Assembly: GCF_900104615.1 (NCBI RefSeq)
Contig: NZ_LT629939.1
Span: forward strand, 952,262 to 1,016,261
DNA from: Merdimmobilis hominis
GTDB lineage: Bacteria > Bacillota > Clostridia > Oscillospirales > Ruminococcaceae
DNA length: 64,000 nt
Direction of reading: 5' to 3'
A program made the position numbers and the translations under genes. Positions 1-64,000 of the stretch are shown here, piece by piece; the first letter of the stretch is position 1; every line of letters starts with the position of its first letter. Under the pieces are notes generated by a model. The model was given only the letters and a program-made list of their open reading frames with translations, was not told where the DNA came from and ran no database searches.

Positions 1-784
1 CGTTGAAATCGTCCTGGGCGGCCAAGGTCACCGCAATGAGGGTCACCCCATCCTTTTGGGCTGCGGTCACCAGGCAGCGCTTGGCGTCGTCGGTGTAGCC
101 GGTCTTCACCCCGATGGCATAGGGGTAAAGATTCAGCAGTTTGTTGTGGTTTTTCAGCCACCGGCCATAGGGCGGGTTGCCGAATTCCACCTTAGCGCTC
201 TCCTTGCAGCAGATCTCCCGGAAGTCCGGGTTTTCCAGCGCGTAGGCCGCCAAGATGGCCAGGTCGTAGGCCGAGGAGTAATGCCCGTCGGCGTCCAGCC
301 CCGAAGGGGTGACGTAGTGGGTATCCTCCAAGCCCAGTTCCCGGGCTTTTTCATTCATAAGCTCCGCAAAGGCGTCCTTGCTCCCGGCGATCCGCACCGC
401 CGCTGCATTGGCCGCGTCGTTTCCAGAGGGGAGCAGCATCCCGTGGGCCAAGGTCCGCAGGGTCACCGTGTCCCCCTCTTTGAGCCCCATGGAGGTCCCC
501 TCCACCCGGATGGCGGCGGAATTCACCACAAAGGGCTCGTCGAGATCCGGCTGTTCCAGCGCCAGCAGGGCGGTCATGATTTTGGTGGTGCTCGCCATGG
601 GGAGGCGGCCGTTGGCATTCTGTGCAAAGTAGACCCGCCCGCTCCCGGCATCAATCACCACCGCACCCTTGGCAGCGATGGAAAACTCTTTGGTATCCGG
701 TATGGTCTGGGCGACAGCGGGTAGGGGGGCCGCCCCCATCAAAACCGCGGCCAGCGCCAGCCATGCCACACATTTTTTTAGCAT
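1..784 (-). CDS. D-alanyl-D-alanine carboxypeptidase (DacF type), C-terminus cut by window edge
   Basis: Serine peptidase S11 that trims the terminal D-Ala from peptidoglycan stem peptides outside the membrane. The N-terminus has a signal peptide (MLKKC, hydrophobic core, cut near AVAQ). The three catalytic motifs are visible in order: STTK with the acylating serine, SGND, and KTGYT. About 261 codons are present and the gene runs off position 1, so the C-terminal domain is not seen. It lies 57 bases behind gerW on the same strand and is probably the last gene of the scpA operon. Start chosen at the ATG before the signal peptide. Family assignment is firm; the exact PBP subtype is inference from context. 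Confidence 0.9.
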   Translation of the reverse strand, partial: MLKKCVAWLALAAVLMGAAPLPAVAQTIPDTKEFSIAAKGAVVIDAGSGRVYFAQNANGRLPMASTTKIMTALLALEQPDLDEPFVVNSAAIRVEGTSMGLKEGDTVTLRTLAHGMLLPSGNDAANAAAVRIAGSKDAFAELMNEKARELGLEDTHYVTPSGLDADGHYSSAYDLAILAAYALENPDFREICCKESAKVEFGNPPYGRWLKNHNKLLNLYPYAIGVKTGYTDDAKRCLVTAAQKDGVTLIAVTLAAQDDFN

Positions 785-841
785 TGTTCAACACCTGCCC
801 GTGAGGAGTATATGCAGGGGCAGGGCTCGCTCATGCTGCCT

Positions 842-1252
842 TTACAGGGTTATGGGGGGCTCTTCCCGGACGGCGCCCTTCTCCTCTTTGCTCTTCTGGA
901 CAATGCCGGTGATCTTGTCGATCACCTCGGGCACCAGGTTGACCACCTTGTCGGCAGTGTTGCTGCTGGTCGCCAGCTGGAGGAGCTGTACCCCGCCCCC
1001 CGCCTTGATCACCAAAAAGGCGATAGGCTGGATGGTGACCCCAGCCCCGGCCCCTCCGCCAAAGGGGTCCGGGGTTTTAGAAGAGGGGAACTCCGACCCG
1101 CCGGAGGCATAGCCAAAGGTGACTTTGGACACCGGGATGATGGTGGTGCCATCGGGTGTGGTGACCGGGTCGCCGATGATGGTGTTGACATCCACCAGCT
1201 GGTGGAGGTTTTGGATGGAGGAATCCATCAGGTCTTTGATAGGATGGCTCAT
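842..1252 (-). CDS. gerW: GerW/YtfJ family sporulation protein
   Basis: Short 136-residue protein of the GerW (YtfJ) family, made in the forespore of Bacillus and needed for efficient germination; its biochemistry is unknown. Visible family features are the N-terminal stretch IIGDPV, the motif TIIPVSKV, a glycine-rich centre (FGGGAGAGV) and the hydrophobic segment AFLVI. The start codon overlaps the stop of the upstream DUF2953 gene as ATGA, which predicts translational coupling. Position between DUF2953 and a DacF-type peptidase is the usual clostridial arrangement. Confidence 0.93.
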   Translation of the reverse strand: MSHPIKDLMDSSIQNLHQLVDVNTIIGDPVTTPDGTTIIPVSKVTFGYASGGSEFPSSKTPDPFGGGAGAGVTIQPIAFLVIKAGGGVQLLQLATSSNTADKVVNLVPEVIDKITGIVQKSKEEKGAVREEPPITL

Positions 1253-1914
1253 ATGGTTACACCGCCTTTGTTTTGTTGGGTTGATTCTTCGGGCTCGTGG
1301 GGCTCCTCCTTCTTCTCTTTTCGGAGGAACAAGGGGAGCAGCTTCACCAGGAGGGCGGCAAGGATGGCGAGCCCGGCGGCCAGCGCCGCCAAAGGGATCA
1401 TCCTCACCTTGCCGCGGAAGCAGACCGCGCTTTCCTCCTGTGTAAAGTCGGGGAAAACACTGATCTTCACCCGTTTTAGTTGAAAAAGGTTCTCCAGAAA
1501 ACTGCAGATTCCAAATGCTGCGGCGTTGTACCTGCCGCAGGAGATGGCAGTTTGGGCTGCGTCATCTTCCGCAACCCGCATCCCGAAAAAGATGTCATAG
1601 AACACAACGGTTTTTAACAGCCACCGGACCGGGGGCCACAGCCCTTCCAAAAGCTCCTTGCCCAAGGCAAACAATTCCCCGGCGGAGGGCTTTTCCTTTT
1701 GTGGCTTCTTTGGTTTCTCCTCTTGGGGAGGTTTGGGCTTTTTCTCCTCCGGGGGCTTCTCCTCCCCAGGGGGGCGGGGGAACACCTGGTACCGAAGGAA
1801 AAAATACCGGACCCAAACGGTCAGCTCTCCATTATACTCCGCCTGGAGAACCACCGGCAGGGAGAGAAGGCACAGCAGGAGGCCGCAAAGGCCTGCAAAA
1901 ATCCATCCGACCAT
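1249..1914 (-). CDS. DUF2953 domain-containing membrane protein
   Basis: Protein of 221 residues with an N-terminal membrane segment (about residues 3-22), a lysine/proline/glutamate-rich linker (about 45-75), a globular part, and a second hydrophobic segment near the C-terminus (about 180-200) followed by charged residues. Its order before gerW fits DUF2953 proteins, which are found beside gerW in spore formers and have no known activity. The start at 1914 is preceded by a GAAAGGGGG ribosome site; longer in-frame versions would run back into the scpB end. Stop overlaps the gerW start. Confidence 0.85.
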   Translation of the reverse strand: MVGWIFAGLCGLLLCLLSLPVVLQAEYNGELTVWVRYFFLRYQVFPRPPGEEKPPEEKKPKPPQEEKPKKPQKEKPSAGELFALGKELLEGLWPPVRWLLKTVVFYDIFFGMRVAEDDAAQTAISCGRYNAAAFGICSFLENLFQLKRVKISVFPDFTQEESAVCFRGKVRMIPLAALAAGLAILAALLVKLLPLFLRKEKKEEPHEPEESTQQNKGGVTI

Positions 1915-1954
1915 GGTGCGCCCCCTTTCCTCATCCTTCCATGGCGTATTCCCC

Positions 1955-2485
1955 CTAGAGGAGGGTCTGCTGTTCTTCCTCCTCGGGCGGGGCGGGCAAC
2001 TCATCCAGGGAGTGGAGCCCAAACGTGCGCAAAAAGGTGTCGCCAGTGCGGTAGGCAATGGGCCTGCCGGGCAGTTCCAGCCTTCCGGCCTCCTCCAGCA
2101 GCCCCTTTTCCACCAGGGTGGACACTACCCCTGCACTGTCCACCCCCCGCACCTGGTCCACAAAGGCCCGGGTGACCGGCTGGTTGTAGGCCACCACCGC
2201 CAACACCTCCATCGCCGCCTGGGAAAGGGGCTGCTGCCGCTTCCAATCGGTGGCCGCTTGGATCACCCCGGCGTATTCCGGCCGGGTGGCCAGCTGGTAT
2301 TTGCCATCCAAAGAGAGGACCTGCAGCGGGCTCCCCTGCTGGGTGAGGCGGGCCATGAGGCATTCCGCCTGCTGCCGTGCAGCTGTCCGGTCGATGCCCA
2401 AAGCTTCAGCCAACCGCTCCAGCTCCACCGGTTCCCCGGCGGCAAAGAGGATGGCTTCCATCTTCTGTTCCAGTTCAAGAGACAT
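1955..2485 (-). CDS. scpB: SMC-ScpA-ScpB complex subunit ScpB
   Basis: Winged-helix kleisin-associated subunit of the condensin complex that compacts and segregates the chromosome. The sequence begins with the ScpB pattern MEAILFAAGEPV and carries YNQPVTRA and the region RGVDSAGVV; 176 residues is a normal length. A GGAGGG site lies seven bases before the ATG at 2485, which favours this start over an ATG five codons upstream. It overlaps the end of scpA by about 11 bases, so the two subunits are probably made in step. Confidence 0.95.
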   Translation of the reverse strand: MSLELEQKMEAILFAAGEPVELERLAEALGIDRTAARQQAECLMARLTQQGSPLQVLSLDGKYQLATRPEYAGVIQAATDWKRQQPLSQAAMEVLAVVAYNQPVTRAFVDQVRGVDSAGVVSTLVEKGLLEEAGRLELPGRPIAYRTGDTFLRTFGLHSLDELPAPPEEEEQQTLL

Positions 2486-3176
2486 TGCTGTTCCCTCCAC
2501 ACAGGACGGCCGTCTCCCCGCTGACCTCCACCCGCTTGTCCTTCACCATCTCCAAAAGGGCCAAAAAGGTGGCCACCAGTTCGGAGCGGTTGCGGCTTTT
2601 CAAAAACAGTTGGGAGATCCGCTGAGGCCTGCTGAGGGCCGCCGTCAAATACTCCATCCGGGACTCCACCGACACCACCGGCCGGCTGACCAGCGGCTGG
2701 AAGCTTTCCACCGGTGGGGGGAGCCTGCGCTTGCCCCTCCCAGTGGCGCTCACATAGGCCCGGGCCAATTCCTTCGGCAGGTGGCGGCATTGGTAGGTCT
2801 TGTCCACCTCCACCAGCTGTGGCCCCCGCACAAAAATAGTATGGCCACGATTTTGGGCCGCAAGCAGCGCAGCCACCACTTTTAGGGCCTGGTATTCCAA
2901 AAGTTGGCCAGTGAGCTCGGTTTTCAGCTGTTCTTCCTCCTCCCGCCGGGGCAGGAGAGACAGGGTTTTTAGGTAAACCAGCCGGGCGGCCATCTCCAAA
3001 AACTCGCTGGCAATGTCCAAATCCTGGGCGCGCGCGCCTTCCAGATACTCCAGATATTGGTCCAGCAGCTGGGAGATGGGGATGTCTAGAATGTTGAGCT
3101 TGTGCTTGGATATGAGATGGAGGAGGAGATCCAGCGGCCCCTCAAATCCATCTAAGGTAAAGGACGGCCGTTCCAT
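2475..3176 (-). CDS. scpA: Segregation and condensation protein A (kleisin)
   Basis: Kleisin that bridges the SMC heads and binds ScpB. The N-terminus has the hallmark FEGPLDLLLHLI and the following I.DIPIS; the C-terminal winged-helix part contains FLALLEMVK. Length 233 residues. The start at 3176 follows a GGAGG-rich site; a longer reading back into the preceding gene end lacks family similarity. It follows the site-2 protease gene by about 35 bases and overlaps scpB. Confidence 0.95.
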   Translation of the reverse strand: MERPSFTLDGFEGPLDLLLHLISKHKLNILDIPISQLLDQYLEYLEGARAQDLDIASEFLEMAARLVYLKTLSLLPRREEEEQLKTELTGQLLEYQALKVVAALLAAQNRGHTIFVRGPQLVEVDKTYQCRHLPKELARAYVSATGRGKRRLPPPVESFQPLVSRPVVSVESRMEYLTAALSRPQRISQLFLKSRNRSELVATFLALLEMVKDKRVEVSGETAVLCGGNSNVS

Positions 3177-3210
3177 CCTGGGCCTCCCTCCTTCCTCCTG
3201 CCGTACTATT

Positions 3211-3873
3211 TTATAAGATCGCCTGCATGAGCCGGGGGACAAAGGCCGTGGCGCTTACAAACAGGTCGGAGATGGCGTTGCCCACAAAGCTGATAGGCAG
3301 GTCGATCACCGGGGTGAAGAGGATGAGCAGCATAAAGATCATGCCGATCTCCCGCTCTTTGCTTATGATCTTCCAATAGGTCCTGCCTGGCAGCACAGCC
3401 CCCATCATCTTCCAGCCATCCAGCGGCGGCACCGGCAGCAGGTTGAACACCGCCAACATGATGTTGGTGCTGTAGACAATCCACAGGATGTCCAGAACTG
3501 TTTCGGTGGCGCTGTACTGCCACAAGGTTCCAAAGGCGGCAAAACCCAGCACCACCCGGTAAATCACCAGAACAAACAGCGCCAGCAGCAGGTTGGAGGC
3601 AGGGCCGGCCATGGCGCTCAGGGCCATATCCCGCTTGGGTTTTTTAAAGTTATTGGGGTTGATGGGCACCGGACGGGCCCAGCCGAACCCGGCAAACAGG
3701 ATCAGCAGGGTCCCCACCGGGTCCAGATGGCTGAAGGGGTTAAGGGTCAGCCGCCCCGAGCGCTGGGCGGTGTCGTCCCCCAGCCAGCTGGCGGCATAGG
3801 CGTGGGCACACTCGTGGATGGGCATAGAGGTGAACACCACCAGCGCCCGGGCCAATATGGTAAATAGATCCAT
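3211..3873 (-). CDS. Site-2 protease family membrane metallopeptidase (M50)
   Basis: Intramembrane zinc peptidase of the M50B family, 220 residues with several hydrophobic segments. The zinc motif HECAH lies near residue 20 and the second motif, NLLPVPPLDG, supplies the third ligand. Members of this small subtype sit directly upstream of scpA in many Firmicutes; their substrate is not known. Start at 3873 is preceded by AGGAGG and sits about 95 bases downstream of a good -10. First gene of the scpA-gerW operon. Confidence 0.92.
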   Translation of the reverse strand: MDLFTILARALVVFTSMPIHECAHAYAASWLGDDTAQRSGRLTLNPFSHLDPVGTLLILFAGFGWARPVPINPNNFKKPKRDMALSAMAGPASNLLLALFVLVIYRVVLGFAAFGTLWQYSATETVLDILWIVYSTNIMLAVFNLLPVPPLDGWKMMGAVLPGRTYWKIISKEREIGMIFMLLILFTPVIDLPISFVGNAISDLFVSATAFVPRLMQAIL

Positions 3874-3972
3874 AACTCGTGTTATCCTCCTGGCCGGGGG
3901 AACCGGCTTCTTTCCAAGGTTTGGGACGCATATCCGGCGCGGCGCAATGGCACAGCGGAAGTTACTGGAATT

Positions 3973-4001
3973 ATTATATCGTCCGGCGGTGGAAAAAACA
4001 A
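3973..4001 (-). promoter_or_regulatory. Sigma-A-type promoter for the M50-scpA operon
   Basis: Minus-strand hexamers TTGTTT (3996-4001) and TATAAT (3973-3978) separated by 17 bases, upstream of the site-2 protease gene. Confidence 0.6.
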
Positions 4002-4073
4002 GGGCAGCGGCGCCGGGCCCAGGGGAATTCAACGTTTATTTACAACTTTATTTCGCTTTTCTCAAAAAAAAGC

Positions 4074-4102
4074 TTGCATTTCCCCTGGGAATCTGATAGT
4101 AT
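4074..4102 (+). promoter_or_regulatory. Promoter for rpmB
   Basis: TTGCAT (4074-4079), 17-base spacer, TAGTAT (4097-4102), about 45 bases before the rpmB start. It lies back to back with the M50 operon promoter. Confidence 0.6.
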
Positions 4103-4147
4103 ATTGCTGTTGACTTTGTTTAAAGTTGTATAAGGAGGTGCAGACAC

Positions 4148-4336
4148 ATGGCAAAATGCGATATCTGCGGTAAGGACGTCTCTTTCGGAATCAAGGTTTC
4201 CCATTCTCACAGAAGATCCAACAGAGCTTGGAAAGCCAACGTAAAGCGCGTTAAGGCAATTGTCAACGGCACACCGTGCCACATCCACGCCTGCACCCGT
4301 TGCTTGCGTTCCAATAAAGTGACCCGCGCCATCTAA
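4148..4336 (+). CDS. rpmB: 50S ribosomal protein L28
   Basis: Large-subunit ribosomal protein, 62 residues, with the L28 N-terminus MAKCDICGK and the paired cysteines (CDIC and CTRC) of the zinc-binding form. The tract SHSHRRSNRAWK is the rRNA-contacting part. An AAGGAGG site precedes the ATG. It is a single-gene unit, with its own promoter upstream and a terminator 12 bases downstream. Confidence 0.97.
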   Translation: MAKCDICGKDVSFGIKVSHSHRRSNRAWKANVKRVKAIVNGTPCHIHACTRCLRSNKVTRAI

Positions 4337-4347
4337 AACCGCTTGAA

Positions 4348-4379
4348 AAGAATCGTCCCCGCTGGGATGGTTCTTTTTT
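4348..4379 (+). terminator. rpmB terminator
   Basis: Stem of 12 pairs (some G-T) at 4348-4359 and 4364-4375 with a CGCT loop, followed by a T run. Confidence 0.75.
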
Positions 4380-4482
4380 CGCATTCTAGGGAAAAACATC
4401 CTCCGAGGCCGCCCATTTCCCCTTTTGGGGAATGGCGAAACGCCCCGGGGGATTTTTTTGCCCTTTTCCCCAGAGTCTTACA

Positions 4483-4512
4483 GAAAAACAGGCTGGGAAT
4501 CTTCCCAGCCTG
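4483..4512 (-). terminator. gpsA terminator
   Basis: Perfect 11-base inverted repeat (4489-4499 with 4502-4512) followed on the minus strand by TTTTT, directly after the gpsA stop. Confidence 0.85.
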
Positions 4513-4516
4513 CCCC

Positions 4517-5554
4517 TTAGTTTTCCTTTGTCTCCGGGCGCTTCTCCACCCCGAGCCACTGCCCCTCCGATTCATGGCGGCGGGGACGGCTCATCAGTTC
4601 GTCGATGGCCTGCTGGGGGTCCTTCCCCTCGTACAGCACCTTGTATATTTCAGTGACGATGGGCATCTCCACCCCCAGCCGGCGGGAGAGCTCATAGGCG
4701 GCCTTGGTGCTGAAATAGCCCTCCACCGTCATATCCACCTCGCCCACCGCCCCTTGGGGGGACCAACCGGACCCGATGAGGATGCCGGCTCTCCGGTTCC
4801 GGGAGTGGACGCTGGTGCAGGTGACAATCAAATCCCCCACGCCGGATAGGCCGCTGAAAGTCTCGGGCCGGGCGCCGCAGGCCACCCCCAGTCGGGCAAT
4901 CTCGGTGAGGCCCCGGGTCATCAAGGCCGCTTTGGTGTTGTCCCCCAAGCCTAAGCCGTCGGCGATTCCCACCGCCAAGGCGATGACATTTTTTAAGGCC
5001 CCGCCCAGCTCGACCCCCATGACGTCGTCGTTGACATAGAGCCGCAGGGAGGAGTTGGAGAGGATGTCCTGCACCTTGCGGGCCGCCTCTGGATCGGTAG
5101 AAGCCACCACCGCCGTGGTGGGAGCCCCACGGGATACCTCCTCCGCGTGAGAGGGGCCGGAGAACATGACCACCGGGTTCTCCAGCAGGGATTCCTCCAG
5201 CACCTGGCTCAGGCTTTCCAAAGTGTCCCGCTCCAGGCCCTTGGCCCCGCAGACCACCACTGCATCGGGGCGCATTTTGCCGCGGATTTTTGCCGCGACC
5301 TCCCGCACCGCCGAGGAAGGGGTTGCGATAAAGACCAAATCCGCTTCCCCCAGGGCGTCCAGAGAGTTGGTTACGTCGATCTCCTCCGGCACTGGAACCC
5401 CGGGCAGAAGATAGGCGTTTTCTTTGTTCTGGCGGATTTCTTCCACCTGCTGGGGATCATAGGACCACAGGGTGACCTGGTGGCCATAGCGGTGCGCCAT
5501 CACCGCCAAGGCGGTGCCAAAGCCGCCCGCTCCTAAAAACATCAACCGTGCCAT
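4517..5554 (-). CDS. gpsA: NAD(P)H-dependent glycerol-3-phosphate dehydrogenase
   Basis: Reduces dihydroxyacetone phosphate to sn-glycerol-3-phosphate, the backbone for phospholipids. The N-terminal Rossmann motif is GAGGFGTA (many homologues have GSWG), followed by the family motifs FSGPSHAEEV and the catalytic region around GALKNVIAL and DLIVTC. 345 residues, full length. Start is supported by GGAGGT seven bases upstream. It follows plsY, the next enzyme in the pathway, by 66 bases. Confidence 0.96.
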   Translation of the reverse strand: MARLMFLGAGGFGTALAVMAHRYGHQVTLWSYDPQQVEEIRQNKENAYLLPGVPVPEEIDVTNSLDALGEADLVFIATPSSAVREVAAKIRGKMRPDAVVVCGAKGLERDTLESLSQVLEESLLENPVVMFSGPSHAEEVSRGAPTTAVVASTDPEAARKVQDILSNSSLRLYVNDDVMGVELGGALKNVIALAVGIADGLGLGDNTKAALMTRGLTEIARLGVACGARPETFSGLSGVGDLIVTCTSVHSRNRRAGILIGSGWSPQGAVGEVDMTVEGYFSTKAAYELSRRLGVEMPIVTEIYKVLYEGKDPQQAIDELMSRPRRHESEGQWLGVEKRPETKEN

Positions 5555-5620
5555 ATTGCTACCTCCAATAAAGTGGTTTTCGCAGGGGCGCGCCTTGAGG
5601 AACTGCGCCAGTCCTGCCAG

Positions 5621-6265
5621 TTATTTTTTTTCCCCAAACCGCGCTTCCGTGCCGTTGAGCAGCCGTTTGATGTTGCCCCGGTGCATATACACCACCAACG
5701 CGGCCGCAGCCGCGGCAAACACCGTGTCAAAGACATAGGGCCGCCCCTGGAACCGCAGCACAAAATAGGTGGCGAAGGGGAAGGTGATCGCCCCCAGGAT
5801 AGAGGCCAGGGAGACAATGCGGGTGATGAACGCCAAAGGCACATACACCCCAATCAAAATACAAAACACAATGGGGTTGAGCAGCAAAATAACGCCACAG
5901 CTGGTCAGCACCCCTTTTCCCCCTTTGAAGTGGAAGAAAATCGGGTACAAATGGCCCAACAGGACAAATGCCGCCCCCACAAAGCCACCGTCCATAGCGG
6001 TGACCCCCAGCTGCTGGAAGATCATCCGGCCTACAAGAACGGCCAGCGCCCCTTTGCTAAAATCCCCGACTCCGGTGAAAAACGCCGGGCCGACGCCATA
6101 AGTCCGCAGCATATTAGTCATGCCTGCATTGCCGCTGCCGTGGCGGCGCACATCGTCCTTGGCATAGATCCGGGAGACCAGCACCGCAAAATTTATGCTG
6201 CCCATCAAGTACGCAGCCAGCGCGGCCAAACCTGCCGCCAACAGAAAATTTCGATCCAAATCCAT
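5621..6265 (-). CDS. plsY: Acyl-phosphate:glycerol-3-phosphate acyltransferase
   Basis: Membrane enzyme that moves an acyl chain from acyl-phosphate (made by PlsX) to glycerol-3-phosphate. Family motifs are GSINFAVLVSR, then GSGNAGMTN, and the loop GGKGV near residue 105. Several membrane spans; 214 residues. The start at 6265 is preceded by GAGGTG; a GTG four codons upstream overlaps that site and is rejected. Operon with gpsA, which supplies its substrate. Confidence 0.95.
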   Translation of the reverse strand: MDLDRNFLLAAGLAALAAYLMGSINFAVLVSRIYAKDDVRRHGSGNAGMTNMLRTYGVGPAFFTGVGDFSKGALAVLVGRMIFQQLGVTAMDGGFVGAAFVLLGHLYPIFFHFKGGKGVLTSCGVILLLNPIVFCILIGVYVPLAFITRIVSLASILGAITFPFATYFVLRFQGRPYVFDTVFAAAAAALVVYMHRGNIKRLLNGTEARFGEKK

Positions 6266-6319
6266 AACACACCGCACCTCTTGTTTCCGCCCGGGCGGGC
6301 AGTTGTTTGAAGTACTCTT

Positions 6320-6348
6320 AGCGTAACAGTTTTTTGCCCGTTATGCAA
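6320..6348 (-). promoter_or_regulatory. Promoter for plsY-gpsA
   Basis: Minus-strand TTGCAT (6343-6348), 17-base spacer, TACGCT (6320-6325), 55 bases before plsY. Confidence 0.5.
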
Positions 6349-6569
6349 CTAGGAATCTGTAAACTTTAACTCGTCTTGAGGCCGGGATACTCCCCTGTCC
6401 GTGGGTTACCACAACTATTGATGTGCCTTAACATCTGTCAAGTATGCAACTTTTTATAAAAAGATTTTCACATCTCTGTTGATAGAGACAGAAAACAGAT
6501 GAAATTTCACCAAAATACTGTTTGATAAGAAAAAATATCAGCATTTTATGAATTATTGATTTATTTATC
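6349..6569. other. Intergenic region between plsY and bioY
   Basis: About 220 bases without a gene between divergent promoters. The right half is AT-rich and contains an imperfect inverted repeat (CATCTCTGTT with AACAGATG, about 6470-6501). I see no open reading frame with a ribosome site and no riboswitch I can name; a BirA-type operator was looked for and not found in recognisable form. Confidence 0.4.
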
Positions 6570-6598
6570 TTGCAAAAATATACAGCAGCTGGTATACT
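6570..6598 (+). promoter_or_regulatory. Promoter for bioY with a palindrome over the -10
   Basis: TTGCAA (6570-6575), 17 bases, TATACT (6593-6598). The spacer and -10 contain the inverted repeat TATAC-N8-GTATA (about 6579-6596), which could be a repressor site. Confidence 0.65.
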
Positions 6599-6631
6599 GT
6601 GCTACAAACATTTCTCATCCTGGAGGTCCGC

Positions 6632-7207
6632 ATGAAACCAACGACGAATCGGGTTTATTCCCTCTGTGTCACCGCGCTGTTCGCCGCCATTTTGGCAGTG
6701 CTCTCCCCTTTATCCATCCCGCTGCCATTCACCCCTGTCCCCCTCTCTCTCGGGACCTTCGCCGTCTACTTAGCTGCTGCAGCCGGCGGGGTCAGATGGG
6801 GCACCCTATCGGTGGCAGTGTACCTGCTGCTAGGGGCAGTGGGTATCCCGGTGTTTGCAGGCTACAGCGGAGGCCTTCAAGTCCTTGTGGGGCCGACCGG
6901 CGGCTACCTGATCGGCTACCTGCCCCTGGCCTTTTTGGTAGGGCTGCTCACCGACCATTTCCCCGAGCGGAAATCCATCTACCCCTTGTCAATGATCGCC
7001 GGAACATTCTTCTGTTATGCCATTGGCACCTGGTGGCTTGCCCGGCAAGCCTCCCTCTCCCTGCCTGGAGCGCTGGCGGCCGGGGTGCTCCCCTTTCTTC
7101 CGGGGGATGGGGTGAAAATCCTCGCGGCGTCTGCCATCGCCTATCCAGTGCGCCGGGTCCTCTTTCGGAGGAGGGAGAATTTTCCCCCACAAAAAAAGGC
7201 GGGCTAG
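6632..7207 (+). CDS. bioY: Biotin transporter BioY (ECF S component)
   Basis: Substrate-binding membrane subunit of an energy-coupling factor transporter for biotin; it would work with a shared EcfAAT module encoded elsewhere. Features are six likely membrane spans, the S-component opening (ALFAAILAVLSPLSIPLPF), the region PVPLSLGTF and the motif GPTGGYLIGY typical of BioY. 191 residues. GGAGGT precedes the ATG. It sits alone on the plus strand, with promoter and terminator of its own, between two minus-strand units. Confidence 0.94.
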   Translation: MKPTTNRVYSLCVTALFAAILAVLSPLSIPLPFTPVPLSLGTFAVYLAAAAGGVRWGTLSVAVYLLLGAVGIPVFAGYSGGLQVLVGPTGGYLIGYLPLAFLVGLLTDHFPERKSIYPLSMIAGTFFCYAIGTWWLARQASLSLPGALAAGVLPFLPGDGVKILAASAIAYPVRRVLFRRRENFPPQKKAG

Positions 7208-7224
7208 CATAGCCCCCCTTTTTT
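7201..7224 (+). terminator. bioY terminator
   Basis: GGGCTA-GCA-TAGCCC hairpin overlapping the bioY stop, followed by a T run. Confidence 0.7.
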
Positions 7225-7241
7225 ATTGGAACCAACACCAG

Positions 7242-7835
7242 TTAGCTTTTGGTCCAAGTTTTCCCCCATGCTGCATTTTTATGGTAATAGGTCTTTCCTC
7301 CCGCTGTATGGGAACATTCAAAACCTAAAACCTCCAGATCAAGGCCGACGGAACCAGTTAAACAATTATCCACTACCACCTCATACGTTCCTCTAGCCTG
7401 AATTTGCAGGGACTGTTTATCCGAGGAAATCGTTGTGAGAACATAGTCCTCATCAAAGCTTCCCTTTTCATTCTCCCCTTCCGTCCACTCCAACAGCACC
7501 TCTTCAAAGAAGGGAATCCCCTGGGACACGCCGCACAAAACTCTCGTCCCCGCCACAACAGTATTACCGTCTCCAAAATCATGTTCAGCGGTGTATTCCA
7601 TCTGGCGGAAGCCGTCCTCATATAAGCAGGCGGCTTTTTCTTCGGCCTCGCCCGGCATCATCCATTGATGCTGGATATAAAATTCCGCCGCTTCTTCCTC
7701 GGTGCAGACCCGAACCTGGGCTTTCCCTTGGCCCATCCCCTTCAGCCCCAGTGGGGAAACCCAGCCATTTTCCGGCTTTCCCTGGGGAGATAACAACCAG
7801 ATTCCAAGGGAAAGCAACAAAGCTGTAAACCGCAT
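7242..7835 (-). CDS. Small secreted protein of unknown function
   Basis: Not recognised. 197 residues; the N-terminus (MRFTALLLSLGIWLL) is a signal peptide or single anchor with no lipobox. The rest is soluble, acidic and has two cysteines (in VDNCLTG and FECSHT) that could form an external disulfide. GGAGG lies eight bases before the ATG at 7835. It has no close partner: the Der terminator is upstream and bioY converges from the other side. No conserved motif that would suggest an enzyme. Confidence 0.7.
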   Translation of the reverse strand: MRFTALLLSLGIWLLSPQGKPENGWVSPLGLKGMGQGKAQVRVCTEEEAAEFYIQHQWMMPGEAEEKAACLYEDGFRQMEYTAEHDFGDGNTVVAGTRVLCGVSQGIPFFEEVLLEWTEGENEKGSFDEDYVLTTISSDKQSLQIQARGTYEVVVDNCLTGSVGLDLEVLGFECSHTAGGKTYYHKNAAWGKTWTKS

Positions 7836-7902
7836 ATGACATTCCTCCACTCCTTATGGAAAGAATATCATTTTTTCTTGCTGTTTAAAAGGCGCAGGCA
7901 TC

Positions 7903-7938
7903 AAAAAAGCGATGGACCCAGGAGCCCATCGCTTTTTT
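7903..7938 (-). terminator. Terminator after der
   Basis: Inverted repeat AAAAAAGCGATGG with CCCATCGCTTTTTT around a 9-base loop; it would stop transcription of der on the minus strand and is nearly symmetric. Confidence 0.8.
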
Positions 7939-7947
7939 GGTGTTTGT

Positions 7948-9270
7948 TTAGTTGTCCCCACGCTCCCGGACGATGAAGCGGATGGGGGTGCCGTCCAACT
8001 GGAAGGTCTCCCGGATCTGGTTCTCCAAATACCGCTGGTAGGAGAAGTGGAACAGCTCCTTGTTGTTGCAGAAGGCCACAAACGTTGGGGGCTTGGTGGC
8101 CGCCTGGGTCATGTAGTAGATTTTCAGCCGCTTGCCCTTGTCGGAGGGGGGCTGCACCCGGGCGGTGGCATAGGCCAGCAGGTCGTTGAGCCGCCCGGTG
8201 GAGATGCGCATGGCGTTTTTCTCAAAGACGTAGTTGATCATCTCAAACAGCTTGTTCACCCGCTGGCCGGTGAGGGCAGAGATGAATACAAAGGGCACAT
8301 AGGACATAAAGCTGAAATCCACCTCCAGCTTTTTGCGGAACTCGTCCATGGTCTTGTCGTCCTTGTCGATGGCGTCCCACTTGTTGACCGCCACCACGCA
8401 GCCTTTGCCCTGCTCGTGGGCATAGCCGGCCACCTTGGAATCCTGCTCGGTAAAGCCGACAGTGGCGTCGATGACGATGACGCAGACGTCGGAGCGGTCC
8501 ACCGCCATATAGGCCCGCAGAACGCTATAGCGCTCGATCTCCTCTTCCACCCGGGCCTTGCGCCGGATGCCTGCGGTGTCGATGAAGACGTATTTGCCGA
8601 ACTCGTTTTCCACCACCGTGTCGGTGGCATCCCGGGTGGTTCCGGCGATATCTGAGACAATCACCCGCTCCTCCCCGGCCACCCGGTTGATGAGGGAGCT
8701 TTTGCCCACGTTGGGCTTGCCGATCACCGCCACCTTGACGAACTCTTCGTCGTAGCCCTCCGCCTTGTCAAAGTCTATTTTTTCATAGCAGGCGTCCAGC
8801 AGGTCGCCGGTGCCATGTCCGTGGGCGGCAGAGACTGCAATAGGATCCCCCAGGCCCAGGTTGTAAAACTCGTAGAACTCCGCTGGCGGGTCGCCGATGG
8901 TGTCGCATTTGTTCACCGCAAGGACTAGGGGTTTGCCGCTTCTAAGCAGCATGCCCGCCACGTCCTGGTCGGTGGCGGTGACGCCGGAGCGCAGGTCGGT
9001 AACCAAAACAATCACGTCGGCGCTGTGGATGGCCAGTTCGGCCTGCTGCCGCATCTGGGAGAGGATCACATCGTCCGCCCGGGGCTCGATGCCGCCGGTG
9101 TCCACCAGCATCACCTCTTTGTTCCTCCACTCGCAGGGGGCGTAGATCCGGTCCCGGGTGACGCCGGGGGTGTCCTGCACAATGGAGAGGCGCTGGCCGA
9201 TCAATTTGTTAAACAGGGTGGATTTGCCCACGTTGGGCCGCCCCACCACTGCGATAATGGGTTTTGCCAT
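7948..9270 (-). CDS. der: Ribosome biogenesis GTPase Der (EngA)
   Basis: Tandem-GTPase protein required for maturation of the 50S subunit. Two G domains are visible, with P-loops GRPNVGKS (residues 10-17) and GKPNVGKS (about 185), switch motifs DTGG and DTAG, and NKCD and NKWD base-recognition motifs, then a C-terminal KH-like domain. 440 residues, full length. AAGGAGG precedes the ATG. It follows the DUF512 gene by 80 bases, a common clostridial pairing. Confidence 0.97.
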   Translation of the reverse strand: MAKPIIAVVGRPNVGKSTLFNKLIGQRLSIVQDTPGVTRDRIYAPCEWRNKEVMLVDTGGIEPRADDVILSQMRQQAELAIHSADVIVLVTDLRSGVTATDQDVAGMLLRSGKPLVLAVNKCDTIGDPPAEFYEFYNLGLGDPIAVSAAHGHGTGDLLDACYEKIDFDKAEGYDEEFVKVAVIGKPNVGKSSLINRVAGEERVIVSDIAGTTRDATDTVVENEFGKYVFIDTAGIRRKARVEEEIERYSVLRAYMAVDRSDVCVIVIDATVGFTEQDSKVAGYAHEQGKGCVVAVNKWDAIDKDDKTMDEFRKKLEVDFSFMSYVPFVFISALTGQRVNKLFEMINYVFEKNAMRISTGRLNDLLAYATARVQPPSDKGKRLKIYYMTQAATKPPTFVAFCNNKELFHFSYQRYLENQIRETFQLDGTPIRFIVRERGDN

Positions 9271-9350
9271 GGTGTCATGCCTCCTTTTTCCGGGATTTTC
9301 CCGGCGGGTTTTCCACTTCTCCCCGTGGGGGTGGGGGAAAACCAGGCTGG

Positions 9351-10658
9351 TTAAATCTCCTGTCCGGTCATGGCGGACAGCACCGAAAAGCCGTCGTTTT
9401 CCACAACCTGTATCGGGGTGCCCAAGGCGGCCTGGGCCTCCTCAAGGGTCACGTCGTCTAAAAACATATCCTGTTCGTGGCGCAGCATCACGTTTGGGAT
9501 CAAAAGCGCCTCACCCAGGTCTTTTCCCTTTAGCTGGGCCATCAGGTCGGTGCCGGTGATAAGGCCCGCCACGGTGATGTTGTGCCCGAAATAGTCGTTG
9601 ACAATCCGGTGGACCTCCACGGTCAGGCCGGGAAACAGCTCCTGGGCCTTCCCCGCCAGCTTGCAGAGAAGGGGGTAGGCCAGCACACCGGTGGCAATGG
9701 ACACCTTCCGGGTGAGAGGACACGGATCGCACAGGGAACAGGCGCTCGTAAACTCCTGTTCCAACTGGGCCATCAGGCCCACGCCGTTGTCCAACTGGTC
9801 GAACTCCCCGTAGTACTCCACCGGGGGGATGGGCCGCCCGGCCAGCAGAAAGAATTCGTCAGAGGGGTAGGCCACCCGGACGCCCCGCTCTTTTTGGACT
9901 TCATCGGCAAAGGCGTCGATGGTGTCGATCACCGCTGCGGCCTCCGGCGCCGTGTAGGTCCGCAGGGGGTAAAGGCCCTCCCGGTAATCGGTGAGCCCCA
10001 CCGGCACGCAGGCGATGCTCTGGAGGTTTTCCCCCAGAGCGCCCAAATCCCGCAGGCTGCGGGAGAGCTCCTCCCCGTCGTTGATGCCGGGGCAGAGGAC
10101 CAGCTGGGTGTTGACCTTAATCCCCCCCTCGGTCAACATTTGAATATACCGCAAGCTGCTGGCCGCCCGGGGATTTTTCATCATCTCCACCCGCAGCTGG
10201 GGGTTGGTGGTGTGGACCGAGATGTTGATGGGGCTGATCCGCATCCGGATGATCCGCTGGATGTCCCGGTCCTCCAAATTGGTCAGGGTGATGTAGTTGC
10301 CGAACAAAAAGGAGAGCCGGGCATCATCGTCCTTAAAATACAAGCTCTCCCGCATGCCTTTGGGGGTCTGGTCCACAAAGCAGAAGATGCATTTGTTTTT
10401 GCAGTTCTGTTGCTTGTCCATCAAATAGGTGTCAAACTCCAGCCCCAGGTCGTCGTACTCCCCTTTGTGGACCTTGACGATGTAGGGGACGTTCTGCCGC
10501 AGCAGTTCGATTTGCAGCTGGCGGTCGGTCATATAGAACCGGTAATCCAGCACGTCGTCGATGGGGTTGCCGTTGATGGATACCAAAGTATCCCCTGTCT
10601 GAATCCCCGCCCGTTGGGCGTGGGAATGTTTGTCGATTTCACGGATGGTGACCGCCAG
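9351..10658 (-). CDS. DUF512 family PDZ/radical-SAM-like protein, probable CTG start
   Basis: Conserved clostridial protein with an N-terminal PDZ-like domain (about residues 1-60), a radical-SAM-like core with the cysteine cluster CKNKCIFC, and a C-terminal DUF512 domain with more cysteines (CSLCDPC). Function unknown. The only in-frame starts between the upstream TAA and the PDZ domain are non-standard; CTG at 10658 lies about seven bases after AAGGGGGG and gives an N-terminus reading as AVTIREID. A TTG at 10586 would delete half of the PDZ domain. 435 residues with this start. Neighbour of der. Confidence 0.85.
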   Translation of the reverse strand: MAVTIREIDKHSHAQRAGIQTGDTLVSINGNPIDDVLDYRFYMTDRQLQIELLRQNVPYIVKVHKGEYDDLGLEFDTYLMDKQQNCKNKCIFCFVDQTPKGMRESLYFKDDDARLSFLFGNYITLTNLEDRDIQRIIRMRISPINISVHTTNPQLRVEMMKNPRAASSLRYIQMLTEGGIKVNTQLVLCPGINDGEELSRSLRDLGALGENLQSIACVPVGLTDYREGLYPLRTYTAPEAAAVIDTIDAFADEVQKERGVRVAYPSDEFFLLAGRPIPPVEYYGEFDQLDNGVGLMAQLEQEFTSACSLCDPCPLTRKVSIATGVLAYPLLCKLAGKAQELFPGLTVEVHRIVNDYFGHNITVAGLITGTDLMAQLKGKDLGEALLIPNVMLRHEQDMFLDDVTLEEAQAALGTPIQVVENDGFSVLSAMTGQEI

Positions 10659-10739
10659 TGGAAATCCCCCCTTGTTTAAAAAGAAGCGTACTATTCCTTA
10701 GCTTTTGCCGCAGTGGAAAAGGTTATGCCCGCCCAAAAG

Positions 10740-10775
10740 CAAAAAAATAGAGGCGGAAACACGTCCCCCCTCTAT
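10740..10775 (-). terminator. rpmF terminator
   Basis: Inverted repeat ATAGAGG (10747-10753) with CCTCTAT (10769-10775), followed on the minus strand by seven T. Confidence 0.75.
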
Positions 10776-10792
10776 CCTTTGAAGCTATGCAA

Positions 10793-10975
10793 CTAGCCCT
10801 CGATTTTGATAACTTCTCTGCCTTTGTAGAAACCGCAGTTTCCACAAACTCTATGGGGGAGCTTCAGCTCGCCGCACTGAGTGCATCTGCACAGTGCAGG
10901 GGCTTCCAGCTTCCAAACGTTGGAACGTCTTTTGTCTCTGCGGGTTCTGGATACTTTTCTCTTCGGTACTGCCAT
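10793..10975 (-). CDS. rpmF: 50S ribosomal protein L32
   Basis: 60-residue zinc-ribbon ribosomal protein. Starts with MAVPKRKVS, and the CTQC and CGNC pairs form the zinc site. A GGAG site precedes the ATG. It follows yceD by 24 bases, the classic yceD-rpmF pair; plsX and fabH, which often come next, are not here. Confidence 0.97.
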   Translation of the reverse strand: MAVPKRKVSRTRRDKRRSNVWKLEAPALCRCTQCGELKLPHRVCGNCGFYKGREVIKIEG

Positions 10976-10999
10976 GTTCAGCACTCCTTTATTTTATTT

Positions 11000-11500
11000 C
11001 TAGTTTTGGTTGTTCAAAAGGTCTTGCAAGACCTGCAATCTGGGGTCGATGGACTGTTTGCCGCACCCGCAGGTTGTCTCGTTAAGGTTGGCGCCGCAAA
11101 TGGGGCACAGACCCTTGCAATCCTCGCGGCACAGCGCCTTGATTGGTAGCTCAAGGAGGATGTCGGAGGTGACAAGCTGGTCCAAATCCAGCAAACCGTC
11201 TTTTACCACGATAAAATCGTCGTTGTCCTCGTCGTTGAGTTCACGCGCCAGTACATGCTCAAAACGATAGACGGTGGGCCGATCGGACTGGGTGAGGCAG
11301 CGGTCGCAGATGGTGGTGAGCACAAAGCTGGCTTCGCACCGCAAGGTGACAATACCCGCCCTGTTTTCCACACTGCCCGTGACCTTAACCGGCGACTGAA
11401 ACGGCCTTTGACCCCACTGACTCACCTGGGAGAGGTCCAGCTGGCGTTCAAATGCCAGCGACTCCCCTTCGATATCAAAAATACGGCCCAAATCAATCAT
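11000..11500 (-). CDS. YceD/DUF177 family protein
   Basis: 166-residue protein of the YceD (DUF177) family, encoded next to rpmF in most bacteria and linked to 23S rRNA/50S assembly. It carries the central CDRCL motif and a C-terminal cysteine cluster (CREDCKGLCPICG) that looks like a zinc site. Start at the ATG giving MIDLGRIFD, the family N-terminus; longer readings pass into the leader. It is read from a consensus promoter with a leader of about 120 bases. Confidence 0.92.
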   Translation of the reverse strand: MIDLGRIFDIEGESLAFERQLDLSQVSQWGQRPFQSPVKVTGSVENRAGIVTLRCEASFVLTTICDRCLTQSDRPTVYRFEHVLARELNDEDNDDFIVVKDGLLDLDQLVTSDILLELPIKALCREDCKGLCPICGANLNETTCGCGKQSIDPRLQVLQDLLNNQN

Positions 11501-11629
11501 TTTGATACGACGCTCCCTTCGGCTGGTACCCCAAGCGACGGATGCCATACCCATATCGCAAGAACCACGGACTTTTCTGCTGGCCAAAAAGGGCAGAAAT
11601 CACCCTTTGCAGCCAAATGCTACTCAAAT

Positions 11630-11658
11630 ATTATAGTAAGCCAGACGTGGTTTGTCAA
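11630..11658 (-). promoter_or_regulatory. Consensus promoter for yceD-rpmF
   Basis: Minus-strand TTGACA (11653-11658) and TATAAT (11630-11635), 17 bases apart: a perfect sigma-A match. The leader contains a small hairpin (AAAGGG with CCCTTT, then T) around 11578-11605. Confidence 0.85.
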
Positions 11659-12013
11659 GAGAGATTGCCCCGTTTTTTGGGAGAATACCGGCATTTTTTG
11701 CGGGTTTGTTTTGGTAATTTCGTATGAATCCGCCCCCTTTTTCCCAAACAGTGCCAAAGGGGGCACTTTCCCCGAGAAAAAACCGCCTCGGCCTTTCTGC
11801 CAGGGCAGTATCTAGTATTGGCAAAGAAATGGAAAATAGCCGGGAAAATCCTGCCAGGCGGCGGGATCTGTTCCCGGCTATTTTCACGCATCGGCCGCTT
11901 CCCGGAACCGCTGCATCCTGTCCAGGGGAATTTCAGCCCCGGCAGACAGTGCTTTTGTTGCAAAAGCCACAAAAGACAAAGGGGTAAACATCCATAGGGG
12001 GAAACAAAAACAA
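11659..12013. other. Gap between yceD promoter and flavodoxin
   Basis: About 350 bases. It holds the large inverted repeat at 11832-11885 and, on the minus strand at 11884-11991, a 35-codon reading frame (begins MFTPLSF) that ends exactly at that repeat but has no ribosome site. Nothing else recognisable. Confidence 0.4.
11832..11885 (-). terminator. Perfect 15-base inverted repeat, likely terminator of the flavodoxin operon
   Basis: GAAAATAGCCGGGAA (11832-11846) and its exact complement (11871-11885) around a 24-base loop; each arm ends in TTTTC, so it can act in both directions. Confidence 0.65.
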
Positions 12014-12445
12014 TTAAAAGCTTGCCAAACCAGCCCCGAATGCGCTGCAGTTTTCCAAGGCGGAGGCATCGGGGGTCTCGTTGACAATCAGCCCTTCCCC
12101 GCGGTAGAGGACTGCCCCAGCCGCAACGACGCGATCCTGCCAATCCCGCATCCACTGGCCATCCCCCCAGCCATAGCTGCCGAAGAGGGCCACCTTTTTG
12201 CCGGAGAGGCCGCCTTCAATGGAGGTAAAAAAGGGGTCGAACTCCCCTTCCTCCAAGACTTCGCCGCCCATGGCGGGACAGCCGAAAGCCAACACGTTAA
12301 ACCCTTGAAGGATGCCGGCGTCCGCCTGGCCTACCGGAAGAAGGGACACCTCCGCACCGGCACCTTTGGCCCCTTCTTCGATGGCGCTGGCCATGGCCTG
12401 GGTGTTGCCGGTACCGGACCAATATACAATTGCTATTTTGTTCAT
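12014..12445 (-). CDS. Flavodoxin
   Basis: FMN electron carrier of 143 residues that can replace ferredoxin when iron is short. The FMN phosphate loop is SGTGNTQAM near residue 10, and the isoalloxazine-binding loops are GCPAMGGE and FGSYGWGDG. AGGAGG precedes the ATG. It follows the DUF3793 gene by 30 bases and shares its promoter with two iron-box-like palindromes, which fits an iron-starvation role. Confidence 0.95.
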   Translation of the reverse strand: MNKIAIVYWSGTGNTQAMASAIEEGAKGAGAEVSLLPVGQADAGILQGFNVLAFGCPAMGGEVLEEGEFDPFFTSIEGGLSGKKVALFGSYGWGDGQWMRDWQDRVVAAGAVLYRGEGLIVNETPDASALENCSAFGAGLASF

Positions 12446-12475
12446 ATACAGCCTCCTGTTGTCTCAATGTTCGTT

Positions 12476-13036
12476 TTATACCACGGGAAAAATCTGCACA
12501 ATGGAAAGCCCCATCCCCACCCGGCGGCACAGGGAATCCCGGCAGCGGTCATACTGTTCAAACAACGCCTTGGCCTGGTCTACGTCACCGTAGACCTTCC
12601 AGTGGCCACAGTATTTGTATTTCTGGCCGCAGTACCGGCAGAACCCAGCCACATCCTCCGGCGGATACCCGAGGAACAGCCCCACCTCATGCGGGAATTC
12701 CCGGCCCTCCATCCGGTGCCGGAGCCGGTGCAAACAGGCGTCCACCCCAGCCCCAGGATCATAGCCCGCTTTAATCAATAGCTTTGCGACAGCCCTCTTC
12801 GTCAGGTGCCGCTTCAGTGCCTCCGGGCGGTAGACAAGCACCAGGAACCGCCGGTCGCACTGGCATAGGACATCCAGGCGGATGCCCCGCTCCTCCAGCT
12901 TCGGGCCCTGTTCTTCCAGCAGGTCCGGCAGATGGGGGTAGTCCGCTTTGGAACAGGAGACCAGATTAGCCGGCTTAATTCCCGCTAAGGCCGGGGCACA
13001 GTGGCGCGCCAACAATTGATCAAAGGATTGTGCCAT
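12476..13036 (-). CDS. DUF3793 family protein
   Basis: 186-residue cysteine-rich protein. DUF3793 genes are commonly found beside flavodoxins in Clostridia; activity unknown. Visible traits are a repeated basic centre and the cluster FCRYCGQKYKYCGHWKVY, which could bind metal or heme, although this is not shown. First gene of the pair with flavodoxin. The operators at 13058-13073 and 13113-13130 lie between its promoter and the ATG. Confidence 0.88.
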   Translation of the reverse strand: MAQSFDQLLARHCAPALAGIKPANLVSCSKADYPHLPDLLEEQGPKLEERGIRLDVLCQCDRRFLVLVYRPEALKRHLTKRAVAKLLIKAGYDPGAGVDACLHRLRHRMEGREFPHEVGLFLGYPPEDVAGFCRYCGQKYKYCGHWKVYGDVDQAKALFEQYDRCRDSLCRRVGMGLSIVQIFPVV

Positions 13037-13057
13037 GGTGGGGACTCCTTTCTCGTG

Positions 13058-13073
13058 GTTAGTTAAAGCTAAC
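13058..13073. promoter_or_regulatory. Iron-box-like inverted repeat, site 2
   Basis: GTTAG-TTAAAG-CTAAC, 22 bases before the DUF3793 start. Same half-site (GTTAG/CTAAC) as site 1. Confidence 0.55.
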
Positions 13074-13112
13074 TATATGGGAAAAAGAAAACGGCTGCTT
13101 GCCGCCGCAATG

Positions 13113-13130
13113 GGTTAGCATTTGCTAACC
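13113..13130. promoter_or_regulatory. Iron-box-like palindrome, site 1
   Basis: GGTTAGCA-TT-TGCTAACC, a perfect 8-base inverted repeat placed at the expected transcription start. It resembles TTAGG.TAACCTAA-type DtxR/IdeR boxes in half-site content. Confidence 0.6.
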
Positions 13131-13138
13131 TCATATTC

Positions 13139-13167
13139 ACTATACCATGTCCTCCTCTCCTTGTCAA
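13139..13167 (-). promoter_or_regulatory. Promoter for DUF3793-flavodoxin
   Basis: Minus-strand TTGACA (13162-13167), 17 bases, TATAGT (13139-13144). Strong core promoter, consistent with control by repression. Confidence 0.8.
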
Positions 13168-13325
13168 GGAAAAACCTCCCTTACCGCCCAAAATTTTTCT
13201 GTGGGCCTGTGCATCCCCGGTTTGGATTCCTTGAGACCGGTAGGGGGAGCCGCCGGTCAGAACAGCAGAATCCCAAACCGTTTGAACTCACGTACAGCCG
13301 GCCCCAAATTCCAATGTCTCACCGT
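13168..13325. other. Short spacer upstream of the DUF3793 promoter
   Basis: Nothing recognisable; includes GGTTTGGATTCC with a partial complement GAATCCCAAACC about 50 bases later, a long-range inverted repeat of unclear meaning. Confidence 0.3.
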
Positions 13326-13326
13326 T

Positions 13327-13366
13327 AAAAAAGCCGGAACCGCCCCTGCCGGGGAGCAGTTCCAGC
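13327..13366 (-). terminator. ddh terminator
   Basis: Inverted repeat GCCGGAAC (13333-13340) with GTTCCAGC (13359-13366), T run on the minus strand. Confidence 0.7.
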
Positions 13367-13376
13367 CCTTTTGGAT

Positions 13377-14267
13377 TTAAACCAGCCGCCGCACCAGGTC
13401 TTCCCGGCCGCCGGGCAGAAGGTCGATAGGCGGAATTTCAATCATCGTGTAACACCCCGGCTGCTGCCGCACTGCCCCACGGGCCGCCGAAGCCATCAGC
13501 TGGCCAGTGAGGGCGGGGTTGTCGATGGCCATATCAAAGGAGAACCTCTGGCTGTCCCGCTGGCCGCTGACCCCTTTGCGGCTCAGGTGGACTCCATGTC
13601 CCCGGTCCATCAGGTCAGCAACCCGTTCCACCGGAATGACGTGGGTCTCGTCGTGGATAAAATAGGGGTCGGCACGGATGGCCTCCTCCACCCGGCCCAG
13701 TTCCGCGCCCGGCAGCAGCTCCACATAGACCATCCTCCGGTGAAGTCCGGTTCCCAAAGGGACGGTCAGGGAGAGGGCATCCTTCACCCCGGTGATCGCT
13801 TTGACCGCAACCGTGTGGCCCATGCTCATCCCCGGCCCGAAGTCGGTGTAAGTGATGCCCCGGGGGGCGGATGCTTCCAGCAAGGCCCTCACTGCCGAAT
13901 CCAGGCCCGGGTCCCATCCGGCGGAGAGGATGGCTGCCACCCCGTTCTCCTTAGCCACCCGATCCAGCCTGGCCCGCACCTGAGGGATATCCCCGTGGAT
14001 GTCAAAACTGTCAGCTGTGGCGATGCCCTTGCGCAGCAGCTTCACCGCCGCCTCCGGCACCATCCGGGAAGGCAGGGCCAAAATCGCCGCCTGGGGCTTT
14101 TGAGGCAGGTTCTCCACCGAATCCGCCACCGCCACCCCCGGCAGGCCGGAGAGCCCTCCGCCGCTGTGGCGTACTACCCCGACCAACGAGAGATCTGGGG
14201 AGGCGAGCACCGCTTCCACGGCGGCCTTGCCCACATTTCCATAGCCGATCACCGCTGTCTTAATCAT
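13377..14267 (-). CDS. ddh: meso-Diaminopimelate dehydrogenase
   Basis: NADPH-dependent enzyme that makes meso-diaminopimelate in one step from tetrahydrodipicolinate for lysine and peptidoglycan. The Rossmann motif is GYGNVGKA at the N-terminus; the family motifs SAGWDPG and DFGPGMSMGH follow. 296 residues, about 30 fewer than typical enzymes, but all motifs are present. AGGAG precedes the ATG at 14267. Monocistronic or second after the P-loop gene, with a terminator between them. Confidence 0.9.
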   Translation of the reverse strand: MIKTAVIGYGNVGKAAVEAVLASPDLSLVGVVRHSGGGLSGLPGVAVADSVENLPQKPQAAILALPSRMVPEAAVKLLRKGIATADSFDIHGDIPQVRARLDRVAKENGVAAILSAGWDPGLDSAVRALLEASAPRGITYTDFGPGMSMGHTVAVKAITGVKDALSLTVPLGTGLHRRMVYVELLPGAELGRVEEAIRADPYFIHDETHVIPVERVADLMDRGHGVHLSRKGVSGQRDSQRFSFDMAIDNPALTGQLMASAARGAVRQQPGCYTMIEIPPIDLLPGGREDLVRRLV

Positions 14268-14304
14268 GAAAAACAACTCCTTTTTGCTCGCCCCATTTGG
14301 GCGC

Positions 14305-14345
14305 AAAAAAAGACGGGGCACAGGGGATTCCCCTTTTGCACCGTC
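14305..14345 (-). terminator. Terminator after the P-loop gene
   Basis: GACGG (14312-14316) paired with CCGTC (14341-14345) and an inner GGGGA/TCCCC stem; T run on the minus strand. Confidence 0.75.
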
Positions 14346-14372
14346 CTTTTTGTTTCTTATTCAACCGGGAGA

Positions 14373-14783
14373 TTATGCGATATAACCTTTCAGGCTCTCA
14401 GGGAGCTCAGAGGGATCGCAGGATACGGTAAACACCAATTCCACTTCGCTGTCTTTGGTCAGCTTGTTCAGCTTGTCGATCATCTTGGCCAGGCCTTCCA
14501 GGTCTTTTCCGCCGATTTTCAGGGTTGCATCCACATACATGTCAGTGATGTCATAATTCCCCGCCAAAATGCCGGCCAGGAAGCCATAGAACGCATCAAA
14601 TCCACTGATGTCATAGGTCTCAATGTCCACAAGGCGGGCCTTATGACTCAGGTCATAGGTCAGCTGCAAGCCTTTCTCCACACAAACAACCGCACCGTGA
14701 TCCTTTGCGACCGCTGCGTTGACGCCGTCTACCAGTTTTTTTGTTTTCCCGGAGCCCTTATTCCCTACAATCAATTTAATCAT
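14373..14783 (-). CDS. Small P-loop ATP-binding protein of unknown role
   Basis: 136 residues with a clear Walker A motif at the very N-terminus (GNKGSGKTKK, residues 7-16) and candidate acidic positions in the segment DMYVDA. Proteins of this sort occur in Clostridia and are sometimes labelled PilT-like, without evidence; I assign only nucleotide binding. Start at 14783 gives MIKLIVG directly before the P-loop. It follows pgi by 71 bases and ends at a terminator, so the two may be co-transcribed. Confidence 0.8.
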   Translation of the reverse strand: MIKLIVGNKGSGKTKKLVDGVNAAVAKDHGAVVCVEKGLQLTYDLSHKARLVDIETYDISGFDAFYGFLAGILAGNYDITDMYVDATLKIGGKDLEGLAKMIDKLNKLTKDSEVELVFTVSCDPSELPESLKGYIA

Positions 14784-14854
14784 GGTGTTTTCCTCCCTTT
14801 TTGGTGGTATTATGTAACCGCTGGCGCGGGTACCTTCCTGTTTTGTTGTGGGCA

Positions 14855-16189
14855 TTACAGCTGTGCTTCCAGCTGCTGCCGCAGTTCCTCGTAACCGGGT
14901 TTGCCGAGCAGGGCGAACATGTTTTTCTTGTATGCCTCCACACCCGGCTGGTCAAAGGGGTTGATCCCCAAAAGATAGCCGCTGACGGCACAGGCCATTT
15001 CCATAAAGTAGATGAAATATCCCGTCTCAAAGGCGTTGACCTGGGGCAGTTCCAGCACTGCGCTGGGCACCCCGCCGGAGCAGTGGGCCAAGGCCGTGCC
15101 CTCCATGGCTTTGCGGTTGACCTCTGAGAGCTTCCAGCCGGCCAGGAAGTTGAGACCGTCGAAATTCTCCTCTTCTTTGGGGAGGATGAATTCCTCAGCC
15201 GGCTCCCCCAAATCCACAATGGTTTCAAAGAGGATGGGGCTCCCCTCCTGGATGAACTGGCCCAGGGAATGGAGGTCGGTGGAGAAGGTGGCCGCTGTGG
15301 GGAGAAGTCCCTTGTGCTCCTTGCCCTCGCTCTCCCCAAAGAGCTGTTTGTACCACTCCGCCATCATGGAAAAGCTGGGGTCGTAGCTGACCAGCATTTC
15401 CGCCTTTCGCCCTTTGCGGTAGAAAAGGTTGCGGATAGCCGCGTAACGGATGCAGCTGTTGCCGCCAAAATCCGGGGCGGACAACTCCTCCCGGGCAGTG
15501 GCGGCGCCGTCCATCAGCGCCTGAATATCCCCGCCGCTGACGGCGATGGGCAGAAGCCCCACCGGGGTGAGAACCGAGTACCGGCCCCCCACATCGTCGG
15601 GGATGACAAACCGCTCATACCCCTCCCGAACCGCTAAGTCGTGAAGGGTGCCCCGGCTGCGGTCGGTGGTGCAGTAGATACGCTTCTGGGCTTCCTGTTT
15701 GCCGTACCGGTGCTCCAGGTACTCCCGGAATACCCGGAAAGCGATGGCAGGCTCGGTAGTGGTCCCGGATTTGGAGATCACATTGACCGACACCCGTTTC
15801 CCCTCGCAGAGGGAGAGGAGCTGGCACAGCTGGCTGGAACTCATATTGTTGCCGGCAAAATAGATCTGGGGGGAATCCTTGGCAAGGCTGTTGTACAGCG
15901 GGGAGCCCAAAAGCTCAATCACCGCCCGCGCCCCCAGGTAGGAGCCGCCAATGCCGATGACGACAAGCAGGTCGCTGTCCCGCCGGATTTTTTGGGCAGC
16001 CATCTGGATGCGGCAAAACTCATCCCGGTCATACTCCGCCGGCAGATCCAGCCACCCGAGAAAATCATTCCCCCGGCCGGTGCGCTTGCAGAGCGTCTGG
16101 TGGGCCGCCACCGCTTGGGCGGCGATTGCGTCAAAATCTTCGGGGCTCAGGAAGCCTTTCAGATACTGTTCTTTCAGCTTAGTCGCCAT
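14855..16189 (-). CDS. pgi: Glucose-6-phosphate isomerase
   Basis: Interconverts glucose-6-phosphate and fructose-6-phosphate in glycolysis. Signature motifs are IGIGGSYLGARA (substrate phosphate loop), SKSGTTTEPA, and the C-terminal GGVPSAVLELP region; GNNMSS is also conserved. 444 residues, the usual size for the Gram-positive form. GAGGAGG lies seven bases before the ATG at 16189. Confidence 0.96.
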   Translation of the reverse strand: MATKLKEQYLKGFLSPEDFDAIAAQAVAAHQTLCKRTGRGNDFLGWLDLPAEYDRDEFCRIQMAAQKIRRDSDLLVVIGIGGSYLGARAVIELLGSPLYNSLAKDSPQIYFAGNNMSSSQLCQLLSLCEGKRVSVNVISKSGTTTEPAIAFRVFREYLEHRYGKQEAQKRIYCTTDRSRGTLHDLAVREGYERFVIPDDVGGRYSVLTPVGLLPIAVSGGDIQALMDGAATAREELSAPDFGGNSCIRYAAIRNLFYRKGRKAEMLVSYDPSFSMMAEWYKQLFGESEGKEHKGLLPTAATFSTDLHSLGQFIQEGSPILFETIVDLGEPAEEFILPKEEENFDGLNFLAGWKLSEVNRKAMEGTALAHCSGGVPSAVLELPQVNAFETGYFIYFMEMACAVSGYLLGINPFDQPGVEAYKKNMFALLGKPGYEELRQQLEAQL

Positions 16190-16295
16190 AGAACTTCCTC
16201 CTCGTTTTGCCTTATCCATAGTTTAGCGTATTCCAGCAAATTTTTCAAGTTTAAAAGTGATAATTCTCCTGTTTTTGTTGATCATTCACAGATTT

Positions 16296-17456
16296 TTAAG
16301 AATTCATCCGACTGGCGGCCTCCCACAGGGTTTCTAGGCCCTTGAGGAAAGTCATCCGCTCCACGCCGCTGGCCGCGGTCAAGTCGTAGCGGCTCACCGG
16401 GGTGCCCTCCACCAAAACGGTGACCGAACCCAGGACCTCCCCCTGCTCCACCGGGGCGTGGACATCCTCGGCCAGCTGGATCTCCTGGGTGATGGAACTG
16501 CCGCCGCCCTTCTCCACCACAACTGGCATAGGAGGCACAAACTGGACCTCCACCTGGCGCTCTACACCGCCCAAAACTTTCACTGGGGTCAGCTGTTCTT
16601 GGATGGATGGCGGCTGTACCGCTTCATAGTTGGCAAAGCCGTAATCCAACAGGGTGCGGGCGGCGTTAAACCGCTCGTCGCTGGTGCTGGAGCCCATGGT
16701 GACCGCCACCAGGCTCAGGTTCCCGCGGGTGGCGGAGGCGGAAAGGCAGCTTCCCGCGCCGTCGGTGGTTCCGGTCTTCAGGCCAGTGGCCCCTTTGTAA
16801 AAGCGGATCAGCCGGTTGGTGTTGACCAGTTGGGTTTTGCCGTCCCGCAGGGAATCCATCCAGACGGTGGTGTACTCTTTAATTTTTTCGTGTTTTAGGA
16901 GCTCCCGGGACATGATGGAGATATCCCGTGCGGTGCTCAGGTGGCCGTCGGCGTCCAGGCCATTGGTGTTTTCAAAATGGGTGTTTGTCATCCCCAGTTC
17001 CTGGGCCCGGCGGTTCATCAGGTCCACAAAGGCGTCTTCGCTGCCGGCTAGGTGTTCCCCCAGAGCGCAGGCCGCGTCGTTGGCGCTGGAGATGGCCGTC
17101 GCCTTGAGCAGCTCGTGGACGGTCATCTCCTCCCCCACCTCCAGCCAGATTTGGGAGCCCCCCATGCTGTTGGCGTTGGGGGAACAGGTCACTTTGTCCT
17201 CCAAGCTGATTTTGCCGCCATCCAAGGCCTCCATCACCAGAAGGAGGGTCATCACCTTGGTGATGGACGCCGGGTGCATCTTTTCGTCCGCGTTCAGTTC
17301 GTAGAGCACCCTGCCGGTGTTCTGTTCCACCAAAATGCCCGATTTTGCCGGGATATCCCCCACCGCGCCCGGCTGTGCCCACACGGGCAGGGCCTGCGCC
17401 AGCAAGAGGGCCGCGGCGACAAAGGCCGCTGTGCATTGCCGGATCGCTCGTTTCAT
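16296..17456 (-). CDS. D-alanyl-D-alanine carboxypeptidase (DacF/DacB-like)
   Basis: Exported S11 peptidase acting on peptidoglycan side chains. Order: signal peptide (residues 1-28, ending PVWAQ), SITK active site (about residue 66), SSAND, KTGTT, then a C-terminal beta domain (about 290-386). 386 residues. GAGGTG precedes the ATG. It is one of three such enzymes in the window; in spore formers paralogues divide between vegetative wall and cortex, but which this one is cannot be told. Confidence 0.93.
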   Translation of the reverse strand: MKRAIRQCTAAFVAAALLLAQALPVWAQPGAVGDIPAKSGILVEQNTGRVLYELNADEKMHPASITKVMTLLLVMEALDGGKISLEDKVTCSPNANSMGGSQIWLEVGEEMTVHELLKATAISSANDAACALGEHLAGSEDAFVDLMNRRAQELGMTNTHFENTNGLDADGHLSTARDISIMSRELLKHEKIKEYTTVWMDSLRDGKTQLVNTNRLIRFYKGATGLKTGTTDGAGSCLSASATRGNLSLVAVTMGSSTSDERFNAARTLLDYGFANYEAVQPPSIQEQLTPVKVLGGVERQVEVQFVPPMPVVVEKGGGSSITQEIQLAEDVHAPVEQGEVLGSVTVLVEGTPVSRYDLTAASGVERMTFLKGLETLWEAASRMNS

Positions 17457-17642
17457 ACGCTCACCTCGTCGATTCAAAACTCGGTACAGTGTATGCTCGC
17501 CCCGCCGCCGCGAGAACGGCTTTCCCTTCCGCGGCAGATTGTGGGGAAAATTTTGCAAAAGCGACGTTTTTTCCCCCGCCGGATTGATCGTTTTACCTAG
17601 AAACCGCCCCCGTTCAGGGGGATTATTTCGGCTGGCTGCGTC

Positions 17643-17671
17643 TTGTAATTGCACGGGGGATTTTGTATAAT
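17643..17671 (+). promoter_or_regulatory. Promoter for mtaB
   Basis: TTGTAA (17643-17648), 17 bases, TATAAT (17666-17671); leaves a leader of about 210 bases. Confidence 0.65.
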
Positions 17672-17812
17672 TTAAAGGTAAGAAATTCGCGGTCTCGGCA
17701 TCGGGGCCGCTTGTTTTGCTCCCGCTCACCTGATTATATCGGGGACAAGCTGTGAAAAACCGCGAAACCCGGGGTTTTGCGGCCTCTACAGCCCTGCCGG
17801 GGCGGGAAAAAA

Positions 17813-17878
17813 CCTCTCGCCAGCCCTCTGCTTCGCGTGGCGGGAGGAACCCTTTTATTATGAGCGCCGACGCGAAGC
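17813..17878 (+). promoter_or_regulatory. Candidate attenuator: two overlapping hairpins before mtaB
   Basis: Hairpin A pairs 17813-17822 with 17838-17847 (10 pairs) and is followed by AACCCTTTTATTAT, terminator-like. Hairpin B pairs GCTTCGCGT (17830-17838) with ACGCGAAGC (17870-17878), just before the start. The two share bases and cannot form together. Confidence 0.4.
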
Positions 17879-17888
17879 GGCAGAATGG

Positions 17889-19184
17889 ATGATTGCTATG
17901 CGCATCGCTTTTTATACCCTGGGCTGCAAGGTCAACCAGTATGAGACCCAGGTCCTCAGCCAGCAGTTTGCCGCCGCCGGTTTTGATTTGGTGGAGCCCA
18001 CCGATATCGCCGACGTCTACGTGGTCAACTCCTGCACCGTTACCTCCAGCGGGGACAAAAAAACCCGCCAGATCCTGCGCCGGCTAAAGCGGCAGAACCC
18101 CGCCGCTAAGGTGGCGCTGACCGGCTGTTTCCCCCAGGCCTTCCCCGACGCGGCAGAGGCTTTTACTGAGGCGGACGTCATCACCGGTTCCTACAACCGG
18201 GCCTCCTTGCTGCCCGCCATCCGGGAGTGCCTGGCAACCGGCAGCCGGGTGGTCAACATCACCGCCCACCAAAAAGGGGAAGCCTTTGAGGACATGAAGG
18301 CCGGAAAGTTCTTTGAAAAGACCCGGGCTTCCATCAAAATTGAGGACGGGTGCGAGCGCTACTGCGCCTACTGCATCATCCCCTATGCCCGGGGGCCGGT
18401 CCGCTCCAAACCTTTGATGGATCTGAAGCTGGAGCTGACCGAGCTGGCCGCCGCCGGCTATAAAGAAGTCGTCCTGGTGGGCATCAACCTGTCGGCCTAT
18501 GGCAAGGACTTCGGCGGCCATCTGACCGACGCCATCGCCCTGGCCTGCACCACCGACGGCATCGAGCGGGTCCGCCTGGGCTCCATCGAGCCGGAGATGA
18601 TCACCGACAAAGACCTGGAGGAGATGGCCCGCTATCCCCGCCTCTGCCCCCAGTTCCACCTGGCGCTGCAAAGCGGGTGCGACGCCACCCTCAAGCGGAT
18701 GAACCGCAAATACGACACCGCCGAATACCGCCGGATGGTGGGCAAAATCCGGGAGCTGTTTGAGAACCCCTCCATCACCACCGACATCATGGTGGGCTTC
18801 CCCGGCGAGACCGAGGAGGAATTTGCCTCCACCCTCCAGTTCGTAGAGGAGATCGGCCTGGCCAAGGCCCATGTCTTCTCCTACTCCATCCGGGAGGGCA
18901 CCGCCGCCGCCCGGATGTCCGGCCAGGTGGACCCGCAGGTCAAGGAGGAACGCAGCGCCCGGCTCATCGCCGCCACCGGCAAGACCCGGCAGGAGTTCCT
19001 CCAAAACCAGGTGGGCACCGTCCAGGAGGTGCTGTTTGAAACCCAAACTGGCGGCCTGACCCACGGGTACAGCAAAAACTATACCCCGGTCTTTGTAAAG
19101 ACGGATGAAGATGTCACCGGCGCCATCCTCCGGGTGGAGATCACCGGGGCCGAGGCTGACCACTGCATCGGCCGCATCCTGTAA
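17889..19184 (+). CDS. mtaB: tRNA t6A37 methylthiotransferase MtaB
   Basis: Radical-SAM enzyme that turns t6A37 into ms2t6A37 in tRNAs reading ANN codons. The N-terminal UPF0004 domain has its three cluster cysteines (GCKVNQYE, NSCTVT, TGCFPQ), the radical-SAM domain has CERYCAYC, and a TRAM-like C-terminus follows. 431 residues. No strong ribosome site; ATG at 17889 is used here but the ATG at 17898 gives the usual family N-terminus and is equally possible. Long structured leader. Confidence 0.94.
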   Translation: MIAMRIAFYTLGCKVNQYETQVLSQQFAAAGFDLVEPTDIADVYVVNSCTVTSSGDKKTRQILRRLKRQNPAAKVALTGCFPQAFPDAAEAFTEADVITGSYNRASLLPAIRECLATGSRVVNITAHQKGEAFEDMKAGKFFEKTRASIKIEDGCERYCAYCIIPYARGPVRSKPLMDLKLELTELAAAGYKEVVLVGINLSAYGKDFGGHLTDAIALACTTDGIERVRLGSIEPEMITDKDLEEMARYPRLCPQFHLALQSGCDATLKRMNRKYDTAEYRRMVGKIRELFENPSITTDIMVGFPGETEEEFASTLQFVEEIGLAKAHVFSYSIREGTAAARMSGQVDPQVKEERSARLIAATGKTRQEFLQNQVGTVQEVLFETQTGGLTHGYSKNYTPVFVKTDEDVTGAILRVEITGAEADHCIGRIL

Positions 19185-19273
19185 CCCTATGTTATCCCTT
19201 CGGCATCCGCCGAATTTATCTGTGTTCCCCATCCCCTCAACCGACCATAAATGAGTAGTAAGGAGAGTTTGGA

Positions 19274-22200
19274 ATGTCTGTTACCAGAATCTATGTGGAA
19301 AAGCGCCCCGAATTTGCCGTGGAGGCCGCCGGTGCCCTTTCCGACATCACCTCCGCCCTGTCCATCGACTCCATCACCTCCCTGCGCCTTGTCAACCGGT
19401 ACGACGTGCAGGGAATCTCCCAGGAGGATTTTGACGCCGCCCGGGGCACCATTTTTTCCGAGCCCCAGGTGGATGACACCTATGATGAGCTGCCCGCCTG
19501 CAATGGCCGGGTGTTCGCGGTGGAATACCTCCCCGGCCAGTTTGACCAGCGGGCCGATTCCTGTGCCCAGTGCATCCAGATTTCCACCCAGAAGGACCGC
19601 CCGGTGGTCCGTTCCGCCAAGGTCTACCTGCTGGAAGGGGAGATCTCCGACGCCGACTTTGCCCGCATCAAGGCCTATCTGATCAACCCGGTGGAGAGCC
19701 GGGAGGCCTCCCTGGAAAAACCGGAGACCTTGGACACCAACTACGCCATCCCCGAGACGGTGGAAACCCTCTGCGGATTCACCGCCCTTTCGGAGGAGGA
19801 GCTCTCCCAGTTCATCCGCCAGTACGGCCTGGCCATGGATCTGGACGACATCAAATGCTGCCAGAACTATTTCAAAAATGAGGAGAAGCGGGACCCCACC
19901 ATCACCGAGGTTCGGATGATCGACACCTACTGGTCCGACCACTGCCGCCACACCACCTTCTCCACCCATATCGACGACGTTTCCATCGACTGCGATTACA
20001 TCAAGGACACCTATCGGGAATATCTCTCCCTGCGGGAGACCCTGTACGCCGGCAAAGACCGCCCCATCACCCTGATGGACCTGGCCACCATCGGCGCAAA
20101 AGCCCTGAAAAAACAGGGGCTTCTCACCGACCTGGACCAGTCGGAGGAGATCAACGCCTGCTCGGTAAAGATCAAGGTGGACCACGACGGGGTTTTGGAG
20201 GACTGGCTCCTGATGTTTAAGAACGAGACCCACAACCACCCCACTGAGATCGAGCCCTTCGGCGGTGCGGCCACCTGCCTGGGCGGCGCCATCCGCGACC
20301 CCCTCTCCGGCCGGAGCTATGTCTACCAGGCCATGCGCCTCACCGGTGCGGCCGACCCCCTCGCCCCGGTGGAGGATACCATCCAGGGCAAACTCTCCCA
20401 GCGCAAAATTGTCACCACTGCCGCGGCGGGCTACAGCTCCTACGGCAACCAGATCGGCCTGGCCACCGGCCACGTGACCGAACTGTACCATCCCGGCTAT
20501 GTGGCCAAGCGGATGGAGGTGGGCGCAGTCATCGGCGCGGCCCCTGCGGAAAATGTAGTCCGCATGGTCCCCGAAGCCGGGGATGTGGTCATCCTGCTGG
20601 GCGGCAAGACCGGCCGGGACGGCTGCGGCGGCGCAACCGGCTCCTCCAAGAGCCACACGGTAGAATCCCTGGAGAGCTGCGGAGCCGAAGTCCAGAAGGG
20701 CAATGCCCCCGAGGAGCGCAAGATCCAGCGGCTGTTCCGCAATGGTGAGGTCACCCGGATGATCAAGCGCTGCAACGACTTCGGCGCAGGCGGCGTGTCG
20801 GTGGCCGTAGGCGAGCTGGCCGACGGCCTCTCCATCAACCTGGACGCCGTCCCCAAGAAATACGACGGCCTGGACGGCACCGAGCTTGCCATCAGCGAAA
20901 GCCAGGAGCGGATGGCCGTCGTGGTCGCCGCCGGCGATGTGGACAAGTTCATCGCCGAGGCTTCCAAGGAAAACCTGATGGCCACCCCTGTTGCGGTGGT
21001 CACTGACACGGGCCGCCTCTCCATGACCTGGAACGGCAACACCATCGTGGACCTCTCCCGGGAGTTCCTCAACTCCAACGGCGCGGTGAAACACACCACC
21101 GTTGCGGTTCCTGCCCCTCAGTTCTCCGAGAAAGCCCACGGCGCTTCCCTGCCTATGGAGGAAAAATGGCCCAAGGTTTTGGGTCACCTGAACGTCTGCT
21201 CCCAGAAGGGCCTGGTGGAGCGGTTTGACTCCTCGGTGGGCGCGGCCACTGTGCTGGCTCCCTTTGGCGGCAAGCACCAGCTGACCCCCGCCCAGGCCAT
21301 GGCAGCCAAGATCCCCGTCCTCACCGGCGAGACCAACACCGCCTCCCTGATGGCCTGGGGCTTCAACCCCTACATCGGCGAGGTGTCCCCCTATCATTCC
21401 GCCATGCTGGCCGTGGTGGAGTCGGTGGCTAAAATTGTAGCCGCCGGCGGCAGCTACCGCCACTGCTGGATGAGCTTCCAAGAGTACTTTGGCAAGGTCA
21501 AGGATGACCCCGCCCGCTGGGGCAAGCCCTTCGCCGCCTTGTTGGGCGCTTTGAAGGCACAGCTGGAGCTGGGCATTGGGGCCATCGGCGGTAAGGATTC
21601 CATGTCCGGCACCTTTGAGGACATCGACGTCCCCTCCACCCTGATCTCCTTCGCCGTTTCCACCGCCCAGGTAGACAAGGTGGTCTCCGGCGAATTCAAA
21701 AAATCCGGTAGCCCGGTCTACCTGCTCCAGCCGGAGTTTGACAAAAACGGCCTGCCCTGCTTCGACTCGGTTAAAAAGGTGTTTGACACCGTCGAAAAGC
21801 TGATCTCTGAGAAGAAGGTCCTCTCCGCCTACACCCTGGGCATCGGCGGCGTGGCGGCCGCCGTCAGCAAGATGGCCTTCGGCAACTCCATCGGCTTTGC
21901 CTTCGCAGAGAAGCAGGACGAAAACACCCTCTTTAAGACCTCCTATGGCGGCTTTGTGCTGGAAACTGCAGAGGAGATCGACGGCCTGCCTCTCCTGGGC
22001 CATACCACCGAGGACTTCACCGTAAAGGTCAACGGCGCCACCGTGGACCTCTGCAAGGCCCAGGAGGTTTGGGAGAACAAGCTGGCCCCCATCTTCCCCG
22101 CCCAGCTCCCCACCCCCAAGATCCTGGTGCCCACCCACTCCTTTGCGGCTAATAAGGAATTCCACGCCGCATCAAAGATCGCCAAACCCCGGGTGCTGAT

Positions 22201-22984
22201 CCCTGTATTCCCCGGCACCAACAGCGAGTACGACACCGCCAAAGCCTTTGAACGGGCCGGCGGCAGCGCCACCACCTTTGTGATCAAAAACCTCTCCTCC
22301 CAGGATATCGAGGAATCGGTTGCCGCCTTTGAGGAGTTGATCCACCAGTCCCAGATCATCGCCATCCCCGGCGGCTTCTCCGGCGGCGACGAACCCGACG
22401 GCTCCGGCAAGTTCATCACCGCCTTCTTCCGCAACCCGCGGATCAAAGACGCGGTCCACGACCTGCTCAAAAACCGGGACGGCCTGATGCTGGGCATCTG
22501 CAACGGCTTCCAGGCCCTCGTTAAACTGGGCCTTGTCCCCTTCGGTGAGATCGTGGACATGGACGAGACCTGCCCCACACTGACCTTTAACCGGATCGGC
22601 CGCCACCAGGCCAAGCTGGTCCGCACCCGCATCGCCTCAAACAATTCCCCCTGGCTGATGCATTCCCAGGTGGGGGATGTCTACACCATCCCGATCTCCC
22701 ACGGCGAGGGCCGGTTTGTCGCCAGCCCCCAGCTGCTGGAGAAGATGGCCCAAAACGGCCAGATCGCCACCCAGTATGTGGATCTCTGCGGCAATCCCAC
22801 CCTGGATACCCGCTACAACCCCAACGGTTCGGTGGACGCCATCGAGGGCATTCTCTCCCCCGACGGCCGCGTTCTGGGCAAGATGGCCCACTCCGAGCGG
22901 TTCAGCGGCGGCACCTTCTGCAATGTGCCCGGCAACTACGATATGAAGCTGTTTGAGGGCGCTGTGGACTACTACACCAAATAA
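19274..22984 (+). CDS. purL: Phosphoribosylformylglycinamidine synthase, single-chain
   Basis: Converts FGAR and glutamine to FGAM in purine synthesis. At 1236 residues it is the fused form that carries synthetase and glutaminase in one chain, as in many Clostridia, rather than separate PurS/PurL/PurQ. Visible are the ATP-binding DHCRHTTF and ETHNHPTEIEPFGGAATC regions, repeated AIRS-like domains (FGGKHQLTP, GGKDSMSGTF), and the C-terminal class I glutaminase with GICNGFQ (catalytic Cys) and HGEGRF (His). AAGGAG precedes the ATG. A weak TTCGGC/GCCGAA hairpin lies in the gap after mtaB. Confidence 0.97.
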   Translation: MSVTRIYVEKRPEFAVEAAGALSDITSALSIDSITSLRLVNRYDVQGISQEDFDAARGTIFSEPQVDDTYDELPACNGRVFAVEYLPGQFDQRADSCAQCIQISTQKDRPVVRSAKVYLLEGEISDADFARIKAYLINPVESREASLEKPETLDTNYAIPETVETLCGFTALSEEELSQFIRQYGLAMDLDDIKCCQNYFKNEEKRDPTITEVRMIDTYWSDHCRHTTFSTHIDDVSIDCDYIKDTYREYLSLRETLYAGKDRPITLMDLATIGAKALKKQGLLTDLDQSEEINACSVKIKVDHDGVLEDWLLMFKNETHNHPTEIEPFGGAATCLGGAIRDPLSGRSYVYQAMRLTGAADPLAPVEDTIQGKLSQRKIVTTAAAGYSSYGNQIGLATGHVTELYHPGYVAKRMEVGAVIGAAPAENVVRMVPEAGDVVILLGGKTGRDGCGGATGSSKSHTVESLESCGAEVQKGNAPEERKIQRLFRNGEVTRMIKRCNDFGAGGVSVAVGELADGLSINLDAVPKKYDGLDGTELAISESQERMAVVVAAGDVDKFIAEASKENLMATPVAVVTDTGRLSMTWNGNTIVDLSREFLNSNGAVKHTTVAVPAPQFSEKAHGASLPMEEKWPKVLGHLNVCSQKGLVERFDSSVGAATVLAPFGGKHQLTPAQAMAAKIPVLTGETNTASLMAWGFNPYIGEVSPYHSAMLAVVESVAKIVAAGGSYRHCWMSFQEYFGKVKDDPARWGKPFAALLGALKAQLELGIGAIGGKDSMSGTFEDIDVPSTLISFAVSTAQVDKVVSGEFKKSGSPVYLLQPEFDKNGLPCFDSVKKVFDTVEKLISEKKVLSAYTLGIGGVAAAVSKMAFGNSIGFAFAEKQDENTLFKTSYGGFVLETAEEIDGLPLLGHTTEDFTVKVNGATVDLCKAQEVWENKLAPIFPAQLPTPKILVPTHSFAANKEFHAASKIAKPRVLIPVFPGTNSEYDTAKAFERAGGSATTFVIKNLSSQDIEESVAAFEELIHQSQIIAIPGGFSGGDEPDGSGKFITAFFRNPRIKDAVHDLLKNRDGLMLGICNGFQALVKLGLVPFGEIVDMDETCPTLTFNRIGRHQAKLVRTRIASNNSPWLMHSQVGDVYTIPISHGEGRFVASPQLLEKMAQNGQIATQYVDLCGNPTLDTRYNPNGSVDAIEGILSPDGRVLGKMAHSERFSGGTFCNVPGNYDMKLFEGAVDYYTK

Positions 22985-22997
22985 CCAATAAACCCAA

Positions 22998-23032
22998 AAC
23001 CGCCGGGGGCTGTTAGCCCCCGGCGGTTTTTT
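22998..23032 (+). terminator. purL terminator
   Basis: Strong hairpin CCGCCGGGGGCT-GTT-AGCCCCCGGCGG followed by six T. Confidence 0.92.
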
Positions 23033-23113
23033 GAAAGAAAATATTTCGATTGCGGCTACAACTTCCCCCTAGAGTTTTTGGTGGAAATTGGGTAGACTAA
23101 ACGGGATAGTCCG

Positions 23114-23782
23114 TTACCCTTCAAAGGGGACGATCTCCTGAAAAAGGGCCCGGGTTTTGGGCGGGATCCTCTTGTCCAGATGGCAGCTTCCAAAGGCCCA
23201 AAGCCGGTACTCGCAGCTCTCGCTGACCCGGTCGAAGAAGGCCCCCAGCAGGTTGCTCCGCTCCCCTTGGGGATTCAAAAACCGGTACAGCCGCCCCGAA
23301 CACTCGTGGGTGACGATCAAATCCACCCGGTTGCCCAACTGGGCGAGGGACTCCTCCCCATGGGCGATCTCCTCCTGGGTGGGCATCTCCTGGGGCCACC
23401 AGCTCTCCCCTTCCCGGCGCAGCTCAATGTCCGGGCTCTCCCCGCCGCCGAAGGCAAAGATGGTTTTACCCTCCACCCGGTAGCATTCTCCCCGCATCAG
23501 ATGGATGAGGTTGCCGGAAATCCGGTGGATTTTTCCGCCGTTCCACTCCTCTTCCGGGTAGGCGGCCAGCCGGTCCAGGTTGTCGTGGGTTCCCTCCACA
23601 AAGGCGATGGTATACCGGCGCTTGCCCAGCCATTTGAGGTGTTTCTCTTCCCCCTTGGAGCCGTCCCAGATAAAGCCGAAATCCCCGCAGATGATGAGGG
23701 TATCCCCCTTTTTCAGCTGTTTTGCCTCTTTGGATTGAAAACGCTCCATCCCGCCGTGGGTATCCCCCGTCAGATAGATCAT
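23114..23782 (-). CDS. Calcineurin-like metallophosphoesterase
   Basis: 222-residue phosphoesterase. Metal-binding motifs are GDTHG (residues 6-10), GDFG (about 33), GTHDN (about 64) where most members have GNHD/GNHE, and VTHE with a final GSCH. The N-terminus directly begins the catalytic domain, so it is cytoplasmic. Substrate unknown. It stands alone, divergent from the next carboxypeptidase gene across a repeat-rich gap. Confidence 0.88.
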   Translation of the reverse strand: MIYLTGDTHGGMERFQSKEAKQLKKGDTLIICGDFGFIWDGSKGEEKHLKWLGKRRYTIAFVEGTHDNLDRLAAYPEEEWNGGKIHRISGNLIHLMRGECYRVEGKTIFAFGGGESPDIELRREGESWWPQEMPTQEEIAHGEESLAQLGNRVDLIVTHECSGRLYRFLNPQGERSNLLGAFFDRVSESCEYRLWAFGSCHLDKRIPPKTRALFQEIVPFEG

Positions 23783-24088
23783 CTGCTAACCGCTCCTTTG
23801 TCTTTACCCATCCGGGTTTTTCTGGTATACTAAAGGGTATAGGATCGTACCCGCCCCCTGCGGGGGTCCCGATTATTGTACCACAAAGTCTGCACAAACT
23901 TTAAGAATTGCGGTGCGGCTGTTGCCGCAAAGTGCTTCGCCCTGCAAACAATTCTTCGAATGCCACGGCTTTGCTGTGGCTATTGTACCATGTATTTGCG
24001 ACGGTTTCCAGCCTGGATTTGAATTTTCGTCAGCTGGTTTTCTGCCATTTCCGATAAACGGCTTTTATGGAAGTGAGGTTCCCATACC
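23783..24088. repeat. Structured intergenic region with direct and inverted repeats
   Basis: TATTGTACCA occurs twice in direct orientation (23874-23883 and 23981-23990). Between them AAGAATTG (23903-23910) pairs with CAATTCTT (23949-23956), with inner TTGCGG/CCGCAA, and GCCACGGC-TTT-GCTGTGGC forms a further hairpin. A CCCCC-TGC-GGGGG hairpin lies just to the left. No reading frame with a ribosome site was seen. Confidence 0.5.
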
Positions 24089-25414
24089 ATGAAAAAATTT
24101 CGTTTTCTCCCCTTGCTTTTGATCATCTGCCTGCTCTTTTCCTCCATCCCCGCCTATGCCCAGTATGAGCCCCTGTTCGACGTCCAATCCAAGGCGGTCT
24201 ATTTGGTCAACCTGGACACCGGCAACGTGATCTATGAAAAAAACGCCGATGCGAAGATGTATCCCGCTTCGCTGACCAAGATCATGACGGCCATCGTGGT
24301 GCTGGAAAACATCGACGACCTGGATGGCACCGAAATCACCTTCAAGCCCTATCTGGAAGTGATGATGAGCGAGAAAAACGCCCAGTACGGCGGCATCTCT
24401 TTGGGTGGCCTGTATCGGGGGGACACCCTCACCGCCCGGGAACTCCTCTATGCGATGATGCTCCCCTCCGCCAACGAGGCGGCGGTGATTTTGGCCGATT
24501 ATGTAGGGGATGGCTCCCTGGATTACTTTTATGACCTGATGAACCAGAAAGCCCAGGAGCTGGGCTGCACCGGCACTCATTTTTCCAGCGCCAATGGCCT
24601 TCATGAGGCGGACAACTACACCACCGCCAAAGACATGTACTTAATCACCCGCTACGCCATGCAGAACCCGGACTTTGCGGAGATTGTCTCCACCACCTTC
24701 TACGATGGCGGCCTCAACATCAAAGGCCAGAACCTGTACTGGAACACCACCAACAAGATGATGGTGAAAGGCAGCGGCTATTACTATCCTTATATCACCG
24801 GGGTCAAAACCGGCACCACCGAAGAAGCGGGCCGGTGCATTGTCACCACCGCCTCCCGAGATGGATACTCGTATCTGATGGTGGTGATGGGCGCCCCCAT
24901 GGAGGGGGACACCAACATCGCTATGGAGGAGACCCAGAAGCTCTACGACTGGGTGTTCTCGACCTTTCGGGTCAAAACCATCACCGAGCAGGGGGAAAGC
25001 CTGGTGGAAGTCCCCCTCAAGCTCTCCTGGAACAAGGACCATCTCAAACTGATGAGCGGCGAACGGTTCCAGGCGCTGATCCCCGACGACATCGACGTGG
25101 CCAGCTTAACCACCGAATATGAACTGCCCAACTACATCAAAGCCCCTATTAAAAAGGGGGATTTTGTGGGGTACCTCCACTTCTCACTGGCTGGGGAAGA
25201 GCTGGGCCAGGTGGAATTGGTCTCGATGGAAAATGTAGACCGGAACATCTTCCTCTTTTATGTAGACCTTCTCTCCACCATGCTGCGGGCCTATTGGTTT
25301 AAGTTTGTGGTGGTCTTTGCAGTCCTTTCCACCCTCTGCTATGTGGGGCTGATGTTTTTGCAGCAGAAGGGGAAACGGCGGTACAAACCTGTGCGCCGGC
25401 GGAAAAATCTATAA
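24089..25414 (+). CDS. D-alanyl-D-alanine carboxypeptidase with C-terminal membrane anchor
   Basis: Third S11 peptidase in the window, 441 residues. Signal peptide (residues 1-25, ending AYAQ), SLTK active site (about 63), SANEAA, KTGTTEEAG, then a beta domain, and finally a clear membrane span (about 404-425) with a basic tail (KRRYKPVRRRK). The terminal transmembrane anchor distinguishes it from the soluble-tailed paralogues. Weak GTGAGG ribosome site. Converges on spoIIE with a shared terminator. Confidence 0.93.
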   Translation: MKKFRFLPLLLIICLLFSSIPAYAQYEPLFDVQSKAVYLVNLDTGNVIYEKNADAKMYPASLTKIMTAIVVLENIDDLDGTEITFKPYLEVMMSEKNAQYGGISLGGLYRGDTLTARELLYAMMLPSANEAAVILADYVGDGSLDYFYDLMNQKAQELGCTGTHFSSANGLHEADNYTTAKDMYLITRYAMQNPDFAEIVSTTFYDGGLNIKGQNLYWNTTNKMMVKGSGYYYPYITGVKTGTTEEAGRCIVTTASRDGYSYLMVVMGAPMEGDTNIAMEETQKLYDWVFSTFRVKTITEQGESLVEVPLKLSWNKDHLKLMSGERFQALIPDDIDVASLTTEYELPNYIKAPIKKGDFVGYLHFSLAGEELGQVELVSMENVDRNIFLFYVDLLSTMLRAYWFKFVVVFAVLSTLCYVGLMFLQQKGKRRYKPVRRRKNL

Positions 25415-25443
25415 CTATATGTAGAATTTCTGGATGTTTTTTC

Positions 25444-25471
25444 AAAAAGAGCCGCGATTGCGGCTCTTTTT
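25444..25471. terminator. Shared bidirectional terminator, dac and spoIIE
   Basis: Perfect AAAAAGAGCCGC-GATT-GCGGCTCTTTTT hairpin between convergent genes. A second perfect repeat, CCGGTGAA-T-TTCACCGG, lies near 25501-25517. Confidence 0.9.
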
Positions 25472-25597
25472 CTATGGGTCTTATCCTTTTCCCTGCCCAG
25501 CCGGTGAATTTCACCGGCCCTATAACAAGAATGGAAATCGATCCCCCTTCCAGCAGGATGCTATGGGCAACCCAATAATAGATGGCATACAGCATCT

Positions 25598-27919
25598 TCA
25601 AACCCCCTTCTCCAACAGGAAGCCGGCAGCGGATATGTCGTCTTCCCGCCCGTCCATCCGGCGGTCGAAGGCAGTCTGCACCAGCTGCCGGCAAACTTCC
25701 TCCACCCCGGCAGCCCGGTACTGGTCGATGACCGAGGGAATCCAGTCTACCCCGGTGGCGGTCACCCCGTCAGAGACCATCACCACCATATCCCCTTCCC
25801 TAAGGCCGATGGTGCTTTTCTCGAAGCTGACCCCCCGCAGGATGCCCGCGGGCAGGGAGGTGGACTCCACATACCCAGTCCTGCCGGATTTGACCACAAA
25901 GGTGGGGGCTGCCCCCGCCTTGTAGAAGTCGGCCCGGCCGGTGTATAGGTCGATTTGAGTCACGTCGATGGTGGCCAAAGATTCCTCCCCGGATTTGACC
26001 AGCAGCGCGGAGTTCACCATCTTGAGGGCGGCGTCAAACCCCACCCCCGCCTGGATCAACCGGCAGAGGAGTCCGGTTGTCATAGCGGAATCCACCGCGG
26101 CCGCGCCTCCGCTCCCCATCCCATCGGAGAGGACGATGTACCCATTGCCCCGGCCGTCGGTCAACTGCTCATAACAATCGCCGCACAGGCGGCTTTGGCC
26201 GCAAGACCGCTGTGCCCCGCCCCAAGCCAGGGTATAGGCTGCCTTCTCGGTAAAGGTGAGGGCCACCTGCTTGCCAGCGGATTCCAATTGAGGCAGGTCA
26301 AATTCCCGGTTGCACAGGTCAGAGAGGTCCAAGGCGGTGGTCTGGTTGTCAATCCGGGCCAATTTATAAGGGGAGAGAAGCACCTGAACAGTCATCCGGT
26401 CGGAGCGGTCCAGGTAACAGGAGGCCATAGTAGGCTCCACCCCTTTCCCTGTAAAATACTCCAGCACCTTTGCCCCCAGTTTGCGGTCCTGGCCGGCGAT
26501 CTCCCCCAATTCCCGGGAGACCGACTCCATCAATAAGGCCATCCCCTCAAACTGATCGGTGACCACCGAGCGCACCTGGGAGACCTTGCGCTGGGTGCCG
26601 ATTTTCTTGATATACTCCCCGTATTCGTAGTTGAGGGAGGCGAGGAACTCATCCGGCTTGCAGCATCGCTGAGCCAGGGGCTCCGCCAGCTCCTCCCGCA
26701 GGATCACCCCGTTTTTCTTGAGGATGGCAAGGCCGTCGTTGAGGCAGTTCATGGTGTCGTTGTAGGCGATCTGCCAGCACTTGTTTTTCATGCCGCACCG
26801 CTTGCAGACCCGGTCTGCCACCTTGGAATAGACGGTGGAGATGTCGCTGGCCTGCATTGACTCCAGCCGGTCGGAGACCTGGTGGGTGGTCTCAGCGATC
26901 TCCCGCAGGGCCTGGCTGGCCGATTGGAGTCTTTGCTCCAGCAGGGCTTGGAACAGCGCTTCATCCACCCCAGGGCCTTTGCGTGCCTCCGGGCTCACCC
27001 GGGCCAGCCACCGGGCGGGGAGCAGTACAAATACCACCGAAGCAGCTGCGGCTTCCACCACGGCGCTGGGGCTCCCCCCTTGAGAGACCGCTGTGGCAAT
27101 GGCGCAGACGATGGTCACCGAAGCCGCTGTCCCCAGCCGCCCAGTAGGGGAAAAGAGCCCGGCCACCAAACCGCTGAGGCAATACGCCCCCATCAGGTAA
27201 CCGTAGGAGCCACCCATCATCCCCACGGCTATGCCCGCGGTGATCCCCGCGATGGAGCCCGCCGTCTCACCGCCGGTGTAGGCAGCCACCAGCAGCACCA
27301 CCAAGGCCAGCATCCGGCCCACCGACACGTCAAATATTTCCAATCCAGATAAAGCGATCACCAATATCCCAAATGTAATTACCAAGCAGGTGATGTCATT
27401 CTTGTCCGCATTGGCGAGGCCCAGGTCCAACGCCCCTTGGCTGCGGGTGAAAAAATAGGCGGCTCCTGCAGCGATCACACTTTCCGACAGGGTGACCAGC
27501 GCATCGGAGAGGTAGAACCCGCTGACCGCCGTCACCGCCACCGAGGGGATTCCCATGGCAACTAGGGCGGCAACCGGCGCCAGCATGGCGTTCCACCGCA
27601 GGGCCGGCGTGGTGGCCACCAGCCACCGGATGGCAAAGGCCAGCACCACTGCGCCGACGTATTTCATATTCCCCGCCGGGTTGCTGGAGAAGCAGTAGCC
27701 CAAAATAGCCCCCAAGGCAGCCGCCGGCACATTCTTCTGTTTGCTGCTGGCGGTGACCGCTACCCCAAAGGGGGCGATATCCCCAAATAGAAAGGCGTTG
27801 GCCATTAAAAAGGCCACGGCCGCCGTCACCAGCATCTCCACCGCGAAACGGTAGGTTTTCAGCTCCTGGCGCAGGCGATCCCAAAGGGAAATACCCACCA
27901 CATCGGTTCTGTTGTTCAC
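25598..27919 (-). CDS. spoIIE: Stage II sporulation protein E (PP2C phosphatase)
   Basis: Septum-bound serine phosphatase that dephosphorylates SpoIIAA and so activates sigma-F in the forespore. The N-terminal half has about ten membrane spans (residues 35-300), a central region binds FtsZ in Bacillus, and the C-terminal PP2C domain (about 560-773) shows DGMGSGG and VSDGVTATG metal-binding aspartates. 773 residues. The start is GTG at 27919, seven bases after AAGGAGG; the upstream in-frame codons lack a site. Confidence 0.95.
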   Translation of the reverse strand: MNNRTDVVGISLWDRLRQELKTYRFAVEMLVTAAVAFLMANAFLFGDIAPFGVAVTASSKQKNVPAAALGAILGYCFSSNPAGNMKYVGAVVLAFAIRWLVATTPALRWNAMLAPVAALVAMGIPSVAVTAVSGFYLSDALVTLSESVIAAGAAYFFTRSQGALDLGLANADKNDITCLVITFGILVIALSGLEIFDVSVGRMLALVVLLVAAYTGGETAGSIAGITAGIAVGMMGGSYGYLMGAYCLSGLVAGLFSPTGRLGTAASVTIVCAIATAVSQGGSPSAVVEAAAASVVFVLLPARWLARVSPEARKGPGVDEALFQALLEQRLQSASQALREIAETTHQVSDRLESMQASDISTVYSKVADRVCKRCGMKNKCWQIAYNDTMNCLNDGLAILKKNGVILREELAEPLAQRCCKPDEFLASLNYEYGEYIKKIGTQRKVSQVRSVVTDQFEGMALLMESVSRELGEIAGQDRKLGAKVLEYFTGKGVEPTMASCYLDRSDRMTVQVLLSPYKLARIDNQTTALDLSDLCNREFDLPQLESAGKQVALTFTEKAAYTLAWGGAQRSCGQSRLCGDCYEQLTDGRGNGYIVLSDGMGSGGAAAVDSAMTTGLLCRLIQAGVGFDAALKMVNSALLVKSGEESLATIDVTQIDLYTGRADFYKAGAAPTFVVKSGRTGYVESTSLPAGILRGVSFEKSTIGLREGDMVVMVSDGVTATGVDWIPSVIDQYRAAGVEEVCRQLVQTAFDRRMDGREDDISAAGFLLEKGV

Positions 27920-28181
27920 GCTGCTTCCTCCTTTTTTCCATGCAGCGGGCACCGCCGCATACATCCAAAATTGCTGGCATAGAATAATCAGTTGTATTTA
28001 TTACAATTTGTATAATCCATTATAGTCACTCCCAAATGCGGAATCTGTCGGTTTTTCCACTTTTCCCCATTGGTTTTGGGGATTTTTTCGGAGAACTCCC
28101 CCGCATTTGACCCCTGGCGCCAACCGTTTTCCCCCCGTTTTCCCCACGGGGAGGAAATTCCCCCAAAATCCCGGGTTTTTC
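27920..28181. other. Divergent region between spoIIE and gltX
   Basis: Minus-strand TATAAT at 28019-28024 could serve spoIIE but has no good -35 at 17 bases, as expected if an activator such as Spo0A is needed. A loose Spo0A-like TGTCGGT lies at 28047-28053. The stretch 28060-28175 is pyrimidine-rich with short G/C repeats. No gene seen. Confidence 0.4.
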
Positions 28182-28214
28182 TTGACAAGGCCGCAGCCAA
28201 AGCGGTACTATAAT
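28182..28214 (+). promoter_or_regulatory. Promoter for gltX
   Basis: TTGACA (28182-28187) with TACTAT (28206-28211, 18-base spacer) or TATAAT (28209-28214, 21 bases). Confidence 0.7.
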
Positions 28215-28273
28215 AGGTACTGCGGTGGATGTCTGCCATCCGCCGACTCTATGAAAGAAAGGCGGCAACAAGA

Positions 28274-29737
28274 ATGAACTATGACTGCGTACGCACCAGA
28301 TTTGCGCCCAGCCCCACTGGTTACATGCATGTGGGCAACCTGCGCACCGCACTGTACGGCTATCTGACTGCGAGAAGCACTGGCGGAAAAATGATCCTGA
28401 GAATTGAGGATACCGACCAGGAACGCTTTGTCGAAGGCGCTCTTGATATTATATACAACACCTTAAAAGACACCGGCCTCACCTGGGACGAAGGCCCCGA
28501 CATCGGCGGCCCTTACGGCCCCTATGTCCAGAGCGAGCGGATGAGCATTTACAAGGAGTATGCCCTGAAGCTGATCGAATCCGGCCACGCCTACTACTGC
28601 TTCTGCGACAAGGACCGGCTGGAGGAACTGCGGGTGCTGCAGAAGGCGTCGGGACAAGCCCCCAAATATGACAAGCACTGCCTGCACCTCTCCAAAGAGG
28701 AGATCCAGGCTAAGCTGGACGCCGGCATCCCCTATGTCATCCGGCAGAACATTCCCACCACCGGCACCACCACCTTCCACGATGAGATCTTCGGGGACAT
28801 CACGGTGGAGAACAACACCCTTGATGACCAGGTGCTCATCAAGACTGACGGCATGCCCACCTACAACTTTGCCAATGTGGTGGATGACCACCTGATGGAG
28901 ATCACCCATGTCATCCGCGGCAACGAGTACCTCTCCAGCGCCCCCAAGTACAACCTGCTGTATGAGGCCTTTGGCTGGGAGATCCCCAAATACATCCACA
29001 CCCCTCCGGTCATGAAGGACGCCACCCACAAGCTCTCCAAGCGCAACGGCGACGCCTCCTACCAAGATCTGATTGAAAAGGGTTACCTGAAAGAGGCCAT
29101 CCTCAACTACATCCTCCTTCTGGGCTGGAGCCCCAAGGGCGACCAGGAGATCTTCACCCTCCAGGAGATGATCGAGAACTTCCACATCGAGGGGATCAGC
29201 AAATCCCCCGCCATCTTCGACCCCCAGAAGCTGCGGTACATCAACGGCGAGTACATCCGCAAGCTCACCCCCGAGGAGTTCCATGAAAAGGCCCTTCCCT
29301 GGATCCGCAAAGGGGTTTCCAAGGCGGATGTGGACACCCATCTCATCGCCCAGGTGCTGCAAGCCCGGTGCGAGGTGTTGGAGGACATTCCCGAGCAGCT
29401 GGACTTCATCGACACCCTGCCTGTGTACTCCAACGAGCTGTACATCAGCAAAAAGATGAAGACCAATGAGGAGACCTCTCTGGAGGCCCTCAAAGCTGCC
29501 CTCCCTGTGCTGGAAGCCATCCCCGAAGCGGAATTTGACGTAGAGCACATTCACGCCGCCCTCTTCGACCTGATCGCTAAATTGGGCGTGAAGAACGGCT
29601 ACATGCTATGGCCGGTGCGGGTCGCCGTCAGCGGCAAACAGTTCACCCCCGGCGGCGGCATTGAAATCTGCGCCATGCTGGGCAAAGAGGAATCCCTGGC
29701 CCGCATCCACAAGGGCATTGAACAGCTCACCAAGTAA
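28274..29737 (+). CDS. gltX: Glutamyl-tRNA synthetase
   Basis: Class I aminoacyl-tRNA synthetase, 487 residues, charging tRNA-Glu. The HIGH-type motif is [11 protein letters not shown] near the start and the KMSKS-type motif is KLSKRNGD (about residue 255). Anticodon-binding helical domain follows. ATG at 28274 follows an AAAGGCGG site; a longer reading is in the 5' leader. Single-gene unit with strong terminator. Confidence 0.97.
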
Positions 29738-29746
29738 AAAAGACAC

Positions 29747-29787
29747 AAAAAGGCCCCGAAAGCATCTTGCTTTCGGGGCCTTTTTTA
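29747..29787. terminator. Shared terminator, gltX and lipoprotein gene
   Basis: AAAGGCCCCGAAAGCA-TCT-TGCTTTCGGGGCCTTTTTT, usable in both directions. Confidence 0.92.
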
Positions 29788-29792
29788 TCGTG

Positions 29793-30509
29793 CTAGTTAT
29801 CCCTGGCAGTGGGGGTAGGCCTCGCCCATTGGATATGGTTGGCCTGGTAGGTAAAATCCTCTCCATCCACCTGGATGGTCAGCTGGGCCTGGAGGTCAAG
29901 AAGATAATCCTCCAGCTCCTCACTGCCGCCCAGCCCATATACCTCGTAGTCCAGGGTGAGGATATCCCCTTGGGCCGAACTGCCGGTGACAATATAGTAG
30001 ATTGGCCCTCCGCCCCGGCCGCCCAGGTAACGATAAGTCCCGGCCTGGGGGTCGTAGCTCTCCGACAATTGGGAGCGGATCTGTTCCGCCGTCCAGCCGA
30101 AGTGGGAAATCAGCGGTTCCTCCACCACCTCTTGGGGATAAATGCCATCGGGATACTGGGCATACAACTCCTCCCGCTCCTCCTGGGAGAAGGAGTCCTC
30201 AAACAGCATAAAGAGGAGGTCGCTTCCCGCCACATTCCCCTCCTCGTCCAGCTTCTTCCCCAGCTGGGCGGGGTCGCCGGTATATTCCCGCCAGAAGAAA
30301 CCGGAATAGGCGAGGGGGGAGAGGTACTTCTCCGCGTACTCCTGCTGCCGCTCATCCATGGAAGGCAGCTCTTCGCGGGGCTCCTCCCGGGAAAGGATTT
30401 CCCCCTGGGATCCGGCGGAAGCGCTGCTCTCCTGGGAGGAGGATCTTCCTGTGCCGCTGCACCCCGCCAACAGGAACAGTGCCAGACAAACCGCCAATGC
30501 TTTCTTCAT
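29793..30509 (-). CDS. Lipoprotein of unknown function
   Basis: 238 residues with a lipoprotein signal peptide: MKKALAVCLALFLLAGC, lipobox LAGC with Cys17 as the lipidated residue, then a serine-rich linker. The mature part is acidic with no motif I recognise. ATG at 30509 follows GAAAGGGTG. It stands alone between gltX and trpS; surface exposure is inferred from the lipobox. Confidence 0.8.
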   Translation of the reverse strand: MKKALAVCLALFLLAGCSGTGRSSSQESSASAGSQGEILSREEPREELPSMDERQQEYAEKYLSPLAYSGFFWREYTGDPAQLGKKLDEEGNVAGSDLLFMLFEDSFSQEEREELYAQYPDGIYPQEVVEEPLISHFGWTAEQIRSQLSESYDPQAGTYRYLGGRGGGPIYYIVTGSSAQGDILTLDYEVYGLGGSEELEDYLLDLQAQLTIQVDGEDFTYQANHIQWARPTPTARDN

Positions 30510-30622
30510 CTTTTCACACCCTTTCCAATTTCCTGCCTTTTTCCTCATTCTAATGGAAATCGCCAGAAAAGGCAACTCTTTACAGGATGGGAAGCAAAAA
30601 ACGCAGATTCCCTTAGGATGAA

Positions 30623-30657
30623 AGAATTCCGCCGGAACCCTGTCCCGGCGGAATTCT
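30623..30657 (-). terminator. trpS terminator
   Basis: AGAATTCCGCCGG paired with CCGGCGGAATTCT, minus-strand tail TTTC. Confidence 0.75.
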
Positions 30658-30669
30658 TTCTTCTATAGA

Positions 30670-31689
30670 CTACTGCAAAAATCCAATCTTCTTATACACT
30701 TTGTCCAAGGTGCGGGCGCTGATGGCAAGGGCCTGCTCCGCGCCGTGGCGGTAACAGGATTCCAGGTAGGATTTATCCGCCTGAAGGGCGGCAAACCGCT
30801 CCCGTACCGGCTTGAGGGCGTCAGCCACCGTCTCCCCAACGGCCAGCTTGAAGTCGCCGTAGCCTTTGCCTTCAAACTCTTTGGCGATATCATCGTAGCT
30901 CTTGCCGGTGATCACCGAGTAGATATTCATCAGGTTGTTGATGCCATCCTTCCCCTCCCGGTAGACCACCTCCGCCTCCGAGTCGGTGATAGCCCGTTTA
31001 AACTTGCGGATAATGGTGTCCTCATCATCCAGGATGGTGATGAAGGCGTTGACATTCTCATCCGATTTGCTCATCTTCTTGGTGGGTTCCTGCAAGCTCA
31101 TGATCTTGGCCCCCGCCTCGGGGATGTAAGGCTCCGGCACGGTGAACACATTGCCGTGGAGGTTGTTGAACCGGATGGCAATATCCCGGGCCAGCTCCAA
31201 ATGCTGTTTCTGGTCGATGCCCACCGGGACCAGGTCGGCCTGGTAGGCCAGGATGTCGGCGGCCATCAGCACCGGGTAGTCAAACAAGCCGGCGTTGATG
31301 TTGTCGGCGTGCTTGGCGGATTTATCCTTAAATTGGGTCATCCGGCTCAGTTCGCCAAACTGGGTGTAGCAGTTCAGCACCCAGGCCAGTTCCGCATGGG
31401 TGCGCACATGGCTTTGGATAAAGGCGATGCTCTTCTCTGGGTCAATGCCGCAGGCCAGCATCAAGGCGTAGGCGTCCAGAGTGTTTTTGCGCAGCTTTGC
31501 CGGCTCTTGCCGGACGGTGATGGCATGCATGTTCACAATGCAGTAGGTGCAGTCGTAATCCTCCTGCAGCTGGGCCCAGTTGCGCACCGCCCCCAAATAA
31601 TTGCCCAAGGTCATGACGCCGGTGGGCTGGATTCCAGAAAAAATCCGTTTCTTGCGCTCCGGCTGGGGAGCTGTGAGTTGTTGTTCCAT
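30670..31689 (-). CDS. trpS: Tryptophanyl-tRNA synthetase
   Basis: Class I synthetase of 339 residues that charges tRNA-Trp. The HIGH-type motif is in FSGIQPTGVMTLGNYLGA and the KMSKS motif is intact (TKKMSKSDEN). AGGAGG lies eight bases before the ATG at 31689, inside a longer possible N-terminus that begins at 31716 and is therefore rejected. Second gene after the aminotransferase. Confidence 0.96.
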   Translation of the reverse strand: MEQQLTAPQPERKKRIFSGIQPTGVMTLGNYLGAVRNWAQLQEDYDCTYCIVNMHAITVRQEPAKLRKNTLDAYALMLACGIDPEKSIAFIQSHVRTHAELAWVLNCYTQFGELSRMTQFKDKSAKHADNINAGLFDYPVLMAADILAYQADLVPVGIDQKQHLELARDIAIRFNNLHGNVFTVPEPYIPEAGAKIMSLQEPTKKMSKSDENVNAFITILDDEDTIIRKFKRAITDSEAEVVYREGKDGINNLMNIYSVITGKSYDDIAKEFEGKGYGDFKLAVGETVADALKPVRERFAALQADKSYLESCYRHGAEQALAISARTLDKVYKKIGFLQ

Positions 31690-31747
31690 AGCAGTTGCCT
31701 CCTGTTGATTGTTCATTGCCGCCATCCATTGGCAGGGGAATCAAAAA

Positions 31748-32938
31748 TTAGCCAATCCACTCCCGGCTCAGATCGCCCAGGATTTTGCAGCCCTTGACGA
31801 TGGCTTCCTCGGAAGGGGTGGAGAAATTGACCCGGAAGGACTGGCTGGAAGCGGATTCATCTGCCAAAAAGGCAGTTCCCGGCACCACCGCCACCCCCCG
31901 TTTGATCGCTTCGGCGGCGTAGGCCATCATATCCACCCCGTCGGGCAGGGTGCACCAAATAAACAGGCCGCCTTGGGGATGGGTGAAAGTCACTGCGGGG
32001 TGCAGGTATTTGGCTAGGGAATCCAGCATCAAATCCCGTTTTTTGCGGTATAACACCCGCAGGTCCTCAATGTGGGCGGGCAGGTCGTATTCAGCCATAT
32101 ACCGCTCGCAGATGTGCTGGGCCAAAATGTTGGTGTGGACATCGGTGCACTGTTTACCCACTGTGATTTTGGGGATGATATCCTTGTGGGCCAGCACATA
32201 CCCCACCCGCAGGCCGGGGGACAGCACCTTGGAAAAGCTGCCGCAGTACAGGACGATGCCGTCCTCATCCATTGATTTAAGGGTCGGGACGTCTTCCCCC
32301 TCATACCGCAGGTCGCCGTAGGGGTTGTCTTCGAGAATCAGCGCCCCATATTGTTTGGCCAGGGCGTAGACCGCCTTTCGCTTCTCCAAACTCATGGTGA
32401 TGCCGGTGGGGTTCTGGAAGTTGGGGATCAGGTACAAAAGCTTGACATTTGGGGTGGTCTTCAGGGCCCCCTCCAAAAGGGCCAGGTCGATGCCGTCCCC
32501 ATCCATGGGGATCCCCTTCAGCTTGGCGCCATAGGAGCGGAAGCAGTTGAGGGAGCCGATGAAAGAGGGATCCTCACAGAGAATCACATCCCCTTCGTTG
32601 CAGAAGGTTTTACAGATCAGGTCGATTCCCTGCTGGGCGCCGGCCACCACCACCAGGTCGTCAAACTCCCGCAGGGCGTGGCAGCGGGTGTCCATCCAGG
32701 TTTTGAGGGCCTCCCGCAGGGGAGGGTACCCTTCGGTGAGGGAGTACTGCAGAACCCCCACCGGGTTCTCCCGCAGCACCTTGGCGGTGATTTGGGCGAT
32801 GGCCTCCACTGGGAAGGCGTCGGGGGACGGGTTCCCGGCGGAGAAAGCGATGATGCCCGGGTCGGTGGAAAGCTTTAGGATTTCCCGGATGGCCGATGGT
32901 TTGACGCCGGATATCCGGTCGGAGAAGGTTAGGTTCAT
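31748..32938 (-). CDS. PLP-dependent class I/II aminotransferase (2-aminoadipate/aromatic type)
   Basis: Fold-type I aminotransferase of 396 residues. The cofactor lysine lies in GSFSKVLSPGLRVGY, with NPTG and the asparagine and tyrosine of EDNPYGD. This arrangement matches the MocR-like/LysN subgroup of 2-aminoadipate or branched/aromatic aminotransferases; the amino acid used cannot be told from the sequence. GAGGTG before the ATG. Probably co-transcribed with trpS, 58 bases downstream. Confidence 0.9.
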   Translation of the reverse strand: MNLTFSDRISGVKPSAIREILKLSTDPGIIAFSAGNPSPDAFPVEAIAQITAKVLRENPVGVLQYSLTEGYPPLREALKTWMDTRCHALREFDDLVVVAGAQQGIDLICKTFCNEGDVILCEDPSFIGSLNCFRSYGAKLKGIPMDGDGIDLALLEGALKTTPNVKLLYLIPNFQNPTGITMSLEKRKAVYALAKQYGALILEDNPYGDLRYEGEDVPTLKSMDEDGIVLYCGSFSKVLSPGLRVGYVLAHKDIIPKITVGKQCTDVHTNILAQHICERYMAEYDLPAHIEDLRVLYRKKRDLMLDSLAKYLHPAVTFTHPQGGLFIWCTLPDGVDMMAYAAEAIKRGVAVVPGTAFLADESASSQSFRVNFSTPSEEAIVKGCKILGDLSREWIG

Positions 32939-32996
32939 GCAAAACACCTCTTTCTAACGATGGGTGGCTTTTCCCCAGCGATTTTGTTCCGCGACC

Positions 32997-33025
32997 ATTG
33001 TATCAAATGAATTTAACATTGTAAA
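32997..33025 (-). promoter_or_regulatory. Promoter for aminotransferase-trpS
   Basis: Minus-strand TTTACA (33020-33025), 17 bases, TACAAT (32997-33002). Confidence 0.65.
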
Positions 33026-33083
33026 GCGCGAAACTATAGAAAAACGGATTTTCGTGTCTGGTTTGTAAAATGTAGCAGAAAGA

Positions 33084-33112
33084 TTGCTTTTTTCCCCGAG
33101 AAACTTTATACT
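33084..33112 (+). promoter_or_regulatory. Promoter for the unknown gene at 33172
   Basis: TTGCTT (33084-33089), 17 bases, TATACT (33107-33112). Confidence 0.6.
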
Positions 33113-33171
33113 GTTAGTATGGCTCAATTTTGAAAAAAGTCAATGATTTTAAAAGATAGCGGAGGATTATT

Positions 33172-33888
33172 ATGGCACTTGATATTTACTGCGGCTCTTT
33201 GGGCCGTTATTATGCCCATAACTGGTGCAATATTGAGGAGCAGAAAACCAAAGGCAAAGAACCCGGCATCGAGGGCGAGCGGATGACCGAACTGTGCAAC
33301 CTGCCCATCAGCGCCGAGGAGACTGGCGAAGTGGTGCTCCAGTGGAAAGAGTACATCACCGGCCAGATCCAGGCCCACCACAACTGCCCGGTTGATTGGG
33401 CCGAGGACCTGAATGGCGACTACGCCACCGACCGCCTCTCCTGGGAGAATTTCGGCGCCCTCATCATCTGGGCCCTCCATGTGGAGATGGGCCGCAAAGC
33501 CCCCCTGCATCGCCTGGGCGAGGACTGGGACTGGACAAAGGAGCCGGTGTACCGCAAGTATGTGGACGAAAAAGATTACAAACCCCATTATTCGGCCATC
33601 ATCACCGGGCCCCAGCTTTCTTTGCCGGTGGATGTGCCCTTTACCTTCACCGCCCAGTGCCCCAGCGGCAAGGTGATCCCCATGGCATCCAGCCTGCGGC
33701 AGCACGAGCAGCTCCTGGAGCTCAACGAAGCTCGCTGGAAGGCCACACCTGAGGAGATCCTCTCCTGGAAAGAGACCTACAAAGATGCCAGCATCCTGGA
33801 GGAGCGGGCCAAACAAGCCTACTCTGTCTACTATGCCTTGAGCAATTTCTGCATGGAGCACAATGTTCCCATGATGCTTGTATTCTAA
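33172..33888 (+). CDS. Conserved protein of unknown function (N-terminus MALDIYCGSL)
   Basis: Soluble 238-residue protein with no signal peptide and no membrane span, rich in tryptophan and acidic residues. Proteins starting with a similar LDIY.G.L.RYY pattern occur in many bacteria, but I know of no assigned domain or activity. The ATG at 33172 follows AGCGGAGGATT. It has its own promoter and terminator and lies 154 bases before the 7-alpha-HSDH gene. Confidence 0.75.
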   Translation: MALDIYCGSLGRYYAHNWCNIEEQKTKGKEPGIEGERMTELCNLPISAEETGEVVLQWKEYITGQIQAHHNCPVDWAEDLNGDYATDRLSWENFGALIIWALHVEMGRKAPLHRLGEDWDWTKEPVYRKYVDEKDYKPHYSAIITGPQLSLPVDVPFTFTAQCPSGKVIPMASSLRQHEQLLELNEARWKATPEEILSWKETYKDASILEERAKQAYSVYYALSNFCMEHNVPMMLVF

Positions 33889-33900
33889 TGTCAACCCACC

Positions 33901-33935
33901 GGCGGGAAGGAACGCGTTCCTCCCCGCCAATTTTT
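33901..33935 (+). terminator. Terminator after the gene at 33172
   Basis: GGCGGGAAGGAAC paired with GTTCCTCCCCGCC (one mismatch), then AATTTTT. Confidence 0.8.
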
Positions 33936-34042
33936 ATACCGCTGCCCCCAAAGGGCCCCGCTTATTTTTATCCCTTTGCCCTACTAAACGGTGGGATTTG
34001 GGACATCTTAGTAACGAAATGATCAACAAGGAGTGTAACCGA

Positions 34043-34840
34043 ATGAGATTGCAAAATAAAGTGGTATTGGTCACCGCCTCCACCCGCGGCATCGGCTGGG
34101 AGATTGTCAAAGCCTGCGCCAAAGAGGGCGCCGTCGTCTACATGGCGGCCCGCAACTTGGAAAAGGCCGAGGCCCAGGCCAAAGAACTGTGCCTGGAAGG
34201 CCACCGGGTGCGGGCGGTCTTCAACGACGCCTACCGGGAGGAGAGCTATGCCACCATGGTGGATGAAGTGGTGGAAAAAGAAGGCCGGGTGGATGTGTTG
34301 GTCAACAACTTCGGCACCGGAGACCCCAAACACGACTTCGATGTGGAACACACCGACTTTGAAGTGTTTATGGGTATCCTGCGGACTAACCTGGCCAGTG
34401 TCTACCTCAGCACCCAAAGGGTCATCCCAGTGATGAAGAAAAACGGGGGCGGCAGCATCGTCAATATCTCCTCCATTGGCGGCCTGTACCCGGATTTGGC
34501 CCGCATTGCCTACGGTATCAGCAAAAACGCCATCAACTATATCACCGAGAACTTGGCCGTCCAGGGGGCCCGCAGTGGTATCCGCTGCAACGCCGTGCTC
34601 CCCGGCATGACTGCCACCGAAGCGGTTTCTGGCAATATGAGCCCCGAGTTCAACGCCATGTTTATGAAGCACACCCCTATCCCCCGGATGGGCAAACCAG
34701 AGGAGATTGCCGCAGCTGTGGTTTACTTTGCCTCGGACGAATCCGCCTTTACCACCGGCCAGATCATGGCGGTCAGCGGTGGCTTCGGCCTGCCTACTCC
34801 GGTTTATGGCGACATGGTGGACTGGGCCAGCAGAACCTAA
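34043..34840 (+). CDS. Probable 7-alpha-hydroxysteroid dehydrogenase (SDR family)
   Basis: Short-chain dehydrogenase of 265 residues. Cofactor motif TASTRGIG (11-18), NNFG (89-91 plus G), and the catalytic set Asn116, Ser144, Tyr157, Lys161 (YGISK) are all present. Arg37 after the second strand favours NADP(H). Start, MRLQNKVVLVTASTRGIG, and the tail (SGGFGLPTP) closely resemble the NADP-dependent 7-alpha-HSDH of Clostridium scindens as I remember it, which oxidises the 7-OH of bile acids such as cholate. AAGGAG lies nine bases before the ATG. Substrate is inference. Confidence 0.8.
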   Translation: MRLQNKVVLVTASTRGIGWEIVKACAKEGAVVYMAARNLEKAEAQAKELCLEGHRVRAVFNDAYREESYATMVDEVVEKEGRVDVLVNNFGTGDPKHDFDVEHTDFEVFMGILRTNLASVYLSTQRVIPVMKKNGGGSIVNISSIGGLYPDLARIAYGISKNAINYITENLAVQGARSGIRCNAVLPGMTATEAVSGNMSPEFNAMFMKHTPIPRMGKPEEIAAAVVYFASDESAFTTGQIMAVSGGFGLPTPVYGDMVDWASRT

Positions 34841-34868
34841 ACCAAAGTCTGATCGAAATAATCAAGAA

Positions 34869-34898
34869 GGACGGCTCCCTATGGGGCCGTCCTTTTTT
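34869..34898 (+). terminator. Terminator after the 7-alpha-HSDH gene
   Basis: GGACGGC paired with GCCGTCC plus a CCC/GGG inner stem, then TTTTTT. Confidence 0.85.
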
Positions 34899-34944
34899 AT
34901 ACAGTTGTGCCGCCCGTCAGCTACAGGGCGAAAAAGGCGCCCTT

Positions 34945-35778
34945 TTACTCCCTGTGGAGCATCCGCCCCGACTGTTCGACTAAATACTGCTCCCGGCTTA
35001 CGGTATAACTATAGACAAGGGCGTACAAGGCCATACTGGCAACCAACAGGAGATCAACATCGCTCAAGGTGGGGTATGCCCCAATGCCCGCAAACCGGAC
35101 TGCGGCAATCCCCGCCGCCAGAGGAGCGCCCAGCAGGAACACCCCATAGCCCAGGGGGACCGACCAGCGCCGTCCCCGATCCGGGTCCACCCCGCCCACA
35201 GCCCGGGCGTGGAACAACAGGAATAGGCAGGAAAACACTAAAAAGGCCACAAAAATCTTTTGATCCGAGATGGAGGAGAGCGCTGTAAACTGGGAAAACC
35301 TCTGGATCAGCAGCTGAAGAATCCACAGCACAGGGGCCAGGAGAAGCAGCGGCTGGAATCCGTTCTGCCGACTTCTGCCGAAGAAAAACAAGCCTCCAAA
35401 AACCAAGGAACTCACTGCCGCAGCCACCAGGCACACCACGGTACCTATCAACAGGCTGGCCCCTGTTTTGTTCCATACCTGAACCAGAAGCTGGCCCAAA
35501 GTACTCCAGGCGCTGGCCGCAGCCGAGAGGGCCAACAATATTCCAGCGGGCAGCAGGCAGATACGGCCCGATACAGGCTTTACATTTCGGCGGCTCTCCC
35601 TTTTGGGAAGCAGCAGACAGAGGATGGCCGCCCCCACCAGGAGGACATACAACCACCGCAGGGCCGTGCCCCCTTCATAAAACCCGGTAAAGGGGTCGAT
35701 GCACTGGAGCTCCATGTAAATCCGCAAAGGGATGCAGAGCACCGCACATAAAAAGGTGATAACCCCATAAAACAGCAT
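34945..35778 (-). CDS. Polytopic membrane protein of unknown function
   Basis: 277 residues with about seven hydrophobic spans, beginning MLFYGVITFLCAVLC. A basic loop lies near residue 60 and a final hydrophilic tail ends at the membrane side. No family recognised. AAAGGGGG precedes the ATG at 35778. A longer in-frame reading would run antisense through the SpoID-like gene and is rejected. It is divergent from that gene and shares the promoter region. Confidence 0.75.
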   Translation of the reverse strand: MLFYGVITFLCAVLCIPLRIYMELQCIDPFTGFYEGGTALRWLYVLLVGAAILCLLLPKRESRRNVKPVSGRICLLPAGILLALSAAASAWSTLGQLLVQVWNKTGASLLIGTVVCLVAAAVSSLVFGGLFFFGRSRQNGFQPLLLLAPVLWILQLLIQRFSQFTALSSISDQKIFVAFLVFSCLFLLFHARAVGGVDPDRGRRWSVPLGYGVFLLGAPLAAGIAAVRFAGIGAYPTLSDVDLLLVASMALYALVYSYTVSREQYLVEQSGRMLHRE

Positions 35779-35833
35779 CTTTTTTCCCCCTTTCCCACGA
35801 CAAAGCGGACATAAAACCCCAATTAGTAACGCA

Positions 35834-35862
35834 ATTTTACTCCAAATTATGTAAAAAGTCAA
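35834..35862 (-). promoter_or_regulatory. Promoter for the membrane protein at 34945
   Basis: Minus-strand TTGACT (35857-35862), 17 bases, TAAAAT (35834-35839). Confidence 0.6.
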
Positions 35863-35886
35863 TTTTGAGATAAGGAGGTTTTGCCG

Positions 35887-36933
35887 ATGCGCATCGGACT
35901 CGCCTTTCTTCTGGCCTTTATCCTGCTTGTGGTGCTCATCCCCCTTTCGGTGCTGCGCTCTCCACCGGTTAGCCGACCGGTGGAGTCCCCCTCCCATATC
36001 ACCCAGGAAGTACAGGGGGAGGCCTCCAGCGCCCCGGTTACCACCACCCGCCCAGTGGCCGACGCCGAGAGCTTTGCCATCTACAACACCGCCACCAGCA
36101 AGGTGGAGACGGTGTCGGTGCAGGATTATGTCCGGGGGGCAGTTGCGGCGGAGATGCCCCCTTCCTTTCACCTGGAGGCCCTCAAAGCCCAGGCGGTGGC
36201 CGCCCACACCTATGCCCTCTACCGGCAGAACCTCTCCCGCCTCTCCCCCGATCCGGTGATTCAAAATGCGGACTTCTCCGCCGACCCTGACCACGGCAAG
36301 GGCTATATGACCGAGGAGATGGCCCGGGAACGGTACGGCGATCAATTTGAGCTCTATTGGTCCAAGATCTGTGAAGCGGCGGATTCCACCCTGGGGTATG
36401 TCCTCACCTACGACGGCCAGCCCATTCTGGCGGCATACCACTCCACCTCCAACGGGGAGACAGAGGACGCCGTCAACGTCTGGTCCGCCTCAGTGCCCTA
36501 TCTCGTTCCGGTGGAGAGCGAAGGGGACCTGTTGGCCCCGGATTTTGCCACCACCGAAACCTTTACCCCCAAGGAGGTGCGGGCGCTGTTTTCCACCGCT
36601 TACCCCAGCCTCACTTTCCCCACCAGCCAGGAGGATTGGTTTGTGGTGAAGGAACGCTCCGACTCCGGCTATGTGACACAAATCCAGGTGGGGGACCAAA
36701 TCCTCCACGGCAAGGAAGTCCGCCAGGTGCTGGGCCTCAAATCCTCCGATTTCACCGTGTCTTTCCAAAACGGGACCTTTGCCTTCCAGGTGGAAGGGTA
36801 CGGCCACGGGGTGGGCCTCTCCCAATACGGGGCAGATTATATGGCCCGCCAAGGGGCCACCTTTGACGAGATTTTGACCCATTACTTCACCGGGGCCAAA
36901 CTCTCCGCCGCCCAAAGCGAGGAACAGCCATAG
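35887..36933 (+). CDS. spoIID: SpoIID/LytB family peptidoglycan lytic enzyme
   Basis: Membrane-anchored lytic transglycosylase of the SpoIID type that, with SpoIIP and SpoIIM, digests septal wall during engulfment. One N-terminal membrane span (residues 4-20), a linker, then the SpoIID domain with AAEMPPSFHLEALKAQ (containing the catalytic glutamate) and the C-terminal motif GYGHGVGLSQYGA. 348 residues. AAGGAGG lies eight bases before ATG 35887, better than a TTG two codons upstream. Symbol by family match; a LytB-like paralogue is possible. Confidence 0.9.
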   Translation: MRIGLAFLLAFILLVVLIPLSVLRSPPVSRPVESPSHITQEVQGEASSAPVTTTRPVADAESFAIYNTATSKVETVSVQDYVRGAVAAEMPPSFHLEALKAQAVAAHTYALYRQNLSRLSPDPVIQNADFSADPDHGKGYMTEEMARERYGDQFELYWSKICEAADSTLGYVLTYDGQPILAAYHSTSNGETEDAVNVWSASVPYLVPVESEGDLLAPDFATTETFTPKEVRALFSTAYPSLTFPTSQEDWFVVKERSDSGYVTQIQVGDQILHGKEVRQVLGLKSSDFTVSFQNGTFAFQVEGYGHGVGLSQYGADYMARQGATFDEILTHYFTGAKLSAAQSEEQP

Positions 36934-36938
36934 AACGG

Positions 36939-36968
36939 AAAAAGCATCCCTTGGTAGGGATGCTTTTT
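36939..36968. terminator. Terminator after spoIID
   Basis: AAAAAGCATCCC-TTGGTA-GGGATGCTTTTT; symmetric, so it may also stop the minus-strand response regulator transcript. Confidence 0.9.
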
Positions 36969-37074
36969 AATATTGGAAAACAGCGTGAACTCCCCTGGCA
37001 AAGGAAATTCCCGGGCTTCCGGCCATTCTTGTGGGGCAAGAGGGCGGCTTTCCACAGCGGCTCCCCTTGTCCCG

Positions 37075-37773
37075 CTAGGGTTTGGCGATGAATTTATACC
37101 CCACCGACCGCACCGTTTTGATGTACCGGGGGTTGTCCGCATCGTCCCCCAACTTGGCCCGCAAGGTTTTGATGTGCATGTCTAGGGTACGGGTCTCCCC
37201 CATGTAGTCGTAGCCCCAAATCTCCCCCAGCAGGTTCTCCCGGGGGACCACCCGGTTGCTGTTGAGGATGAGGAGCTTAAGCAGTTCAAATTCTTTGAGG
37301 GTCAGCTCCAGGGGAGTGCCATCCCGGAACACCTCATGGCTGTCCACATTTAAGGTGATATCCGCCGCAGTGAGAATGTTTTCCCCCTTTCCGCCCCCCG
37401 AAGGATTGCGGCGCAGGGCGGCCCGCACCCTGGCAGTCAGCTCCAGCAGGCCAAAGGGCTTGGTGATGTAGTCATCCGCCCCCAGGTCCAGGCCGGTGAC
37501 CTTGTCTACCTCCCCGGATTTGGCGGTGAGCATGATCACCGGCACCGGCCCAGTCCTCTGGTCGTTTTTGAGGATGCGCAGCGCCTCCATTCCGTCCATG
37601 CCAGGCATCATGATGTCCAAGAGGATCAGGTCAGGAAGCTCCCCGCGGATGGCGTCAAACATCCCGGCGGCGCCGTCAAAGCACTGGACCCGGTACCCAT
37701 AGGATTCCAGGGTGCAGCGCAGCAGCTCCCGGATATTGTCGTCGTCCTCTGTGATGTAGATGAGTTTTGCCAT
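37075..37773 (-). CDS. OmpR/PhoB-type response regulator, no adjacent kinase
   Basis: 232-residue regulator with a receiver domain (acid pair EDDD at 9-12, phosphoacceptor Asp53 in LLDIMMPGMD, Lys in TKPFG) and a C-terminal winged helix (RTLDMHIKTLRAKLG, GYKF). No histidine kinase is nearby; it is the last gene of the run prmA-rsmE-37847 and starts 74 bases after that gene. The partner kinase must be elsewhere. Start at 37773 gives MAKLIYITEDD. GAGG site is weak. Confidence 0.93.
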   Translation of the reverse strand: MAKLIYITEDDDNIRELLRCTLESYGYRVQCFDGAAGMFDAIRGELPDLILLDIMMPGMDGMEALRILKNDQRTGPVPVIMLTAKSGEVDKVTGLDLGADDYITKPFGLLELTARVRAALRRNPSGGGKGENILTAADITLNVDSHEVFRDGTPLELTLKEFELLKLLILNSNRVVPRENLLGEIWGYDYMGETRTLDMHIKTLRAKLGDDADNPRYIKTVRSVGYKFIAKP

Positions 37774-37846
37774 TGCTAGCGCCTCGATTCCGCCGCCCGC
37801 GCGGCCGTATTCCATAGGGTCCTATCCAAAAAAGCCCCCTTCTCCC

Positions 37847-38404
37847 TCACCGGACAAAAAGATGGGCTTCCTCCAGCTGGGGCAGGGAGAGAAAAACGGT
37901 GAACCGGAACGCCTCCCCCGGATCGGTGGACTGATAGGAGGCCAAAAAGCCCTGGCTTTGCAGCCCCAGCAGAAAGGCGTCAGCCTCTTCTGAGCCGGGC
38001 GCCGTCCCCGTGAGGGCAATCCCCTCCTCCCCCACTTCTACCGCCTCTATGGAAACCCCATTTTGGTGGGCGAGGCCTGCGGAGGCGACGAAGACCCGCA
38101 GATCTTCCGGGCCGGGGATATAACCCTTGTCAAAGGCGGCCTGGATCTCCCCGCTGACAAAGTGGAGGAGCAAGGTATAAGTGTTTCGATCGGAGGCCAG
38201 CTGCAACAGGTCTTGCCCCTCCTCCGATTGGAGCTGAGCCGCCAAGACACTCTCCTTGGGGAGGGCCGGTTTTCCATAATGGTCGGCCAGAAACCGCCCC
38301 AGCAGCAGGGCGCTGGCCGCTAAAAACACCGCCAGAATGGGGAGCCACCAGGGGTTTTGGTACCGTTCCCCCTCGTTGGGGGGGCTATAGATTTCCTGTT
38401 TCAT
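37847..38404 (-). CDS. Single-span membrane protein, PilN-like fold suspected
   Basis: 185 residues: cytoplasmic tail, one span at about 20-38 (LPILAVFLAASALLLGRFL), then an outside or periplasm-equivalent domain. The C-terminal half (VSIEAVEVGEEGIALTG, then a repeat of acidic and hydrophobic turns) recalls PilN/GspL-type domains of pilus machines, but no other pilus gene is nearby, so this is only a fold guess. Its start overlaps the end of rsmE by about 20 bases. Confidence 0.65.
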   Translation of the reverse strand: MKQEIYSPPNEGERYQNPWWLPILAVFLAASALLLGRFLADHYGKPALPKESVLAAQLQSEEGQDLLQLASDRNTYTLLLHFVSGEIQAAFDKGYIPGPEDLRVFVASAGLAHQNGVSIEAVEVGEEGIALTGTAPGSEEADAFLLGLQSQGFLASYQSTDPGEAFRFTVFLSLPQLEEAHLFVR

Positions 38405-39107
38405 ACATCAGCACCGAAAGGGCGGCCAAAGGCGCGGTCTCACACCGGAGAATCCGCTTGCCCAAACTGGCGGCCAGCAGGCCCTTGGCTTTGGCCTCCT
38501 CCACCTCCTCCCGGGAAAAGCCCCCTTCCGCCCCGATGAGGATGGAAACCTGCTCCGGCGCCCCCTGCAGCATCTCCCGCAGGGGAGCGGTGGCTTCCTC
38601 ATAAAAGAGAATAGCAAGGGGAGCCTCCCCCATCTCGGACAAAGCCGCTTCCCAGCTGCGCAGCGCCCCCACCTTTGGGACGATGCCCCGGCCGCATTGT
38701 TTGGCGGCCTCCAGGGCGATGCGGGAAAGGCGCTGGATTTTTTTCTCCATGCTCTTGCCGTCGGGGCGGGAGATACAGCGGCTGGTCAGCACCGGGATGA
38801 TCTCATGGACCCCCAGCTCCACCGCCTTCTGGACAATCAAGTCCAGCTTATCCCCCTTGGGGAGGGCCTGGTACAGCCGGACCTGGACGGTGGGCTCTGC
38901 CTCGCTGGGGCGGCGCTCCAAAATGGCGGCCGTCACCAGGTCAGGGGAAAACTCCTCGATGCGGCAGGAGAGGTCAGTCCCCCCCAGATCGCAGACGGTG
39001 AGGGGGTCTCCCAGCTGCATCCGCAGGGATTTTTGGATGTGGCGGGCGTCCTCCCCCCGGAGGAACACCCGATCCCCCTCAATTTCCTCGCTGAAAAAAC
39101 GGGGCAT
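38385..39107 (-). CDS. rsmE: 16S rRNA (uracil1498-N3)-methyltransferase
   Basis: SPOUT methyltransferase modifying U1498 of 16S rRNA. Motifs IGAEGGFSREEV and LGKRILRCETA (knotted SAM site) are diagnostic, with the N-terminal PUA-like domain (SLRMQLGDPLTVC). 240 residues. Follows prmA by four bases; both act on ribosomes. Confidence 0.95.
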   Translation of the reverse strand: MPRFFSEEIEGDRVFLRGEDARHIQKSLRMQLGDPLTVCDLGGTDLSCRIEEFSPDLVTAAILERRPSEAEPTVQVRLYQALPKGDKLDLIVQKAVELGVHEIIPVLTSRCISRPDGKSMEKKIQRLSRIALEAAKQCGRGIVPKVGALRSWEAALSEMGEAPLAILFYEEATAPLREMLQGAPEQVSILIGAEGGFSREEVEEAKAKGLLAASLGKRILRCETAPLAALSVLMYETGNL

Positions 39108-39111
39108 AGGC

Positions 39112-40062
39112 CTACTCCTTCCCGGCTTTTTTTAAGGTGATGGCCACCCAGCCTTTGCGCTCCACCGTCTCCACTGGGTAGAACCCCTCCTTTGCCAGGG
39201 CTTCCACCACATCCTGGTGGCGCTCGGCGATGATGCCGGAGGTGATCAGCACCCCGTCGTCCTTTAAAAAGCCGTCAAAGGTGGGGGCCAGGGCGATGAT
39301 GATATCCGCCACAATGTTGGCGGTGATAATGTCGTAGCCAGAGCCGATCTCCTCCCGCAGCTTTTTGTCCCGCACCAGGTCGCCGGAAAGGGCCCGGTAC
39401 CGGTCAGCATGGACCCCATTTACCGCCGCATTCTCCTGGCAGGTGCGCACTGCCACCGGGTCGATGTCCACGGCTGTGGCATTGGCTGCGCCCAGCAGAA
39501 TCCCCCCGATGGAGAGGATGCCGCTGCCGCACCCCATGTCCAGGATGGAGCAGCCAGGCTTGATGTTTTCCTCCAGCTGTTCCAAACAGAGCTGGGTGGT
39601 ATGGTGGGTGCCGGTGCCGAAGGCCATGCCCGGGTCCAGGGTGATCTTCACCTCGTCGGGGGCGCAGTCCACCTCCTCCCAAGAAGGGCAGATGACCAGG
39701 TGCTGGCCCAGCTTGATGGGGTGGTAATACTTTTTCCAGGCGGTGGCCCAGGCTTCCTCTTGGACGCTCTCGGTGTCGATCTCGTGGGGGATTCCCTCGC
39801 TTTGCAGCCGCTCGTGGAGGAAGGAGACCGCTTCCGCGGGGTTCTCCTCCGGGCTGATATAGATGTGGATCACCGCATGCTCCCGATCCTTTTGGAGCAG
39901 CTCTTCATCGATCAGGTCGATGTGGGCGATTTTGGGCGCCTCGGTGACCAAATCGGAATAATCCTCGATGTAAATGCCGTAGGGGACCACCATCTGAGCG
40001 ATGGCAGACGCCCCATCCACCCAACGGGTGGGGATGTTGATTTTTACTTCGGTCCAATCCAT
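39112..40062 (-). CDS. prmA: Ribosomal protein L11 methyltransferase
   Basis: Trimethylates L11 using SAM. The N-terminal substrate domain is followed by the SAM site DMGCGSGILSIGG, the acidic VDIDPVA, and NIVAD as the NP.Y-like motif; GTGTHHTT is also conserved. 316 residues. GAGGAGG precedes ATG 40062. Part of the six-gene run starting with the DUF3841 pair. Confidence 0.95.
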   Translation of the reverse strand: MDWTEVKINIPTRWVDGASAIAQMVVPYGIYIEDYSDLVTEAPKIAHIDLIDEELLQKDREHAVIHIYISPEENPAEAVSFLHERLQSEGIPHEIDTESVQEEAWATAWKKYYHPIKLGQHLVICPSWEEVDCAPDEVKITLDPGMAFGTGTHHTTQLCLEQLEENIKPGCSILDMGCGSGILSIGGILLGAANATAVDIDPVAVRTCQENAAVNGVHADRYRALSGDLVRDKKLREEIGSGYDIITANIVADIIIALAPTFDGFLKDDGVLITSGIIAERHQDVVEALAKEGFYPVETVERKGWVAITLKKAGKE

Positions 40063-40122
40063 AGGGATGCCTCCTCTATCTTGCGGCGGCTGCAGCCGCC
40101 GGTCCTTGTTTTGCAAATAGGA

Positions 40123-40704
40123 TCACCGCTGGGCGATCCACTCCGCTTTGATCTGCCACAGCCCGGCCTGGACGCTTCCCACACCGGTGTTGTCCCCAGC
40201 CTTGATCCTTTCGTGGTGGCGGAAAAGCCGCCCCCAACTCTCTAAGATCTCCTGCTTCCACTGGGGGTAAAAGGCGGTGAGCATCACCTGGTTTTCATTG
40301 GCGCCGCACTGGGCCAACATCTGGTGGAATGCCTTTTCTTCCTTCTCTGTCTCCCCCAGGTACTTGAGGCAGACGATCTTATTCCAGTCATATAAGTCAA
40401 AGAGGACCGCCTCTTCCCGGGGGACATCCAAGGCTAGGACATGGCCGCCGCTTTGATCCATGCTGTACAAATCCTGAAACGCCCAATAGGGGAACTGGGC
40501 CCCTGGGGGTTTGGGGACAAACCGCTGGGCCTCCCCTACAAACCAACGGTAGGCGGTTAAAAAAATGGGGGCGCTTTCCTCGTATTTGCGGCGGACATAC
40601 TCCTCTTTGGAGAAGCAGACGCCATCCCGCCGGATGGCCTCTAGCACCGCGTCGGTTTGACAGGTGTAGAGCCGTATTGTGCCACGCTGGTCACCCATTC
40701 CCAT
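40123..40704 (-). CDS. DUF3841 protein, second of a tandem pair
   Basis: 193 residues, DUF3841. Shares with its neighbour an early AY.W block, the P.Y.. W motif, and the late Y-P-x(3-4)-E-I-[LV]-[ED]-SW-RLF segment, and ends in W.I...WI. Function unknown. Its start lies about 60 bases inside the neighbour's end; GGAGGT is placed for ATG 40704 or 40698. Cotranscribed with prmA. Confidence 0.85.
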   Translation of the reverse strand: MGMGDQRGTIRLYTCQTDAVLEAIRRDGVCFSKEEYVRRKYEESAPIFLTAYRWFVGEAQRFVPKPPGAQFPYWAFQDLYSMDQSGGHVLALDVPREEAVLFDLYDWNKIVCLKYLGETEKEEKAFHQMLAQCGANENQVMLTAFYPQWKQEILESWGRLFRHHERIKAGDNTGVGSVQAGLWQIKAEWIAQR

Positions 40705-41231
40705 TTCACCTCCCAGATAGTCCCATATTTTGCTTTATTCCCCAAAATGATGCTGTCGTCAAACAGCCGGTCCCAACTGTCCACAATCTCCCGCTTGATC
40801 TCCGGGTAAAACTGGGACATGTAAGCTTTGGCGTCGCTGACCCCGTACTCCTCCAGGAGCGCCCGATGGCGCTTGGCGTCCTGGGGGTCCTTGGGGATAT
40901 ACGAATAATTGAGGATGGTCCCCCATTTTTCGATGTTGACAGGGGTGATGATGGCAGGATCCAGCTCCAGCTCCAGGATGACCGTCCCTTCACTGGGGAG
41001 CATGGTCGCCTCGCTTTGAAAAGAGACCCACACTGGGTAATCCGCATCTGGCGGGCGGTTGCCCGCGTCCGGCCCATGCTTGACCAGCCAGTCGTAAGCC
41101 TCCAGAACCAGATCCGCATGCTCCTGCATATCCATGGCGATGTACTGCCGTTTGGCGGTGTAGCGCCCGGTCTTCTTCAGCTCTTCCAACACGTTTTTAT
41201 GCTGTTTGGTCCAAACTTTGATCTGTTCCAT
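40641..41231 (-). CDS. DUF3841 protein, first of a tandem pair
   Basis: 196 residues, paralogue of the next gene. Same DUF3841 landmarks: EAYDWL, YPVWVSF, and YPEIKREIVDSWDRLF, then a tryptophan-rich tail. GGAGG precedes ATG 41231. First gene downstream of a good promoter and so head of the run DUF3841-DUF3841-prmA-rsmE. Confidence 0.85.
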   Translation of the reverse strand: MEQIKVWTKQHKNVLEELKKTGRYTAKRQYIAMDMQEHADLVLEAYDWLVKHGPDAGNRPPDADYPVWVSFQSEATMLPSEGTVILELELDPAIITPVNIEKWGTILNYSYIPKDPQDAKRHRALLEEYGVSDAKAYMSQFYPEIKREIVDSWDRLFDDSIILGNKAKYGTIWEVKWEWVTSVAQYGSTPVKPTRC

Positions 41232-41265
41232 ACTGTCCTCCCCAGCCCATGCAGGCTCTATCGCT

Positions 41266-41294
41266 ATTATACGGGAAAAGCCCGCGGGAAACAA
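41266..41294 (-). promoter_or_regulatory. Promoter for the DUF3841-prmA-rsmE run
   Basis: Minus-strand TTGTTT (41289-41294), 17 bases, TATAAT (41266-41271). Confidence 0.65.
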
Positions 41295-41331
41295 GGGGGC
41301 CGCCCTTGGTCTCCTCTTTCATTTGGGGGCT

Positions 41332-41367
41332 AAAAAACAGCGGGGGCTCTAAACAGAACCCCCGCTG
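41332..41367 (-). terminator. dnaJ terminator
   Basis: CAGCGGGGG with CCCCCGCTG, six T on the minus strand. Confidence 0.85.
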
Positions 41368-41386
41368 CTATATTGCTTTATACCGT

Positions 41387-42556
41387 TTACTCGTCGCCTT
41401 TTACCGCGTCTTTGAGCCGCTCGAAGAAGCTTTTGCGCTTCTCATAGTTTTTATCCCCCGAGAGTTTTTCAAACTCTTTGAGGGCATCCTTCTGTTTGCC
41501 GCTCAGGTTGCGTGGCACCTCCAAGTTGACCCGGACATACTGGTCGCCCCGGCCCCGGCCGTTGACATAGCTGATGCCTTTGTTCCTCAGGCGGAACACC
41601 GTGCCGGGCTGTGTGCCCTCGGGGATGTTGTACTTCACCTTGCCGTCGATGGTGGGGACGACGATCTCATCCCCCAGCGCCGCTTGGGTGAAGGTGATGG
41701 GGATGTCGCACCACACATCGTAGCCATCCCGTTCAAACAGCGGGTCGGGCCGCACCGATACGGTGATGTTCACATCGCCGGCCGGGCCGCCGTTGATCCC
41801 CTGGTCGCCTTGGCCCCGCAGGACAAAGGTCTGGCCGTCGTCGATGCCGGCTGGCACGCTGACCTCCAGCTTTTTGGTCCGGCGGATCCGCCCCTGGCCT
41901 TTGCAGTCCGGGCAAGGGTCTTTGATCACCTTGCCTGTGCCGCCGCATTTGGGACAGGTCTTGCTGGTCTGAATCACCCCAAAGGGGGTGCGCTGCTGTA
42001 CCCGCACTTGGCCGGTGCCCCGGCAGTCCGGGCAGGTCTCCGGGGAGGTGCCGGGTTTGGCCCCGGTGCCGCCGCAGGTGGCACAGCCCTCCAACCGGGT
42101 GACACTGATTTCTTTTTTACAGCCCAAAGCCGCCTCCATAAAGGAGAGGGGCAGGCTGATGTTGACATCGTTCCCCCGCAACGGGGCATTGGGGTTGCGG
42201 GCCCGCGTAGACCCGCCGAAGCCGCCAAAGCCGCCGGCTCCCCCAAAGAAGGATTCGAAAATATCCCCCAGGTCGTCAAACCCGAAGCCGCCGGCGCCGT
42301 AAGCGCCCTGCCCTCCGCCATAGCTGGGGTCCACCCCAGCAAAGCCGAACTGGTCGTAGCGGGCTTTCTTCTCCTTATCAGAGAGGATTTCATAGGCTTC
42401 GTTGACTTCCTTAAACTTCGCCTCGGCGTCCTTGTCGCCGGGGTTGAGATCGGGATGGTATTGCTTTGCCAACTTTCGGTAGGCTTTTTTTATCTCGTCG
42501 TCCGAGGCGCCCTTCTGGATCCCAAGGACTTCATAATAATCTCTTTTATCCGGCAA
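41387..42556 (-). CDS. dnaJ: Chaperone DnaJ
   Basis: Type I Hsp40 co-chaperone that feeds substrates to DnaK. J domain (HPD in QYHPDLN), G/F-rich linker (about 75-115), four zinc repeats ([32 protein letters not shown]), and the C-terminal beta domains. 389 residues. The start is TTG at 42556 after AAGGGTG; no ATG or GTG is available in frame. It has its own promoter and does not share the CIRCE with hrcA directly. Confidence 0.96.
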
Positions 42557-42642
42557 ACTCGATCACCCTTTTGTCTAAAAATGTAGCCATATCCAGGTGT
42601 GCTGGCACCAGGGGCTTTCTTCTGCTGACAGCAGATGCCTCT

Positions 42643-42651
42643 AGTATAGCA
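42643..42651 (-). promoter_or_regulatory. Extended -10 promoter for dnaJ
   Basis: TGCTATACT on the minus strand (extended -10) without a clear -35. Just downstream lies the palindrome TCTGCTG-A-CAGCAGA (42621-42635). Confidence 0.5.
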
Positions 42652-42700
42652 CAACTGGGCCGGTTTTGCTACGGCGGGGGAAAGATTCCCTCCCGTTCAG

Positions 42701-42742
42701 CAAAATAAGGCTGCAGGAAGCATTCCCGCAAGCCTTATTTTG
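42701..42742 (-). terminator. dnaK terminator
   Basis: CAAAATAAGGCT (42701-42712) paired with AGCCTTATTTTG (42731-42742), T-rich on the minus strand side. Confidence 0.8.
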
Positions 42743-42755
42743 TTGTGTTATCCGG

Positions 42756-44615
<1,860 letters not shown>

Positions 44616-44669
44616 TCAATTCCTCCTGATGTTTCAATTGATATATCTAAATTTTAGAAGTATGCACCG

Positions 44670-45239
44670 TTAATTTGCCACCTTCACCATGGCGTAGCGA
44701 AGGACTTTATCCCCCATGCGGTATCCCTCCTGGAACACTTCGGCGATGGTATTTTCGCCCAGGGAATCATCCTCCACATGCATCACGGCGTTGTGCAGGC
44801 TGGGGTCGAAGGTCTCTCCCGGTTTCCCGAAAGCCTCCACCCCCAACTTTTGAAACGCCCCCAACAGGGTGGTATGGATCATTTCCATCCCTTTTTTGAA
44901 CTCGGCGTCAGCGCATTCAAAACTCAACGCCCGAGAGAAGCTGTCCGCCACGGTGAGGAACTCCTTTACCGTATCGGCTTTCGCCTCTGGGTAGATGGCT
45001 TCCCGCTCCTTGGAAGACCGCTTTCGGAAGTTGTCATACTCCGCAAGGGTTCTCAAGTAGCGGTCGTTGAGCTGGCGGTATTCTTCTTCCAGCTGTTCCA
45101 GCGCTGTGGGTTCCTCCGCCGCCTCCTGGGGCTTGCTTTCGGCCTCTTCCACCTGTGGGAGCTCGGTATCTTCCACCTGTGGATCTTGTTTTTTCGTATC
45201 CAAGTATCTTTCCCCTTTCGGATTATTGTTGTTCATCAT
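44670..45239 (-). CDS. grpE: Nucleotide exchange factor GrpE
   Basis: Releases ADP from DnaK. Acidic disordered N-terminus, long coiled coil (about 45-95, LEEEYRQLNDRYLRTLAEYDNFRKR), then the beta domain (AMVKVAN end). 189 residues. The start overlaps the hrcA stop: ATG ATG at 45239 and 45236 are both possible after GGAG, and a TTG at 45203 has an even better AAAGGGG site. Position in the operon is classical. Confidence 0.95.
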   Translation of the reverse strand: MMNNNNPKGERYLDTKKQDPQVEDTELPQVEEAESKPQEAAEEPTALEQLEEEYRQLNDRYLRTLAEYDNFRKRSSKEREAIYPEAKADTVKEFLTVADSFSRALSFECADAEFKKGMEMIHTTLLGAFQKLGVEAFGKPGETFDPSLHNAVMHVEDDSLGENTIAEVFQEGYRMGDKVLRYAMVKVAN

Positions 45240-46248
45240 AGGTCTCCGCCAAGAGGGAGCCCAGTGTGTCGGAGAAATACTCCAAATAGGGGATCATCTT
45301 GGCGTAGTTCTGGCGGACGGGCCCGATAAGCCCCACCGCCCCGGTGGCCCCACCGGCGATTCGGTACCGGGTGACTACCACCGCGCTGTCATACAGCACC
45401 GGGTGGCTGTTCTCCCGGCCGATGGTCACTGTGGTGCGGCCTTGGGCCTTTTGGACCAGGGACAGGACATTCTTCCGATCCCCCAAAAACTCCAGCACCT
45501 CATAAGCGATAGGCTGGAATTCTTTGTAACTGAGGAGGTTTGCCTCGCCGCTGAGGGCGAACTGCCCCTGGCTGATCTCCTGGCAGAGGTCATAGACACC
45601 ACTTAGTATGGGGGTGAGCACCCGGGCGTACCCGCCGGAGGACACCGCCACCGAATTGAGGTAAATCTTGGAGATTTCCCTCAGGGATTTATCCACCAGC
45701 GTCGCGGTGGCAAACCGGTTGTAAATCTCTAAAAGCTCCGGGGTCAAGGCGAAATCCAGCCGGCAAACCCGGCTTTTCACCACCCCGTTGGATGCGATGA
45801 TCAAAATCACCACCGCTTTGCTGCGGGAGGGGAGGATTCCCACCTGTTTCACTGTCACCGCCTCTGGGGGCATGGTGGCTGTAAAAGCGGCGCAGCCGGT
45901 AAACTGGGCCAGCGCCTGGGCCGCGTCCTCCAGCAGCTTGTCGGGATCGGGGTCCCGCACATTGAAGAGGGCGTCCACCCCGCCCCGTTCTTTGGGGGTG
46001 AGGGGGAGGGTTTGCATCAGCTGATCCAGATACAGGCGGTACCCGGTGTAGCTGGGCAGCCGCCCAGCGGAGGTGTGGGGCTGTTCCAAAAGGCCCATGT
46101 TGAAGAGGGCAGCCATCTCGTTGCGCACCGTGGCGGAGGAGACGTCCATCTGCTCAGAGACCAGTTTGGAGCCCACTGGCTCGCCGGTGTGGGTGTACAC
46201 TTCGATGACAGCTGTGAGAACCCGCATCTTTCGGTCATCCATCTGCAT
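45223..46248 (-). CDS. hrcA: Heat-inducible transcription repressor HrcA
   Basis: Represses groE and dnaK operons by binding CIRCE, helped by GroEL. N-terminal winged helix (SSATVRNEMA), then GAF-like and insertion domains; the LEQPHTSAGRLPSYTGYR block is diagnostic. 341 residues. ATG 46248 follows GAGGCG; an ATG two codons later is possible. It is autoregulated by the CIRCE between its promoter and start. Confidence 0.97.
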   Translation of the reverse strand: MQMDDRKMRVLTAVIEVYTHTGEPVGSKLVSEQMDVSSATVRNEMAALFNMGLLEQPHTSAGRLPSYTGYRLYLDQLMQTLPLTPKERGGVDALFNVRDPDPDKLLEDAAQALAQFTGCAAFTATMPPEAVTVKQVGILPSRSKAVVILIIASNGVVKSRVCRLDFALTPELLEIYNRFATATLVDKSLREISKIYLNSVAVSSGGYARVLTPILSGVYDLCQEISQGQFALSGEANLLSYKEFQPIAYEVLEFLGDRKNVLSLVQKAQGRTTVTIGRENSHPVLYDSAVVVTRYRIAGGATGAVGLIGPVRQNYAKMIPYLEYFSDTLGSLLAETYDEQQ

Positions 46249-46279
46249 CTGTCATCGCCTCTTTTCTCTGGTATTGAAT

Positions 46280-46306
46280 TTAGCACTCTTTCTGTATGAC
46301 TGCTAA
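46280..46306. promoter_or_regulatory. CIRCE element, HrcA operator
   Basis: TTAGCACTC-N9-GACTGCTAA, one mismatch from the consensus TTAGCACTC-N9-GAGTGCTAA. It lies downstream of the promoter, within the likely transcript start region. Confidence 0.92.
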
Positions 46307-46313
46307 CAACTAT

Positions 46314-46342
46314 AATTTAGCATTCCAATTCCTGAAAGTCAA
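46314..46342 (-). promoter_or_regulatory. Promoter for hrcA-grpE-dnaK
   Basis: Minus-strand TTGACT (46337-46342), 17 bases, TAAATT (46314-46319). A CIRCE-like half site (TTAGCATTC, 46317-46325) overlaps the -10, and an exact half site TTAGCACTC is at 46371-46379. Confidence 0.65.
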
Positions 46343-46379
46343 TAGCTTTCATAAATAATTCATAAATTATTTAGCACTC

Positions 46380-46933
46380 ATTTATTCTCTCTGCCAGATG
46401 TAGTGTTCACCAGCTCTTTCCCCCTTATGCGCACTGTGGGCCATCATGGGGAAGGATACTGCGGTTTCCCTGGTGTTTTCCGTATTTTAGCCAATGATTG
46501 TAGGAGTCCTCATCCCCCTAGTTAAAATTTCCAATTCCGTGTGGAGGCTGCGGCGGTTTTCCCCCTTTGTCCCCACAGGGATATGCTACAATCAGGACAA
46601 GCCCTGCGGATAGGACAACCTGCTACAACAAATATAAGGGCGGGCCTGGAAGTTTTTTCCCCATAGGTACATGCCCAGTCAAGGGAGACCACCAGCATTC
46701 ACCTTATAAATAAAAGGCAGAAAATTGGCCCACTCAGTTAATCTTTTGTCAATTTTCACAAGAGAAAAGATTCGTGTTTTTTACCAATTAACATCGCCAA
46801 ATATTTGCATTAAAAACAAAGTATTTCAACAAAATAGTGAAAAACCGTCAAAAAAATTTACAATCTGCGGATCTTTTTTTCAAAAATTTGGGTAATTCCG
46901 GAACAAACTGTGAGCAAGTTGTAAAGGATTGAA
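46380..46933. other. Long intergenic region with a possible small transcript
   Basis: No protein gene. TGCTACAAT at 46584-46592 resembles an extended -10. At 46723-46789 two nested inverted repeats occur (AATTGG/CCAATT outside, AATCTTTT/AAAAGATT inside) followed by a TTTTTT, terminator-like. The unit between could be a short RNA; unsupported otherwise. From 46790 the sequence is AT-rich. Confidence 0.35.
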
Positions 46934-46962
46934 TTGAAATTCACAAAACCCTATGCTATAAT
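46934..46962 (+). promoter_or_regulatory. Promoter for the ABC importer operon
   Basis: TTGAAA (46934-46939), 17 bases, TATAAT (46957-46962) with TGC extension. The leader holds GCCGTTG and CAACGGC (about 46984 and 47031), a long-range pair. Confidence 0.7.
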
Positions 46963-47110
46963 TTAGAAAACGGAATGCCATTAGCCGTTGTTATACCATA
47001 TTTTTGCAATATAGCTGTCCTTTTCCCCATCAACGGCCAGTTTTATATTGCTTTTTTTCAGCCAAAACGGGCCGCTTAGCCGGCCGCTTTGCCAAGGAGG
47101 AACATCAACT

Positions 47111-48028
47111 ATGAAAAAGTCGGCTGTTGCCGCGAAAACATCCCCGCAGAATCCTCAAAAGAACGCCATACACAAAACGCCTTTCCAGAAGATTGAACCT
47201 TATCTGTACATAACCCCCGCCCTCATCCTCTTCTGTTGTTTTGTGTTTTTCCCCTTTGCCAAAACGCTGTTTTTAAGCCTCCATTCCACCACCCCCAAGG
47301 GGGAAATCAGCAAGTTTGTGGGCTTTTCCAACTTCACCAGCCTGCTCACTTCGGAAGCCTTTCGCAACAGCCTATTTGTCACCGTTAAATACTCGCTGAT
47401 GGTGGTCTTTTTCTCCATTGCGGCCGGATTTATCACCGGTGTACTGGCCAATGAGAAAATCCCCGGCACCGGCCTCTTCCGGACGATCTATTCGCTGCCC
47501 ATGGCCATTTCCTCGGCGGCGGCGTCCATCATCTTCATCTTTGTGTTCCACCCCTCCATCGGCATTCTGAACTACCTGCTGGGCACCGACATCGGCTGGC
47601 TGATCTCGGACAAGTGGGCCCTCTTCTCGGTGGTGATGGTCACCGTGTGGATGAACATCGGCCTCAACTTTATCTTTATCCTGGCCGCCCTTCAATCGGT
47701 CCCGCCGGAACTGTATGAAAGCGCCTCCCTGGAGGGAGCTGGGTTCTTCCGCAAGCACCTCTCTATCACCCTGCCTTGCATCTCTCCCACCTTGTTCTTC
47801 CTGCTCATCATCAATGTGATCAACTCTTTCCAATCCTTTGCCCAGATCAACTTGATGACCAAGGGCGGCCCTGGCCAGAGCACTTATGTCATCGTTTACT
47901 CCATCTACCAGGAGGCGTTCTTCAACAACCGGTTCGGCCTCGCCTGCGCGGAGTCGGTAATTCTGTTCTTCATCATCCTGGCGCTGACCTTGGTTCAGTT
48001 CCGTCTTGAAAAGAAGGTGACCTACTAA
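47111..48028 (+). CDS. ABC sugar/glycerol-phosphate importer permease, UgpA-like
   Basis: 305-residue MalF/UgpA-type permease with six spans and the conserved cytoplasmic loop LYESASLEGAGFFRKHLSITLPCISP (EAA motif) that touches the ATPase. AAGGAGG before the ATG. First gene of a three-gene operon; the next gene begins one base inside its stop (TAATG). Confidence 0.92.
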   Translation: MKKSAVAAKTSPQNPQKNAIHKTPFQKIEPYLYITPALILFCCFVFFPFAKTLFLSLHSTTPKGEISKFVGFSNFTSLLTSEAFRNSLFVTVKYSLMVVFFSIAAGFITGVLANEKIPGTGLFRTIYSLPMAISSAAASIIFIFVFHPSIGILNYLLGTDIGWLISDKWALFSVVMVTVWMNIGLNFIFILAALQSVPPELYESASLEGAGFFRKHLSITLPCISPTLFFLLIINVINSFQSFAQINLMTKGGPGQSTYVIVYSIYQEAFFNNRFGLACAESVILFFIILALTLVQFRLEKKVTY

Positions 48029-48852
48029 TGGTACAAAACAAATCCACCAAATGGATCCTGCTGGCAGTCAACTGCGTGGTCGCTCTGTGTATCGTCCTTC
48101 CCATCCTGTACGCGTTCAGCGTCAGCTTGATGACCCCCAGCGAGATCTTCCAGTACCCGCCCCGGCTCTTGCCCAGCGGCCTTTATACCCAAAACTACAC
48201 CGATGCCCTGCGGATGGCCCCCATCTTCCGGTTCATCCTCAACTCCCTGTTTGTGGCCACTGTGGTCACCATCGGGCAGCTGTTTACCGGCGCACTGGCC
48301 GCCTACGCCTTCTCCATCCTGGAATTCAAAGGCAAAAAGGCCATCTTTATGCTGATGCTCTGCACCATGATGATCCCCAGCCAGGCCATCATCATCGCCA
48401 ACTACCTGACCATCAGCGGCCTGGGCATGACCGACAGCTACCAAGCGCTGATCCTGCCCTACCTGACCTCCGCTTTCTGTGTTTTCAACATGCGCCAAGC
48501 CTTTTTACAGCTCCCCACCGAGCTCAATGAGGCCGCCAAGATTGACGGCTGTTCCACCTTCCGGTTCTTTATCAGCATCGCCCTTCCACTGACCAAGCCC
48601 TCTCTGGGGGCCCTGGGGGTATACACCTTCCTCCAGTCCTGGAACCAGTACCTGTGGCCTCTGCTGGTCACCGACAGCAAGGAGTACCGCACTGTCCAGA
48701 TCGGTATGGGCATGCTGCAAAACGCCGAGGGCAACGCCTTCGGACCGATTATGGCTGGCGTCATCATGGTTCTTGCCCCTTCTATCCTGGCCTTTATCTT
48801 AGGCCAGAAACAGCTGGTCGCCGGGTTGACCGCCGGGGCAGTCAAGGGTTAA
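48028..48852 (+). CDS. ABC sugar/glycerol-phosphate importer permease, UgpE-like
   Basis: 274-residue MalG/UgpE-type permease with six spans; the EAA loop reads LPTELNEAAKIDGCSTFRFF. Its ATG overlaps the stop of the preceding permease by one base, so translation is coupled. Pair forms the membrane channel. Confidence 0.92.
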   Translation: MVQNKSTKWILLAVNCVVALCIVLPILYAFSVSLMTPSEIFQYPPRLLPSGLYTQNYTDALRMAPIFRFILNSLFVATVVTIGQLFTGALAAYAFSILEFKGKKAIFMLMLCTMMIPSQAIIIANYLTISGLGMTDSYQALILPYLTSAFCVFNMRQAFLQLPTELNEAAKIDGCSTFRFFISIALPLTKPSLGALGVYTFLQSWNQYLWPLLVTDSKEYRTVQIGMGMLQNAEGNAFGPIMAGVIMVLAPSILAFILGQKQLVAGLTAGAVKG

Positions 48853-48913
48853 TTTCGGGCTTCCACGCCGCATAGGCGGCGTACCATCATACACAAATTA
48901 AAGGAGGATCAAC

Positions 48914-50299
48914 ATGAAACTCAAACGAACTCTGGCTGCTGTGCTGGCAGCCGCGATGACACTCTCCATGGCCGGCTGCGGCGGCGGCGGTAACTCGTCC
49001 AGCGGCAGCTCCACAGGCGGTTCCGAATCCGGCACCACCGAGATCGTATTCTGGCATGCCATGGGCGGCGTCATGGGTGAACAGGTCGACCTGATGATCA
49101 AGAATTTCAACGAATCCCAGGACAAAGTGCATGTCACCGCCCAGTACCAGGGCAAATATGACGATGAGCTCACCAAGCTGAAATCCGCTATGACCGACGG
49201 TTCCGGCTCCGGCCCCGACATTGTACAAGTCTATGATATCGGTTCCAAATTTATGGTAGATAGCGGCTACATCGTCCCTGTGGAGGATTTCATTGCGGCG
49301 GACGAGTCCTTCAACAAAGAGGATATTGAGCCCAACCTGGTCAGCTACTATTCGGTGGACGGCAAGCAGTACGCCATGCCTTTCAACTCCTCCACCCCTC
49401 TTCTGTATTACAACAAGGACGCCTTCAAAGAGGCTGGCCTGGATCCGGAAAAGGCTCCCGAGACCTTCGCCCAGGTGCTGGAATACGCAGAGAAGCTGAC
49501 CAAAAAAGACGGTGACAAGGTCACCCAGTACGGCTTCTCCATGGCCATCTACGGCTGGTTCTTTGAACAGCTGATCGCCGTCCAGGGCGAGTTCTACGCA
49601 GACAACAACAACGGCCGTACCGCCAACGCCACTAAAGTGGTCTTTGACGAAAACGGCGCTGGCCTCAACGTGGTCCAGACCTGGAAAGACTTAGTGGACA
49701 GCGGCTTTGTAGGCAACTTTGGCCGCAACACCGACGACACCCGCAATGCTTTCATCGCCGGCAGAACTGCCATGTACCTGGATTCCACTGCCCAGCTGGC
49801 CTCGGTCATCAAAGGCGTAGGCGGCAGATTTGAAATTGGCACCGGCAATATGCCTCGGATCGGCGAAAAAGAGGATGGCGGCGTCATCATCGGCGGCGGC
49901 TCCCTGTGGATCATCGACAATAAAGATGAGGCCCGCAAGAACGCTGCTTGGGAATTTGTAAAATATGCTTCCTCCCCCGAGGCCCAGGCCGCTTGGATGC
50001 AGGGTACCGGTTACTTTGCAACCAATGTCAAGTCTTATGAGATTGAGTCGATGAAGACCTACCTGGAAGAGAACCCCAACTTCACCACCGCCATCAACCA
50101 GCTGCACAACACCCCCACCAACGAGTTCACAAGCGGTGCTCTGCTGGGTGTATTCCCTGAGGCCAGAGCCAAATTTGAGGAAAATATGGAGCTCGTCCTT
50201 ATGGGCCAGCAAACCCCAGAAGACTGCATTAAAAATGTCGCCACAGCTGTGAACGCGGCTATCACCAACTACAACGAGACCACAGAAACCGCGAAGTAG
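48914..50299 (+). CDS. ABC substrate-binding lipoprotein, UgpB-like
   Basis: 461-residue extracellular solute-binding protein, family 1. Lipoprotein signal with lipobox MAGC (Cys22), a glycine/serine linker, then the binding domain (EIVFWHAMGG, a UgpB-like start). The resemblance to UgpB suggests glycerol-3-phosphate or a related diester, but other sugars are possible. No ATPase gene follows, so a shared MsmX-type ATPase is expected. Confidence 0.9.
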   Translation: MKLKRTLAAVLAAAMTLSMAGCGGGGNSSSGSSTGGSESGTTEIVFWHAMGGVMGEQVDLMIKNFNESQDKVHVTAQYQGKYDDELTKLKSAMTDGSGSGPDIVQVYDIGSKFMVDSGYIVPVEDFIAADESFNKEDIEPNLVSYYSVDGKQYAMPFNSSTPLLYYNKDAFKEAGLDPEKAPETFAQVLEYAEKLTKKDGDKVTQYGFSMAIYGWFFEQLIAVQGEFYADNNNGRTANATKVVFDENGAGLNVVQTWKDLVDSGFVGNFGRNTDDTRNAFIAGRTAMYLDSTAQLASVIKGVGGRFEIGTGNMPRIGEKEDGGVIIGGGSLWIIDNKDEARKNAAWEFVKYASSPEAQAAWMQGTGYFATNVKSYEIESMKTYLEENPNFTTAINQLHNTPTNEFTSGALLGVFPEARAKFEENMELVLMGQQTPEDCIKNVATAVNAAITNYNETTETAK

Positions 50300-50312
50300 T
50301 TGTAAATTACTC

Positions 50313-50347
50313 AAAAAAAGGCAAGCCCGTTGGGCTTGCCTTTTTTA
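50313..50347 (+). terminator. ABC operon terminator
   Basis: AAAGGCAAGCCC-GTT-GGGCTTGCCTTTTTT. Confidence 0.92.
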
Positions 50348-50459
50348 TTTTTCCTTTGCTTTTACCGCGGAAATTCCCAGTCGGCGCAGGGACACACAAC
50401 GGCTCTCTCTTCCAAGGGGTTTATCTGTGAAGTTCTAGAGGGCAGCGCAAGTACCCCAC

Positions 50460-50490
50460 AAAAAAGCAGCCCGCCAATGGCGGGCTGCTT
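50460..50490 (-). terminator. rplL terminator
   Basis: AAGCAGCCCGCC around a 3-base loop with GGCGGGCTGCTT; T run on the minus strand. Confidence 0.9.
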
Positions 50491-50518
50491 AAGAAGGCTA
50501 TAAGATAGAGAAGCAAAA

Positions 50519-50893
50519 CTATTTGAGCTCGACTTTAGCGCCAGCGTCTTCCAGTTTCTTCTTGATGTCCTCAGCGTCAGCTTTGGAAACACCCTCTTTG
50601 ATAGCTTTAGGAGCGTTGTCAACCAGCTCTTTTGCCTCTTTCAGGCCCAGGCCGGTGATCTCTTTGACCAGCTTGATGACGCCCATTTTGCTAGCGCCAG
50701 CTTCAGCCAGAACAACGTCAAACTCGGTTTTCTCCTCAGCAGCGGGAGCAGCGGCAGCGGGGCCAGCCATCATAACGGGAGCAGCAGCAGAAACGCCGAA
50801 CTCCTCCTCGATTGCTTTCACCAGCTCGGACAGTTCCAGAACGGTCAGAGTTTTGATTTCTTCTACAAATTTAGTAATTTTCTCAGAAGCCAT
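50519..50893 (-). CDS. rplL: 50S ribosomal protein L7/L12
   Basis: Stalk protein, 124 residues. N-terminal dimer helices, alanine-rich hinge (about 37-52), and the C-terminal globular domain with [23 protein letters not shown]. Follows rplJ by about 100 bases. Confidence 0.97.
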
Positions 50894-50992
50894 GTCAGCT
50901 ACCTCCTATAATCTTATTTTCATGTGTTGGGCTCTGCCCAAACGATTGCGCTGGGCGAACCTGCCCAACCACGGTGCCACATACCTGTGGGA

Positions 50993-51514
50993 TTATGCCT
51001 CGACGGCGGGAGCCTCTTCCTGGCCCTTCTCCGCGATAGCGTTCAGGGCGACAGCCAGACCTCTGATGTTGCCATTGAGGACGCTGAGCAACTGAACCAG
51101 CAACTGCTCCTTGGAGGGCAGCTTGCCAACGGCGATCACCTTATCAGAATCGATCACTTCGCCATCCAGGAAACCAGCTTTGATGCTGAATTGTCCTTTG
51201 GAATCCTCCGCGTATTTCGCAAGGATTTTTGCAGCGATAACCGGATCCTCTTTGGAGACAGCCAGAGCGGTGGTGCCGGACAGATGTGCATCCAAAGCGC
51301 CGAAGCCAACTTCGTCAATGGCGAATTTCAGCAGGGTATTCTTTACAACGGTGTAGTCAACCCCAGCCTCACGCAGCTCTTTGCGGAGTTTGGTATCTTC
51401 TGCAACGTTGATGCCTTTGTAATCCACCAGGACACCGGCGACAGAGCCTGTCAGTTTCTCTTTCAGGTTTGCGACGATCTCTTGTTTCTGAGCAATAACT
51501 TTCTCGCTTGCCAA
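50993..51514 (-). CDS. rplJ: 50S ribosomal protein L10
   Basis: Stalk base protein, 173 residues, beginning MASEKVIAQKQEIV with VKNTLLKFA and LLVQLLSVL. It starts at TTG 51514, seven bases after AGGAGGTG, with no ATG in frame at the N-terminus. A leader of about 180 bases with a terminator precedes it. Confidence 0.95.
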   Translation of the reverse strand: MASEKVIAQKQEIVANLKEKLTGSVAGVLVDYKGINVAEDTKLRKELREAGVDYTVVKNTLLKFAIDEVGFGALDAHLSGTTALAVSKEDPVIAAKILAKYAEDSKGQFSIKAGFLDGEVIDSDKVIAVGKLPSKEQLLVQLLSVLNGNIRGLAVALNAIAEKGQEEAPAVEA

Positions 51515-51697
51515 ATCTTTTCACCTCCTGGAAAACCTTCTATACCAAAAAAGCTCTTCCCGCCAAACCGCGGAAAGAGCTTACAAAACAATGTTCTGAA
51601 CTTACATCCAGTTGTTCTGCATCATCTTCCTCGGCAGGCCGGAGTCACCCATTTCAGTCTGTAAAACAGACGCCTGCTGTCTTTGGATTGTGACAGC
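51515..51697 (-). promoter_or_regulatory. L10 leader with internal terminator
   Basis: Contains hairpin GCTGTC/GACAGC (51676-51697) at the 5' end and a terminator-like hairpin at 51545-51582 (AGCTCTTTCC-type stem, then TTTTTT) just before the ribosome site. This fits the L10 leader by which L10-L12 control their own synthesis. Confidence 0.75.
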
Positions 51698-51703
51698 TTT
51701 TAT

Positions 51704-51732
51704 AGTATAGTGTATTTCTATATCTTTGTCAA
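51704..51732 (-). promoter_or_regulatory. Consensus promoter for rplJ-rplL
   Basis: Minus-strand TTGACA (51727-51732), 17 bases, TATACT (51704-51709). Confidence 0.85.
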
Positions 51733-51785
51733 GGGATTTTCTCCATTCCAGCGCAGAAAAATCAAATTTTCCCCCGTTGTACGGC

Positions 51786-52712
51786 CTACCGCCCGATGCC
51801 TTCCCCACCAGGGACAAAACCAAAGACGCACCGCCGGATTCCCCCGAGATCCTTGCGGCAACCCACCTGGCAGAACCCCGCAGCCTGGAGAATCCCCATC
51901 ACCTGGTCCGCCTGCCGGTATCCCACTTCAAAAACCAGCGCCCCTCCCGGCTTGATGCTGTCCCGGTACCGGCGGGTGATCTCCCGGTAGAAGAGGAGGC
52001 CGTCGGCTCCGCCCAGCAGAGCCATAGAGGGTTCCCGCTCCACCTCGGGGGAGAGCTCCTCCATTTCCTGGGGCGTCAGATAGGGGGGGTTGGAGATCAG
52101 CAGGTCCAGGGGGGGCAGCTCCACTCCCCTTAGGACATCCCCCGCGATCAGCTGCACTGGCATCCTGTCCCCTTGGCAGAGGGCTGATACATTCTCCCGC
52201 AGGTAGGGCAGCGCCTCCGGGGAGAGCTCCACCCCGTAGACCTCTGCCCCAGGGCATTGGCTCCACAGGGCGAGGGCGATAGCCCCGCTGCCGCTGCACA
52301 GGTCGGCTACCACTGGCCGATCCCGTCCTTGGAGAAATTCCAGGGCCACCTCTACCGCAGTTTCGGTGTCCGGCCGGGGGATGAGGACGCCGGGGCCCAC
52401 CCGCAGAGGCAGGCCATAGAATTCCCACTCCCCCAGAATATACTGAAGAGGCTCCCCTCCCAGGCGGCGCTCCACCCAGGAGAAAAACCGGGCTGCCTCT
52501 TCTTCGGGGATTTCCCGCTCCCCACAAGGGCCTAGCATCGCCCCTGGAATCCCACAGGCAGCGGTGAGCAATTGGCGGACTTCAAAGCCGGCGCTCTCCC
52601 CGACCGTTTCCTCCAAAAGCAAAATGGCTTCCCGCTGCAATTGGCGGAGTTTGGGATGGGCGCCCAGTTCCCGGCGCATGATTTCCAAAGCACTGCTGTC
52701 TCGCTGTTCCAT
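51786..52712 (-). CDS. prmC: Release factor glutamine methyltransferase
   Basis: Methylates the GGQ glutamine of peptide chain release factors. N-terminal helices, then SAM-binding DLCSGSGAIAL and the catalytic NPPYL. 308 residues. GAGGAGG precedes ATG 52712, and a terminator hairpin lies in the 52 bases before it. Follows DUF1385, the usual neighbour; prfA is not present here. Confidence 0.95.
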   Translation of the reverse strand: MEQRDSSALEIMRRELGAHPKLRQLQREAILLLEETVGESAGFEVRQLLTAACGIPGAMLGPCGEREIPEEEAARFFSWVERRLGGEPLQYILGEWEFYGLPLRVGPGVLIPRPDTETAVEVALEFLQGRDRPVVADLCSGSGAIALALWSQCPGAEVYGVELSPEALPYLRENVSALCQGDRMPVQLIAGDVLRGVELPPLDLLISNPPYLTPQEMEELSPEVEREPSMALLGGADGLLFYREITRRYRDSIKPGGALVFEVGYRQADQVMGILQAAGFCQVGCRKDLGGIRRCVFGFVPGGEGIGR

Positions 52713-52730
52713 CGGTCGTGTCCTCCTCAC

Positions 52731-52758
52731 AAAAACTGCCCCCAAAGTTTGGGGGCAG
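52731..52758 (-). terminator. Terminator between DUF1385 and prmC
   Basis: CTGCCCCCAAA-G-TTTGGGGGCAG with five T on the minus strand; it ends only about 20 bases before the prmC start, overlapping the region of its ribosome site. Confidence 0.75.
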
Positions 52759-52763
52759 CGATG

Positions 52764-53720
52764 TTACCAGTTGTCCAGCCCTTCCTCCTTGGGGATACAG
52801 GGCTTCATGGCCGCAATGGCCACCTCCATCATGCTCTCGTCTGGCTCTTTGGTGGTCAGCCGCTGGAGCCACAGGCCGGGCTTGGAGATGAGGCGGGTCA
52901 GCCAATTGTCATACCGGCCAGCCAGCTTGATGATCTCATAGGCGATGCCTACCACCAAGGGCATCAGCAGCAGTTTTAGGCCCACCGTGATCCACAGGCT
53001 GCCGCCCCGGGGCAGGATGGAAAACACCAGGATGGAGATAACCAGGACGATCAGCAGGAAGCTGGTGCCGCATCGGGGGTGGAAGCGGGTGTGTTTCTTC
53101 ACATTGGCGGGGGTCAACTCCTCCCCAGCCTCATAACAGGCGATGGTCTTGTGTTCCGCACCGTGGTACTGGTACATCCGGTGTATCTCATCCATTTGAG
53201 CCACCAGCCCCAGATAGGCGATGAGCAGGCCGATTTTGGTGACCCCCTCCACAACGGTGAGAATCAACTGGGAATGGATCACCTTAGCTAGAAGCCCTGC
53301 CACAAAGGCAGGCAACACCACAAACAAGCCCATGGCCAAGGCGACGCCCAGCGCCACCACCAGATAGGTCATCACCGTGGAGAACTTGTCCCCCAGCAGG
53401 GAAGCCAGTTTTTTCTCAAAGGCGGATGGCTCCTCGTCCTCAAAGCCGGCTAGTTCGGCGGACTTCATCAGGCATTTGTAGCCCAGCACCATCATCTCGA
53501 TAAAATTAAATCCTCCACGTATAATCGGTGTGCGTTTATACCAAGGGCGGGAGTCTTCCCCATCGCCCCATTGTTCGGTGTAAATGGTCCCATCGGTTTG
53601 GCGCACCGCAAGGCAGGTGATCCCCACCCCGCGCATCATCACCCCTTCAATCAGGGCCTGCCCGCCGATGGACGTCTTTTTGCTTGGCTGTTTTTGTTCC
53701 ATGTTTTCTATTTGCTCCAT
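52764..53720 (-). CDS. DUF1385 (YqhQ-like) membrane protein
   Basis: 318-residue protein with the DUF1385 hallmarks GGQALIEGVMMRG, AEHKTIACYE (with a conserved HxxE), and HPRCGTSFL; four to five membrane spans. Of unknown function but nearly always near prmC and rpmE in Firmicutes. Start at 53720 or, less likely, 53702; both lack a strong ribosome site. About 75 bases after the kinase. Confidence 0.9.
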   Translation of the reverse strand: MEQIENMEQKQPSKKTSIGGQALIEGVMMRGVGITCLAVRQTDGTIYTEQWGDGEDSRPWYKRTPIIRGGFNFIEMMVLGYKCLMKSAELAGFEDEEPSAFEKKLASLLGDKFSTVMTYLVVALGVALAMGLFVVLPAFVAGLLAKVIHSQLILTVVEGVTKIGLLIAYLGLVAQMDEIHRMYQYHGAEHKTIACYEAGEELTPANVKKHTRFHPRCGTSFLLIVLVISILVFSILPRGGSLWITVGLKLLLMPLVVGIAYEIIKLAGRYDNWLTRLISKPGLWLQRLTTKEPDESMMEVAIAAMKPCIPKEEGLDNW

Positions 53721-53796
53721 TTCCAAACGATTGTCCGGGCGCACCGGCTTACCCCACCGCCATATCCAAAACCGGCTGGGTAGAATCTCGTTTTTC

Positions 53797-55260
53797 CTAG
53801 AATTGTTGTTGGTCAAAGGGAGGTGTTTCCCCGCTGATCAGGGTGGTGTCCTCGGTGTTTTTTCCCGCTAGGGGCAGGGTGATCACCACTGTGGTGCCCT
53901 CCCCTTGGACTGAGTGGATGTCGATGGTGCCACCGTGCATAGCGATGATCTCATCCGCCACCGCCAAGCCGATACCGGAGCCCCGGCGGGTGTAGTTGGC
54001 CTTGTAAAATTTCCGTTTGATGTTGGGCAGATCCTGAGGGCTGATGCCGCAACCGGTATCGGCCACTGAAATCTCCAAGTTGTGGCTATCCAGCACCGCA
54101 GTGATGGTCACCGTATCCCCTTCGTCGGAATATTTGAGGGCGTTGTCGATGACGTTGACAAACACCTGCCGCAGCCGGTTTTTATCCCCAAACACCGGCG
54201 CCATCACATCCGGCTCGTCGTAGATGAGTGCAATCCCTTCCCGCTTGGCCCGCTCGGTGTACATCATCACCGCTTCGCCCAGCTCGGCCAGCAGGTCGAT
54301 TTTTGTCTTGACCAATTTGAGGCGGCCGCTCTGCATCCGGGAAAAGTCCAGGAGCTCCTCCACCATGGAGGAGAGGCGGTCGGTCTCGCTCAAAATCACA
54401 TGCATCCCCTTTTGCAGGGTATCCCGGTCGATGTCATCCCCATAAGCCAGGGTCTCCCCCCAGCCTTTGATGGCGGTCAAGGGGGTGCGCAGCTCGTGGG
54501 AGACCGAGGAAATAAAGTCGTTTTTCAGCGCCTCGGAGGTGGCCAGCTCCTCGGCCATGTAGTTGATGATGTCGCACAGCTCGCCGATTTCATCGTCGTT
54601 TTTCTTTTCCAAGCGGGCTTTAAAATCCCCTTGGGCGATCCGGCGGGCGGTTTTTCCCATCTCCCCTACCGGTATAACGATGGAGTTGATGAAGTAGGAG
54701 CTGGATAGGATGACAAAGAAGATGATCGCCACCCCGATGAGGGTGATGATGGCGATAAACACCACGATCTGTTCATCCACCCGGGAAAGGGAGACCACAA
54801 ACCGCATGGCGGCCAAGCTCTCATCGTTGACCGGCGAGAGGACGGTGATGGCCAGCACGTTCTCGTTGTTGATGACCCCTCGGAACTGCCCCCGCATGTC
54901 AGAGGAGACAATGGCCTCCTCAAAATCGGGCATATACATCTTCTCGGTGGATTCAAAGCCGCTGGAGGTGATGATGACATTGCCATTGATGTCCACTGCC
55001 ATCAACTCCATCTTATCCTTCTCCCCAAACTGTTCCACCATCCGGCGCACCTCGGTGGAGAAGGTCACCGAGCTGTCCTCTGAATAGCTTTTGAGCATGG
55101 AGGTAATATAGTTGGCCTGGGAGTTGACGCTCTGCTCCACGCTGGAGTAGAAGAAGCCCCGCACGCCGATGGCAAAAGCCACTTCCAACGCCAGCAGGAT
55201 CACCAAAATGACCCCCAGGTTGTTGAACAGCCACCGCTTGGTGATTTTTTTGACTGCCAC
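53797..55260 (-). CDS. Sensor histidine kinase (HAMP, HisKA, HATPase)
   Basis: 487 residues: membrane span 1 (about 12-33), sensor domain outside (34-163), span 2 (165-190), HAMP (about 190-240), phosphoacceptor His255 in SSVSHELRTPL, and the ATPase with NALKYS (N box), DTGCGI and GSGIGLA. GTG start at 55260 after GGAGGGG. It follows its cognate response regulator by 36 bases. WalK/ResE-like; signal unknown, perhaps involving the lipoprotein upstream. Confidence 0.95.
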   Translation of the reverse strand: MAVKKITKRWLFNNLGVILVILLALEVAFAIGVRGFFYSSVEQSVNSQANYITSMLKSYSEDSSVTFSTEVRRMVEQFGEKDKMELMAVDINGNVIITSSGFESTEKMYMPDFEEAIVSSDMRGQFRGVINNENVLAITVLSPVNDESLAAMRFVVSLSRVDEQIVVFIAIITLIGVAIIFFVILSSSYFINSIVIPVGEMGKTARRIAQGDFKARLEKKNDDEIGELCDIINYMAEELATSEALKNDFISSVSHELRTPLTAIKGWGETLAYGDDIDRDTLQKGMHVILSETDRLSSMVEELLDFSRMQSGRLKLVKTKIDLLAELGEAVMMYTERAKREGIALIYDEPDVMAPVFGDKNRLRQVFVNVIDNALKYSDEGDTVTITAVLDSHNLEISVADTGCGISPQDLPNIKRKFYKANYTRRGSGIGLAVADEIIAMHGGTIDIHSVQGEGTTVVITLPLAGKNTEDTTLISGETPPFDQQQF

Positions 55261-55296
55261 CGGCTTCCCCTCCTCCCGCTTTTTATGGCCTTTTGC

Positions 55297-55989
55297 TTAT
55301 ACCGTCCACTTGTACCCAAAGCCCCAAACGGTGGTCAAGTACTGGGGGCTGCTGGGGTCCTCTTCAATCTTCATCCGCAGCCGGCGGATGTTGACGTCCA
55401 CAATCTTGATGTCGCCAAAGTAATTTTCCCCCCAAACGTGGCTGAGGATGTCCGACCGCTCCAGCGCCACATTGGGGTTTTTTAAAAGATATTCCATAAT
55501 CTGGAACTCCACCTGGGTCAGGTCGATCAGCTTGCCGTTTTTGGTCAGCGTCCGGCTCTTTTGGTTGATGACAAAAGGGCCGGAGGTGATCTCAAAAGTC
55601 TGCTGCTGTTGGCTGGCCATGGTCACCCGCCGGTGTATGGCGTCCACCCGGGCCACCAGCTCCGAAGGGGAAAAGGGCTTGGTCACATAGTCATCCGCCC
55701 CCAGCATCAAGCCGTTGACCTTGTCCATCTCCTGGGTTTTGGCCGACAGCATGATGATCCCGATGGAACTGCTTTTCTCCCGGATTTTTTTACATAGGGT
55801 GAAACCGTCCATCTCCGGCATCATAATATCCAGGATGGCCACATCAAACCCGGTGGGGTTCTCCTCAAACATCTCATAGGCAATTTTGCCGTTGGGGGCG
55901 TCAAAAACCTCATAGCCGGAACGCTTCAAGTTGATCACAATAAAGTCCCGGATGGCATCCTCGTCTTCTGCCACAAGAATCCGTCTCAT
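55297..55989 (-). CDS. OmpR/PhoB-type response regulator
   Basis: 230-residue regulator. Acid pair AEDED (7-11), phosphoacceptor Asp54 in AILDIMMPEM, TKPFSP, and winged-helix recognition region (VDVNIRRLRMKIEEDP, TVWGFGYKW). Start at 55989; AAGGAG is about 12 bases upstream. Second gene of the lipoprotein-RR-HK operon. WalR-like in sequence, but the operon lacks walH-type genes. Confidence 0.95.
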   Translation of the reverse strand: MRRILVAEDEDAIRDFIVINLKRSGYEVFDAPNGKIAYEMFEENPTGFDVAILDIMMPEMDGFTLCKKIREKSSSIGIIMLSAKTQEMDKVNGLMLGADDYVTKPFSPSELVARVDAIHRRVTMASQQQQTFEITSGPFVINQKSRTLTKNGKLIDLTQVEFQIMEYLLKNPNVALERSDILSHVWGENYFGDIKIVDVNIRRLRMKIEEDPSSPQYLTTVWGFGYKWTV

Positions 55990-56014
55990 CCCTGGGTCAT
56001 CTCCTTTCCAAATG

Positions 56015-57322
56015 CTATAGCCGCTGGAAGAGCTCCTGCTCCAACTGGTCATAGGTGATGGCCAGGCGGGAGTTCTTCTCCGGCGGAATGTAGGCGTAGT
56101 ACTCAAACATGCCTTTCCGATCTATCAATCGGTAGTTTTCCATATCAAAGGGGTCCCGGTAGTCGTTTTGGGAATAGACCCGCATCTTCAGCAGCACCTC
56201 CCGGGAATTTTCCAAAGACCCATCATAGGCAACAAAGATCCACTCACCGGTCTCGTGCTGGACAATGACCGTCACCCGTCCATTCCAGGAGTCGGGGTAG
56301 CGGATCATATACCCTTGGGAAAGGTTGACCGCCGCGGTCTGCTTCTCCACCAAGGCCCCATCTTCCATCGAGCAGAAGGTGACCTGGTAAAGCCTCTCCC
56401 CCTCCTGAAGCTCCCGGTAACCAGGCATCAGGGTAGCGGTGGGGATTTCCAGATAGCCGTCCCCATCCACATCCATGCATTCCACCTGAATATCCCGGCG
56501 GGTGGCGCTGAAGTTTGTCTCCTCCTCATCCTCCTGCATCAAATTGCGCAGTTCCCCATTTTGGATGGCCAGCACTTCGGTGGCCATCTGGCCGCCGCTG
56601 ACCATCTCATCCACAAACAGGGCTTTGGTGCCGTCCGGCAGGCTGCCATAGGCGATCTGGGCAAACTCCCTGGCCTTGCCATTCAAATCCACCTTGCTGC
56701 TCTGGGCCACCCGGGTGCCCCGCTTGCGAACCAGTTTGGCGGTGGAGCTCTGGGAATCCCCCAAGGTGAGAAGGACCAGCTGGTCCATCCCCTCCTCGTC
56801 GCTGGGGACGATCACCAGCTGCTGGTAGCTGTCCTTGAACATGCTGCGCAGACGGCCATCTTCATAGGTGTACAGGGAAACCTTGTTGTCCCCCTGGGAT
56901 TCGCCACTCCACCCAATGACAATATCCTCCCGTTGGGGGTCAGTGACATTGGCAAAACTGATGAAGTCCACGTCATCCCCCAGCCCAGAGGAGCTGTAGG
57001 TGGAGCGCCACTGACCATCCGTCCGGTCCATGACGGTGAGCCAGGTGGTGCTGCTGTCCAACTGGTAGAAGACGATGGCCTCTTCTTCCCCGTCCCCGTC
57101 GATGTCGTGGAAGACAAAGGCAGAGCGAAAATCCCCGGACTTGGGATATTTCAGCTTGACGTTCTCCCCCAATGCCTGTTTCAGGGCGCTGTCGATCTCG
57201 GCCTGTTCTGCGGTCAACTTTGGGGGGGACATCAGTTCTTCCACATCCATCTGGATGGGGGAGCAGCCCGACAGGAGCAGAATCGCCCCTGCGGCTACCG
57301 CCGCCAAAAGGGATTTGTTCAT
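56015..57322 (-). CDS. Lipoprotein with DxDGDG loops, upstream of a two-component pair
   Basis: 435 residues, lipoprotein signal with Cys20 in LLSGC. Two acidic loops (HDIDGDGEEEAIVFY and MDVDGDGYLEIP) look like calcium-binding VCBS/FG-GAP repeats, suggesting a beta-propeller on the cell surface. AAAGGAGG precedes the ATG at 57322. It ends 25 bases before the response regulator, so it is probably the accessory or output partner of that kinase. Exact role inferred only from the operon. Confidence 0.85.
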   Translation of the reverse strand: MNKSLLAAVAAGAILLLSGCSPIQMDVEELMSPPKLTAEQAEIDSALKQALGENVKLKYPKSGDFRSAFVFHDIDGDGEEEAIVFYQLDSSTTWLTVMDRTDGQWRSTYSSSGLGDDVDFISFANVTDPQREDIVIGWSGESQGDNKVSLYTYEDGRLRSMFKDSYQQLVIVPSDEEGMDQLVLLTLGDSQSSTAKLVRKRGTRVAQSSKVDLNGKAREFAQIAYGSLPDGTKALFVDEMVSGGQMATEVLAIQNGELRNLMQEDEEETNFSATRRDIQVECMDVDGDGYLEIPTATLMPGYRELQEGERLYQVTFCSMEDGALVEKQTAAVNLSQGYMIRYPDSWNGRVTVIVQHETGEWIFVAYDGSLENSREVLLKMRVYSQNDYRDPFDMENYRLIDRKGMFEYYAYIPPEKNSRLAITYDQLEQELFQRL

Positions 57323-57352
57323 TGCAGCGCCTCCTTTCTCATACAGACTGGG

Positions 57353-57386
57353 AGAAAAAGGGGTGCCGGAAGCCTGTTCCGGCACC
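57353..57386 (-). terminator. Nitroreductase terminator
   Basis: GGTGCCGGAA (57362-57371) paired with TTCCGGCACC (57377-57386), T run on the minus strand. Confidence 0.85.
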
Positions 57387-57395
57387 AAGCCCTTG

Positions 57396-57917
57396 TTACC
57401 AGTTGTTGTGGTGGATGATCTCGGGTTTCAGCCGGCCTTCCGCCCGTGGCTTTTCCTCGTTGGGGTATCCCAGGGCAATGACCGAATAGGCCACTACCCC
57501 TTCCGGCAGGCCGAACACCCGGCCGAATTCCGCGCACCGGTCTGGAGTGCCGTGGATGCCGCACCAGCAGGAACCCAGCCCCAAGCTCTTAGCGGCCAGC
57601 AGGATGTTCTGTGTGGCGGCGCCGCAGTCGTCCACCCAGTAGCCGGGGCACTTCTCCGGCATGCCGGCCACCAAGATCGCCAAGGGCGCCTGGGCCATCA
57701 TTTTGGTATAGGGGGAAAGGCCCACGATTTTATCCAGCTGGGCCCGGTCGTCGACGACGATAAACTGCCAGGGCTGGCTGTTGCGGGCGGTGGGGGCATG
57801 CACCGCTGCGGTCAGCAAGGTCTCTACCACGTCGGCAGGGATGGCCTCCGGTTTGTAGGCGCGGATGCTCCGGCGGTCTAAAATATGGTTGATGGTTTCA
57901 TTGGTCAACAAACTCAT
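57396..57917 (-). CDS. Nitroreductase family FMN oxidoreductase
   Basis: 173-residue flavoprotein of the nitroreductase superfamily. N-terminal DRRSIRAYKP and HAPTARNSQPWQF form the FMN site; the segment ALGYPNEEKP near the end is typical. Natural substrate unknown. AAAGGAG nine bases before the ATG. Single gene behind a promoter with two overlapping palindromes, next to the XRE gene. Confidence 0.92.
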   Translation of the reverse strand: MSLLTNETINHILDRRSIRAYKPEAIPADVVETLLTAAVHAPTARNSQPWQFIVVDDRAQLDKIVGLSPYTKMMAQAPLAILVAGMPEKCPGYWVDDCGAATQNILLAAKSLGLGSCWCGIHGTPDRCAEFGRVFGLPEGVVAYSVIALGYPNEEKPRAEGRLKPEIIHHNNW

Positions 57918-57964
57918 AACGGGGCTCTCCTTTCTATCTGCAAAGGGGGCAGAAGTCCAAAAGC

Positions 57965-57990
57965 ATGGGTACCCATACTATTTATAGTAT
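57965..57990. promoter_or_regulatory. Two adjacent palindromes at the nitroreductase promoter
   Basis: ATGGGTACCCAT (57965-57976, perfect) directly followed by ATACTA-TTTA-TAGTAT (57975-57990, perfect), the latter overlapping the -10. Candidate operators. Confidence 0.6.
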
Positions 57991-58013
57991 ATCAGCCAGG
58001 GATTCGCTGTCAA
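57986..58013 (-). promoter_or_regulatory. Promoter for the nitroreductase gene
   Basis: Minus-strand TTGACA (58008-58013), 16 bases, TATACT (57986-57991). Confidence 0.75.
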
Positions 58014-58181
58014 TGTTTTGTCTTTCCTTTTTTCCCTTGTGGGAAGTGGGAAAAACAGCAAAACAGCGGCCCTTTTCCCATGGGAAGAGAGCCGCCCGAA
58101 AATTTCATGGTTTCGCTTTACTTTTTTCATAGTTCAATGGTAGAATATTCAAAGAATCTTTCCCAGAAGTGCCGCCCTTTG

Positions 58182-58874
58182 CTACCCTTTGATCTTGTTT
58201 TCACTATTCTGGATCAAATTGAGCAGGGAACTGGCGAACAAGGGGTAGTGCTGGGAGAGCATCTCGGTGGTGATGGCAAGATCCTCCACCCGTTCCACCG
58301 GGGGCATCTTCTCCACTGGATTCCCCCCGGCGATGGCCGAGGCATTGGCCTCACAGAGCTGCATAGCCGCTGAGGCATAGCCCTGGGCCACCTGGCCGGG
58401 CACGGTGAAGAGGCCCAGCTGGTTTTTCGGGTTGATGGAATACACCACCCGGAACATCCGGTACACCGCCAGCATCAGGAAGGAGGAAACCTCCCCGGTG
58501 AGGGCTTTGTTGTCCGCCTTCCCCAAAAGGTCAAAGAGGATGTTCAGGGAATTGGCGATCAGCTTTTTGTTGAGCACCGGCAGGATGCCCCCGCGATGGA
58601 AGGTATTCTCTTTGCCGCTGGCATCTGGCTCCGGGATATCCTCCACCGTCAAGGTAGTGCCGGTCCGGTCCGGCGAACGCCCCAGCAGGTAATCGCAGGA
58701 CACCCCATAAAAGTTGGCGCAGCGAATTAAAAAATCCAGGCCGCATTCCCGGATTCCCTTTTCATAATGGGACAACAGCGCCTGGGAGATGCCCAGTTCG
58801 GCCGCTGCCTGCTTTTGACTGATGTTTCTCTCCTTGCGCAGGAGGGTGAGTACTCTAGGAAAATCGGTGTTCAT
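58182..58874 (-). CDS. XRE-family DNA-binding regulator
   Basis: 230 residues. N-terminal helix-turn-helix of the XRE/Cro type (about 5-60: QKQAAAELGISQALLSHYEKGIRECG). The rest is helical with no known ligand domain. ATG 58874 after GGGGG. It is transcribed away from the phosphatase gene and toward the nitroreductase gene, whose promoters carry similar short repeats; a local regulator is plausible. Confidence 0.88.
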   Translation of the reverse strand: MNTDFPRVLTLLRKERNISQKQAAAELGISQALLSHYEKGIRECGLDFLIRCANFYGVSCDYLLGRSPDRTGTTLTVEDIPEPDASGKENTFHRGGILPVLNKKLIANSLNILFDLLGKADNKALTGEVSSFLMLAVYRMFRVVYSINPKNQLGLFTVPGQVAQGYASAAMQLCEANASAIAGGNPVEKMPPVERVEDLAITTEMLSQHYPLFASSLLNLIQNSENKIKG

Positions 58875-58905
58875 TATGTATAACCCCCGCAAAAATACAC
58901 TCAAA

Positions 58906-58943
58906 GTATATTAAATTATAGTATACTCGTCCCATTTTGTAAA
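58906..58943 (-). promoter_or_regulatory. XRE promoter with AGTATA/TATACT repeat
   Basis: Minus-strand TTTACA (58938-58943), 17 bases, TATAAT (58915-58920). AGTATA (58906-58911) and TATACT (58922-58927) flank the -10 and could bind the regulator itself. Confidence 0.6.
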
Positions 58944-59216
58944 TAAGAACTCGCAGAAAAATTCAAAAATTGTCGATTCTCCCACAATCTTCACTGGTTT
59001 CTTGGGCTGATCTTCCTGGAAATTGGGGATTTTCCACCGAAAAAAGTGGAAAAGTGGAAGATTAGATCCCTACTTTCTGCGGTTTTCATTGTTTTTTCCC
59101 ACCGGCGTTTGAACGCCTTCGGATGGACTATACTACTATTTGTATAGATTGGCCCCCCGTTCCAGCGGCCGGGGGACAGTGAGACTCTATCGCTGGAGAA
59201 AGAAAGGTTGCAGCAT
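58944..59216. other. Region between XRE and the phosphatase
   Basis: No gene. It holds an inverted repeat CTATAC-N8-GTATAG (59128-59147) about 70 bases before the phosphatase start; a clear -35/-10 pair for that gene was not found. The rest includes G/A-rich runs. Confidence 0.4.
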
Positions 59217-59894
59217 ATGATTACATACAAGGTTCATTTTATCCGCCACGGCATGACCCAGGGCAACTTGGAGGGAAAGTACATCGGTTCCACCGACCTG
59301 CCCGTCTGCCCCGAAGGTTACCGCCAACTGGATGACTTAAAGGCCCACTACGAATATCCCAAAGTGGAGGCCGTGTACTCCAGCCCTATGCTCCGCTGCC
59401 GCCAGACGGCGGATTTCCTCTACCCCAACGCCATGCTGACGGTGGTGGAGGATCTGCGGGAGTGGAATTTCGGCGACTTCGAAGGCAAGACCATGGAGGA
59501 GCTCAAGGATGACCCGGATTATCTGGATTGGATCGCATCCTCTATGAAGTCCACCCCGCCCGGCGGGGAGAGCAGCAAAGAATTTGCCGCCCGGCTGCAG
59601 CTGGCCATCGGCGCCATCTTCCGGGACATGATGGATCAGGGGATCACCAACGCCGCCATTGTCACCCACGGCGGGGTGATCATGACCCTGATGAGCGAAT
59701 ACGCCCTGCCCCGCGGGCAGAATAACAACCACTGGATGGCCCCCAACGGCCAAGGGTTCACCGTTTTGATGACCCCTCAGATGTGGATGCGGGACGGTGG
59801 ATTCGAAGTGTACAACTATGTCCCCGTGGAGCCGGAACTGGCGGATTTTTCCGGGATCATGGGCTTTGACAGCGGGGAAGACTGGGATGAATAG
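59217..59894 (+). CDS. Histidine phosphatase family protein (CobC/GpmA type)
   Basis: 225-residue phosphohydrolase. Catalytic RHGMTQGN (first His), YSSPMLRCRQTA, EWNFGDFEG and the second histidine in VTHGGV are all there, which gives a phosphohistidine enzyme. Substrate uncertain: alpha-ribazole-phosphate, phosphoglycerate or other. Its stop overlaps the start of a truncated cobalamin adenosyltransferase, which hints at a past cobalamin link. ATG 59217 after AAAGG; an earlier TTG is rejected. Confidence 0.9.
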   Translation: MITYKVHFIRHGMTQGNLEGKYIGSTDLPVCPEGYRQLDDLKAHYEYPKVEAVYSSPMLRCRQTADFLYPNAMLTVVEDLREWNFGDFEGKTMEELKDDPDYLDWIASSMKSTPPGGESSKEFAARLQLAIGAIFRDMMDQGITNAAIVTHGGVIMTLMSEYALPRGQNNNHWMAPNGQGFTVLMTPQMWMRDGGFEVYNYVPVEPELADFSGIMGFDSGEDWDE

Positions 59895-60075
59895 CCCCCA
59901 TTTGGTCCACCCGTACGCTGGGGATGGCAAAAGCAAAACCACTGCCGCCATCGGCCAGGCCATCCGGGGTGCGGGCATGAGGGTGTTGGTCTGCCGCCGC
60001 CCCACCTCGGAGCGAGCCCCCTTGGAGGCGATGGGCCTCTCCCCCGCAAGGGGATTGAATTCTAAGTGCTGCTGA
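59887..60075 (+). pseudogene. Truncated cob(I)alamin adenosyltransferase (CobO/BtuR-like)
   Basis: 62 codons starting MNSPHLVHPYAGDGKSKTTA, the P-loop start of the CobO/BtuR family (usually near 170 residues). The N-terminal third, including Walker A GDGKSKTTAAIG and the helix after it, is intact; after about residue 45 the similarity is lost and the frame stops. ATG lies inside the last codons of the phosphatase. Probably a remnant of a full gene; an independent small protein cannot be excluded. Confidence 0.7.
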
Positions 60076-60091
60076 TAAGGATGTGATCGGT

Positions 60092-60982
60092 TTGAAGTTT
60101 AACACCTTGGCCAAACAAAACGCGAAAAAAGCCCTGGGGAACCGCTGGGGCGGAGCCATCGCCGTTGTGCTGATGATCAGCGCCATCTCCCTGCTCTTCT
60201 CCATCCTGGAGAGCATGTTCACTGTGTTTTTTGGCCTTCCGGACTTTTATGAAATTCTCGCCTGCCTGCTGGAGGGCCGGGATCTTCCCCCAGCGGCCAT
60301 CCCCTCGGTTATTATCAGCGGGGTGTTCGCCGTGTTGGGATTCCTGGTTCTCACTCCCCTTAAGCTGGGGGTTACCAATTGGCTGTATCAGCTCACCGGC
60401 GGCCAGCCCCGGGAAATTTCCTCCCTTTTCTTCTTCTTTGACTCCCCCTGTCTCTTTTTTAAATCCCTTTTCCTGCGGCTTGGCATCGCGGTGCGCATGT
60501 TCTTTTGGGCTGTTCTCTGCTTGTCGCCAGGGGTGGTGTTTACCGGCATTGGGGATTATCTCGCACGGCCGGATGCCTCCGCTGCGGACCATGCCCTGGC
60601 GGCCGCGGGGATCACCTTGGGCTCCATCCTCCTTCTGTTGGGCTTTGCCGCCCTGTGGATCTGTTCCTTCCGGTACTTCCTAGCCGGGTATCTCCTCTGT
60701 GCCGATCCAGACTTGGGGGTTGGCACTGTTATCCGTCTCTCGGTCCGTGGCACCCGGGGCAGGCTCTCCAAACTGGCCCAATTCCAGCTCTCCTTTTTGG
60801 GGTGGTACCTTCTGTGTCTCCTGGTGCTCCCTCTCCTGTACGTGGCCCCTTACACCGGCGCCTCCATGGCCATTTACGCCCGCTATCTCATTGAGCGGGA
60901 CAATCTCATCCCCCGGCAGGAATCCCCCACCGGGCGGATTGTGGACCAGGATTACATCGATCTCGGCCCGCAGCCCGACTAA
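60092..60982 (+). CDS. DUF975 family membrane protein
   Basis: 296 residues with about six spans. N-terminus KFNTLAKQNAKKALGNRWGGAI matches the DUF975 opening, and the interior has the DUF975-type spans; function unknown. Start chosen at TTG 60092, about ten bases from AAGGA; a GTG three codons earlier sits too close to that site. Follows the broken adenosyltransferase. Confidence 0.85.
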   Translation: MKFNTLAKQNAKKALGNRWGGAIAVVLMISAISLLFSILESMFTVFFGLPDFYEILACLLEGRDLPPAAIPSVIISGVFAVLGFLVLTPLKLGVTNWLYQLTGGQPREISSLFFFFDSPCLFFKSLFLRLGIAVRMFFWAVLCLSPGVVFTGIGDYLARPDASAADHALAAAGITLGSILLLLGFAALWICSFRYFLAGYLLCADPDLGVGTVIRLSVRGTRGRLSKLAQFQLSFLGWYLLCLLVLPLLYVAPYTGASMAIYARYLIERDNLIPRQESPTGRIVDQDYIDLGPQPD

Positions 60983-61203
60983 TAGCTTCCGATCTGCCGC
61001 CTATCCCCCTTTCCTGGGGAATGGGCGGTATTCTTTTCGCCAGGTATTCAGCCTAGAACTGGCCGCCTTCCCCGCTCCTTTCAATGAGGGCCAATTCTTA
61101 CGTTTTTCTGAATTTTTCCGGCAAGGGAGCAAATCTTCTAAAATTGGTCACTTTTTCTATGTATCATAAGACTTACCAACCATTGGGGAAAGGAGCTGTC
61201 CAC

Positions 61204-61737
61204 ATGAAAGAACCCACCGGCCTTGAAGTCTATTTCCGCAGTGAAAAATTGTTGATTGTCGCCGTGGTGCTACTCCTCTCATCCGCGCTGCTGGCCTTTG
61301 GATCCCAGGTGGCAGAGCCCTCCCCCAATTCCTCCGGTGTCCAGGTGGTCAATCCAGTGATCCAATATGACACCTTGGAATCCCTTCAGGGCGCGGCTGA
61401 TTTTCTGGTGCAGACCCCCCAGGCCCTGCCCACCGGATATGAGGTGGAGGAATACGCCCTGGTGGCCCAAACCATCGCCCAGGTGACCTACTCCTGTGGG
61501 GAGGACAAGCTGGTCTACCGCACTTCTACAGAGCAAGAAGCCCCTGGCGAGGTCTCGGGGGAATTCCCCTGGGAATCCAGCCTCACCTGTGGCGCCTCCA
61601 CCGTGTCGGTGCTGGGCGACCAAGAAGATGTCATCCTCCACGCCTCCTGGCAGCGGGACGGCATGTGGTACTCCCTCACCAGCAGCGAAGGATTGACCGC
61701 CGAATCGCTGACCGCTTTGGTCACCAGCATCTTGTAG
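61204..61737 (+). CDS. Membrane-anchored DUF4367-like protein
   Basis: 177 residues. Single N-terminal span (about 18-36), then an outside domain with LPTGYEVEEY and a beta-rich C-terminus reminiscent of DUF4367, the domain often fused to anti-sigma factors. No cytoplasmic sigma-binding part is visible. AAAGGAG before ATG 61204. Its own terminator follows. Confidence 0.7.
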   Translation: MKEPTGLEVYFRSEKLLIVAVVLLLSSALLAFGSQVAEPSPNSSGVQVVNPVIQYDTLESLQGAADFLVQTPQALPTGYEVEEYALVAQTIAQVTYSCGEDKLVYRTSTEQEAPGEVSGEFPWESSLTCGASTVSVLGDQEDVILHASWQRDGMWYSLTSSEGLTAESLTALVTSIL

Positions 61738-61742
61738 GAAAC

Positions 61743-61788
61743 AAAAAAAGGACCCGAAGGGCCATGATGTCCCTTCGGGTCCTTTTTT
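61743..61788. terminator. Shared terminator, DUF4367-like and LOR/SDH genes
   Basis: AAAGGACCCGAAGGG paired with CCCTTCGGGTCCTTTTTT, usable both ways. Confidence 0.9.
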
Positions 61789-61809
61789 GTTTTTCATGCA
61801 TCGACAGCA

Positions 61810-62895
61810 TTACAGGTTTAAGCCCTTGGCCACATTGACCACAAAATCCTGGACGTTGGTCACCATGGTCTTGACCGCCAAACTTCCCCGATCCCGCAGC
61901 TTGTTGACCGCAAACTCCGAGACATCCACGCAGTAGAAGTACAGCGGCCGGATCGACCCATCTTCCAACACCCGGTAGGCAGGAGTCATGTTGCCGGTGG
62001 CAATGGAGTGGAGCACTGTCGCCATGCTGATGACGGTGGTGGAACGCTTGACCTGTTCCCGCATGGCGTTCTGGGCCTCATAGACATCGGCGTAGACCTC
62101 TGGCAGGGGGCCGTCGTCTCGGATAGAACCCGCCAAAACAAAGGGGACCCCCTGTTTGACGCAGCTATACAGGATGCCGTTGTCAATCCCCTCCCCCTTT
62201 ATAAAAGCGGGGATAGAGCCGTACTGCCGCACCCGGTTGATGGTGTCGATGTGGTTGTAATGGCCACCCGGCCGGGATTCCTGGGTGTAGACATCCTGGC
62301 CCAGGGCGGTGCCCAGATAGGCGGCTTCCAGGTCGTGGGTTGCCAGGGCATTGCCCGCCAACAGGGCATGGACATATCCCCCGGCGACCAGCTTGGAGAA
62401 TGCCTCCCGGGAATCCTTGTCAAAGGAGCAGGCCGGCCCCAGGACCCAAGTGACAAAGCCATGCTCCTTCTCATGCTCCAGCAGTTCATAGAGGGAGTCG
62501 TAGTCCTTGGAGTAAGCGGTCTCCCGGGAACGGCCTTGGCGGAAAGAGAACGCCTCAGCCTCTGCCTCCCCCGGTCGGGCAAAAGGAGCGGTGTGAACGT
62601 AGATTCCTTGAGAACCGTCCTCGGCTCGGCCCACCGCCACCAAATCCCCCTGTTTCAGCCGCCGGAACTCCCGGACAGCGATGGCTCCATCCTCATAGAC
62701 GGCCACGCAGTCCATTCTGCTCTCTTTGGCTAGGAGCCACCTGCCTCCCACCTTGAAATACTCGGGGAAGATGGTGGTGGCATGGTACTGCTCAGGGGCG
62801 GCACCGTCTCGGGGAGCCGGGATAAACTGGGCGTCTGGGGCAAAGCCCAGGGCAGAAAAATCGGGTTCCTGATAGCGGGGCAACGTAAATGCCAT
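61810..62895 (-). CDS. TIGR00300/LOR-SDH family protein, ornithine cyclodeaminase-like
   Basis: 361 residues. The C-terminal half matches the family with GGHYNHIDTINRVR, PFVLAGSIRDDGPLPEV, and MATVLHSIATGN; these are seen in archaeal ornithine cyclodeaminases and in the AgrE/ArgZ cyanobacterial proteins. The family often converts ornithine to proline with NAD. The substrate here is unproven. AAGGAGG before ATG 62895. It is followed at short distance by the GNAT gene on the same strand upstream. Confidence 0.8.
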   Translation of the reverse strand: MAFTLPRYQEPDFSALGFAPDAQFIPAPRDGAAPEQYHATTIFPEYFKVGGRWLLAKESRMDCVAVYEDGAIAVREFRRLKQGDLVAVGRAEDGSQGIYVHTAPFARPGEAEAEAFSFRQGRSRETAYSKDYDSLYELLEHEKEHGFVTWVLGPACSFDKDSREAFSKLVAGGYVHALLAGNALATHDLEAAYLGTALGQDVYTQESRPGGHYNHIDTINRVRQYGSIPAFIKGEGIDNGILYSCVKQGVPFVLAGSIRDDGPLPEVYADVYEAQNAMREQVKRSTTVISMATVLHSIATGNMTPAYRVLEDGSIRPLYFYCVDVSEFAVNKLRDRGSLAVKTMVTNVQDFVVNVAKGLNL

Positions 62896-62912
62896 GGATA
62901 AAACCTCCTTGA

Positions 62913-63461
62913 TCAATCCAAATACACAGGGATTTCCGGACAGAAAAAATCCCCTCTTTGCAACCGGTAAGACGGATGGTATAAACCGGTGGGCGGGTAA
63001 AACTCCTCCCCGATGGGGGAAAAGCCCAGCTTTTCCAGCAGCTTTGGGGAGGCAGTGTTGTGGGGATTATGCCCGGCAAACACCGAAGGGATGTCCCACT
63101 TTACAAAAGCGTACCAAAGGGCGGCCCGGCAGGCCTCTTCCCCCAGGCCCCGGCCCCAAAAAGCTGGCCGGAGGTGAACCCCTAGTTCCAGTTCTCCTTC
63201 CCCGTGAGGGCGCAGGCCGCAGCAGCCTGCCAGCTCCCCAGTGGAGAGCTCCCGCAGAGGCCAGTATTGGATCCCAAACTGCTTGTCCCTTTCCACCTCT
63301 TGGGCGAGGCGGTCGGCCACCTCTTCCACCGTCATTCTGCCTGTTGCGGTAATCCAACGGGTGACCAGGGGGTCACCCCACAGCGCTTCCGCTTCCAGCA
63401 AATCCCCTGCCTCCCAGCGGCAGAACAACAACCTCTTTGTCCTTAGAAAACCATTGGTCAT
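62913..63461 (-). CDS. GNAT N-acetyltransferase (RimJ/RimL type)
   Basis: 182 residues. Motif A for acetyl-CoA is GRGLGEEA, preceded by LELGVHLRPAFWG, and the end has NTASPKLLEKLGF; substrate unknown. GGAGGG before ATG 63461. Ends 17 bases before the LOR/SDH start, so the two are probably co-transcribed. Confidence 0.88.
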   Translation of the reverse strand: MTNGFLRTKRLLFCRWEAGDLLEAEALWGDPLVTRWITATGRMTVEEVADRLAQEVERDKQFGIQYWPLRELSTGELAGCCGLRPHGEGELELGVHLRPAFWGRGLGEEACRAALWYAFVKWDIPSVFAGHNPHNTASPKLLEKLGFSPIGEEFYPPTGLYHPSYRLQRGDFFCPEIPVYLD

Positions 63462-63481
63462 TTCACAACCCTCCAAACTGG

Positions 63482-63507
63482 AAAAAAGCGGCTTGCGCCG
63501 CTTTTTT
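63482..63507 (-). terminator. spmB terminator
   Basis: GCGGC-TTGC-GCCGC hairpin with A and T runs on both sides. Confidence 0.8.
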
Positions 63508-63562
63508 CCCTTGTAATGTTCGATTGCGCTTATCCATAGTATCCCAAAAAATAAAGGCGGCG

Positions 63563-64000
63563 TCAAGCTACGCCAAAGAGGAGACGGACCAAAAGGGCGC
63601 TGACCACAAACCCAGTCAGATCTGCGGAGAGGGCGCTGGGCAGGGTGTGGCGGCTCTTCTGGATACCCGCTGCGCCAAAATAAACAGCGATGGTATAAAA
63701 GGTGGTCTCGGTGGAGCCCAGCATCACCCCGGCCACCCGTCCGGCAAAACTGTCTGGCCCAACCGAGGAGAGGATATCCTGGAAGATCACCATGGCACCG
63801 CTGCCCGAGATGGGCCGGAGCATCGCCAAGGGGAGGACCTCCTTTGGCAGTCCCAGGAGATTCCCAAGGGGAGCCAGGGCGCAGCAGAAAAGATCCAGCG
63901 CCCCAGAAGCTTTGAACATCCCCACACAGGTGGTTAAGGCCACTAGAGCGGGCAGGATGGAAAAACCCGTGGCCAAGCCGGACCGCGCCCCATCCAAAAA
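63563..64000 (-). CDS. spmB: Spore maturation protein B (N-terminus cut by window edge)
   Basis: Membrane protein of the SpmB family, linked to spore core dehydration, with a partner SpmA. The visible 145 codons contain SGSGAM and the conserved LGSTETTFYTIAVYFG; about the first 30 residues lie beyond position 64000. The ATG near 63997 is internal. Expected upstream partner: spmA. Confidence 0.9.
   Translation of the reverse strand, partial: FLDGARSGLATGFSILPALVALTTCVGMFKASGALDLFCCALAPLGNLLGLPKEVLPLAMLRPISGSGAMVIFQDILSSVGPDSFAGRVAGVMLGSTETTFYTIAVYFGAAGIQKSRHTLPSALSADLTGFVVSALLVRLLFGVA

Follow-up and report, generated by a model that had tools for sequence, protein, structure and literature searches.

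The closest characterised relative found for the protein studied here is the 7-alpha-hydroxysteroid dehydrogenase (7-alpha-HSDH) of Clostridium absonum, represented in the PDB by 5epo. PMC4785404 describes Thr145-Tyr158-Lys162 as catalytic in this enzyme, with Arg16, Arg38 and Arg194 surrounding the 2'-phosphate of NADP, and states that the C-terminal tail matters for activity. The same paper gives kinetic constants for the R194G mutant, whose change in Km is similar to that of R16G. In the phylogeny of PMC8096331, clostridial 7-alpha-HSDHs, cited as 'AAB61151.1 etc.', are separate from those of E. coli and Bacteroides, and PMC10382948 lists Oscillospiraceae as uncultured bacteria capable of 7-dehydroxylation. 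The gene of interest lies in a stretch of 64,000 nucleotides of Merdimmobilis hominis DNA (hereafter, the window), and very probably encodes a classical SDR of the clostridial HdhA family that would catalyse the reversible oxidation of the bile-acid 7-alpha-hydroxyl with NADP. AAB61151.1 we take to be the 7-alpha-HSDH of C. scindens.

The open reading frame is intact on the plus strand, running from ATG to TAA with 265 residues, and it is accompanied by a ribosome-binding motif and two hairpins:

34043..34840, plus strand, stop included: hdhA-like gene for a predicted NADP-dependent 7-alpha-hydroxysteroid dehydrogenase of 265 aa (family models, PDB match, tree, fold, residues)
34028..34033, plus strand: Shine-Dalgarno-like AAGGAG, 9 bases 5' of the ATG (sequence reading)
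34866..34900, plus strand: terminator-like hairpin 3' of hdhA (fold, -23.0 kcal/mol)
33901..33935, plus strand: hairpin separating hdhA from the gene 5' of it (33894-33940 folded, -19.2 kcal/mol)

A longer mechanical frame of the gene begins with TTG at 33878; with the ATG start, tblastn matches begin at residue 1 in 11 of 16 clade relatives and at residue 2 or 6 in the remaining five. The downstream hairpin has 13 pairs, two of them G-T, and a loop of four, with a T run that begins within the last stem pairs. The upstream hairpin has 11 pairs and TTTTT close behind, which suggests that hdhA is a separate unit, transcribed on its own. A scan for consensus terminators listed neither hairpin (2 sites found versus 1.9 expected from shuffles), so that their support consists of the folds and of sequence reading. 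The gene stands alone in the window, with no bile gene recognised beside it. Its G+C is 0.58, and its third-position G+C of 0.76 compares with 0.77-0.80 in the eight neighbouring genes measured, a comparison that gives no compositional sign of foreign origin. A gene on the opposite strand was also considered over 34043-34840, where the reverse frame is free of stops and a 234-aa reverse frame (33968-34672) overlaps; it was set aside because the family match belongs to the plus-strand frame.

Two other places in the window deserve mention in their own right. The 238-aa protein upstream of hdhA (33172-33888, plus strand) matched nothing in Pfam or NCBIfam. Outside its own locus, an empty-site search turned up nothing closer than about 30% identity; such relatives occur in 3 of the 41 genomes searched, one of which is its own, with two of them elsewhere in it. 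At 40123-40704 and 40641-41294 (minus strand), adjoining reverse frames encode proteins that look alike by eye; the former has no NCBIfam match.

To assign the protein to a family we relied on curated models and on PDB sequences. NCBIfam models of 233 families matched, and the statements made here rest on the best 25 of these. Among them, NF049979 (7-alpha-hydroxysteroid dehydrogenase HdhA, equivalog) was the only one to score over its cut-off, with 404.8 bits against 350 (E 1.5e-121) and a match over model positions 1-257 of 258. A second 7-alpha-HSDH equivalog, NF050023, was missed at 208.3 bits versus 450, as it was by the relatives from C. difficile (214.7) and P. bifermentans (226.9). The best PDB sequence match was 5epo, at 260.9 bits (E 1e-76, residues 2-257). 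The next 12 distinct PDB sequences included 11 named 7-alpha-HSDH, from Brucella and E. coli, at 134.6-147.1 bits, and PtmO8 (5f1p), at 137.8 bits, scored highest of the chains without a hydroxysteroid dehydrogenase name; a characterised non-steroid SDR standing closer than 5epo was sought and not found. FabG and other reductases ranked after these. Genome contigs searched with the window protein yielded 14 distant SDRs, all at 36% identity or less, and no named close relative.

The structure was predicted from an alignment of 10 sequences, with a mean pLDDT of 84.1 and values under 50 for the C-terminal tail (residues 247-265). The top Foldseek match of the model was again 5epo (TM 0.92/0.94, 50% identity). 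Since 2000 chains or more resemble the model with an E value of 0.001 or lower, and several of these reach a TM near 0.9, the fold alone is not decisive.

The residues add more detail. The full SDR catalytic set named in the original prediction is present, with TASTRGIG at 11-18, NNFG at 88-91, N116, S144, Y157-x-x-x-K161 and PG at 187-188; S144, Y157 and K161 match Thr145, Tyr158 and Lys162 of 5epo, so that the Ser/Thr-Tyr-Lys set is complete. Two arginines that determine NADP use are kept, R15 and R37 matching Arg16 and Arg38, and the third contact to the 2'-phosphate, Arg194, is replaced by Glu193. Across the clade that holds both proteins (n=18, see below), the Arg16 place is Arg in 15 and the Arg38 place in 17, while Arg194 is kept by 5epo and L049 alone, with D or E at this place in 14 members. 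Since kinetic constants were reported for R194G, that mutant must have been active, and the Glu193 difference need not matter. The SGGFGLPTP tail, also named beforehand, was found at residues 245-253; it is identical in two aligned relatives (L041 and L053) and differs by at least one residue in the others. The original prediction also proposed a resemblance to the C. scindens 7-alpha-HSDH over the full length of the protein. Taken together, the HdhA equivalog, the position of 5epo as best characterised relative and the two retained arginines bear out the prediction of a probable NADP-dependent 7-alpha-HSDH, as far as sequence can.

The phylogenetic tree comprised 29 proteins, after L005, L008 and L009 had been omitted by eye from 32 aligned rows as being near to kept ones; four of the 14 distant SDRs from the contig search were in the alignment. 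Our analysis placed the window protein and 5epo in a clade of 18 rows with support of 100/98, and the E. coli and Brucella enzymes, together with the other SDRs of the window's own genome, outside it; PMC8096331 describes the same split between clostridial and E. coli enzymes. Within the clade, the window protein groups with 11 uncharacterised proteins (94/94, not starred), the nearest being L050 at 66% identity; the clade's sole characterised member in this tree is 5epo (50%).

Based on these comparisons, a reaction can be proposed. The proton of the 7-alpha hydroxyl of cholate, chenodeoxycholate or a conjugate would go to Tyr157, assisted by Ser144 and Lys161, and the hydride would pass to NADP+, the 2'-phosphate of which would be held by Arg15 and Arg37. 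The product would be a 7-oxo bile acid, and the reverse reaction would use NADPH. We infer the substrate and direction of the window enzyme, as well as its physiological use, which might be redox balance or lower bile-acid toxicity.

In the sample drawn from the window's family, 7 of 148 genomes have a protein over the HdhA cut-off, as do 9 of 391 from its class, the window genome being in both samples; there was no second genome of its genus among the genomes sampled. None of 14 well-known control genomes passed, and 13 of them gave weaker SDR matches. We saw no sign of a phage-borne HdhA: 29 phage records matched, all below 60% identity, and the best 10 of the 29 reached 32-34%. The plasmid matches included 11 records from C. 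difficile. The one that was opened, L042, carries an hdhA-like gene between rplL and rpoB, whose product scores 449.8 bits on the HdhA model. The C. difficile copies were weighed as evidence of mobility and rejected, since tuf, rplL, rpoB and rpoC surround the gene in L042, which is most likely a piece of chromosome filed as a plasmid. On a 109-kb plasmid record of Paraclostridium bifermentans (pHD0315_2-2, L041), an HdhA of 65.5% identity is encoded near an AraC-type regulator; the 16.8 kb read there hold no rplL, rpoB, rpoC or tuf, and this record may be a true plasmid.

In the window's own genome we looked for other SDRs and for bile genes. There are eight matches to PF00106, of which six also match P0001, hdhA included; the other five P0001 matches represent four proteins, as two are FabG copies with equal scores. 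The remaining two PF00106 matches are weak (34.3 and 29.4 bits). The four proteins, all SDRs, were scanned against NCBIfam, with the best 25 families considered for each. L004 is over the cut-off of the FabG equivalog, and L002 over those of the EF-P 5-aminopentanone reductase equivalog and of the FabG and glucose 1-dehydrogenase subfamilies; L003 passes only those two subfamilies and L006 passes none. None of the four passed a hydroxysteroid dehydrogenase cut-off among these best 25 families. The original prediction had also seen a step towards epimerised bile acids; within this genome that part is unsupported, because none of the four was recognised as a 7-beta-HSDH. The two FabG genes (G000:C3:1470461-1471195 and 1473800-1474534) are 3.3 kb apart with equal scores and identical letters in the alignment, and reflect either duplication or an artefact of the assembly.

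In this genome nothing matched PF00724, as a flavoenzyme of the BaiCD/BaiH type would, at E 0.001 or better, and the known 7-dehydroxylation route is therefore not expected there. For PF02275 (CBAH, the bile salt hydrolase family) there is a partial match of 20.8 bits (cut-off 20.4), covering 171 of 316 positions, in a frame that enters masked bases; for these reasons we count it neither for nor against the presence of a bile salt hydrolase. Beyond hdhA itself, the PF00724 and CBAH searches returned nothing in the window's own genome that links the gene to bile.

Bile genes do co-occur with HdhA among relatives. Of the 391 genomes sampled, 80 have a strong CBAH gene (E 1e-60 or better), and these include five of the nine HdhA genomes, a slight enrichment. 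The one-sided Fisher p is 0.02, or 0.011 when the window's own genome is left out, by a weak test that ignores relatedness. The two counts were made on the same sample with a different family each, and the genome handles shown agree. Four of the nine HdhA genomes have no strong CBAH gene, the window's own included. In 14 other HdhA genomes, CBAH was found at E 1e-60 or better in seven, weakly in two and not in five. A genome of the window's family, G021 (L054, L085), matches PF00724 six times and encodes two HdhA-like proteins, one over the cut-off and a second under it at 297 bits. One of its proteins matches the BaiCD equivalog at 849.6 bits against a cut-off of 825, and G021 is perhaps a bile acid 7-dehydroxylating bacterium; the BaiCD-like frames L093 and L086 were under that cut-off (3 of 15 PF00724 matches scanned).

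Furthermore, in 4 of the 17 neighbourhoods compared, a transporter gene lies directly upstream of hdhA, with the frames touching or overlapping, in four relatives from three families:

L047:6580-7998, transporter gene upstream of hdhA
L048:1032-2447, transporter gene upstream of hdhA
L055:8758-10182, transporter gene upstream of hdhA
L056:8764-10260, transporter gene upstream of hdhA

The neighbourhoods consist of mechanical frames; in L045 a longer reverse frame displaced that of hdhA, and L046 stops just past the 5' end of the gene. Two of the four transporters were run against Pfam and both matched MFS_1; three were run against NCBIfam, where a DHA2 efflux model leads, under its cut-off, and the L055 transporter was linked to the other three only by BLASTP. 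In L047 the transporter stop and the hdhA start overlap as ATGA. Transporter and HdhA in these relatives possibly form a pair that oxidises and exports bile acids. The window gene has no transporter neighbour of this kind.

The genomic setting also bears on how the window enzyme might be used. A stand-alone HdhA could act mainly as a reductase, with 7-oxo bile acids made by others serving as a sink for electrons from NADPH, in a host without bai flavoenzymes or a clear bile salt hydrolase, the enzyme's NADP binding being changed because the third arginine is missing; we regard this as unlikely. A drifted substrate within the same clade is quite improbable: the protein would then be a ketoreductase built on a 7-alpha-HSDH scaffold, acting at a different position of the steroid or on a carbonyl that is not a bile compound. 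Such drift would fit an identity of 50% with 5epo, the clade's one characterised protein in the tree, the replacement of Arg194, the lack of a recognised bile gene next to it, a genome with neither a PF00724 flavoenzyme nor a strong match to CBAH, and the statement in PMC4785404 that 7-alpha-HSDHs accept benzaldehyde analogues and alpha-ketoesters. However, the score clears the equivalog cut-off and stands far above those for other SDR families, and bile genes accompany clade members.

That the protein is a 3-oxoacyl-ACP reductase of the FabG type, or a generic housekeeping SDR, is very hard to believe. The fold is the same, the top Foldseek matches include FabG structures, and the broad 'glucose 1-dehydrogenase' subfamily, the closest non-steroid family among the best 25 of 233, was missed by only 7 bits (208.0 versus 215). 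Nevertheless, the FabG models among those 25 gave at most 189.1 bits, the best against a cut-off of 222; 5epo stands 133 bits above the best FabG chain, and the genome has FabG elsewhere, in two copies over the TIGR01830 cut-off. That the enzyme is an E. coli-type 7-alpha-HSDH using NAD is next to inconceivable: E. coli HdhA (32.5% identity) and the Brucella enzyme (35.3%) share the SDR fold and the catalytic residues and are the next named relatives, but they stand outside the supported clade in a separate one and lack the NADP arginine pair, and the E. coli-type equivalog NF004773 was missed (175.7 bits versus 367).

Under the preferred assignment to the clostridial HdhA family, the gene is an ordinary, uncharacterised representative of a familiar group of enzymes and opens no new mechanistic question. 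It adds one more clostridial lineage that is probably able to shift bile acids between 7-hydroxy and 7-oxo forms, a shift that affects the supply of substrate for 7-dehydroxylation. Compared with the NF049979 model the window protein has no decisive difference, and some relatives score higher (L042 at 449.8 bits, L041 at 431.6). With the C. absonum enzyme it shares the fold, the catalytic places, the NADP arginines (Arg15 and Arg37 in its own numbering) and the C-terminal GGF-x-L-x-TP, at 50.0% identity over 256 aligned columns; it differs in having Ser144 for Thr145 and Glu193 for Arg194.
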